Program-made: the position numbers and the translations under genes
Assembly (NCBI GenBank): GCA_945883495.1
Contig: CAMCXS010000058.1
Location: 1 to 38,275, forward strand
DNA length: 38,275 nucleotides
Direction: 5' to 3'
Origin: Akkermansia muciniphila
GTDB taxonomy: Bacteria > Verrucomicrobiota > Verrucomicrobiia > Verrucomicrobiales > DEV007
Part shown: piece by piece, positions 1 to 38,275 of the stretch
Numbering within the stretch: position 1 is the first letter of the stretch
Layout of the letters: each line of letters opens with the position of its first letter
Notes under the pieces: generated by a model
Seen by the model: only the letters and a program-made list of their open reading frames with translations
What the model was told of the DNA's origin: nothing
Databases searched by the model: none

Positions 1-172
1 CCATTCCTGGAAGTCTGAATTCAACCCCACAGGGGAAGGCATCGCAGGTCGTCTGCCCCCACCCGGTCTGGGCGCAACCGAGAGCGGCGATCGCCAGGAG
101 GAGGAGGCCCCAAAGGTTGGGTTCTGGGGAAAAGGGCGGGAGGAAACGGGCGGCGTGGGGCGTCGTGCTCAT
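1..172 (-). CDS. secreted protein of unknown function, C-terminus cut by window edge
   Basis: An open frame starts at the ATG complementary to 170-172 and runs off the left edge, so only about 57 residues are visible. The N-terminus has a hydrophobic stretch (NLWGLLLLAIAALGCAQ) followed by a short region with two cysteines (TTCDAFPCG). This looks like a signal peptide, or possibly a lipoprotein signal since Cys follows ALG. The n-region is long and contains Pro, which is not typical. No family can be assigned from so short a piece. A longer frame through the upstream region exists but its extra residues have low-complexity, shadow-like composition, so I prefer the start at 172. Confidence 0.5.
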   Translation of the reverse strand, partial: MSTTPHAARFLPPFSPEPNLWGLLLLAIAALGCAQTGWGQTTCDAFPCGVEFRLPGM

Positions 173-466
173 CGGAAGGGTGGCGAGTGCTTGGTGGCCC
201 GGAGTTGGGCGCTTGGCAGTCGCTCCCGACAACCAGCCAACTCCCCCCTACAAGCGACGGCGCTGAAATAGGGCGGGAGCGGGACCTCCGCCACGGTGAC
301 TGTGCAACGATTTTGAAACAATTCGCTGTGAGGCTCCGCTCGTGGCTTCCGGTGGCCGGTGGGGTGGTTGGCCCTGTGACGAAGTTGTCACGCAATGCGC
401 GATGGTCAATGGTTGCGCCTGTGTGAGGGTGAAGCTGACCAATCGAAACAACAATCGAAACACAAG
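173..466. other. divergent intergenic region
   Basis: This 294-bp stretch lies between the start of the truncated minus-strand gene and the DUF6261-like gene, so it should hold promoters for both. The only structure I see is an inverted repeat at 376-391 (GTGAC, six bases, GTCAC), about 75 bp upstream of the plus-strand start. It resembles half of a CRP-type site, but the spacing of the TGTGA and TCAC halves is eight rather than six, so I do not call it CRP. No convincing -35/-10 pair was recognised. Confidence 0.3.
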
Positions 467-1216
467 ATGGACACACTCATGACAAGTCACCTCGCCAATG
501 AGGAACTCACCGCCGCCGCTGAGCGGATTTTGCCCGTTTTGGGGGGGCTTTATGGCGGCGATCCGGTGTTGCTGGCGATTGTCAAAGCGTCCGAAGGCGA
601 CGTGGCGTGGATCCACCAAGCCGCGGGGCGTGAGCTTGGCAGTGACTTGACGGATCCGATTCAGTTGGCGGATGAAACGCGGGACAATGCCTTCACAACG
701 CTGCGAGATTTTGCGGGGATTTGGGCGAAGAACGGGGCGGCGAACGCGGCGCAACGGGAGGCAGGCGGGCGGCTCCGGGCGGTGTTCGCCAAGCACGGAA
801 ATTCCCTACACCGGACTGGGTACACGGTGGAGTCCGGCTTGATGGGGGCCTTGCTGGCGGACTTGGGATCAGAGAGCTCCCGGCGGGACCTGGAAACGCT
901 GGGGCTGACGGCGTCTTGCCAACGGCTGGTGGCGGCGCAAGCGGAGTTTGAACGGCTATGGGGGCAGAAGTTCGCGCGTCCGGCGGAAGCGGGCGCGCCG
1001 CCGTTGCGGGAGAGCGTGCCCGCGTTGAAGCGGCGCCTGAATCTGCTCGTGGATGTGGCGGCGGAGGTGGAGCGGCTCAACCCAAGCACTGAGACGTCCG
1101 AGTTACTGGCAAAGTTGAACGAGATCATCAAGGACCTCACCGCGCCGGTGCAAGCGCGGCAGACCCGCGAGGCCAAGGAGGCCGAAGCGGAGGCGAAAGC
1201 GGCTGGGGCCAACTGA
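467..1216 (+). CDS. DUF6261-like hypothetical protein
   Basis: A 249-residue, mostly helical, probably cytoplasmic protein without signal peptide or membrane segment. The pattern resembles the DUF6261 family: a D-x-x-RD-x-x-F/Y motif (DETRDNAFTTLRDF) near residue 65, an LxxLGLxxxxxRLVAAQAEFERL stretch in the middle, and a LNEIIKDL motif before a charged tail rich in Ala, Glu and Lys. Function of that family is unknown. The frame is open further upstream to 395, but ATG 467 (or ATG 479) starts the recognisable protein. It is convergent with rarA, with the repeat array between them. The family assignment is from memory of the motif pattern and is tentative. Confidence 0.65.
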   Translation: MDTLMTSHLANEELTAAAERILPVLGGLYGGDPVLLAIVKASEGDVAWIHQAAGRELGSDLTDPIQLADETRDNAFTTLRDFAGIWAKNGAANAAQREAGGRLRAVFAKHGNSLHRTGYTVESGLMGALLADLGSESSRRDLETLGLTASCQRLVAAQAEFERLWGQKFARPAEAGAPPLRESVPALKRRLNLLVDVAAEVERLNPSTETSELLAKLNEIIKDLTAPVQARQTREAKEAEAEAKAAGAN

Positions 1217-1265
1217 GCGAACGGCTCGTTTACGCGACGGATTAGCCGGTCCAGGTGTGTTGGTC

Positions 1266-1486
1266 GCGGATTTGCGAGGCAGACGCGTGCCGTACGGAGG
1301 CGCGCTCGCAGATTTGCGTCGCAAGCGATCGCTTCGCGGAGCGAGGGGCGCGGATTTGCGAGGAAAGCAGGGCTCCTGCGGAGCGGGGTTCGCGGATTTG
1401 CGTGGAAAGCAAGCGTCTCACGGGGCGAGAGGCGCGGAGCTGCGGGGAAAGCAGGGCACCGGCGGGGCGTGGGTCGCGGATTTGCG
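1266..1486. repeat. 42-bp tandem repeat array, five full units plus a partial sixth
   Basis: The word GCGGATTTGCG, with small variations, begins at 1266, 1308, 1350, 1392, 1434 and 1476, so the period is exactly 42 bp. The middle of the unit carries a short inverted repeat, clearest in unit 3 (GCTCC TGC GGAGC) and degenerate in the others. Because 42 is a multiple of three, several frames stay open through it and encode 14-residue repeats. There is no start signal or recognisable protein, so I treat it as non-coding. It sits between the 3' ends of two convergent genes. It is not CRISPR: there are no unique spacers. Confidence 0.9.
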
Positions 1487-1496
1487 CGGTAAGCCC

Positions 1497-1525
1497 CCTC
1501 AACTCTCAACTCTCAACCCTCAACT
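1497..1525. repeat. 7-bp tandem repeat (CTCAACT-type)
   Basis: Directly after the 42-bp array there are about four copies of a 7-bp word (CTCAACT, CTCAACT, CTCAACC, CTCAACT), running up to and over the stop codon of rarA. The last copies therefore specify the extreme C-terminus of RarA. It is a simple sequence repeat that could vary by slippage. Confidence 0.75.
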
Positions 1526-2883
1526 GCCCCATTGGACTCAAACAGCTTGCGCCAGTGATCCAGACGTTCTTTTACGCGGGCTTCGAGGCCGTTCTCGCTG
1601 GGCTCGTAGTAGCGGCGGCCTTCGGGGAGGTAGGCTTGGGGGATGTAGCCCTCCGGATCGTCGTGCGCGTAGCTGTAGGCGAGTTCGGACTCTTCGGTCC
1701 CGCTGGCGGCGGCGAGCTTCTTGCGGGTTTTGGTGCGGAGATGGGGCGGGACGGCGAGGGTACGGCCGTTGCGGACATCGGCAAGCGCGGCGTCGATTCC
1801 CACGTAGGCGCGGTTGCTCTTCGGCGCCGTCGCGATGTAGACGGCGGCGTGGGCCAGGGGAATGCGGGCTTCCGGCATGCCGATGAACTCGGCGGCTTGA
1901 TGCGCGGCCAAGGCGACGCGGAGGGCGTTAGAATCCGCCATGCCGACGTCTTCACTGGCCGCGATGACGATGCGGCGGGCGATAAAGCGCGGGTCTTCGC
2001 CGGCGTAGAGCATTTTGGCGAGCCAGTAGAGGGCGGCGTCGGGATCGCTGCCGCGCATCGATTTGATGAAGGCGCTGATGGTGTCGTAGTGGGCATCGCC
2101 ATCGCCATCGTAGACCACGGTTTTCTGCTGGATCGACTCTTCGGCGACCTCGAGGGTGAAGTCGATGACGCCATCTGGGCCGGGCGGGGTGGTGAGGACG
2201 CCGAGTTCCAGGGAGGAGAGGAGCTTGCGCGCGTCGCCATCGGAGCATTTGGAGAGATGGAGGGCGGCCTCGGGCGCCATGCGGATCGGGGTTTTGCCGA
2301 GGCCCCGTTCGGAATCGGCCAAGGTGCGTTCGACGAGCTGGACGAGATCCTCATTGGCCAGTGGCTCGAGCTGGAAGACCTGGGAGCGGGAGATCAGCGG
2401 GCTGTTGATGTAAAAGAAGGGATTGTGCGTGGTGGCGCCGATGAAGCGGACGGTGCCGCGTTCGATGTGGGGGAGGAGGACGTCTTGCTGGGCCTTGTTG
2501 AAGCGGTGGATCTCGTCGACAAAGAGCGTGGTCGCTTGGTTTCGCGTCCGGAGGAAAAGGGCGGCGCCATCGACGGCTTGGCGGATTTCGGCGACGTTGC
2601 TTTCCACTCCGCTGAGATTGACGAACCGCGTGGAGGTAGATTGGGCGATGAGCTGGGCGAGGCTGGTTTTGCCAACGCCGGGCGGGCCGTAGAAGATGAG
2701 TGAGGTGAAGCGGTCGGCTTCGACGGCGCGGCGCAAGAGGCGGCCGGGACCGAGGATGTGTTGCTGGCCGATGTATTCGTCCAAGGTCCGGGGACGCATC
2801 CGGGCGGCCAAAGGCATGGAGGGAGCGGAGGTGCCCGGCGCTTCGGCGGCAGAGGGTTCATCGGACCGGAAGAGATCGTCCAT
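1513..2883 (-). CDS. rarA: replication-associated recombination protein A, AAA+ ATPase
   Basis: A 456-residue RarA/MgsA protein, the usual length of the family. RarA is a clamp-loader-like AAA+ ATPase that acts at stalled replication forks and on single-stranded DNA gaps. Visible: the family start LAARMRPRTLDEYIGQ (residues 25-40), Walker A GPPGVGKT (66-73), Walker B FVDEIH (121-126), sensor 1 GATTHNP (149-155) and the arginine-finger region LISRSQVF (163-170). The C-terminal part (GDGDAHYD...SMRGSDPDAALYWLAKM) is the MgsA oligomerisation domain. The start is the ATG at 2883, eight bases from the open frame leading into mpl on the other strand. The C-terminus runs into the 7-bp repeat. Confidence 0.95.
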   Translation of the reverse strand: MDDLFRSDEPSAAEAPGTSAPSMPLAARMRPRTLDEYIGQQHILGPGRLLRRAVEADRFTSLIFYGPPGVGKTSLAQLIAQSTSTRFVNLSGVESNVAEIRQAVDGAALFLRTRNQATTLFVDEIHRFNKAQQDVLLPHIERGTVRFIGATTHNPFFYINSPLISRSQVFQLEPLANEDLVQLVERTLADSERGLGKTPIRMAPEAALHLSKCSDGDARKLLSSLELGVLTTPPGPDGVIDFTLEVAEESIQQKTVVYDGDGDAHYDTISAFIKSMRGSDPDAALYWLAKMLYAGEDPRFIARRIVIAASEDVGMADSNALRVALAAHQAAEFIGMPEARIPLAHAAVYIATAPKSNRAYVGIDAALADVRNGRTLAVPPHLRTKTRKKLAAASGTEESELAYSYAHDDPEGYIPQAYLPEGRRYYEPSENGLEARVKERLDHWRKLFESNGAVEG

Positions 2884-3002
2884 CCGGCAACTTGGCGCGC
2901 GCCCGCCGGGAATCCAGCCTTTGGTTGAGGGGGGGAACGTTGAACAGCGGTGGAAAAATGCTTTCGCGCCCCGTAAGGGTGACGTATGGAAGCCGCCCGC
3001 GA

Positions 3003-4406
3003 ATGACGATGAGGACGACTGAAGACCCGAAGCATTTTTATTTTATGGGCATCTGCGGCACCGCGATGGGAGCGGTGGCGGCGGCTCTCAAGGATCTCGG
3101 GCACCGGGTGAGCGGTTCTGATAACGGGGTGTATCCGCCGATGTCGACGTTTTTGGCGGCCAAGGGGATCAGCATCCAGGCACCGTTCGCGGCTTCGAAC
3201 ATTCCGGCGGATGCGGATTGCATCGTGATCGGCAATGCGATGAGCCGGGGCAATGCGGAAGTCGAAGAAGTGTTGAACCGGAAGCTGGCGTATCTCTCGC
3301 TTCCGGAGGTGTTGAAACAGCAGTTTCTGCACGGGAAACGGAACCTGGTGGTGACGGGCACCCACGGGAAAACGACGACGACCTCGATGTTGGCGTGGTT
3401 GCTGGAATCGGCCGGGGAGTCGCCGGATTTTATGATTGGTGGGTTGCCGGCGAACTTCGGGATGGGCTGCCGGTTGGGAGGACCGACGGAGTTCGTGATT
3501 CTGGAGGGCGACGAGTACGACACCGCGTTTTTCGACAAGCGCTCCAAGTTCGTCCACTACCTGCCTGGGGTGGTGGTGGTGAACAACATTGAGTTCGATC
3601 ATGCGGACATCTTCGCGGATCTGGAGGCCATCAAGCTGAGCTTCAAGCGCCTATTGAACATCGTGCCTTCGAATGGAGCGGTGGTGATCAATGGAGACGA
3701 TGTGAATTGCCGCGTCGTGGCGGCGGGGTGCTTGGCCAGGGTGATCCAGGTTGGTTTTGGGGAGCATTGCGACGTGCGGATCACGGGAGTGGAGTATCTG
3801 CCGGAATCCTCCCGCTTTGTGATCGAGGGAAAGACTTGCGAAATCGCGATGGCCGGGGAGTTCAACGTGCGCAATGCGGCGATGGCGCTGACGGCGGCGC
3901 GGGCTTCGGGATTTGATCTCGACTTGCTGGTGAGCGCATTGCCCGGTTTCCGTGGGGTGGCGCGGCGGCAGGAAGTGCGCGGTGAGACGTCCCGGGGGAT
4001 GGTGGTGATCGACGACTTTGGGCATCACCCGACGGCGATGCGCGAGGCTTTGTCCGCAATGCGCAACAAATTCCCGGGGCGGAGGCTTTGGGCGATCTTT
4101 GAGCCGCGCTCGAACACGACGCGGCGGCGGGTTTTCCAGGACGATCTCCCGGAAGCGCTTTCCGGAGCGGATGGCGTGTGCATCGCCTCGGTTCCGAACC
4201 CGGAGAAGGTCGCAGCGGAGAATCGGCTCGACCCAGATTTGGTGGCGCGGGATTTGGTGGCGCGCGGCGTGGCCGCCTTTCACGAGCCGGACGCGGACGC
4301 GATCGTGAACCGTCTGCAGCAACAGGCCCGGGACGGGGACGTGCTGATCGTGTTCAGTAACGGAGGCTTCGACCGGATCCACGACAAATTGCTGGCGGCG
4401 CTGTGA
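3003..4406 (+). CDS. mpl: UDP-N-acetylmuramate:L-alanyl-gamma-D-glutamyl-meso-diaminopimelate ligase
   Basis: A 467-residue Mur ligase family enzyme. Mpl joins the recycled tripeptide L-Ala-gamma-D-Glu-meso-DAP to UDP-MurNAc, returning cell-wall peptides to peptidoglycan synthesis in the cytoplasm. The N-terminal signature FMGICGTAMG (14-23) and SGSDNGVYPPMS (37-48) distinguish Mpl from MurC. The ATP site is GTHGKTTTT (119-127), followed by EGDEYDTAFFDKRSKF (168-183) and NNIEFDHADIF. The frame extends upstream to 2892, but that extension overlaps the rarA promoter region and lacks conservation-like sequence. I therefore choose ATG 3003, with ATG 3009 an alternative. Its last bases overlap the next gene, so the two are probably translationally coupled. 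Confidence 0.93.
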   Translation: MTMRTTEDPKHFYFMGICGTAMGAVAAALKDLGHRVSGSDNGVYPPMSTFLAAKGISIQAPFAASNIPADADCIVIGNAMSRGNAEVEEVLNRKLAYLSLPEVLKQQFLHGKRNLVVTGTHGKTTTTSMLAWLLESAGESPDFMIGGLPANFGMGCRLGGPTEFVILEGDEYDTAFFDKRSKFVHYLPGVVVVNNIEFDHADIFADLEAIKLSFKRLLNIVPSNGAVVINGDDVNCRVVAAGCLARVIQVGFGEHCDVRITGVEYLPESSRFVIEGKTCEIAMAGEFNVRNAAMALTAARASGFDLDLLVSALPGFRGVARRQEVRGETSRGMVVIDDFGHHPTAMREALSAMRNKFPGRRLWAIFEPRSNTTRRRVFQDDLPEALSGADGVCIASVPNPEKVAAENRLDPDLVARDLVARGVAAFHEPDADAIVNRLQQQARDGDVLIVFSNGGFDRIHDKLLAAL

Positions 4407-5170
4407 ACTCCGACTACCTGCGGCGCCACCGGGCACATGACGTTGAGGCGCTGCTGGAGCGTTGGGTGGCAGTGGCGCGTGGGGCCGGGTTGGACATGGT
4501 GGAGCTGCGGCCCGGGGTGCCTTATTTGAGAACGCGTGGGCCTTGGTGTGAGGAGCGTGCGGTGTATCTGTCCGCCGGCATCCATGGGGACGAACCGGCG
4601 GGGACGGAGGGATTGATTGGTTGGGCGGAATCCCGGATCGATTGGTTGCGAAGCGCGAGTTGCCTGATCATTCCGTGTTTCAACCCGGACGGACTGCGGC
4701 AAAACACGCGCCGTGACGCGACCGGGACGGACCTGAACCGGGAATTTCATCACACGCGGAATCCGTTGATCTCGGCGTGGCGCGAGCGGATGGAAGGGAT
4801 GCGGTTCCGCTTGGCGCTGTGTCTCCACGAGGATTACGACGCCACGGGGACTTATCTCTACGAGCTTGGGGAGGTTGGGGAATCCATCGGCAACGAATGT
4901 CTAGACGCCTGCGCGGAGTTCATCCCGCGAGAGAGCCGGGCAGAGGTGGAAGGGATGGCGATGGACCGTGGGCTGCTGTTTCACGGTGGGGATCTCTTGG
5001 CACTGCTGGAGGAAATGGAAGAGGGGCTGCCGGAGGCGATTTACCTGCGGGTTCATCACGCGGTGACGGCGTTGACCTTCGAGACGCCCTCGGAGTTTGG
5101 GCTGGACTTGCGAGTGGCTGCCCAGGTGCGATGCATTGAGGCGGCGCTCCGGTTGACCGGTCTCGTTTGA
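4403..5170 (+). CDS. M14-family zinc carboxypeptidase-like protein
   Basis: A 255-residue protein starting at a GTG that overlaps the mpl stop codon (GTGA). It has M14 metallopeptidase features: zinc ligands in HGDE (H61, E64) and LH (H142), the substrate-binding stretch FNPDGLRQNTRRDATGTDLNR (split here as FNPDG 93-97 and GTDLNREF 108-115), and a candidate catalytic glutamate in TFETPSE (E227). There is no signal peptide, so it should act in the cytoplasm. The family includes murein peptide amidase MpaA and also aspartoacylase/succinylglutamate desuccinylase-like enzymes. Tight coupling with mpl suggests it trims cell-wall peptides for recycling. That role is inference. Confidence 0.85.
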   Translation: MNSDYLRRHRAHDVEALLERWVAVARGAGLDMVELRPGVPYLRTRGPWCEERAVYLSAGIHGDEPAGTEGLIGWAESRIDWLRSASCLIIPCFNPDGLRQNTRRDATGTDLNREFHHTRNPLISAWRERMEGMRFRLALCLHEDYDATGTYLYELGEVGESIGNECLDACAEFIPRESRAEVEGMAMDRGLLFHGGDLLALLEEMEEGLPEAIYLRVHHAVTALTFETPSEFGLDLRVAAQVRCIEAALRLTGLV

Positions 5171-5235
5171 ACGGGTCCCGAAATTCCGGGGCTTGCGTTT
5201 GGATGCCTGCTAGTGTAGGGCTAGGTCTTAATGAT

Positions 5236-5267
5236 CTCTGGGTCCTGATTTTCTGAGGGACCAAGAG
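5236..5267 (+). promoter_or_regulatory. imperfect inverted repeat upstream of the TIR gene
   Basis: Two 10-bp arms, CTCTGGGTCC (5236-5245) and GGACCAAGAG (5258-5267), pair with one mismatch across a 12-base loop. The repeat ends 20 bp before the ATG of the TIR-TPR gene. It has no U-tract, so it does not look like a standard terminator for the M14 gene. It could be an operator or a 5'-leader hairpin. Confidence 0.4.
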
Positions 5268-5287
5268 GTCGAGTTCGACACTGTCCC

Positions 5288-7564
5288 ATGGCCTCCGCGA
5301 ATCTCATTTACCTTTCGGCAACGAAGCGAGACGGCGAACCAGCGCGTCTGTTCCAGGAAGGCTTCGAGCGTTTTCACGTTCCAATGGGCGTCTCGGTTCA
5401 TCCGGATCGAATCAGGTTTGCGCGATCGCGAACATTGGTTCGCCACGGCGAAGAGAACCCACGGGTCGGGGAGATTCCGGAATCGATCCAGCAGACGATA
5501 CGGTCTGGAGAAATGATGGTGCTGCTGTGCAGCGCGGCGGCGGCCAGCTCGCGTTGGATCGCGGCGGAATTGGAGATTTATTATCAGGCTCGACCGCGGG
5601 CGGTGGTGATCCCGGTGGTTCTAGAAGGCGAGCCGCGTCCAGAGGAGTCGCATCGAGAAGCCTACGAAAAGCCGTGTTTCCCGGAGAATCTACGCAAAGC
5701 GGATCAAGATCGCTGGATCAGCGCCAAGGGAGAGGGCGGGGTCGAAGCGGCGGTCACTTCGGTGGTGGCAGCGGTCCTGGGCGTCCGGCTGGAGGAGTTG
5801 GCTTACTTTATCGATCGGCGAGCCACGAAGCTCGGGCGGGAGCGGACGCTCGCGAGTCGAGCAGGGGCGGCGGCGGTTGCGTTGGCGACGCTGTGGACTC
5901 TTCGGGAGAGCATTCATTTGAGCGCGTTGCGTGGGAACGATGCCTATGCAGGCGGTTGGGGCCGGGACGTGGAGGCGTTTTTGGCGAATTTCCGGTTGGA
6001 AGGCGGAGGCATGTATCCACCGGAAAAATTGCAACCTACATCAGCGCTTCCGCCTCCGGGGCCGGAGCCCATTGAAGCTGTCGTGCCGCCGGCACCGGCT
6101 CCCGTGGCGCCTTCGCCCTCTCCGTTGGCGGCGGACCCGGAAGCGCTTCGTTTGGCGTTGAAGGCTTGGCTGGACCGGGCGGAGAGCCACCTTCCGGATG
6201 AGCCGGACCAAACGCGGGAGTGGCTGGTGCAGTGTGGAAAGTTCCTCACTGCCGCTTCGCCCGGGGAGTTTGGGAACGAGCTTTACCGCTTCCACGCCCT
6301 GTTGGCGGTGGCGGCCCGCTGCCACGGGGATGCCGAGACGGCCAAGGTGGAGTTGGCTCGGGCGATCGGATTCTGGACCCAGATGCCGATCGAGGATCCG
6401 GTTTCCCGAGAGGAAGAGGCCTTCGAGATTTTGGCGACGATCTCGCCGGGAGCGGAGTGGTCGAACAGTGTGCAGATCTTGGTCGAGTGGCTTTCCCGGC
6501 AACCGGCATCGGGGGATCGGATCGTCGCGAGGGCGACTCGGTTGCAGGAGGTCGCTTCCGCACGGCCCTTTCTAATCCCTCTGGTGGATGCGTTCCTCAG
6601 TCAGGCGTTGGAGCGGATCGAGCCGGCACCCGTGGATCGGGTGGCGGAACGGGCGCGGTGGGATTTGATCCGGGCGGAGTTTGCGCGCGAGACCGGACGC
6701 TCGGAACGGATGGCTGCGATTCTGACGGCGGCGATCATGAATCTAGAGAGGGAAGGGAGTCCTGGAACGGGGCTTCACCGGAGCCTCAAGGCACAAATTG
6801 TGTTTCGGGAAGGGCGTGATCGGCCCGAGAGCCGGGCGCGGATGTTGAAGGAGACGATTCCCGTGATGGAGGAGGGATGCGTCATCGCCGGCTGGCAAGA
6901 ATGGTTCACGAAGGACGTGGCCGCGGCCTGGAGTTTGACGGGTGATTTGTTGCTGGAGAAAGGTGAGCACGGCGAGGCGATTCAATCCTACAACCGGGCG
7001 GTCGAGTATGCGGACACGCCGCAGACGCTGGCGCATCTGCTCTTGCGCTCCGGTTGTGCCTATCGCTACGCCGGGGATCCGGGAGGTGCGTGGGACGCGT
7101 TCTCGCTGGCGTTGCCGATTTTTGAGAAGGCCGGGGATCAGGCATCTCAGGTGGTGGCACTCTACGGACAAGCGATGGCGGCCCGTGATCTGGCTCGTCC
7201 TGAGGACTCCGCTTCATTGGCGAACCGGGCGGAAGCGTTACGACTGAGATTGGGGCCGGAGTGGAAGCCGCCGCTTTACTGGCGCGAGCCGCTCGATCAA
7301 GTGTCGCCTCCGGTAGCATCCTCTTCGGACCTCGCGATCGAAAGCTTGAATTACAACCCCGTTGTGGAGGCGAAGATCAACAAGGTGCGCGAAGAGATTG
7401 AGCTTCGCGAAGCCAAAGGGCCCGATAAGCACACAGCGGAGGAGCTTCAGGACCTCCAGGCTCTTTACCAGGAACTGGATCGACTGCTTCGGGAAAAAAT
7501 CACTGGCGGCGCTGGGTCAGGGGCTTCTTCGCTCGAGGTTGAGGTTCTCCGGCGCAATCGCTGA
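5288..7564 (+). CDS. TIR-domain protein with transmembrane helix and TPR region
   Basis: A 758-residue multidomain protein. Residues 1 to about 170 resemble bacterial TIR domains: strand LIYLSATKRD, helix IPESIQQTIRSGEMMVLLCS, then SSRWIAAE, where E94 matches the catalytic glutamate position of NADase TIRs, then VVIPVVLEGEP and CFPENL. A segment typical of these proteins follows (AAVLGVRLEELAYFIDRRATK). A short hydrophobic helix lies near 190-206, then a proline-rich linker (about 243-282). A long helical repeat region has TPR-like units (GEHGEAIQSYNRAVEYADTP, SGCAYRYAGDPGGAWDAF), and a charged coiled coil ends it (about 690-740). TIR plus TPR proteins serve signalling or anti-phage roles. 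Here no defence partner genes are adjacent, so function is open. Confidence 0.8.
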   Translation: MASANLIYLSATKRDGEPARLFQEGFERFHVPMGVSVHPDRIRFARSRTLVRHGEENPRVGEIPESIQQTIRSGEMMVLLCSAAAASSRWIAAELEIYYQARPRAVVIPVVLEGEPRPEESHREAYEKPCFPENLRKADQDRWISAKGEGGVEAAVTSVVAAVLGVRLEELAYFIDRRATKLGRERTLASRAGAAAVALATLWTLRESIHLSALRGNDAYAGGWGRDVEAFLANFRLEGGGMYPPEKLQPTSALPPPGPEPIEAVVPPAPAPVAPSPSPLAADPEALRLALKAWLDRAESHLPDEPDQTREWLVQCGKFLTAASPGEFGNELYRFHALLAVAARCHGDAETAKVELARAIGFWTQMPIEDPVSREEEAFEILATISPGAEWSNSVQILVEWLSRQPASGDRIVARATRLQEVASARPFLIPLVDAFLSQALERIEPAPVDRVAERARWDLIRAEFARETGRSERMAAILTAAIMNLEREGSPGTGLHRSLKAQIVFREGRDRPESRARMLKETIPVMEEGCVIAGWQEWFTKDVAAAWSLTGDLLLEKGEHGEAIQSYNRAVEYADTPQTLAHLLLRSGCAYRYAGDPGGAWDAFSLALPIFEKAGDQASQVVALYGQAMAARDLARPEDSASLANRAEALRLRLGPEWKPPLYWREPLDQVSPPVASSSDLAIESLNYNPVVEAKINKVREEIELREAKGPDKHTAEELQDLQALYQELDRLLREKITGGAGSGASSLEVEVLRRNR

Positions 7565-7617
7565 CTTGTTTTTCTCCGCTTGCCGCCCGTGGGATTGCCG
7601 CCATCGTAGCGATCCTG

Positions 7618-8826
7618 ATGTCGTCGCCCTCTGTTTTGCCGGTGGAAACCAAGTTTGCCCGGATTGCTACTCCTGATCAGCCTTTTCTCTTCGGTTGCGG
7701 CACTGAACTTGACGATCTGTGGCTTGCCTACGAGACCCATGGCGCGCTGAACTCAGATCGATCAAACGCGATTTTGGTGTTTCACGCCCTGTCGGGCACA
7801 CAGCACGCAAGTGGGCTTTGCGAGGAGGTGCCGGGGCTAGGGGAGCGCTGGACTCCCGAGTGTCATATTGGATGGTGGACTCCGTTTATCGGTCCGGGCC
7901 TGGCCCTTGATACCGATCGGTTTTTCGTGATCTGCGCGAATTATCTGGGTGGCTGTTATGGATCGACCGGACCGGCATCGGTAAATCCGAAAACAGGGTT
8001 GCCGTATGGACCGGATTTCCCTCGGGTGGGGACAAAGGACGTCGTAAGGTCGCAAGCATTGTTGCTCGACCAGCTCGGCATCGAAAAGCTCCATGCAGTG
8101 GTCGGGGCTTCAATTGGCGGCTTGTTGACCCTGAATTTTGCTACGCTGTTCCCCGAGCGGGTGCGACTGGTGGTATCGATTGCCAGCGGACTTAGGACGA
8201 CGGTGCTGACTCGGCTCACCGTTTTCGAACAGGTCATCGCGATCGAGAATGATCCGCACTTCCGAGGGGGGCTTTATTACGGAGGTCCCGCGCCGGAGTA
8301 CGGGATGGCGTTGGCCCGGATGATCAGTCACAAGACCTTTGTCCACCTGGACTCCATTGAACGGCGGGCACGAGGCGAATTGATTCAGTCGGGAGATCAG
8401 CTCGCCTGGTATCAGGTGGGGCACAACGTGGAGAGTTACATGCTCCATCAAGGGAAGAAGTTCGTGAAGCGGTTCGACGCAAACACCTACCTCCGGATTT
8501 GCGATATGTGGCTCCGATTCAATCCGATCGACGATGCCGGGGTGGAGTATGCGCACGAGCTGCTCTCGATCAGCCGCCGGGCGGGGCACCACTGGCTTGT
8601 GTTCAGTATCGATTCGGATTACTGCTTCTATCCGGAGGAGCAAGCCGAGTTGGTCAAGCAGCTTGAGCTGGCCAGCGTGCCAGTCATGCATATCACCGTG
8701 CACTCCGGAAAAGGGCACGACTCATTCTTATTGGAGCCTGAGCTGTTTACCCCGCACTTGGCCTACTCCTTGCGCCGAGGAGTGGAATGCGGAGATGCTT
8801 GGGAAGAGGAAGAGCCGGTTCCTTGA
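7618..8826 (+). CDS. metX: homoserine O-acyltransferase (MetX type)
   Basis: A 402-residue alpha/beta hydrolase of the MetX family, which transfers an acyl group (acetyl, sometimes succinyl) from CoA to homoserine in methionine synthesis. The N-terminal pattern LAYETHGALN, VFHALSG (54-60), GWWTPFIGPG and NYLGGCYGSTGPAS is diagnostic. The nucleophile elbow is GASIGG, with Ser165. The acid and base of the triad are D334 (SDYCFYPEEQ) and H367 (KGHDSF). Length is slightly above the usual 370-380. The start is ATG 7618, 53 bp after the TIR gene. In that short gap I see no SAM riboswitch. Acetyl versus succinyl preference cannot be read from these motifs by eye. Confidence 0.93.
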   Translation: MSSPSVLPVETKFARIATPDQPFLFGCGTELDDLWLAYETHGALNSDRSNAILVFHALSGTQHASGLCEEVPGLGERWTPECHIGWWTPFIGPGLALDTDRFFVICANYLGGCYGSTGPASVNPKTGLPYGPDFPRVGTKDVVRSQALLLDQLGIEKLHAVVGASIGGLLTLNFATLFPERVRLVVSIASGLRTTVLTRLTVFEQVIAIENDPHFRGGLYYGGPAPEYGMALARMISHKTFVHLDSIERRARGELIQSGDQLAWYQVGHNVESYMLHQGKKFVKRFDANTYLRICDMWLRFNPIDDAGVEYAHELLSISRRAGHHWLVFSIDSDYCFYPEEQAELVKQLELASVPVMHITVHSGKGHDSFLLEPELFTPHLAYSLRRGVECGDAWEEEEPVP

Positions 8827-8879
8827 GCGCGGGCTCGACAATCCGGAGAATGACCATAGGCTGGACCGGGAATCGAGCA

Positions 8880-9227
8880 ATGCGGACGAGAATGGTATGG
8901 CTTCTGAGCGTGTGGCTCTTTTGGGTGCCCTTGGCGTCAGCGAAGGAGAGTGTCTGCCGCGGCCAATGGGACGGCGAAGCCATTGAGATCCGTCTCAACA
9001 TCAACGAGCGGACCAATCTGGTCACGGGACAGGTCTATAAGCCCGGGGCGCCATCGGATGTGTTGGCGACGCTGGCGGGCCGACGGCTTTCGGATGGCTC
9101 CATGGAAGTGAAGCTCACCTACCGGTTCGAGGATTACGGCACTTTCCGATTGAAGCCTTCGGGGGACGGATCGACGAAAATCTGGCAGACGAGCGGGAGG
9201 GATCTCTGGTTCGGTCTTTCGGATTGA
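8880..9227 (+). CDS. small secreted protein of unknown function
   Basis: A 115-residue protein with a clear signal peptide (VWLLSVWLFWVPLASA, cut before KESVC), so it is exported. The mature part is about 90 residues, probably beta-rich (YRFEDYGTFRLKP, IEIRLNINERTNLVTGQVYKP), with a single cysteine shortly after the cleavage site. I do not recognise a family. The frame is open upstream to 8787, overlapping metX, and ATG 8850 is possible. I choose ATG 8880 because it puts the signal peptide at the N-terminus. It lies 53 bp after metX and 9 bp from the convergent lipoprotein gene. Confidence 0.7.
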   Translation: MRTRMVWLLSVWLFWVPLASAKESVCRGQWDGEAIEIRLNINERTNLVTGQVYKPGAPSDVLATLAGRRLSDGSMEVKLTYRFEDYGTFRLKPSGDGSTKIWQTSGRDLWFGLSD

Positions 9228-9236
9228 GGGAGCGTG

Positions 9237-10406
9237 TCAGGGTTGCCGGAGACTGACGTTTTTTACGAACATTTGGCACTCGATAAAAGCAAGTTCAGCG
9301 GGATCCTGAGTGCGGAAACGTAAGGTCTTTGGATTCCAACTGAACGGGAGTAACTCGCCGGCAACCTCGATTTCAAAGGGGCGGAGACGCTGGTGCCACT
9401 GAGCGAGAGCGAACCGGTATTTTTCAAAATCGGCGAAGTCATCGGCTTTGGGCGGTTCGGGACCGAAGCGGCCTTGGAGGGTGCAACGGGTGACGGTGAG
9501 CCCGAGTGGGTTCCCGAAGCGAACGTCCATCTCGTAGCCTGTCTCGACCTTGCGATGTCCTTGAACGGCCATGATGATGGAGCCGTGATCCGTGTGGAGA
9601 ATAAAGCCGCCCTTGGACGTGAGGCTGATGCGGAGCCGCTCCGTACCGGTGTCTGAGGACTCAGGAAGGCTGGCTCGCTCGACCTCCATGCGAAGGCGAA
9701 TGAAACGCAAATCTGCCAGACGGCTGGTAGGCAACGTGAGTTCCACCTCGTTCCACGATGCGTTCGGGAGAGGCGTCGAGAAAGACTGTTCGAACGGACG
9801 CAGGGTGCTTTCCCATGCGGCTTGAGCATCGTGAGAGAGTTCGGTGCTTGGCTTTCCTTCAGGTGGAGGGGCGCCAAAATGGCCGGAAAGCTTGAACTTG
9901 TGGACAGTGAGGCTGGTGCTATTGCCAATACGAAGGCGGAGAACGTGGCCCTTTCCGTCCTTGGAGACTTCCTGCGCCCCTAGCTCAATCAGGAACGAAC
10001 CGTGCGGCGTGCGGGCCACGGCGTGGCCTGCGTAACCGAGGCCGAAGCGAACCCAGCTCTGTCCGGTATGAGTGAGTTCGAGGAGCGAGTTGATGGCCCC
10101 CTGAAACTCCATGAGTTGCGCCTGGGTCAGTTCGAGTTGACGGGCTACGCCTTCCTGAACGCCTCCAGAAGCGGCTTGGCCTTGCGCAGCCTGTTCTTCG
10201 AGCCGTTCAAGACGCTCTTTGAGGAGCGTAGCCGATTCTCTGGCTGCGACCTCGCGTTCGGTAACTTGGTGCTCGGCCTCCGCCAGCCGGTCCTCGAGCC
10301 GTGCAATCTGATCGAGCAGTTGCGATGACGTCTTGTCTTTAACGGGTAGGCAAGAGCAGAGCAGCAGCCCAGCGGTGATTGGACAAGCGATGAATAGAAA
10401 ACGCAT
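9237..10406 (-). CDS. lipoprotein with coiled coil and duplicated DUF3251-like domain
   Basis: A 389-residue lipoprotein. The start is placed at the ATG complementary to 10404-10406, giving the signal MRFLFIACPITAGLLLCSC with a lipobox LCSC (lipidated Cys19). The open frame continues upstream but into the neighbouring promoter region. A coiled coil follows (about 27-85). Then come two homologous beta-rich domains. Each runs from a helper motif PHGSFLIELG or DHGSIIMAVQG, through IGNSTSLTVHKFKLSGHFG or FGNPLGLTVTRCTLQGRFG, then a WxxxLRPFE motif, and ends with LRFIRLRMEVERASL or LAFIECQMFVKNVSL. The IGN-x(2,3)-LTV pattern and the end strand resemble DUF3251 (YajI-like lipoproteins). Function unknown. 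Probably sits in the inner leaflet of the outer membrane. Confidence 0.8.
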   Translation of the reverse strand: MRFLFIACPITAGLLLCSCLPVKDKTSSQLLDQIARLEDRLAEAEHQVTEREVAARESATLLKERLERLEEQAAQGQAASGGVQEGVARQLELTQAQLMEFQGAINSLLELTHTGQSWVRFGLGYAGHAVARTPHGSFLIELGAQEVSKDGKGHVLRLRIGNSTSLTVHKFKLSGHFGAPPPEGKPSTELSHDAQAAWESTLRPFEQSFSTPLPNASWNEVELTLPTSRLADLRFIRLRMEVERASLPESSDTGTERLRISLTSKGGFILHTDHGSIIMAVQGHRKVETGYEMDVRFGNPLGLTVTRCTLQGRFGPEPPKADDFADFEKYRFALAQWHQRLRPFEIEVAGELLPFSWNPKTLRFRTQDPAELAFIECQMFVKNVSLRQP

Positions 10407-10540
10407 GACGGTGCGTGGCGGGCTACGGAGAACGAGGGTCAAGAGTTCGACGAAAGCATGCTTGCGGCGGGAACAATTTTCGAGCAAAGATCTTCTGTCA
10501 GGACGTCCAGCGCAAGATTTCCTGGCGTCTTGCCTTCACG

Positions 10541-11320
10541 ATGAAACTTAAAACCTTTTGTGCACCCGCTTGGCGCATGTCGCTCGGCTTGCCAGTCGTT
10601 CTCTCGCTCGCGTTCTCCATGGTGGCGGCGCCCAGTCTGGTCCACGCCCAAGCGTTCAAGAAGGACCCCGAGAAGCTTGACATGAGGATTCGGAACTCAA
10701 CGGACTATCTGGTGGCATTGCAACGGAACAGGAGCACACGGATTCCGGCGCAGATTCTCGCTAACGCCCGTGGTCTGATCATCATTCACCAGATCAAGGC
10801 CGGCTTGGGGATTGGATTCCAAGCTGGGAATGGATTGGCCACGGTGCGCGATCCTCGGACCGGAGCCTGGAGTCCCCCGGCCTTCGTTGCCAACGTGGAA
10901 GGCAGCTACGGGTTCCAGATCGGTGGACAGAAATCAGACACGGTCCTGCTGCTCATGGATGATCGCGGGATGGAGTTGCTGAAAGGTGGCGGCGCCAAGA
11001 TCGGCGTCAACGTCCGCGCCACGGCGGGCCCTTCAAGTGCCGGTGGTGAGTTCAAGGCGGACACCATCAAGGAGCCGATCCTCGTTTATTCCGACGCTGG
11101 CGGCTTGTATGCGGGCGCCGCGATTGAAGGGGGCGGTATCGGTCCCGCCGACAAGGCGAACGCTGTGTATTACGGAGCTTCGATGCGGGAAATCCTTTTT
11201 GAAGGCAAGGGCCACTGGTCCGAGGCGGGCAAGGAGATGATCGAGAAAATCATCCAATTTTCCCGCGAGGTGGAGGTCGCGCCACCGGTGCAAGCTCCGG
11301 TGACGCCGCCGGCCCAATAA
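10541..11320 (+). CDS. secreted SYLF-domain (Ysc84-type) lipid-binding protein
   Basis: A 259-residue protein with a signal peptide (LGLPVVLSLAFSMVAAPSLVHAQA, roughly residues 15-38; written here as LGLPVVLSLAFSM then VAAPSLVHAQA). The mature part is a SYLF domain: ILANARGLIIIHQIKAGLG, GFQAGNGLATVRD, GSYGFQIGGQKSDTVLLLM, GGAKIGVN and a final YSDAGGLYAGAAIEGG followed by YYG. SYLF domains bind phosphoinositides in eukaryotes. Bacterial members are exported proteins of poorly known function. ATG 10541 is chosen because the upstream extension to 10415 lies before the signal peptide. It is followed after 5 bp by a response regulator, so it probably heads a three-gene operon. Confidence 0.87.
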   Translation: MKLKTFCAPAWRMSLGLPVVLSLAFSMVAAPSLVHAQAFKKDPEKLDMRIRNSTDYLVALQRNRSTRIPAQILANARGLIIIHQIKAGLGIGFQAGNGLATVRDPRTGAWSPPAFVANVEGSYGFQIGGQKSDTVLLLMDDRGMELLKGGGAKIGVNVRATAGPSSAGGEFKADTIKEPILVYSDAGGLYAGAAIEGGGIGPADKANAVYYGASMREILFEGKGHWSEAGKEMIEKIIQFSREVEVAPPVQAPVTPPAQ

Positions 11321-11325
11321 CTTCC

Positions 11326-11973
11326 TTGAAGCGACCATCGAGCGTCATTCGAGTGCTGCTGGCGGACGATCACGCGGTCGTCCGGCGCGGCTTCCGGATG
11401 TTGTTGTCCGCGCAACCCGATATGGAAGTGGTGGGCGAGGCTTCCAACGGGCGGGAAGCCGCCGAACTCGCCGCCGAGCTCCAACCGGAGATCGTCATCA
11501 TGGACGTGACGATGCCGGAGTTGAATGGAATAGAAGCGACGCGGCGGATTTCCCGGGATTGTCCCAAAGTCCGGGTGCTGGCGCTCTCGATGCATAAGGA
11601 CGCGGTCTACGTCCGCGAGATTTTGCGAGCTGGGGCACGTGGCTATCTGCTGAAAGATTCTGGGGAGCGAGAACTTTTGGCTGCGGTGCGGGGAGTGGCC
11701 CAAGGGCAGGGTTATCTCAGCGCGGAGGTCTCCGAGGCGGTGCTGGATGACTATCGCAAGCATGTCACCAATCCCATCGACCTTCTTTCCTCCAGGGAAC
11801 GCGAGGTGTTGCAAATGATCGCGGAGAGCAAGACGAACAAAGAGATCGCCAACTCCTTGTCGCTCAGTGTCTATACCGTGGAAGCGCATCGTGGCCGCAT
11901 CATGGAGAAGCTCAATCTGCATTCTATTGGGGAGTTGGTCCGGTTTGCGATGCGCAATGGATTGATCGACTGA
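11326..11973 (+). CDS. NarL/LuxR-family response regulator
   Basis: A 215-residue two-component regulator. The receiver domain has the acidic pair D14-D15 (LLADDHAVVRRGF), the phosphoacceptor D60 (IVIMDVTMPELNG), a serine in LALSMH and the conserved lysine in YLLKDSG. The C-terminal DNA-binding domain is a classic LuxR helix-turn-helix (LSSREREVLQMIAESKTNKE, then TVEAHRGRIMEKL). The apparent start is TTG at 11326, five bases after the SYLF stop. There is no ATG in frame before the receiver, though a GTG inside the first strand (VIRVLL) is an alternative. It precedes its likely histidine kinase by 10 bp. Confidence 0.92.
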   Translation: MKRPSSVIRVLLADDHAVVRRGFRMLLSAQPDMEVVGEASNGREAAELAAELQPEIVIMDVTMPELNGIEATRRISRDCPKVRVLALSMHKDAVYVREILRAGARGYLLKDSGERELLAAVRGVAQGQGYLSAEVSEAVLDDYRKHVTNPIDLLSSREREVLQMIAESKTNKEIANSLSLSVYTVEAHRGRIMEKLNLHSIGELVRFAMRNGLID

Positions 11974-11983
11974 TCTTCGGTCC

Positions 11984-13327
11984 ATGGATAGCCCTCTGTC
12001 ACCCCTGCTGGAACCGGCAGGCTGGAGCGGCCGGTTCACGGACCGGGTGGTCCTGCGGGCCTTGGCCATTGGATTTACCTTGGTCGGGGTTCTGCTTACG
12101 GCCGCCGCTTTGCTGGCGATCCGCGAAAGCCAAGCCATCCGGCGGGGCAGTGCTCTATTGGCACAAGAGCAACTCGTGATGGCGCGGTTGCTCCATGAGG
12201 TTCAGGTCCAGCAGAATGCTCTGACGGAAATTCTGCATCGCCTGGCCAATCTCACGGCCGGAGCGAATGCCACCGGCTTGCTGGAGGATTTGCAGGCAGC
12301 CGATGACACGCTGGAGACCTTGTTGAATTCGGCTGGTCAGTTTGAGCCGGATGCGTCTTGGGATGCTCTGGCCACGGATATCCGGGCATTTACCCGGGAG
12401 ACGAGATCCGCGGTGGCACAACCCCAACCGCTGACCCTGGAGCAGACCCAACGAATATTCACGCACCACGATCACGTCGTGGCCCGGGTCGACTCCCTCC
12501 TGCAATCCAGCTCGGAACGTTTGCGAGCGGCGGAGTCCATGATCGAACGGCAATCCACGGAGCTGGCGACTCAGTCGGCTTTGCTACTGGGCGCCTGTTT
12601 CGGCATGGCCTCGCTTTGCGCGGTGGCCACCATCCGCTTCACCGTGCGGGGGATCAGGAGGCTTGAGGCTCAATCGGCGGAGTTGACTCGGGTCTCCTGG
12701 CACATGCTCCGGAGCCAAGAAGAGACTGCCCGCCGGTTTTCCCATGAACTTCATGATGAACTCGGGCAATCGCTCGCAGCGGTGCGTGCCAGTTTGGCGC
12801 ACGGGAGTTTCACTGAAGAGCGGGGCCATGATTGCATCCGTTTGGTGGATCAATCGATCGCCAACGTGCGGGAGATGTCCCAGCTGCTCCGGCCGGTGAT
12901 TCTTGACGATTTCGGGCTGGACGCCGGGTTGCGTTGGCTGGTGGAACGATTTGCGGAGCGGACCGGATTGCGGGCGGACTACGGGTCGGACCTCGCTTTC
13001 CGTCTAAGTGATGAGGTGGAAACGCATTTGTTCCGGATCGCCCAGGAGGCGTTGACTAATATCGCGCGTCATTCCGGAGCGACGAAGTTGTTGGTTGATC
13101 TGCGGGCTCCTTCCGCCGAAGCAGACCTCCGTTTGATTATCGAAGACAACGGACGCGGATTGCAAGGGCGGGGGGAGGTGAGCCCGCCGAGCATCGGAAT
13201 GACCGGGATTCGTGCGCGGGCGGCGCAGTGCGGGGGCGATGTCGCGTGGGAAAGTGTGCGTCCCACGGGACTGCGCCTGACCGTCACGGTGCCGCCGTCT
13301 TCGGCGCGCAACCGATCCGAGGAATAA
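11984..13327 (+). CDS. NarX/UhpB-type sensor histidine kinase
   Basis: A 447-residue membrane kinase and likely partner of the preceding regulator. Two hydrophobic helices (about 24-46 and 197-219) flank a periplasmic, mostly helical sensor region of about 150 residues. A short HAMP-like link follows. The HisKA_3 dimerisation domain contains RRFSHELHDELGQSLAAVR with phosphoacceptor H257. The ATPase domain shows the N box with N359 (QEALTNIARHSGA) and G box DNGRGL (388-393), then GMTGIRARAAQCGG. Its stop is only 6 bp from that of the convergent SulP gene. The signal sensed cannot be read from the sequence. Confidence 0.92.
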   Translation: MDSPLSPLLEPAGWSGRFTDRVVLRALAIGFTLVGVLLTAAALLAIRESQAIRRGSALLAQEQLVMARLLHEVQVQQNALTEILHRLANLTAGANATGLLEDLQAADDTLETLLNSAGQFEPDASWDALATDIRAFTRETRSAVAQPQPLTLEQTQRIFTHHDHVVARVDSLLQSSSERLRAAESMIERQSTELATQSALLLGACFGMASLCAVATIRFTVRGIRRLEAQSAELTRVSWHMLRSQEETARRFSHELHDELGQSLAAVRASLAHGSFTEERGHDCIRLVDQSIANVREMSQLLRPVILDDFGLDAGLRWLVERFAERTGLRADYGSDLAFRLSDEVETHLFRIAQEALTNIARHSGATKLLVDLRAPSAEADLRLIIEDNGRGLQGRGEVSPPSIGMTGIRARAAQCGGDVAWESVRPTGLRLTVTVPPSSARNRSEE

Positions 13328-13333
13328 AATCGC

Positions 13334-14983
13334 TCAGGCCGCGCCCGATTTTACTTTCCGCGCGGCATGGGGGTGGTTGGAAACGGGCTCGTGGTCTTCG
13401 AGACCGGCAATGATGAGTTCGCGGTTCTCGAGTTTCCAATCGTGAGCCATTTCCTCAAGCTTGCGGATGCAGGAGTGGTCCACCAGCTTCGTGTTCTTGA
13501 GGCAAACCACCACTTTGGGAGCGTGCTTCATTTGCAAAAGGAGGGAGCGAATCCCCAGCCAGTTGCTAAACACCGCCGCTTTGTGGACGCGGACGACCTG
13601 AGCGTCGTCCTCCTCCAGAACCTCCGTGTGGGGAATCAGAAGGCGGTGAGGCGGGATTCCCGAGCAAACATGGAGAAAGAGCTTGGCCAGGATCCCAGCA
13701 GCGATACCGATGAGAAGGTCGGTCGCCAGGGTGACGATCATGGTGACAACAAAGACCAAGAGCTGAGCTATGCCCACCTCCCACATGTGGAAGAACTCCT
13801 TGGGAGAGGCGAGGTTGTAACCGGTAAACACGAGCATTGCGGCGAGCGCGGCGAGAGGAATCGTGTTCAGGAGCCATGGAACGCTGGCCACCAAGGCGAG
13901 GAGGAAGAAGCCGTGCCAAAAGTTGGCGAACCGCGTCTTAGCACCGTTGTTGCGATTGGCCGAGGAGCGGACGATCTCGCTGATCATCGGCAAACCGCCA
14001 ACAAAGGCGCTCAAGGTATTGGCTGCCCCAACGGCCAAAAGGTCCCGGTTCATGTTGCTGCGCCGTTGGTAGGGGTCGAGTAGATCGATGGCCTTGGCAC
14101 TGAGCAATGATTCTAGACTGCCGACCAGGGCAAACATGATGATCCATTTGATGCTCTCGGGGCTGGAAATCACCGAGAAATCCGGGTGCGCGATCGCGCT
14201 GAGCATATTGCCGGGCAACGCGACGAGATACTTCGGCCCAACCTCAAAGTCATGACCGGCGAAATGGTAGAGATGTTGGTGGGAGATATCGAAATAGATC
14301 CCAAGCGGCGTGGCAACCAAGAGCACCAGCATGGGACCTGGAATGGCTTGGAACCACTTCAACTTCACCAACGGCCGCAGAAAGAGGATGAGGAGACTGA
14401 TGCCGCCAATCAGGGCGATCTCGGGGTTCAGGTGCATGATGGAGTGAGGAATCTCCGAGATCAGCTCCAACGGTTCCTTCGCGTGCGGGGCCACTCCAAG
14501 GGCGATGTGCGCCTGCTTTGAGATGATGATCACGCCGATGGCGGCCAACATGCCATGCACGGCGGCAACGGGAAAGAATTCCGCCAGCGTGCCAGCGCGA
14601 AACATTCCGAAGAGGATCTGAATAACACCGGCAACCATCCCGACGGCCAGGGCACGATGATAGCCCGTGGTGGGATCACCCTCTCCCAACGCTTGGACGG
14701 CTCCGAGGACGATCACGATCATCCCCGCGGCAGGGCCTTTGATCGTCAGTTCCGAGTTGGAAAAGAACGGGGTCAACAAACCTCCGATCACCGCCGTAAA
14801 GATTCCCGCGATCGGCGGGAAACCGCTCGCGATGGCGATCCCAAGGCAGAGAGGAAGTGCGATGAGGAATACCAAAAAGCCCGACAGAATGTCTTTCTTG
14901 AAGTATTGAACGAATCCAGGCAAATTCCCTACCGGCTTGGGACCGGGTGGAGATACGGGATGGCCGTGAGCGTCTGTTGACAT
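13334..14983 (-). CDS. SulP-family anion transporter with STAS domain
   Basis: A 549-residue SLC26/SulP membrane transporter with roughly 11-14 helices and a cytoplasmic C-terminal STAS domain (about 440-530, including [20 protein letters not shown]). Family motifs include [37 protein letters not shown] and the strongly conserved [20 protein letters not shown] / [13 protein letters not shown] and [20 protein letters not shown]. SulP proteins carry sulfate, bicarbonate or other anions. It is divergent from dabA, an inorganic carbon uptake gene, with 175 bp between them. Bicarbonate is therefore a reasonable guess but sulfate cannot be excluded. Start is ATG at 14983; the first 20 residues are Pro/Gly-rich. 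Confidence 0.92.
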
Positions 14984-15158
14984 AGGAATGGATGCAATTT
15001 TCGAAATCTGGGCACCTTACGTCACTGGCCCGCACGCCCACCATCCCCTCGACAGGGTAAATCCCAACCCCTGGAAACGGGTCCACCCGTGGGCAAGGGT
15101 CGAAATACCCCCCGGACACGGGATGGCAGGAATGGAAGGCCGCAGGTAGACTGTCCGC
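14984..15158. promoter_or_regulatory. divergent promoter region between SulP transporter and dabA, with inverted repeat
   Basis: The 175 bp between two divergent transporter genes must carry both promoters. A perfect inverted repeat ACGGGT-CC-ACCCGT lies at 15077-15090, and the neighbouring sequence is rich in related CCC/GGG words. It could be an operator for a shared regulator. No regulator gene (for example a LysR type) is next to it in this window. Confidence 0.4.
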
Positions 15159-18074
15159 GTGTCCGATCCGACTTCGATACACGCACGAGTGACGGGGGCC
15201 GCCTCTGGCCGGGCCGAAAGGCTTCGCGAGGCGATTCATCACGCCGCGCACCTTTTGCCTGCTCAAGGCCCAATTGGAGTCTTCGTGCATCACAACACCC
15301 TCCACGCGTTTCAACACTTGCCCTTTGAGGAGGCGGTGGTGAAGGCGGCCTCGATTTTTGGCAGCCAGCCGTTCCTGGCCGAAGCTGCCTACCGGCGCGA
15401 ACTTCAACGGGGGCGCATCGTGGAGGAGGACATCGCCGCGATTCTTGCTGGCGGTGAACCTCTCACGATTTGGGAGGAAGGTGGGCTGACTCGGAGAGCG
15501 CTGCGTCACGAGGTCCTGCTCCGGGGTCTGCGCCCCATTGACCCATGCAGCATCGAGTGGAACTTGCGCGACGGCAACTGGCTCCGGACATTTCGGCGAG
15601 ACTTGAGTGATTCGGCCAAATCCTCGCTCGCGGGTGACCTGCCCCGCAAGCTCTGGGCGGGCATCGAAACGAAGTTGGAGGTGTTCAAACCAGCTTCTCC
15701 GGCGTCGGAACGAGTACGAAAAGAGGGGATCGAGGCTGCCCACGACATCATCCATCCGGTGCTGATTCGTTTGGCGGCGGCCTTCCTGGATCAAGGCATT
15801 GCTTACTGGCCGATGCCGCTGCGAGAGACTGGATTATGGAAAGCTGCGCTGGCCATTCTCGATCAGTCGGCATGCTTCATGCCGGCTGGTCTGGAAGGGT
15901 TTCGCAACATTGTCCATGAGTTCCGGCAAGTGCCCGGCTCGCACGAGGATCGAATCATGGGGCTACTCGATCGTCTAGGAGTTCAGGAGGAGTCTTGGGG
16001 GATCTTTCTCCAACGAGAACTGCTTGCGTTGCCAGGTTGGGCAGGGTTGATCCATCGCCTGGAAGAGGAACCTGCGCTGGCTCCTCATGTGCGGCTACCC
16101 TTCTCGTTGCGGGAGTATCTGGCATTACGTCTGTTGCTTCTCCTTGGCGCGACGAGGAATCTGAGCAGCCGATCTGGTGAATCGGACATTGAGTTCTCGA
16201 GGGAGGTCGTGGACCGCCAGGGCTATTGTGATACGGCGCTGATTTTTGAGGTGGCGCAACTCTGTGGTCTCTCCACTGGGCGAATTGAGGCGATGCCCAG
16301 CGCAGTTTTCTTGGCGTTTGTCGCGGAGGTTAGGGCAATTGACGAGCTTGAGCGGCGGTGGCTGCTCCATTTGGCCTACGAGCGGCGGCATGAACGGCAG
16401 ATTTTGCTTCCTTTGGCCAAGTACCGGGCCGTGGCCATGTCACGTGGTGCGGCTTCGTCCTCGCGACTCGCCGCCCAGGTCATCTTCTGTATTGATGAGC
16501 GCGAAGAATCGATCAGGCGCCACCTAGAAGAAGTTGATCCGGATATTGAGACTTTGGGTGCTGCGGGGTTCTTTGGCGTGGCGGTCGACTATACAGGAAT
16601 CGATGACGCTCGTGGCGCGGCGCTCTGTCCGGTGGTGGTGAAGCCTCAAAATCAAGTGGTGGAGAAGGCGATTGGCGATCATACCGGTCTGCAATCTCGA
16701 CGCCGTGCCTTGCGGAAACTTTGGGCGCGGATGTTCCGGCAGAATTATGTGGCAAGCCGGACCTTGGTTCGCGGATGGTTGAGCACGGCAACCTTGGGAT
16801 TCTTATCGCTGTTCCCCCTGACCTTCCGGCTTCTCAATCCGCTGGCCTGCGCGAGAATTTCCGCTTGGCTCAATGCAGCCTTTTTGCCGGTGCCACGCAC
16901 GGAGTTAACGTTTGAGCGAGCCGACGAAGAGGGGCGGATAGCTGCCGGTGGATTGCTTCAAGGCTTCTCGCTTGAGGAAAAGGTGAACTGCGTGGCGAGT
17001 ATCCTAAAGCCAGCCGGTTTGCACAGGGACATCGCTCGTCTGGTGGTGGTGCTCGGCCATGGATCGACGAGTCTGAACAATCCCTTCGAATCCGCTTATG
17101 ATTGTGGCGCTTGTGGTGGGCGCCACGGCGGGCCCAACGCGCGTCTATTCTCTGCGATGGCGAATCATCCGAAGGTGCGGGAGGGGCTCTTGGCCCGGGG
17201 CATCGTGATCCCGGCGGATACGTGGTTTCTCGGCGGTTATCACGATACCTGTAGCGATGAGATCAAGCTGTTCGATCTGGAGCTTCTTCCTGAAGGTCAT
17301 CGCGCCGACGTCAACCGGGTGCGGGAGTCGTTGGACGAAGCCAGGGCGCGGAGTGCGCATGAGCGGACGCGCCGGTTTGAGGCGGCCTCTCCGCAATTGA
17401 CGTTCCAGCAAGCGTTGCGGCACGTGCAAGAGCGCTCCGAGCATTTGGGTGAGCCCCGGCCTGAGTACGGACATTGCACCAACGCGGTCTGTATCGTAGG
17501 GAGGCGTTCCACGACTCGTGGCTTGTTCTTAGACCGCCGCTCCTTCCTCGTATCGTATGACGCCACCAAGGATCCCACCGACGAAGGGCTCAGCAGGGTT
17601 CTCGGGGCAGTGACGCCAGTTTGTGCGGGGATTAACTTGGAGTATTACTTCTCTTCCGTGGACAACGAGCGGTATGGCTGCGGCACGAAGCTTCCCCACA
17701 ACATTACCGGCTTGGTGGGAGTGATGAATGGCTTTCAGAGCGATCTGAGAACGGGACTGCCCCTGCAGACGGTGGAGATTCATGAACCCGTACGGATTCT
17801 CTTCGTGGTAGAGTCGACGCCAATACGGGTGCTCTCGACGATGCGAGCCAATCCGCAGCTCCATGAGTTTCTTCACAACCGGTGGATTCGCTTGGCGGCG
17901 CTCGATCCGTTCAGCGGTGAAATTCACGTCTACCGGGACGGTGTGTTTGAAGTTCTGCAGGTCGACGACTCCCCTCTACCCGAGGCTCCCTCGTCGCTGG
18001 CATGGTATGGCGGCAAGTCGGAGCATCTTCCCTTGGCAAGAATTCATGCCGGAGGGATCACGAACGCTGCCTAG
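15159..18074 (+). CDS. dabA: DabA, DUF2309 subunit of the DAB inorganic carbon transporter
   Basis: A 971-residue DUF2309 protein, the large peripheral subunit of the DAB complex. DAB complexes are thought to couple membrane ion flow to one-way hydration of CO2 to bicarbonate. The zinc site resembles that of carbonic anhydrases. Candidate ligands here are C444 and D446 (FCIDEREESIRRHLEE), H634 (LGHGSTSLNN) and C649 (YDCGACGGRHGGPNAR). The 2-residue and 15-residue spacings match those of the characterised Halothiobacillus DabA ligands (C351, D353, H524, C539). The N-terminus (GVFVHHNTLHAFQHLPFE) is also typical. The start is GTG 15159. It is larger than the roughly 830-residue sulfur-oxidiser form. 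Only one base separates it from dabB. Confidence 0.95.
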   Translation: MSDPTSIHARVTGAASGRAERLREAIHHAAHLLPAQGPIGVFVHHNTLHAFQHLPFEEAVVKAASIFGSQPFLAEAAYRRELQRGRIVEEDIAAILAGGEPLTIWEEGGLTRRALRHEVLLRGLRPIDPCSIEWNLRDGNWLRTFRRDLSDSAKSSLAGDLPRKLWAGIETKLEVFKPASPASERVRKEGIEAAHDIIHPVLIRLAAAFLDQGIAYWPMPLRETGLWKAALAILDQSACFMPAGLEGFRNIVHEFRQVPGSHEDRIMGLLDRLGVQEESWGIFLQRELLALPGWAGLIHRLEEEPALAPHVRLPFSLREYLALRLLLLLGATRNLSSRSGESDIEFSREVVDRQGYCDTALIFEVAQLCGLSTGRIEAMPSAVFLAFVAEVRAIDELERRWLLHLAYERRHERQILLPLAKYRAVAMSRGAASSSRLAAQVIFCIDEREESIRRHLEEVDPDIETLGAAGFFGVAVDYTGIDDARGAALCPVVVKPQNQVVEKAIGDHTGLQSRRRALRKLWARMFRQNYVASRTLVRGWLSTATLGFLSLFPLTFRLLNPLACARISAWLNAAFLPVPRTELTFERADEEGRIAAGGLLQGFSLEEKVNCVASILKPAGLHRDIARLVVVLGHGSTSLNNPFESAYDCGACGGRHGGPNARLFSAMANHPKVREGLLARGIVIPADTWFLGGYHDTCSDEIKLFDLELLPEGHRADVNRVRESLDEARARSAHERTRRFEAASPQLTFQQALRHVQERSEHLGEPRPEYGHCTNAVCIVGRRSTTRGLFLDRRSFLVSYDATKDPTDEGLSRVLGAVTPVCAGINLEYYFSSVDNERYGCGTKLPHNITGLVGVMNGFQSDLRTGLPLQTVEIHEPVRILFVVESTPIRVLSTMRANPQLHEFLHNRWIRLAALDPFSGEIHVYRDGVFEVLQVDDSPLPEAPSSLAWYGGKSEHLPLARIHAGGITNAA

Positions 18075-18075
18075 T

Positions 18076-19470
18076 ATGGATATCGGACTCAACGGACAGA
18101 TCTTGGTAGGCCTGGTCATCGCGCCAGCTCTCTTGTTTTTGGCACTCGCCGTCTTTTGGCTTCTGGGCTGGAAGGGGCAAGAAAAGATCGTATGCGCGCT
18201 GACCGGATTCCTGTTTCTGGGGTTGACCCTCGGGACGGGAGTGCTCGCGTTCAGGATGGTCAGGCACCGTCTGCCCAGCGTATCGGTGGATTTAGGGAAT
18301 TGGTTCGCGATCGGTGACTATGGTTTCCCGTTGCGATTGACCGTTGATCGCCTGTCCCTGCCGATGGTGGGCTTGACGGTTGTTTTGGTGGGCCTAGTCG
18401 GCAAGTTTTCCACGCTCTACCTACACCGTGATCCAGGGCATCTTCGCTTTTTTCTGCTGATTCAGCTTTATGCGTTTGGCTCGCTGTTGCTGTTCACGGC
18501 GGGATCCATTGATTTGTTGATGGCCGGCTGGGAGCTGGTGGGGATCACCTCCGTTCTCCTCATCGGATTCTTTAGTTATCGCCGGGAACCGGTGCTCAAT
18601 GCGATTCGCGTGTTCGCTACGTACCGCCTCGCGGACATCTGTATCCTGGTGGCCGTCTTTCTTGCGCATCACTGGTATGGCAGTGGGCTCTGGAGCGCGC
18701 TGATTACTGGAGAGTGGCCGATGCAAAAATCCGCTGTGGGCGGACCTGAGTTGAATATCCTCGGCGTGTTGCTTGTTTTGGCCGCGTGTGGCAAGTCATC
18801 TCAGGGGCCATTTTTTGGCTGGTTGCCCCGAGCTATGGAGGGACCGACGCCGTCGAGCGCCATTTTTTATGGTGCGATCTCGGTCCACGCGGGGGCGTAT
18901 CTGGTGTTGCGGATTGAACCTTTGCTGGAGAGCGCGCCCGTGGCTCGTTATGTTTTGATGGCGATTGGGATCTCCACGGCGGTGGTGGCGACGCTGATTC
19001 ACCGCACCTGCACCGATGTAAAGACGGGGCTTTCTTACGCTTCCATGACGCAGCTTGCGGTAATCTTCACGGAAGTGAGCTTGGGCTGGACGATGGTGGC
19101 GATGCTCCATATTGCTGGGCACGTCGCGGTGCGGACGGCGCAATTTCTCCGCGCGCCATCCATGCTTCATGAGTATCGCCAGCTGCACGCGGCATCAGGT
19201 GGGCAGATTGGTGAAACCGGCGAGCATTACGAGGCGTTGGTGCCGCACAAGCTGCAGTTATGGTTATACGGTCTGGGCCTGGATCGGGGACACTATGATG
19301 CCATTGTGGATCGCCTGGTAATTGCGCCCATGGTTTGCCTGTCCGCGGTTTTGAATCGGATCGAGCCTACCTGGATGGGCGGATCGAGTCCGGCGAAAGC
19401 ATCCAAATCAGAAGCTGAGGAAGTGGCCGGGGACCTAGTAACTGAGAATTCCCATGACGCACCTGTCTGA
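18076..19470 (+). CDS. dabB: DabB, NuoL/MrpA-like membrane subunit of the DAB transporter
   Basis: A 464-residue polytopic membrane protein of the proton-pumping antiporter family (NuoL/NuoM/MrpA). It begins at ATG 18076, one base after the dabA stop; the frame is open further upstream inside dabA but that part is a shadow. Key channel residues are kept: the TM5 glutamate in AGWELVG (E153), a lysine in AACGKSSQGPFFGWLPRAME (K240), PTPSSA and H271. The tail after residue 400 is hydrophilic. DabB forms the membrane channel that energises DabA. Its end overlaps the next gene by 17 bp. Confidence 0.93.
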   Translation: MDIGLNGQILVGLVIAPALLFLALAVFWLLGWKGQEKIVCALTGFLFLGLTLGTGVLAFRMVRHRLPSVSVDLGNWFAIGDYGFPLRLTVDRLSLPMVGLTVVLVGLVGKFSTLYLHRDPGHLRFFLLIQLYAFGSLLLFTAGSIDLLMAGWELVGITSVLLIGFFSYRREPVLNAIRVFATYRLADICILVAVFLAHHWYGSGLWSALITGEWPMQKSAVGGPELNILGVLLVLAACGKSSQGPFFGWLPRAMEGPTPSSAIFYGAISVHAGAYLVLRIEPLLESAPVARYVLMAIGISTAVVATLIHRTCTDVKTGLSYASMTQLAVIFTEVSLGWTMVAMLHIAGHVAVRTAQFLRAPSMLHEYRQLHAASGGQIGETGEHYEALVPHKLQLWLYGLGLDRGHYDAIVDRLVIAPMVCLSAVLNRIEPTWMGGSSPAKASKSEAEEVAGDLVTENSHDAPV

Positions 19471-20881
19471 AGCCATTCCGCACCTCAGTTTGCCGCTCCT
19501 CAGTGCCACTCTGTCGTTTACGATGGCGGCCTGTGTCTTGATCCTAGTGCTGGGGGGGAGTGGTGCCACCCGGGCACTGGCTGTCCTCTGTCAGCTTAGC
19601 TCAATTGGCTTTCTGACCGGCGCTGCTTGGTTGCGCGCTCGATCGGGTCACAACGAGTTGCTCGATCCATTGTGGCATCAGGTGAAGGTCGATTCCGTGA
19701 ATGAAGCCATTTTGGTGCTTTATGGTGTGTTGACGCTGACGATTCTTCTCTTGGCGCCGCGCAGGGACGCGACCGGAGGCTTCCTAGTCGGCGTGTTGTT
19801 CTTGTTTGCGGCCACCGTGTTTACCTATGGGGCGACCAGTGTCGCTGGCTTCGGGGCGGGTTGGGTGCTGAGCGCTCTGCCGTTTGCCCTGGGTTGTTTC
19901 CGGACTCCCGGGGTGGCACATTCGCCGGCGCTGTGGATTGCGGTGGCCATTAGCGGCGTGGCGTTGATGGGAGCGGCCGGGCTGATGGGGACCTCGGGGA
20001 TGGACTTTAGCCATGCCAACGGATTGGCGATGGCGCTCTTGCTGCTGGCGGTGGCATTGAGAAAAGGGATTTTCCCAGTCCATTCCTGGTTGGCCCAGGC
20101 TTTCGAGAGAGGGTCTTTATTGCCAACTGTGCTCTTTTACAACGGCCACTGCGGTGCGCTCCTTCTGGTGCGGGCGGAATCGACTCACTTGGAAGCGGTC
20201 GTTCAGCAAATGCTGCATTATATCTGTTGGGGGGCGCTCCTTACCGCTCTCTACACATCGTTTTTGATGATCGCCGAGAGAAAGCCACGGCGCCTCTTGG
20301 CAATGCTTTGCGTCAGCCAAGCATCCTTCATTCTCGCAGGACTTTCGAGCGGGAGCCATTACGGCATCACTGGGGCGCTCATTCATTGGCTAGTGGTGGC
20401 CGCTGCATCGACCGGGCTGGTGAGCGTTTACCGTGCACTGGAGGTTCGCTGTGCGGGAGTGGAACGGAGCACCGAGGGACACCTAGGTCTTGGGGCGCAC
20501 GCGCCTCGGCTCGCAGTCTTTTTCCTTGTGTGCGGCCTCGCTTTGGTAGGACTTCCGGGAACTTTGGGTTACTCCGCGGAGGATCTCCTCTTTCATGGCG
20601 CATTGGAGTCGCAACCGGTGATCGGCGTTGCACTTCACTTGGCGACCGCCTTGAATGCGATTCACCTGTTCCGGCTCTTCTCCCGCCTATTCCTGGGCCG
20701 ACTGGCGTCAGAGGTCGCCGAGATCCCCGACGCGCTGTTCCGGGAGCGTCTTCCGCTCACCATGTGCCTGCTTTTTTTGGTGGTTGGTGGTTTGATTCCA
20801 GCGCCCATCCTGCGTCACCGAGAGGCGGTCGCTCAGCGAATTCATGCCGCGCTGGAGCATGAGGCGGCACAAAGTCATTGA
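19454..20881 (+). CDS. second NuoM/NuoN-like membrane subunit in the dab operon
   Basis: A 475-residue membrane protein with about 12-14 helices, overlapping dabB by 17 bp. It belongs to the same antiporter-like superfamily, as shown by VALRKGIFPVHSWLAQAFE (with K204) followed by GSLLPTVLFYNGHCGALLL, and LIAERKPRRLLAMLCVSQAS. At the position of the conserved TM5 glutamate the sequence is GAGWVLSALP, with V138 instead of Glu. This suggests an altered or inactive ion channel half. It is not the usual second DAB gene. It could be an accessory subunit of the DAB complex or part of a separate two-subunit channel. Confidence 0.8.
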   Translation: MTHLSEAIPHLSLPLLSATLSFTMAACVLILVLGGSGATRALAVLCQLSSIGFLTGAAWLRARSGHNELLDPLWHQVKVDSVNEAILVLYGVLTLTILLLAPRRDATGGFLVGVLFLFAATVFTYGATSVAGFGAGWVLSALPFALGCFRTPGVAHSPALWIAVAISGVALMGAAGLMGTSGMDFSHANGLAMALLLLAVALRKGIFPVHSWLAQAFERGSLLPTVLFYNGHCGALLLVRAESTHLEAVVQQMLHYICWGALLTALYTSFLMIAERKPRRLLAMLCVSQASFILAGLSSGSHYGITGALIHWLVVAAASTGLVSVYRALEVRCAGVERSTEGHLGLGAHAPRLAVFFLVCGLALVGLPGTLGYSAEDLLFHGALESQPVIGVALHLATALNAIHLFRLFSRLFLGRLASEVAEIPDALFRERLPLTMCLLFLVVGGLIPAPILRHREAVAQRIHAALEHEAAQSH

Positions 20882-20910
20882 ATCCCCTCAGTCGCGTATT
20901 ATCAACAAAC

Positions 20911-21666
20911 ATGAAACGTAAGGTTTGCCTGCTGTTGGTGGTCACCTGCCTCACTTCCGTGTCGGCCCAGACTCCGACGAAGATCACAGCGGACAACAAC
21001 AACGTGTGGCTCAACTACGTCGGCGATCACCCGCTCGGCGAAGGGCCGTGGGGGTTGCACTTGGAATTGCAGAATCGCCGCTCGGACTGGGGCGGGGACT
21101 GGCAGCAGGTTCTCTTCCGCCCCGGCATCAATTATCAGTACAGCCCTTCCGTTCGCTTCAGTGCGGGCTATGCCTACGTGCACACCTTTCCGAACGGTGA
21201 GTATCCGGCGGCGGCGGATTTTCCTGAGCACCGCGCCTGGGAACAAGTCACGCAGAAATTTCAGTTCCTAGGGCTCGATTGGCAGCAACGGCTCCGTTTG
21301 GAGCAGCGCTGGATTGGTGAGGTCGGCTTGGATGACAACGGTGACTCCGAGCTCTTAGACTGGCGCGCCGAGAACCGGGGCCGGTACATGCTGCGCACGG
21401 AGATCCCGCTGACGGACGACAAAAAGAACTATGTCGCCATTTGGGACGAGGTGTTTCTCAACTTCGGCGGCAACGTGCTCGGCAATACCTTCGATCAGAA
21501 TCGGGCCTTCGTTGGCTATGGCCGCAAGCTCGGCGATTTTCTCCGATTGGAAACCGGATACATGGAGCAGACCGTGCAGCGCCGGGGCGGGCTGTTTCAA
21601 GAGAATGACCACACCATCGCCGTGTGGCTGATGTCCTCCGCTCCGTTGAATGTTTCCCATCCGTGA
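20911..21666 (+). CDS. DUF2490 outer-membrane beta-barrel protein
   Basis: A 251-residue exported protein. The signal peptide is VCLLLVVTCLTSVSA, cut before QTPTK. The mature part has the DUF2490 pattern: alternating strands (LHLELQNRRSD, VLFRPGINYQYSPSVRFSAGYAY), a repeated R-x-R-x-EQR motif (LRLEQRWIGE) and a FDQNRAFVGYGRKLGDFLRLETGYM ending (written here as FDQNRAFVGYG and LRLETGYMEQ). Members are thought to be small outer-membrane barrels of unknown function. The frame is open from TTG 20878 overlapping the previous stop, but ATG 20911 gives a proper signal peptide. It lies 29 bp behind the dab genes, so it is probably cotranscribed. Confidence 0.8.
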   Translation: MKRKVCLLLVVTCLTSVSAQTPTKITADNNNVWLNYVGDHPLGEGPWGLHLELQNRRSDWGGDWQQVLFRPGINYQYSPSVRFSAGYAYVHTFPNGEYPAAADFPEHRAWEQVTQKFQFLGLDWQQRLRLEQRWIGEVGLDDNGDSELLDWRAENRGRYMLRTEIPLTDDKKNYVAIWDEVFLNFGGNVLGNTFDQNRAFVGYGRKLGDFLRLETGYMEQTVQRRGGLFQENDHTIAVWLMSSAPLNVSHP

Positions 21667-21789
21667 CCGGGAAACCCTTTCTCGACCTTACGGTTCGGCG
21701 CAGTTCTTCGAGAACATGGATCGATGGAGTCATCGACGATTGCGTTGGGCCTTCTCGCCTCGCTGAGCCGAGTGATCTCTGGCTTTGGG

Positions 21790-22674
21790 TTAACGAGTGG
21801 AAGCAGATGCGTCCGAGGCGGGTGGGGCGATCACCGGTGCTGGGACGTTCAGACCAAGAGCTTGGCGGACCTCGGCCAAAATAGGAACGAGTAGTGGAAT
21901 CCCACGTTCAAGATTGGGGAGCGCCATGAGGTGATCATGAAGGGCGGTCCAAGCCGCGCGCGCTTCCATGGGACGGCCAGCTTGGCTGAGAATTTGGGCA
22001 CGGCGGGCCATCCACGGTTCCGGTCGGGGCCAAAAGTCTTTGAGGAGATCCGCATTGCGGAGAGCGATTTCGTAGTTTTGGACCCAGATCGCGGCTTCGA
22101 GCTGCTGAATCAGGAAATCAGGATCCGCGCCCGATTGGCGGAGACCTTGTTCAAAGAGATCGATGCCCGTCTCCGGCAGACCGAGCGCGACGAGTCCAGC
22201 TGCGGCGTCGAGAAACCATTGGCGTTGTGTGGAGTTCTTCTCTTTGAATGCGGCTTGGTAGTCGTGGAGAGCCTTTTCCGGGGCGCGGAGTTTCAGATAC
22301 ACTTTGCCACGCTCTGCTAAGGCGGGGGCGTGGTTGGGCTGCGCTTCCAGCACGTCATCGAGCGCATAAAGCGCCATTTGAAAGTCGCCACCGGTGCAGA
22401 AGGCGCGTCCCTCCAAGAAGCGAGTGGGATGCTTGCCGGGAGCGAGGCGCTCGACCCGTTCCACCTCCGCCAAGCACGCCGCCCAGTCGCCATGATCGAC
22501 GTGGGCCACAGCGAGTTGAAAATGAAGGGAATCGTCGTTCGGAGAAGCCTCTAGCAGACTATTCAACCGCTTCAGCACATCGTGATACGCGCCGTCAGCG
22601 TGCCCGGTGGAAGGGACGAAAACAATCAGAAAAACGGCAAATGCAGAGGCGACAGTGCCGACGAATCCCTCCAT
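21790..22674 (-). CDS. exported TPR-repeat protein
   Basis: A 294-residue protein with an N-terminal hydrophobic segment (VASAFAVFLIVFVPSTGHA, residues 8-26) that looks like a signal peptide, though its n-region is acidic (MEGF) rather than basic. The rest is TPR-type helical repeats: SLHFQLAVAHVDHGDWAACL, ALAERGKVYLKLRAPEKALHD and ALGLPETGIDLFEQGLRQ. The C-terminus is Pro/Ala/Ser-rich. It is 63 bp downstream of the polysaccharide operon on the same strand. It may therefore assist export or chain-length control, as TPR proteins do in some exopolysaccharide systems. That link is only positional. Confidence 0.8.
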   Translation of the reverse strand: MEGFVGTVASAFAVFLIVFVPSTGHADGAYHDVLKRLNSLLEASPNDDSLHFQLAVAHVDHGDWAACLAEVERVERLAPGKHPTRFLEGRAFCTGGDFQMALYALDDVLEAQPNHAPALAERGKVYLKLRAPEKALHDYQAAFKEKNSTQRQWFLDAAAGLVALGLPETGIDLFEQGLRQSGADPDFLIQQLEAAIWVQNYEIALRNADLLKDFWPRPEPWMARRAQILSQAGRPMEARAAWTALHDHLMALPNLERGIPLLVPILAEVRQALGLNVPAPVIAPPASDASASTR

Positions 22675-22737
22675 GGTCCATTTCCATCTAGAGGGGGCAG
22701 GAAATTGATCAAGTGACGATTCCGTTACGAGCAGTGC

Positions 22738-23772
22738 CTACACCGGAGCAACGGGGCACTCATGGTGCTCCCAAGCGGCTTTTGCTCCGGCGTCGAGGAT
22801 GAGCTGGGCTTGCAGCGCGTTCAGGGGATCGCAGAGGGGAAGGAACGGTTTCTCCTCAGTGAGCGCCCAAAGGAAGTGCTGCGTCGGTTCCGCCAGGTGG
22901 GGAGGCAGAGCGGGAACCTCGATGGGTTGACCGTCGGGATGTTCCGCGGTGGCGTGGAGGATGCGGCCTTCCCGGTAGGGCTCGATCATGTAGGTTCCGG
23001 TGGTCCCGTGAATCACCGTGGTGTAGGCGGTGAGTTTGCCGGTTTGGGACCAGGAGCCTTCCAGTGTGGCCATGGCTTCGGGGTAGCGGACGATGAGGGT
23101 GGCATTGTCCTCCAAGGGGAAAAATGGTTTCGTCAAGGTCCCGGTGAATCCGGTGACGGACTGCGGATTTTGGAGGAGCACGCTGGCGAGATTGGCCCCG
23201 TAGCAGCAGTAATCGACCAGCACGCCACCGCCGTTGCGATGGGCATCGAAGAGCCATTCCTGGAAGTAGGGCGAGCAGCCGCAATTTTCCGGACCTTGGT
23301 GCGCGCCGCGGTAGCGGACGTGCCAGAGCCGGCCGAGGTGTCCTTCTTGGGCGAGGTGAATCCCATGTTGCAGGGCGGGCCACCAAGCGTAGGGCCAGTT
23401 CACCATCAGACGGACGCCGGCATTGCGGGTGGCTTCCAGCATGCGGCGGGCGTCGGCGCCATCCGCCGCCAAGGGCTTCTCCACCAAGACGTGCAGGCCC
23501 CGGGCGGCGGCGGCGCAGGTGAGGTCCGCTTTGGTGCGGTTATCCGTGAAAATGTAAACGGCGTGAAGCGTTTCGTCTTCTAGCACGGCTTCGTAGTTCG
23601 CATACGTCGGAAGGTGGAACTCCCTTTCAAAACGCTCCCGGAGCGCCGGATACGGGTCCGCCGCGGAGACGAGGCGCACGGCCGGATTCTCGAAGGCGCC
23701 GTGAAGGACGCCCCAGATGTGATCGTGGTGAAGACCGGCGACACCGATCCGCAAAGTTTCAGTTGGATTCAT
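22738..23772 (-). CDS. Gfo/Idh/MocA-family oxidoreductase
   Basis: A 344-residue NAD(P)-dependent dehydrogenase. The Rossmann start GVAGLHHDHIWG (10-21), the acidic position in SAADP and the family motif EKPLAAD with EKP at 98-100 are clear. The C-terminal part has the usual sheet domain (DNATLIVRYPEAMATLEGSW). Members oxidise or modify sugars and sugar nucleotides. Its position as last gene of a polysaccharide operon, overlapping the acetyltransferase by 14 bp, fits sugar modification. The exact substrate is not visible. The histidine-rich GLHHDHIWG loop in place of a canonical GxGxxG is typical of one branch of this family. Confidence 0.88.
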   Translation of the reverse strand: MNPTETLRIGVAGLHHDHIWGVLHGAFENPAVRLVSAADPYPALRERFEREFHLPTYANYEAVLEDETLHAVYIFTDNRTKADLTCAAAARGLHVLVEKPLAADGADARRMLEATRNAGVRLMVNWPYAWWPALQHGIHLAQEGHLGRLWHVRYRGAHQGPENCGCSPYFQEWLFDAHRNGGGVLVDYCCYGANLASVLLQNPQSVTGFTGTLTKPFFPLEDNATLIVRYPEAMATLEGSWSQTGKLTAYTTVIHGTTGTYMIEPYREGRILHATAEHPDGQPIEVPALPPHLAEPTQHFLWALTEEKPFLPLCDPLNALQAQLILDAGAKAAWEHHECPVAPV

Positions 23773-24346
23773 GCTGACTTAGAGAGGGATCTCCGTCCAG
23801 TTCGGCGCGGAGTTCGCGGTTCACCCGGGCCGGATTTCCCGCCACGATGGTGAACTGAGTGACGTCCCGGGTGATGACGCTGCCGGCGGCGGCCATGGCG
23901 TCCGGGCCGACGGTGATTCCGGGAGCGACAAAACATCCCGCGGCGATCCAGGAGCGATCGAGAATCTTGATGGGCGCAGTGATTAGGGGAAACGCCGCGG
24001 CATGGAAATCGTGCGACCCAGTGCAGAGGAAGGCGCGTTGCGAGAGGCAGCAGTGGGTGCCGATGGAGACGGGCGCGAGATTGAGGATGAGGACTTCCTC
24101 GCCGATCCACGAGTGATCCCCAATCTCGAACCGCCAGGGGAAGGTGATGTTGACGCGGGGGCGGATGACGACGCCTTGGCCCACGCGGGCTCCGAAGGCG
24201 CGAAGTAGCGTGGCCTTGAATCGGGATGGCCAGGGCCAAGGGGAGAGGAAAAAGAGGATCTTGGCGACACCCCACAGCGCTTCCTTCCACCGGGAGGCGC
24301 CCCGGTCGAAATGGGCTTTGGTCGCTTCAAAGGCCAGAAGATCCAT
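23759..24346 (-). CDS. WcaF-type hexapeptide-repeat acetyltransferase
   Basis: A 195-residue left-handed beta-helix acetyltransferase like WcaF of colanic acid synthesis. It transfers acetyl from acetyl-CoA to a sugar hydroxyl. It shows LLRAFGARVGQGVVIRP, then VNITFPWRFEIGDHSWIGEE, the catalytic histidine in TGSHDF (H112) and late hexapeptide turns (GPDAMAAAGSVITRDV, IVAGNPAR). ATG 24346 is preferred over the upstream 24397: it gives the usual MDLLAFEATKAHFDRGAS-like start and only 20 bp overlap with the gene before. It overlaps the Gfo/Idh/MocA gene by 14 bp. Confidence 0.88.
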   Translation of the reverse strand: MDLLAFEATKAHFDRGASRWKEALWGVAKILFFLSPWPWPSRFKATLLRAFGARVGQGVVIRPRVNITFPWRFEIGDHSWIGEEVLILNLAPVSIGTHCCLSQRAFLCTGSHDFHAAAFPLITAPIKILDRSWIAAGCFVAPGITVGPDAMAAAGSVITRDVTQFTIVAGNPARVNRELRAELDGDPSLSQHESN

Positions 24347-25739
24347 GATCCTCCGCACCCTGCGCTGGGAGAAGACGCCGGGCAACTGGGAATGCAAGCG
24401 TCACGGCGGCGCAAAGGGCCACGGAGGGAAGAAATCCGACGGAAATCCAGATCGGGCTGCGCAAACCGAGAAAGGCCCAGGCCATCCCTGAGGCATAAAG
24501 AATGTTGCCGAAGGATGCCGCAGGTCCGGCGGGAAGGCGATTCCAGGCCGCGCAGAGGGCGCCGAGTCCAATCCCAAAAAGTAGGGAGCCGGCCCAACCG
24601 GCCATCAAGTAGCCCTCTCCCACAAAGCTGGCCGCAATCGTGGTTTGGGGAATGCCGATAACCTCTTCCATCGAGAGACTCAGTTTTTCCGGCTTGGCTG
24701 GAAAAAATGCCCTTGGAACCGGCCGGAGCAGCATGTTCCAAGGAACTTCAAGGCCTAGGAATGGATGGTTTTGTGGGAACGTCTCCGTCAATTTCGCAAT
24801 CGTGCGCAGGTTATTGTCGACGATGAACCGTTTGGGCGGCGCATGGACTTTGCGGGCGGAGATTTGGCCAGAGAGCACTTGGCTCAATCCGTCGTGGCGG
24901 AATTGCAGGGCCGCCGTCGTCACCACGATCAAGAGGACCAGCGGAAGTCCGAAGAGAAGGCCCGCCCGGCGCGCAGAGAGATGCGGAACCGACCAAGCCA
25001 AGCAGGTGGCGAATGTTGCGGCGTGGGTTGCCACCACATAACGCGTCCCGCTGCAAAAGGAGACAAGCAAGAGAAAGGCGACTGGCAGGGCGATGATCGC
25101 CTTGCGCCACAGAGTCCCGCCTGGCTGAACCAGCAACCACGCCGTGACTGGCGGGATCAAATAGTTCAGGAGTTGCAATTCCGAGAGCAGGGCCCGGGAG
25201 TCTCCAAGACGCTCGCGGCACCACGGCTGACTGAAGCGGGGCCCAAGCAACTCCTGGAGCAAGGTCACGGGGTTGAACTGCACGCTTAGGAATAGATGCA
25301 GATTGGCCAGGACGAAGCAGGTCAGCAACAAGCCCGTCCACTCCGCCTGCCGCGGATTCGGCCAGGCAGTTTCCTTCTTTCGGTGGCGTGGCCAAGCAAA
25401 GTGACGGCCAATCGTCAAACCGGCCAAACCGATGAGCACGAGGCGCAGGGCCAGTTGGGCTGATTCCGGCGTGGTTTCGCTCGCGAACTGGGGTTGGGGC
25501 GCCAGGAATTCCGCGAGCGTCAGGTAGTAAGCCGCCGCGAGGGCTGCCAGATCAATCCGGAACCATTGCCGAGGCTCGCATCTCCACAGTTCCCACACCG
25601 CCGCGGCGATCACACCCACGGCCACCAACCATGCCACCCGGGAGGCCATCTCCGTCGCATTCGATCCCGACGCCACGAGGGCTGCGACGGCTAGAGTCGC
25701 CAGTAGAACCGCAGTCGCGCGCCCATCCGGAGGAGTCAT
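24327..25739 (-). CDS. O-antigen/oligosaccharide repeat-unit polymerase-like membrane protein
   Basis: A 470-residue integral membrane protein with about 11-12 helices and a large extracytoplasmic loop (about 270-350: LPRPVPRAFFPAKPEKL-like region, with KPEKLSLSMEEVIG). The late motif ASFVGEGYLMAGWAGSLL resembles the Wzy-type polymerases that join repeat units at the periplasmic face. Wzy proteins are very divergent, so this call rests on topology, this motif and the operon. It overlaps the upstream glycosyltransferase stop by 4 bp (ATGA) and the downstream acetyltransferase start by 20 bp. A flippase (Wzx) gene is not present in the window. Confidence 0.75.
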   Translation of the reverse strand: MTPPDGRATAVLLATLAVAALVASGSNATEMASRVAWLVAVGVIAAAVWELWRCEPRQWFRIDLAALAAAYYLTLAEFLAPQPQFASETTPESAQLALRLVLIGLAGLTIGRHFAWPRHRKKETAWPNPRQAEWTGLLLTCFVLANLHLFLSVQFNPVTLLQELLGPRFSQPWCRERLGDSRALLSELQLLNYLIPPVTAWLLVQPGGTLWRKAIIALPVAFLLLVSFCSGTRYVVATHAATFATCLAWSVPHLSARRAGLLFGLPLVLLIVVTTAALQFRHDGLSQVLSGQISARKVHAPPKRFIVDNNLRTIAKLTETFPQNHPFLGLEVPWNMLLRPVPRAFFPAKPEKLSLSMEEVIGIPQTTIAASFVGEGYLMAGWAGSLLFGIGLGALCAAWNRLPAGPAASFGNILYASGMAWAFLGLRSPIWISVGFLPSVALCAAVTLAFPVARRLLPAQGAEDHGSSGL

Positions 25740-26866
25740 TGGACGCAGGTCGGCTTGGGCCCACCCAGAAGCCAGTCGTAAACCGTCAAAAATTGCCGGG
25801 CCACGTTGGGCCAGGAATAAGAGGTTGCGACCAATTCGCGTCCGCGAGCTCCCATGGCGAGACGTTCGGCGACGGGCATGGCTAAGAACTTCCGCATGCC
25901 TTCGGCGATGCTAAACGGCAGGGCTTCGATTTGGAGAGCGGCGCCCCGGGCAAAGCCTTGCGGAAGGTGGCAATGATCCGTCATCAGGACCGGCAGACCG
26001 TAAGCCCACGCTTCCAGCACCGTCATCGGCAGTCCCTCGCTGTGACTGGGAAGAATCAATGCGCCAGCCTCGCGGAAGAGACGCTGTTTATCCGGACCAA
26101 ACGCCGCGCCGGTAAATTCCACGCAGCGCTCCAAGTCGAGTTGATCGCGCAGCCGGCGCAGCTTCTCCAGATGTCCACCATCGTCCCAACCCGCGATCCG
26201 CAGGAGCGGAGGATGCGGGAGCAACGCCCAGGCGTGGAGCAGTTCGGTCAGCCCTTTTTTCGGATGAAGCCGCCCGAGAAAGAGAATTGAATCGCCGAGC
26301 CGGGAAACCGGATGTTGTGGAAGATCGACTCCGTTCGGAATCACGGCGACGGGGTTCTCAAGGCCGAGAGCGCGCAAACTGAGCCACTCTTCCGAACAGA
26401 GTGCATGGAGGCATGCCGCCTTTTTGAGGACGGTTCCGTCCCAAAGCTTCCAGGCGATCCGGCGTTTCCACCGGCCTTGCCGCATGGCCCAAGGCTCCAG
26501 CATCCCGTGAGGGGAAACCAACCAGGGCGGCGCGCTGGCGGAGGTTGCCGCCAAGGCCCGGCTCGCGGGGCCCCAGACCCCGTGGAGGTGGATCACCGAT
26601 GCGCTGGTTCCAGCCAAGTGCCGGGTCAGGTTCGGGCTCCATTTCAGCGGGCCAAATCCGTGAATCGGAAAGGTCATCACCTCGGAAAGGTGATGGAAGT
26701 GAATCCGGTCCTCGGCGGTAGACGCGTCCTCGGTGGCCGCCAGTTCGCATTCGAACCCATTCCCGCCAGAGGCCACCAGCCCCTGGGTCAGACCGCGCAG
26801 ACTTTCGGCAACCCCACCTCCGCGTCGGGAAATCGAATCGGTCAACTGGAGGACTCGGACGGACAT
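25736..26866 (-). CDS. GT4-family glycosyltransferase
   Basis: A 376-residue GT-B fold transferase that adds a sugar from a nucleotide donor to the growing lipid-linked chain at the cytoplasmic face. The N-terminus is VLQLTDSISRRGGGVAESL and the second domain has ILFLGRLHPKKGLTELLHAW. The GT4 donor-site motif is LILPSHSEGLPMTVLEAWAY (EX7E glutamates in SEGLPMTVLE). The frame is open upstream to 27040, but the Pro/Ala-rich extension overlaps the sulfotransferase gene, so I take ATG 26866. It then overlaps that gene by 25 bp and the next by 4 bp. Confidence 0.9.
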   Translation of the reverse strand: MSVRVLQLTDSISRRGGGVAESLRGLTQGLVASGGNGFECELAATEDASTAEDRIHFHHLSEVMTFPIHGFGPLKWSPNLTRHLAGTSASVIHLHGVWGPASRALAATSASAPPWLVSPHGMLEPWAMRQGRWKRRIAWKLWDGTVLKKAACLHALCSEEWLSLRALGLENPVAVIPNGVDLPQHPVSRLGDSILFLGRLHPKKGLTELLHAWALLPHPPLLRIAGWDDGGHLEKLRRLRDQLDLERCVEFTGAAFGPDKQRLFREAGALILPSHSEGLPMTVLEAWAYGLPVLMTDHCHLPQGFARGAALQIEALPFSIAEGMRKFLAMPVAERLAMGARGRELVATSYSWPNVARQFLTVYDWLLGGPKPTCVQ

Positions 26867-27621
26867 ACGGACTGCAGGAGCTGATTCCAGGCGGGATTCC
26901 AACTGGGTGTCTGGCGCGATGCGAGGATGGCGGTCGATTCGCTGTCGCAAGCGAACAGGCGGAGGCAACGCGATTGCCAACGGGATGAGAGGGGGCGGGG
27001 CAAGAGCGGTTGACGGAGCAAGGGGGCCTCGTTCAACCAATCGCCCAAGCGGCGGAGACTGTCCAACGGATCGCCGGTGAGCTGCGCGTAATCCAATTCA
27101 CACAGGAGGGGACGGCAGCGCCAGCCATCGCGGTGTTGCAAGGCCTGGTGGCTCCAGTGGCGCACGAAGGCTTCATCGAAGGCGCCGGCCTGCTCAGGCC
27201 GCCAATCTTGCAAGAAGGCCCAAAGCGATGGCAGGACTTGTCGCAAATCCCGGGTCACGTAAAGGACGGTCGCTCGTTGCTCCAGCCAATCCGCGACCGC
27301 CGGTTGGCTTTGCCGCAAGTTCCCCAGATCGGCGTCGAGGAAGTGCGTCTTGAGAATGGGACGCTTGGGCCGCCGCAGAACATCAAGGACGCGTTTCGTG
27401 TTCCAGTCCGCCGGTTCCCAACCAGGCAGCAGCACATCGACGGGAAGATACAGAGAGTCGAGCGCCTCCAAGGGGCGCTTCCAAGAGGCGAAGGAGGAAA
27501 ACTGCCGGCGCAGCAGGTCCATCGTCAGGTGCGTCCCGGAACGCATGAACGTGGCCACGACCACGGGATCGCCGATTCCCCGGAGATCGTTGGGTTGGAT
27601 CGTGCGGTATCTTGGTTTCAT
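26842..27621 (-). CDS. sulfotransferase-domain protein
   Basis: A 259-residue PAPS-dependent sulfotransferase. The 5'-phosphosulfate binding loop is FMRSGTHLT (25-33) after a beta strand PVVVAT. A later strand-helix VLYVTRDLRQVLPSLWAF matches the 3'-phosphate motif (RDxRxxxxS). It should transfer sulfate from PAPS to a hydroxyl or amino group of a sugar. It sits between two glycosyltransferases with overlaps of 4 and 25 bp, so it is an integral part of this operon. This implies that the polysaccharide or its lipid-linked intermediate is sulfated. That conclusion is inference. Confidence 0.87.
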   Translation of the reverse strand: MKPRYRTIQPNDLRGIGDPVVVATFMRSGTHLTMDLLRRQFSSFASWKRPLEALDSLYLPVDVLLPGWEPADWNTKRVLDVLRRPKRPILKTHFLDADLGNLRQSQPAVADWLEQRATVLYVTRDLRQVLPSLWAFLQDWRPEQAGAFDEAFVRHWSHQALQHRDGWRCRPLLCELDYAQLTGDPLDSLRRLGDWLNEAPLLRQPLLPRPLSSRWQSRCLRLFACDSESTAILASRQTPSWNPAWNQLLQSVCPSESSS

Positions 27622-28805
27622 GAGGGGACGAGCTGGAGCAAGCTGGCGGCCAGCCGGTCGAGTCCGAATTGCTTCGAGGTTTGGAGCGCCTCGTGGGACA
27701 TCGACGCAAGGCTCGCCCGGTCCGCGATCAGTGATGCCAGTGCCTCGGTCAGCGCTTCGGAATCGGCGGGAGGAACAAGGCGACCATTGCGGCCGGGCAA
27801 AACGACTTCACCGCACCGTGGAGTGGCGATGACTGGAAGTCCGTGGGCCATGGCCTCCAATTGGGTGATCGCGAAACCGTCGGAAAGGGTCGGTAGCACG
27901 AAGACATCGGCGTCCGCGTAAAGTTTGGAAACGAGGCTGCGGGAGACCGGGCCGATGAAGCGAACATTGGGCGGGGCGGAAGCCACGGCTTCCCGGGAGA
28001 TTTGGATGGATCCGGCGACAACGAATTCGATTGGCTCCCCGGCAAGTCTCCGGGCGGCTTCAAGCAGATAGGGGATGCCTTTGCGAAGGATGACTTGTCC
28101 CAGCCAAAGAACCCGAAGGTTTGGTCCCGGCTGGCGCGGCGGAACTGGGGCGCAGGGCGGTGTGTAGGCAAGGGGAACGATTCGGAGTTTGGCTTCCGGG
28201 ACGCCCTGAGCTTGCAGGCAAGTGCGAGTCCAATCGGAGTTCACGACGATCACGTCCGCCTCGGCCCACTCCGCTTGGCGCCGTTCTTTCCAGGCCTCTG
28301 GCACCACGGCAGCCGCCGATTCCCACCCAGGCCAGCATTGCCTTTCCTCAGCAACGATTTCTTCTTCCGAGGCTGCGGGATCGACTTGACCGTGGATGGC
28401 CAAACCGCCGCCAAGTTCGTGGAGGCGACGCGCGGACTCCAAGAAAGTTCCGGTATAGCTGAAGAGCGTCATCCCGGCTCTGAGAGAGCGGACAACTTGG
28501 CGATCGAGCCATTGGCTGTGCCGGAGCACGCTATCGCCGAGTTCAGCGGGACTGGCGCGACGGGTGCGGATGGTTTGGGGAATTCCCTGCATCGGATAGG
28601 CGTGAACGCGTGCGGACCGCAAATCTGGGTGAAAGCGCCCAGCCAGATCGCGGCCCGGGGCGCCCAGGATCCGGCAAAGCTGCCAGAGGCCGGAAGACCA
28701 AAGATCCGTGTGCAGTTCCTTGAGTTTCCCAGCGCCGTGCAACGCCCGGGGAATCGAGTAATGCTCCCGGGCGCCCAATTGGCTGCAAATCCACTCAGGA
28801 CTCAT
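27618..28805 (-). CDS. GT4-family glycosyltransferase, first gene of the polysaccharide operon
   Basis: A 395-residue GT-B glycosyltransferase. The donor domain shows VLWLGQVILRKGIPYLLEAA, then PNVRFIGPVSR and the EX7E-type motif LPTLSDGFAITQLEAMAHG with GLPVIAT. The N-terminal domain (CSQLGAREHYSIPRALH) resembles glycosyltransferases of exopolysaccharide clusters. The frame is open to 29522, but that would run antisense through the WecA-like gene. The N-terminal extension is Pro/Arg-rich noise, so ATG 28805 is chosen. It shares 4 bp (ATGA) with the sulfotransferase start. The 118 bp to the divergent WecA-like gene must carry the operon promoter. Confidence 0.9.
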   Translation of the reverse strand: MSPEWICSQLGAREHYSIPRALHGAGKLKELHTDLWSSGLWQLCRILGAPGRDLAGRFHPDLRSARVHAYPMQGIPQTIRTRRASPAELGDSVLRHSQWLDRQVVRSLRAGMTLFSYTGTFLESARRLHELGGGLAIHGQVDPAASEEEIVAEERQCWPGWESAAAVVPEAWKERRQAEWAEADVIVVNSDWTRTCLQAQGVPEAKLRIVPLAYTPPCAPVPPRQPGPNLRVLWLGQVILRKGIPYLLEAARRLAGEPIEFVVAGSIQISREAVASAPPNVRFIGPVSRSLVSKLYADADVFVLPTLSDGFAITQLEAMAHGLPVIATPRCGEVVLPGRNGRLVPPADSEALTEALASLIADRASLASMSHEALQTSKQFGLDRLAASLLQLVPS

Positions 28806-28923
28806 CGATGGGGACCCCGGTAACACCGAACACGGCCTTGCGCGCGGAAAATGGAGCCGATGCGAAACAATCGGTTGGCGGTCCGGTCTAAGGGGATAGA
28901 CGGTGACCCTTCGTTCCCCCTTC

Positions 28924-29988
28924 ATGAGCGGACTGCCTCCAAATATGATTCTGTTTCTGCTCGGGTGTGGCATTTCCGCTCTCTGCGCCTGGATTTTGCT
29001 TCGCCACGTAGGCTCGCGTTGGGGCATCGATCTGGCGGACGAACCACGCAAGACCCACGAAGGGCCAACGCCACGAATTGGTGGATTGGCGATCTTTCCG
29101 GCGTGGATCACCGTTGGATTCCTCTGCGGCCAACCGCTCGCGATCGCTGTGGGCGCGACGCTTTTGTTTCTGCTCGGCTTTGGGGACGATTTGGTGCGCC
29201 TCAATAGCAGCCGGAAGTTGCAGGCCCAGGTGGTTGTAGGCGTGATCACGTTTGCTTTGGGGCTGCGGATGGCGAGTCTCCCCTCGCTTTCGGGGGGCTC
29301 GATGGAATTGCCGTGGATGATCTCCCTGGTGCTGACCGTCGGTTGGATCGTGGGGTGGACCAACGCGATGAACCTGATCGACGGCTTGGACGGGCTTGCC
29401 ACGGGAATCATCCTGATCGGGATGGCCTTTACCGCGATGATACTGCCCGGCGGCGGCGGCGTGGCCTGGGGCGTCGCTGGGGCGGCGGCGGGTTTCTTTT
29501 GGTTTAACTTTCCCCGGGCCAAAATGTTCCTTGGGGACGGAGGCGCCTACTTGGCCGGCTATCTCTTTGCGGTGCTCTCGTTGACCGCTCCCGGCGGGCG
29601 TGGCGTTCCCTTCTTGGCGACGCTTCTCAGCGTTCCGTTGCTGGATACAGCGTTCGCCTTTTTACGGCGGGCTTGGCGCGGGCTCCCCGTGATGAAAGGT
29701 GATGCGGAGCACATCCACCATCACCTGCGGGCGTTTGGGTGGAAGAGTCCGGTCGTGGCGCTGGTTCTCCATGGCGCAACGGCGGTGGCCGGAGCCGTTG
29801 CCTGGGTAGCCTTCCAAAACGGCGGCAGTGGCTGGAAGGGCTTGATTGGGGTGTTGCTCGCCGGTGGCAGCGGAATCTGGTTTCTCGCTACCCGCCCCAA
29901 CCCGGCAGGAATCGATCAGAACAATTCCGCAAGTCCGGCATCGTCCAGCGTGGCTGGATCGGAGACAGTGAGCAGCTCATCGACGTAA
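28924..29988 (+). CDS. WecA/TagO-type undecaprenyl-phosphate sugar-1-phosphate transferase
   Basis: A 354-residue polytopic MraY/WecA-family enzyme that starts glycan synthesis by moving a HexNAc-1-phosphate (usually GlcNAc) onto undecaprenyl phosphate in the inner membrane. Motifs in order: DEPRKTHEGPTPRIGGLAIF (39-58), the Mg-binding aspartate pair GFGDDLVRL (85-93), NLIDGLDGLA (150-159), FLGDGG (202-207) and DAEHIHHHL. ATG 28924 is preferred; a GTG at 28903 and ATG 28945 are possible. It is divergent from the rest of the cluster. Its last 73 bp overlap the end of a minus-strand anti-sigma-like gene. The donor sugar cannot be fixed by eye. Confidence 0.92.
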   Translation: MSGLPPNMILFLLGCGISALCAWILLRHVGSRWGIDLADEPRKTHEGPTPRIGGLAIFPAWITVGFLCGQPLAIAVGATLLFLLGFGDDLVRLNSSRKLQAQVVVGVITFALGLRMASLPSLSGGSMELPWMISLVLTVGWIVGWTNAMNLIDGLDGLATGIILIGMAFTAMILPGGGGVAWGVAGAAAGFFWFNFPRAKMFLGDGGAYLAGYLFAVLSLTAPGGRGVPFLATLLSVPLLDTAFAFLRRAWRGLPVMKGDAEHIHHHLRAFGWKSPVVALVLHGATAVAGAVAWVAFQNGGSGWKGLIGVLLAGGSGIWFLATRPNPAGIDQNNSASPASSSVAGSETVSSSST

Positions 29989-30317
29989 GTCATAAGATGG
30001 AGTTCCTCACGCAGGAGCTCGACCCCGCCCGATTCTTCGGTCAGAACTGGAGTAGAGGGCTCTGGCCGGGATGGCCAAGTGAGCGCAAACGCGGCGATGA
30101 GGCTGGCGGCGAGAGCTGGGACCCAAATCCACCAGGTCCGAAAAGCGGGACGCTCAGGGGCTTGGACGAGCCGGGCCGCCCGAACGGTCTTGGCGACGAA
30201 TGAGGCGGCAGCCTTCGGCGGAGGGCACTCCGCTAACAAAGCCCAAACGGCGTCCTCATCCTCAGTGGGCGAGGATGGGTTCGAAGGGACTTGGGACTGG
30301 CGGAAGGGATGCTGCAT
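29916..30317 (-). CDS. small single-pass membrane protein resembling an anti-sigma factor
   Basis: A 133-residue protein: a hydrophilic N-terminus with DEDAVWALLAECPPPKAAASF, then FVAKTVRAARLV, one transmembrane helix (WWIWVPALAASLIAAFALTW, about 62-81), and an acidic helical tail ending DDAGLAELF. This D-xVWxLL...F..xxVR.aR arrangement is one I associate with small verrucomicrobial proteins encoded behind ECF sigma factor genes. No sigma factor gene lies next to it here. ATG 30317 is chosen over the upstream 30392. Its 3' end overlaps the convergent WecA-like gene by 73 bp. Function is a tentative inference. Confidence 0.65.
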   Translation of the reverse strand: MQHPFRQSQVPSNPSSPTEDEDAVWALLAECPPPKAAASFVAKTVRAARLVQAPERPAFRTWWIWVPALAASLIAAFALTWPSRPEPSTPVLTEESGGVELLREELHLMTYVDELLTVSDPATLDDAGLAELF

Positions 30318-30460
30318 CCAAAAATTGAACCGGTGATACGGGGGAAGGTTGCGGCCGAAATTGAAAGTCTTGCATCTCCGGCCAATGCGCAAGTGGCGAT
30401 CCAGGGAACATCACGGCGGCTTTCTTGCTTGGCGAATCGAGCCGTCCGGGGTAATCTCCG

Positions 30461-31981
30461 ATGCGACCGATGAATGCTAGGGCTGTTGGCGGGCTACATT
30501 TGCTGCTCTTGGCGGCCGTTGGCTTGCCCTGCCTGGTGATCGGGGCGGCGGAGGATTTACAATTCCGGGATTGGACGGACCTCAAGGCCAATCAAATCCG
30601 GGCTCGGATGGTCGGTTGGGACAACGACGTAGTGCGGCTCCGCCTGCTGTTCGATGGCAAAGTCATCGAGATGCCAGCGGCCAACCTCGTGGAGGTGGAC
30701 CGGGCTTACGTGGCGCAATGGAAGCATCTCTTCGCTCCGGCTGGGGAGCCGATGCCGGAGCCTCGCTGGCCGCGGGAAGTAATCGCTCCGGACGACTTTG
30801 CCGTGAACGAGATTTCCGGGAACGCCGGCGCTCATGTCTACCAAACGCCGCACTTCACCTTCCGGGCGGACGTGAAACTAGCTCCGAGCTTGATCCGGCA
30901 GTATGCTCAGATTTTCGAGGCGACGCACCACGCGATCGGGCACTTGCCGATGCGGATCGGCCGGGACAGGGACGACGCCCGGTTTGGCGTGCGGATGTTC
31001 AAGCGGCACGCGGATTTCCTGGCTGCGGGAGGAATCGCGGGATCTGGAGGCGTCTATCTTCCGGCGTCCCGGGAAATTCTGGTGCCGCTTGCGTCATTAG
31101 GCGTTCGCGTTTTCGGGGAGCAGGTCGCCTTCAATCCGGAGACCTTTGATCCCGCGCCCCTGGTGCATGAGATCACGCATCAGCTCATGCACCGGTGGCT
31201 GGACGTGTTCCCCATTTGGTTCTGTGAAGGGATTGCGGAGTACCTTTCATCGGTTCCGTTTTCGGAGAACCGGTTCGACTTCGAGCGGATCGACGATGGG
31301 ATTCGGGACCACTTGCAACGAGGCGAGGGGGCGGTTCCTGCCAGTGGCGGCTGGTTGGTCGTGGATCTGTTGTCGCCGGAAGAGCTGATGGACGTCAGTC
31401 ACCAACGCTGGTCCCAAGCCATTTCCAACGGCGGTGGCGCTGGGCTCTATTACCGCTCGGGCCTGTTGCTGGTCTATTTTCTCGCCCACCTGGATGGGAA
31501 GAATGACGCGGATAGCCTGATCCGCTACTTTCACGAAACCCGTGGATCCGAGCTAAAACGGGAGCGGTACGTAGCGGACTACAATGAGGCGGTGGAGCGC
31601 CATCGCCGGGACTTGATCGATTGGGCGGAGGCCTACAACAAAGCGCTCGTGCTGCATCGGATGGAGACGGTTGCCTACAACCAAAAGGTGGAGGTTTACA
31701 ACCAACAAGTGCGCGCGGGATTCGCCGCTTCCGAGCGGATCGATCCCGGTCCCAGGCCTGGGGCGCCGCCCGAACCCACCGCGAAGCCCGAGCCGCCCTC
31801 AATGCTGGCGGAAAATCCAGACGGAACCATCCCGGTGGACGTCAAGGCAGGCGAGGCGAAGGCGAGGGGAAGACTGTTTGCCGGACGATCGCCAGCGGCG
31901 CTTTGGGCGGCCATGGAAAAAGCGCTGGCCAGCCGCAAGATTCGCATCCAGCAGGTTCACGCGCCGGACTCATCGGGTTGA
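30461..31981 (+). CDS. secreted SHD1-like plus gluzincin metallopeptidase
   Basis: A 506-residue exported protein with a signal peptide (GLHLLLLAAVGLPCLVIGAA). Residues about 33-87 resemble the SLA1 homology domain 1 (FRDWTDLKANQIRARMVGW ... VVRLRLLFDGKVIEMPAANL ... VDRAYVAQW), common in Planctomycetes and Verrucomicrobia. The catalytic region has LVHEITHQLMHRWLDVFPIW with zinc motif HEITH (236-240) and the third ligand E256 in CEGIAEYLS, a gluzincin (peptidase MA-like) pattern. A Y-N-rich helical segment (about 375-420; YNEAVERHR, YNKALVLHR, YNQKVEVYNQQV) is followed by a Pro-rich stretch. The start may be ATG 30461 or 30470. It is divergent from the anti-sigma-like gene. Confidence 0.8.
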   Translation: MRPMNARAVGGLHLLLLAAVGLPCLVIGAAEDLQFRDWTDLKANQIRARMVGWDNDVVRLRLLFDGKVIEMPAANLVEVDRAYVAQWKHLFAPAGEPMPEPRWPREVIAPDDFAVNEISGNAGAHVYQTPHFTFRADVKLAPSLIRQYAQIFEATHHAIGHLPMRIGRDRDDARFGVRMFKRHADFLAAGGIAGSGGVYLPASREILVPLASLGVRVFGEQVAFNPETFDPAPLVHEITHQLMHRWLDVFPIWFCEGIAEYLSSVPFSENRFDFERIDDGIRDHLQRGEGAVPASGGWLVVDLLSPEELMDVSHQRWSQAISNGGGAGLYYRSGLLLVYFLAHLDGKNDADSLIRYFHETRGSELKRERYVADYNEAVERHRRDLIDWAEAYNKALVLHRMETVAYNQKVEVYNQQVRAGFAASERIDPGPRPGAPPEPTAKPEPPSMLAENPDGTIPVDVKAGEAKARGRLFAGRSPAALWAAMEKALASRKIRIQQVHAPDSSG

Positions 31982-32100
31982 TCGACGGAAGAGAAACCGG
32001 GTTCCATGGGCATCCCGGCTGCCAGGTCGGCCCCCTGAGTCCCAGCAGGTTCAGGAGCTTTCACTGGCCGGGCGGTAGAAGCAGGGAGGTGTGCGGACCT

Positions 32101-32118
32101 GCCGCTTTCCTCAGCGGC
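32101..32118 (-). terminator. hairpin at the end of the ACT-domain gene
   Basis: A perfect inverted repeat GCCGCT-TTCCTC-AGCGGC overlaps the stop codon of the minus-strand ACT gene and lies between two convergent genes. There is no following U-run on either strand, so intrinsic termination is only possible, not shown. Confidence 0.35.
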
Positions 32119-32584
32119 TCAGGTCTTCCTGGGTGAGAAGGGTGAAGCCGCAGCGACGCAGGACGGAAGTTCCGAACTCATTGTCCTCCAGGCAGAGCGC
32201 CAAAGCCGCCTTTCCGTTGGGCCGGGAGAGCAGGGGGTAGCTGAAGTGGATATTGGTCTCCCCTTGCAGCAGGGCTGTGAGGCAAACGGAGAGGCCGTGG
32301 GCTCCGTCGTCGAGTTGAACCACCGTCAACCGGGTCTCGGAGAACGGGATTCCTTTTTCCATGAAGACGGTGCTGACGGCCTCGGGGTCCGTAAGAATCA
32401 GGCGGACGATGGTCACGTCCATGGAATCGACCACCGAAAGGCCGACGACCTCGACGTGGCAGTCGTTGATCGTCCGGACAATGGATAGCAGGGCTCCGAC
32501 GCGGTTTTCCAGGAAAACCGACAGTTGGATGACCGGTTGTCCGGGCGGCAGGGTGGCGGTGGAAGGAGCTTCTGGTTGTTCCAC
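32111..32584 (-). CDS. tandem ACT-domain protein
   Basis: A 157-residue cytoplasmic protein with two ACT domains. The first (about 18-85) begins VIQLSVFLENRVGALLSIVR, a typical ligand-binding ACT start with the conserved glycine. The second covers about 97-150 (HGLSVCLTALLQGETNIHF). ACT domains bind amino acids and regulate enzymes. There is no catalytic domain and no acetolactate synthase gene nearby, so it is not clearly IlvH. It follows glmS on the same strand with a 30-bp gap, so the two may be cotranscribed. A role in sensing an amino acid in amino-sugar metabolism is inference. Confidence 0.8.
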   Translation of the reverse strand: MEQPEAPSTATLPPGQPVIQLSVFLENRVGALLSIVRTINDCHVEVVGLSVVDSMDVTIVRLILTDPEAVSTVFMEKGIPFSETRLTVVQLDDGAHGLSVCLTALLQGETNIHFSYPLLSRPNGKAALALCLEDNEFGTSVLRRCGFTLLTQEDLSR

Positions 32585-32614
32585 GATGGGCGAGTGTTCA
32601 GTGGCGGTTGAACC

Positions 32615-34468
32615 CTATTCAACAGTGACGCTCTTTGCAAGGTTGCGCGGTTTGTCGACATCACATCCGCGTCCGACGGCGAAGTGATACGCCAGCAATT
32701 GCAACGGGATGACGCTCAGGAGCGGGGTGAGATGCTCGTGGCAGTGGGGGATGTAAATGACATCATCGGCGATCTTGGTGATCTCCGTGTTGCCTTCCGT
32801 GGCGATGGCGATCACAGGGCCGCGGCGTGCCTTCACTTCTTCGATGTTCGAAACGTTTTTGTCGTAAACGTGATCGTTGGGGGCGATGAAGACACTTGGG
32901 AGCTCCGGCTTCACCAAGGCGATGATCCCGTGCTTCAGTTCCGCGCTGGCGTGGCCAGAGGCGTAGATGTAGCTGATCTCCTTCATTTTTAGAGCGCCTT
33001 CCAGGGCTACCGGATAGTTGTTCTGGCGCCCCAGGAAAAGCATGGCCTCGGCATCGAGATACTTTAATGCGACCTCCTTGATCGCATCGCTTTGCTCGAG
33101 GATTCGCGTCACTTTGTCCGGAATCGCCAGCAATTCATCGATCACCCGATTCCCTTCGATCGGCCCCATCATCCGCGTGCGGCCGAGCCACAAAGCGAGC
33201 AACGTAAGAACGGTGACCTGGGAGGTGAAGGACTTCGTGGCGGCAACGCCAATCTCCGGGCCGGCGTGCAGGTAAGAGCCTCCGTCGGACTCGCGAGCGA
33301 TCGTCGAGGCCACGGAGTTCACGATGCCAAGGACGCGGTGACCCTTGCGCTGCGCTTCCCGCATTGCGGCCAGGGTATCGATGGTTTCGCCCGATTGGCT
33401 CAGAACGAAGAACAGTGTGTTCTTGTCGACCGGCAGATTGCGATAGCGCATCTCGGAGGCGATTTCGACCTCGGTGGGGATGTGGGCGAGACTCTCGATG
33501 ATGTATTCGCCGACCATGCCGGCGTGCATGGCGGTGCCGCAGCCGCAAAGGATGATGCGGTCGACGTGGCGGAGATCGCGCGGCCCCATGTTGAGGCCGC
33601 CGAGCATGGCAGTGGAGTTCTCCCGGAAAATGCGGCCGCGAACGGCATTGGTGATGCTCGTGGGTTGCTCGTAGATCTCCTTGAGCATGAAATGGGGATA
33701 CGCCCCTTTCTCCGCCTCCTCCTTTTGAAAGGCGACTTGCTGGACCTCAAACGAGGATTGCCGTCCACTCTCTAGGGAGCTGATCTGGAAGTCAGTGGAG
33801 GTGAGCTCCACCAAGTCGTAATCGTTGAGGTAAATCGCGTCCCGGGTGTGCGCGACCAGTGCGGCGACGTCGCTGGCCACGAAGTTCTCTCCTTTGCCGA
33901 GCCCGACGACGAGCGGGGAGCCGAGGCGAGCTCCGACGAGGAAGTCCGGTTCATCCGCGTGAACGACGGCGATGCCGTAGGTGCCTTTGACCTGAGCGAG
34001 GGCGAGGCGAATAGCCTGAACGAGCCGTTGGCGGACACCACCAGCAGAGAGGGCTGCGTAATGCTTGCCGATGAGGTGGGCCAGGACTTCGGTGTCAGTT
34101 TGGGAGAGGAATTGATGGCCTTCGGCCTGGAGACCTTCCCGGAGATTGAGGTAGTTCTCAATGACGCCGTTGTGGACTAGGGCGATGCGGCCGCTTTGGT
34201 CGGTGTGCGGGTGGGCGTTTTCGTCGGTGGGGGCTCCATGAGTGGCCCAACGGGTGTGGCTGACGCCGGAGAAGCCGGGTGCGCCTCGTTTGCCGATTAA
34301 ATCGCGCAAATTGTCGATCCGTCCCGCGCACTTGCGCAACTCCAGGATCCCGTCGTTGTTGAGAGCCATGCCGGCCGAGTCATAGCCTCGGTATTCGAGA
34401 CGACGGAGGCCGTCCAGCATGATGGGAGCCGCTTCTTCGCGACCGACGTAGCCGATGATTCCGCACAT
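32615..34468 (-). CDS. glmS: glutamine--fructose-6-phosphate aminotransferase (isomerizing)
   Basis: A 617-residue GlmS. It makes glucosamine-6-phosphate from fructose-6-phosphate and glutamine, the first step to UDP-GlcNAc for peptidoglycan and lipopolysaccharide. The N-terminal nucleophile is C2 (MCGIIGYVG), with RRLEYRGYDSAG and HTRWATHGAP in the glutaminase domain. Two SIS isomerase domains follow (CGCGTAMHAGMVGEYIIESL, LSQSGETIDTLAAMREA) and the C-terminus ends in PRNLAKSVTVE. A Shine-Dalgarno-like AGGA lies about 11 bases before the ATG. I see no glmS ribozyme in the 114 bp upstream. It is divergent from glgC. Confidence 0.97.
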   Translation of the reverse strand: MCGIIGYVGREEAAPIMLDGLRRLEYRGYDSAGMALNNDGILELRKCAGRIDNLRDLIGKRGAPGFSGVSHTRWATHGAPTDENAHPHTDQSGRIALVHNGVIENYLNLREGLQAEGHQFLSQTDTEVLAHLIGKHYAALSAGGVRQRLVQAIRLALAQVKGTYGIAVVHADEPDFLVGARLGSPLVVGLGKGENFVASDVAALVAHTRDAIYLNDYDLVELTSTDFQISSLESGRQSSFEVQQVAFQKEEAEKGAYPHFMLKEIYEQPTSITNAVRGRIFRENSTAMLGGLNMGPRDLRHVDRIILCGCGTAMHAGMVGEYIIESLAHIPTEVEIASEMRYRNLPVDKNTLFFVLSQSGETIDTLAAMREAQRKGHRVLGIVNSVASTIARESDGGSYLHAGPEIGVAATKSFTSQVTVLTLLALWLGRTRMMGPIEGNRVIDELLAIPDKVTRILEQSDAIKEVALKYLDAEAMLFLGRQNNYPVALEGALKMKEISYIYASGHASAELKHGIIALVKPELPSVFIAPNDHVYDKNVSNIEEVKARRGPVIAIATEGNTEITKIADDVIYIPHCHEHLTPLLSVIPLQLLAYHFAVGRGCDVDKPRNLAKSVTVE

Positions 34469-34582
34469 AGTAGTTGTGATCCTGAAAGAGGTCGCTTAAG
34501 CCAGCTTGAGAGGTCCGCGCCCTTCCCCCAGTTAGTGTCATTTATTTATCCGGCAAGCTTTAGTTCCCTCCGACCCCAATTT

Positions 34583-35884
34583 ATGGACGAGACCACCCTC
34601 CAGACGGCCCAGCAGCAAACCCTCGCCATTGTCATGGGCGGAGGGGCCGGCACCCGGTTGTTTCCTTTGACGAAGGATCGCTCGAAACCTGCCGTTCCCC
34701 TGGGCGGCAAGTACCGATTGGTCGATATCCCGATCAGCAACTGCCTGAACTCAGGCTTGTTTCAGATCTACGTATTGACGCAGTTCAACAGCGTGTCGCT
34801 CCACCGGCACATCAATTCCGCGTATCGGTTCGATCACTTCCGGCCGAACTTCGTCGAGATTTTGGCGGCACAACAAACGCCTCAAGGGAGCACCTGGTAT
34901 GAAGGAACGGCGGACGCGGTGCGCAAGAATCTTCGCTATTTCCTCCGGGAGCCGTTCGAGTATTTCCTGATCCTGAGTGGGGATCAACTTTACCGGATGG
35001 ATTTCGGCGAAGTCCTGGCCAAGCACTTGGAGGCGGAGGCGGATATCACCATCTCCACCATCCCCGTAGAGCGTGAAGCGGCCAAAGGGTTCGGGATCAT
35101 GGCGACGAATGAGAGCGGCCGGATCCGCCGGTTTGTGGAAAAGCCAAAGCAGGACGAGATTCTCGACGGCCTTCGGATGTCCCCAGCCCAGTTGCAACGT
35201 GCCAGGCTGCAACCCGGCCAAGAACGGTATCTGGCTTCCATGGGGATTTACCTCTTCAACAAGTCGGTCCTTGAGGAATGCCTCGACAACAATCTCGCGG
35301 ACTTCGGGAAAGACGTGATTCCTCAGGCGATTGAGCGCTACGACGTTCTCAGCCACGTCTTTCAGGGATATTGGGAAGACATCGGAACGATTCGCTCCTT
35401 CTACGAGGCGAATTTGGATCTCGCGAAGATCGTTCCGGACTACGACTTCTTTGACGCGAAGAGTCCGATTTACACCAACCCCCGCTTTTTGCCGGGGAGC
35501 AAGATCAACTCCGCCCACATCGAACAGGCAATCGTTTCCGACGGGTGCATCATTACCGATGCCCGGATTGAACGGTCCATCGTTGGGGTGCGCTCGTTGA
35601 TTGAATCGAAGACGCACATTGTCGATTCCGTCATCATGGGCGCGGATTACTACGAGAAGGAGCAGCCCAGCAGCCACGCGCAGCCGCATCTGCCTCCGGT
35701 GGGGATCGGCAGTCACTGTTTCATCCGGAAGGCGATCATTGACAAGAACGCGCGCATCGGCAACCACGTGGTGATCAATCCCGAAGGCAAGCCGTCTGAA
35801 GTGGACGGAGAAAATTACTACATCCGGGACGGGATTGTGGTGGTTCCCAAGGGGGCGGTGATTCCCTCAAACACCATAATTTGA
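34583..35884 (+). CDS. glgC: glucose-1-phosphate adenylyltransferase
   Basis: A 433-residue ADP-glucose pyrophosphorylase that makes ADP-glucose, the donor for glycogen synthesis. The nucleotidyltransferase signature GGGAGTRLFPLTKDRSKPAV is followed by GGKYRLVDIPISNCLNSG, the AGPase pattern. FNSVSLHRHI, SGDQLYRMDF, VEKPK and a C-terminal left-handed beta-helix (YTNPRFLPGSKI) follow. ATG 34583 is preferred; a GTG at 34535 would add 16 residues. The 66-114 bp before it is shared with the divergent glmS and contains the palindrome GCTTAAGC at 34494-34501. The C-terminal region lacks a long extension seen in plant forms. Other glycogen genes are not in the window. Confidence 0.95.
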   Translation: MDETTLQTAQQQTLAIVMGGGAGTRLFPLTKDRSKPAVPLGGKYRLVDIPISNCLNSGLFQIYVLTQFNSVSLHRHINSAYRFDHFRPNFVEILAAQQTPQGSTWYEGTADAVRKNLRYFLREPFEYFLILSGDQLYRMDFGEVLAKHLEAEADITISTIPVEREAAKGFGIMATNESGRIRRFVEKPKQDEILDGLRMSPAQLQRARLQPGQERYLASMGIYLFNKSVLEECLDNNLADFGKDVIPQAIERYDVLSHVFQGYWEDIGTIRSFYEANLDLAKIVPDYDFFDAKSPIYTNPRFLPGSKINSAHIEQAIVSDGCIITDARIERSIVGVRSLIESKTHIVDSVIMGADYYEKEQPSSHAQPHLPPVGIGSHCFIRKAIIDKNARIGNHVVINPEGKPSEVDGENYYIRDGIVVVPKGAVIPSNTII

Positions 35885-35894
35885 TCTGGAGTTT

Positions 35895-35904
35895 GCTCTA
35901 GAGC
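35895..35904. promoter_or_regulatory. 10-bp perfect palindrome between glgC and the helicase gene
   Basis: GCTCTAGAGC lies 33 bp before the helicase ATG in a 52-bp gap. It may be an operator or a chance palindrome; no -35/-10 pair is obvious beside it. Confidence 0.2.
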
Positions 35905-35936
35905 GGTCGCGGGCTTACAAATCGGGCCAATTTCTT

Positions 35937-37181
35937 ATGTCTAGCAATCCCGGGGACGAAGTCGCCTCCTCTGAACCAGTCGTAACCTTTGAGTCCCTGC
36001 AGCTCTCAGAGCGTGTGTTGGCCGCCATCCGTGTCCTCGGTTACGAAAAGCCCACGCCGATTCAGCAGCAGTCCATTCCCGCGGTGCTCTCGGGACGGGA
36101 TGTCATCGGAGCCTCCCAAACGGGAACGGGAAAGACCGCGGCCTTCCTCCTGCCCATTCTGAGCCGCATCGAGCCTTCCAAGGTTCCCTCGGTCCTCATT
36201 CTGGAGCCGACCCGGGAGCTGGCGAGCCAAGTTTTTGATGCCTTCCGGTCCATGGGCAAGTTCACCCACAACCGCGCGGTTTTGCTTTACGGCGGAGTCG
36301 GGTATCAGGAGCAGCTCGAGACGATTCAAAAAGGTGCAAACTTCATTATCGCCACCCCGGGTCGTCTGCTCGACCTGATTGAGCGCCGCTCGTTGAGCTT
36401 GCGATCAATCAACTACGTGGTGCTCGATGAGACGGACCGGATGCTTGACATGGGGTTCTTGCCCGATGTGCGCCGGATCGTGGAAATGTGCCCACGCGAG
36501 CGCCAGACCCTTCTCTTCAGCGCGACCATGCCTCCGGAGATTTCGGGACTGGCGGGTTGGGCGCTCCGTGAGCCGGCGCAGATCGAAATCGGCGCACGCC
36601 GCAGTGTGGCCGAGACCATCAATCACGCCTTCTATCCTGTTTCGGTCGATCAGCGGGACGACTTGGTCCTCGAACTTCTGCGCCGGACGGACTTTGCCAG
36701 CGTGATGCTCTTTACCCGGACCAAACGGGAAGCTGACGAGTTGTATGAAGTCGTCACCCGTCAAACGGACCACCGGGTCACTGTCCTGCACAGCGATATC
36801 CCGCAGAACAAGCGGGAACGGGCCTTGCGCGGCTTCCGGGAAGGGGAGTACGACATCATCATCGCCACGGACATCGCCGCGCGCGGCCTTGACATCAGTG
36901 GGGTGAGTCACGTCATTAACTACCGGGTGCCGGAGAACGCGGAGGACTACGTTCACCGCATCGGCCGGACCGGACGCGCGGAACGGGAGGGGGACGCCTT
37001 CACGATTCTCTCCGCGGATGAGTTGGAGTACGCCCAAGCCGTGGAGCGCATGATCGGCCGCAAAGTGGAGCGCCGCCGCCTGGAAGATTTCGAGTACGTC
37101 TACACGGCCTTGCTGGACGACGATTTGGCTCCGCCCCGGGTGAAGCGGAAGAGCTCCTCTCCGCGTCGCAAGCGCCGATGA
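35937..37181 (+). CDS. DEAD-box family RNA helicase (RhlE-like) with a DETD motif
   Basis: A 414-residue ATP-dependent RNA helicase. Motifs in order: Q motif (TFESLQLSERVLAAIRVLGY, PTPIQQQSIP), motif I ASQTGTGKT (59-67), Ia PTRELA (91-96), Ib TPGRLLD, motif II VLDETD (162-167), III SAT (195-197), V ATDIAARGLDI, VI YVHRIGRTGRAER. The C-terminal tail is short and basic (KRKSSSPRRKRR), likely RNA-binding. Motif II reads DETD instead of DEAD: the codon is ACG at 36432-36434, one transition away from GCG (Ala). Family members remodel RNA in ribosome assembly or decay. Its last bases overlap ruvC (ATGA). Confidence 0.93.
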   Translation: MSSNPGDEVASSEPVVTFESLQLSERVLAAIRVLGYEKPTPIQQQSIPAVLSGRDVIGASQTGTGKTAAFLLPILSRIEPSKVPSVLILEPTRELASQVFDAFRSMGKFTHNRAVLLYGGVGYQEQLETIQKGANFIIATPGRLLDLIERRSLSLRSINYVVLDETDRMLDMGFLPDVRRIVEMCPRERQTLLFSATMPPEISGLAGWALREPAQIEIGARRSVAETINHAFYPVSVDQRDDLVLELLRRTDFASVMLFTRTKREADELYEVVTRQTDHRVTVLHSDIPQNKRERALRGFREGEYDIIIATDIAARGLDISGVSHVINYRVPENAEDYVHRIGRTGRAEREGDAFTILSADELEYAQAVERMIGRKVERRRLEDFEYVYTALLDDDLAPPRVKRKSSSPRRKRR

Positions 37182-37717
37182 ACCAGGCACCGGTTGGGAG
37201 CACGAGGGTTCTGTCCGTGGATCCTGCGTTGCGGAACACGGGGTATGCCGTTTTGGAGCGCCAGGAAGGCGGCCGGCAGCCGGTGTACACGGCGTTGACT
37301 TACGGAGTGATTCGCAATCACCGCGATCTCGCTCAGTCCGCTTGTTTGGTGGCGATCCGGCGTCAAATCGCCGACATCATTGCGGCGCATCGTCCGGTGA
37401 TCTGCGCGGTGGAATCCGTCATTTACGTCCAGAGTTTCAAGACCGCCATCACGCTTGGCGCGGCCCGGGGAGCGGCCTTGATCGCGGCGGCGGAGGGCGG
37501 CTTGCCAATTCACGAGTATCCGCCGACTCGGGTGAAGCAGGCGGTCGTCGGCCGCGGCAGTGCGTCCAAGGACCAGGTTGCGTTCATGATGCGGGCCTTG
37601 CTCGGCCTCACCGAAACACCGCCCGCCGACGCCGCGGATGCCTTGGCGATCGGCATGACGCATCTTTACACGGCCGGGACCAAGGAGATGTTCGGTGATG
37701 TGTTGCGGGAGATTTGA
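37178..37717 (+). CDS. ruvC: crossover junction endodeoxyribonuclease RuvC
   Basis: A 179-residue Holliday junction resolvase with an RNase H-like fold. The catalytic acids are visible: D15 in LSVDPALRNTGYAV, E79 in CAVESVIY and the pair in PADAADALA (D151, D154). Length is normal. The ATG overlaps the helicase stop by 4 bp, so expression is probably coupled. RuvC resolves recombination intermediates made with RuvAB, whose genes are not in the window. Confidence 0.95.
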   Translation: MNQAPVGSTRVLSVDPALRNTGYAVLERQEGGRQPVYTALTYGVIRNHRDLAQSACLVAIRRQIADIIAAHRPVICAVESVIYVQSFKTAITLGAARGAALIAAAEGGLPIHEYPPTRVKQAVVGRGSASKDQVAFMMRALLGLTETPPADAADALAIGMTHLYTAGTKEMFGDVLREI

Positions 37718-37720
37718 GGG

Positions 37721-38275
37721 ATGGAATCGATCGAGTTTCGTTGGCTAGGGCGCCTCAAGTTTGAGGAAGGGCTCGCGTTGCAAACGGAACTGGTGGAGGC
37801 CCGCCGCCAGAACCTGGCTCCCGATACGGTCGTTCTCCTTGAGCATGAGCCCGTTTACACCATTGGCCGGACCCGGGACCGCTCCAGCCTGTTGGATGCG
37901 GAGGGCAAAGGCTTGCCGGTGGTGGAAATCAATCGCGGCGGCCAAGCCACCTACCATGGGCCGGGACAATTAGTCGGCTACCCGATTCTTGACCTCAATC
38001 TGTATGGCCGCGACCTGCACGTCTACCTGCGGGCTTTGGAGGAGGCTTTGATCGAAGCGAGCCGGGAGGCGGGCATTCAGGCTTCCCGCCGGGAAGGGCT
38101 GACTGGTGTTTGGGTGGAAGATCGCAAGCTGGCCTCAATTGGCGTTGGGGTCCGGCATTGGATCAGCATGCACGGCTTCGCGATCAACGTGGCTGCCGAT
38201 CTGGGGGGCTTTGCCGCGATCGTGCCGTGTGGAATTCAGGACGTGACGATGACTTCCGTGGAACGGGAAACGGGC
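37721..38275 (+). CDS. lipB: octanoyltransferase LipB, C-terminus cut by window edge
   Basis: The first 185 residues of LipB, which moves the octanoyl group from acyl carrier protein to lipoyl domains in lipoic acid synthesis. The signature RGGQATYHGPGQLVGYPILD (72-91) is complete, with the conserved lysine K136 (RKLASIG) and catalytic Cys170 (VPCGI). HGFAINV (151-157) also fits. It starts 3 bp after the ruvC stop, with a GAGGG directly before the ATG, which is unusually close for a ribosome binding site. It is likely in one transcript with the helicase and ruvC genes. Confidence 0.93.
   Translation, partial: MESIEFRWLGRLKFEEGLALQTELVEARRQNLAPDTVVLLEHEPVYTIGRTRDRSSLLDAEGKGLPVVEINRGGQATYHGPGQLVGYPILDLNLYGRDLHVYLRALEEALIEASREAGIQASRREGLTGVWVEDRKLASIGVGVRHWISMHGFAINVAADLGGFAAIVPCGIQDVTMTSVERETG

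Follow-up and report, generated by a model that had tools for sequence, protein, structure and literature searches.

A conserved three-gene type of DAB locus with a predicted NuoM-like subunit encoded beside dabA and dabB

DAB2 of Halothiobacillus neapolitanus (DabA2–DabB2; PDB 9rd0) pairs a PF10070 subunit, which carries a Cys2His zinc site and an Asp-Arg dyad, with a PF00361 subunit whose TM1-11 are NuoL-like, and the locus described here has all of these elements in common with it. Shared features are also found in cyanobacterial NDH-1MS, in which NuoL-like and NuoM-like subunits serve CO2 hydration; its carbonic anhydrase (CA) subunit is CupA, which is unlike DabA. NDH-1MS is driven by electron transfer, whereas DAB2 is described as a vectorial CA driven by the proton motive force (PMF), with a probable exit half-channel made of DabB TM12-13 and a DabA finger bearing Glu444 (PMC13144422). 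DAB1 of H. neapolitanus has also been called a three-subunit system, although its third protein is a small hypothetical transmembrane protein (PMC13144422).

The gene layout studied here has been known since 2017 as COGNAT "clade C", in which ybcC (DabA) lies upstream of a nuoL homologue, often with genes for COG1008 (NuoM) and COG0659 (SulP). Exergonic pumping was proposed for it at a time when no link to function, residues or structure was available (PMC5700660). The locus has this arrangement, with dabA upstream of a nuoL homologue and with NuoM and SulP genes present. Compared with DAB2, it adds a NuoM-like third subunit, has dabA before dabB and encodes a DabB without TM12-15. It lacks the marks of the DAB2-type sublineage (finger Glu444, Leu658 and a 15-TM DabB without the TM5 Glu): Glu444 is absent, Leu658 is replaced by His and Ile151 by Glu. 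Further replacements are Ser356 by Glu, Lys347 by Arg and His260 by Tyr. The locus belongs to a real and conserved DAB variant that, judged by gene linkage, has three subunits; among the open-licence PMC papers searched, none was found that describes this mechanistic signature or ties the three-gene layout to DAB mechanism. Such operons may be treated in Desmarais 2019.

Linkage of the third gene to dabA and dabB

The window (the whole stretch of DNA that was analysed, 38,275 nucleotides of Akkermansia muciniphila contig CAMCXS010000058.1, assembly GCA_945883495.1) contains dabA and dabB and, after them, an antiporter-like third gene termed X here, all where a sequence-only reading had placed them (Table 1); open reading frame coordinates and Pfam matches agree. 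That reading also rightly described X as a Nuo-like gene overlapping dabB by 17 bp (PF00361, 84 bits). Its "normal dabB" one base after dabA is correct for the gap of one base but not for the gene, as DabB ends after TM11. As in other members of the DabA/DabB (DAC) superfamily, a PF10070 protein is encoded beside a PF00361 NuoL-like protein. The PF00361 match of dabB spans profile positions 6-227, with a PF00662 match in addition, and that of X spans positions 78-290. Elsewhere in the genome lie an additional two-gene dabB-dabA locus (contig C38) and a group of nuo L, M and N-like genes (contig C32), so X is not encoded with other nuo genes as expected of a complex I NuoM.

Table 1. Positions in the window of the three-gene locus, its neighbours and selected codons
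Feature	Position	Strand	Description
dabA	15159..18074	+	GTG start, 971 aa; beta-carbonic-anhydrase-like subunit; PF10070 E 7e-233; PDB 9rd0_A (DabA2) 2.2e-68
dabB	18076..19470	+	464 aa; NuoL-like TM1-11, without TM12-15; PF00361 2.1e-33, 116 bits
X	19454..20881	+	Third antiporter-like gene, 475 aa; predicted NuoM-like membrane subunit; PF00361 1e-23, 84.4 bits (cut-off 21.5)
SulP-family transporter	13334..14983	-	Divergent from dabA; PF00916 2.7e-64; recurrent neighbour of the three-gene DAB type
DUF2490 protein	20911..21666	+	PF10677 5e-47; frame opens at 20878, Met at 20911 chosen as start; follows X
DabA C444 (zinc) and D446, R448 next	16488..16496	+	C, D and R in 118/118 three-gene and 32/32 two-gene DabAs
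DabA finger hairpin region, residues 520-562	16716..16844	+	A544 at the DabA2 Glu444 position
DabA H634 and C649 (zinc)	17058..17105	+	In 118/118 three-gene DabAs
DabA H772	17472..17474	+	Aligned with DabA2 Leu658, where canonical beta-CAs have Gln or His
DabB E153	18532..18534	+	Complex I type TM5 glutamate
X E376-D377	20579..20584	+	Acidic TM12 pair; E376 aligned with the NuoM TM12 Glu; 377 acidic in 101/104

With X as query, matches were obtained in 8 of 95 genomes including the window's own, and in the other seven X lies beside dabA and dabB in the order A-B-X. Scanning named genomes with a DabA profile yielded 227 relatives, the best 80 of which were retained (from Verrucomicrobiota, Acidobacteriota, Elusimicrobiota, Armatimonadota and one Archangium). 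Because these were gathered with a profile of the three-gene-type DabA, only draws of the PF10070 family are unbiased; they had matches in 14 of 387 genomes of the window's own phylum, 5 of 297 Acidobacteriota and 45 of 174 Myxococcota, the last without the short contig fragments C41 and C47 of genome G822. Pseudomonadota, Bacillota and haloarchaea are represented solely by four plasmid records. One of these, Nitrobacter hamburgensis plasmid 1, holds two closely similar tandem clusters of dabB, a hypothetical gene, dabA and a P-II gene (L192). Pooling these sets and counting each protein once gave 123 window-type and 32 two-gene-type DabAs.

In this pooled set, which includes the best 80 of the 227 relatives, X or an X-like half accompanies dabB in all 111 testable window-type loci (109 with a separate X and 2 in which dabB has an X-like C-terminal half). 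The remaining 12 of the 123 window-type DabAs lie on contigs that stop within or just after dabB (6) or in or at most 0.3 kb after dabA (4), or have dabA apart (2). Conversely, X was found in none of the 27 two-gene loci, all with dabB upstream of dabA; the other 5 of the 32 two-gene-type DabAs have no dabB at the cut-off, on contigs that are short on the dabB side. In the family draws alone, X occurs with 40 of 43 three-gene-type DabAs and with 0 of 26 of the two-gene type, and the three exceptions are the two dabB-X-like joins (L184, L186) and a contig end (L185). The sequence-only reading had raised a three-subunit variant and named absence of the third gene from related dab loci as the finding that would speak against it. 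X is not absent from these loci, and its presence with dabA-dabB in every visible one makes the variant well supported by linkage. The contrast between the two types of loci also rejects X as a chance neighbour, and X as a stray nuo copy is rejected by the separate nuo genes on C32 and by its linkage to dabA-dabB in five phyla.

The two types are also separated by other features. In a tree of 79 DabAs (47 three-gene and 32 two-gene) they are parted by a single branch with SH-aLRT 100, and dabA precedes dabB in three-gene loci, whereas the order is reversed in the two-gene loci seen here. By predicted starts, 74 of 108 distinct dabB-X pairs overlap and 33 more are at most 30 bp apart. A SulP gene lies close to dabA in 83/104 three-gene loci that have 2.5 kb of upstream sequence and in none of the 26 such two-gene loci; a further 17 three-gene and 6 two-gene loci with less upstream sequence were dropped. 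The DUF2490 gene, which follows X in the window, adjoins SulP in many related loci, many Verrucomicrobia among them, and therefore moves with the cluster; its product is probably an associate rather than a core component.

Several loci depart from the common layout. The sister DabAs of L062 and L063 are not followed by dabB, and dabB-X is found intact or nearly so on L196 and L197. A dabA without dabB or X was rejected for both, because in both genomes dabB and X are adjacent on another contig, owing to either a split operon or a broken assembly. One MAG contig bears two dabA-dabB-X sets that face each other; the second, at L064 (13671-18871), is divergent and comes with SulP, and in its X the TM12 Glu is replaced by Met, with a Glu adjacent. 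L171 (genome G775, contig C104, 5018-14580), which branches off earliest among the three-gene rows of the DabA tree under midpoint rooting, has an upstream NuoM-like gene, a long-tailed DabB and two X-like genes, and thus up to four antiporter-like subunits.

Residue and helix changes in DabA and DabB

DabA residues were compared in DabA2 numbering in 118 three-gene and 32 two-gene sequences. In the alignment, neither type shows any change at C351, D353, R355, H524, C539 or H585, and the window's DabA has the zinc residues of the DAC superfamily (C351, H524, C539) together with the D353-R355 dyad. The four zinc ligands claimed in the sequence-only reading (C444, D446, H634, C649) do align with DabA2 C351, D353, H524 and C539; however, Asp353 is no zinc ligand in the DAB2 structure, where it holds the zinc-bound water together with Arg355 (PMC13144422). 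At the Asp590 equivalent, 116 of the 118 three-gene DabAs have an acidic residue, and 117 have Glu in place of Ser356.

Two positions distinguish the types almost completely. Position 658 is Leu in 32/32 two-gene DabAs and His in 117/118 three-gene DabAs. Leu658 has been reported as strictly conserved among 150 homologues, and in DAB2 a Leu658Gln variant supported growth without CO2 hydration in vitro, and Gly, Ala and Asn were tolerated (PMC13144422). It does not follow from His at this position alone that the enzyme is active. The finger Glu444, whose replacement by Ala or Gln (E444A, E444Q) abolishes DAB2 activity (PMC13144422), is present in 31/32 two-gene and 0/118 three-gene DabAs (with one gap). 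Another acidic residue occurs in the finger core of 24 of the 118; for 22 of these it is a Glu that precedes the position of Glu444 by seven residues. A one-for-one replacement of the finger Glu by Arg538 was rejected, since in the larger alignment it is Ala544 that falls in the column of this Glu, which R538 precedes by six residues.

The DabB model (pLDDT 87.8) has TM1-11 followed by shorter helices of lower confidence. Residues 6-429 superpose on positions 1-561 of E. coli NuoL (7p7e_L; Z 44.1, 410 aligned, 3.4 A), which is consistent with a DabB that has lost TM12-15 and still has part of the lateral-helix region; mycobacterial NuoL (8e9g_L) gives Z 49.2 over 413 aligned residues at 4.6 A. 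After TM11, 109 of 112 three-gene DabBs have 0-1 TM-like segments in the tail, whereas all 27 two-gene DabBs have 2-5. Truncation and the presence of X are not strictly tied, as L171 combines a long DabB tail with two X-like genes and one NuoM-like gene. In TM5, Ile151 is replaced by Glu in 112/112 three-gene and 0/27 two-gene DabBs; when a Glu was introduced at Ile151 of DAB2, the growth yield was halved (PMC13144422). The equivalents of R182, D185, K235, K310 and H339 are retained in 111-112 of the 112 three-gene DabBs and that of H343 in 105, with His260 replaced by Tyr in 112 and Lys347 by Arg in 111.

Predicted structure and conservation of X

X is confidently predicted to adopt a NuoM-like fold. 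Its model (pLDDT 93.7) matches NuoM, ND4 and NdhD chains throughout (for instance, 8e73_4M, ND4: Z 43.8, 454 aligned, 2.3 A, with many ties), and the PF00361 score above cut-off likewise places X among the NuoM/antiporter-like proteins. The best profile match is the NDH-1MS chain 6tjv_D, which structurally only ties with NuoM chains. The glutamate of TM12 (E407 in E. coli) is present as E376 and is Glu in 89 of 104 X proteins; of the 15 that differ, 10 have Gln. Conversely, the TM5 glutamate (E144 in E. coli) is V138 in the window and is lacking in 102 of 104, with both exceptions at L171. Where NuoM has its TM8 Lys, the aligned column of X holds Lys in 3/104 and His in 71/104, and the basic TM7 residue (R203) is Arg or Lys in 94/104.

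The two halves of X differ in conservation: about 1.6-2.0 bits per column over residues 1-200, 2.1-3.1 over residues 201-450 and 1.3 at the end. In the Myxococcota loci L173 and L177-L183, the match to the X profile starts only at position 75-125 of 464, and these proteins, L182 excepted, have 354-390 aa. Two further loci, L184 (8940-10763) and L186 (8980-10554), encode a near-complete short DabB, C-terminal motif included, whose chain continues into a segment that resembles the C-terminal half of X and has the "ED" motif. The tails score about 30 bits against the X profile, and that of L184 scores 8.7 bits against NuoL; among the two-gene DabB tails listed, none exceeds 1.3 bits to X. Judged from these profile scores, L184 and L186 are probably dabB-X fusions, although this reading is not firm, as antiporter subunits are all homologous and the tail could be DabB's own.

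Proposed proton path and alternative roles of X

The favoured reading, held to be moderately likely, is a PMF-driven vectorial CA in which X supplies the half of the proton path that DabB and the DabA finger do not provide. The locus would encode a complex of three subunits: DabA with a zinc site of beta-CA type, a shortened NuoL-like DabB and a NuoM-like X. PMF would push H+ through the conserved NuoL-like half-channel of DabB (R184/D187, E153/K240, K316, H345/H349, R353), the exit half would be provided by X, chiefly by its better conserved C-terminal half with E376/D377, and the H+ flux would drive one-way hydration of CO2 to HCO3- at DabA. Since DabB TM12-13 and the DabA finger are missing or changed and an X with an acidic TM12 is present, it is simplest to suppose that X serves as the exit half, either in place of TM12-14 or as a neighbour of DabB. 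For complex I, a proposal has been made in which a distal residue of one subunit acts upon the TM5/TM7 ion pair in the subunit that follows (PMC9271201). Together with this proposal, the TM5 Glu in DabB where X is present and its lack in X, the putative end subunit, suggest a DabB-X contact like that of NuoL and NuoM.

The rival that X is an independent second proton channel, with at least two ions moved by the complex for each CO2, would account for its predicted complete NuoM-like fold and for the TM7 base and TM12 acid that are mostly retained. It also agrees with the additional antiporter genes of L171 and with a COGNAT suggestion for operons with several membrane subunits (PMC5700660). 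Such a channel would, however, have to work almost always without the TM5 Glu and mostly with His in the TM8 Lys column, and with an N-terminal half that is less conserved, shorter in some Myxococcota and unseen in the two dabB-X-like joins; DabB, moreover, lacks the helices of the standard exit half. This rival is judged unlikely. That X is instead an accessory or assembly subunit, or an adaptation to pH or Na+ that is dispensable for CO2 hydration, is very improbable: two-gene DAB2 does function without X (PMC13144422), but X is linked to dabA-dabB across the whole sampled clade and is accompanied in its lineage by the switches in DabA and DabB.

A further rival holds that DabABX is no CO2 pump and forms with SulP a system for bicarbonate or another anion, or runs in the opposite sense. 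The recurrent SulP neighbour and the altered active site (H772, E449) fit this rival, as does the argument that MpsAB is a Na+/HCO3- symporter (PMC13144422). The need for a supply of dissolved inorganic carbon (DIC) is also not obvious in the window's own genome (96% complete), which gave no match to the RuBisCO large subunit and has two beta-CA matches. Nevertheless, the invariant zinc residues, Asp-Arg dyad and His585 equivalent and the nearly always acidic Asp590 equivalent argue against it, and it is considered quite improbable.

The favoured reading of X as the exit half can be extended, in a form that is tentative and somewhat unlikely, to a separate and more complex I-like class of vectorial CA. 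In this class, DabA with His772, a canonical beta-CA transition-state residue, might be an intrinsically competent CA, a relay from E376/D377 of X to E153/K240 of DabB would replace the finger Glu in setting directionality, and SulP would be a functional partner for HCO3-. Intrinsic competence need not be decided by His772 alone, given the behaviour of Leu658Gln in DAB2. The 2026 structure paper on DAB2 leaves open how the enzyme is silenced without membrane potential and how protons are coupled to catalysis (PMC13144422). The three-gene clade switches several suspected elements together (the finger Glu, Leu658 and the missing TM5 Glu) and adds a third subunit. It thus offers a ready comparative test set for the coupling mechanism and a possible bridge from DABs to complex I and NDH-1MS.

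In genome G000, assigned to the phylum of its nearest named relatives, a beta-CA domain was also seen at L203 (contig C4, 13630-14112), where it lies within an open frame of 750 aa that is perhaps a fusion.
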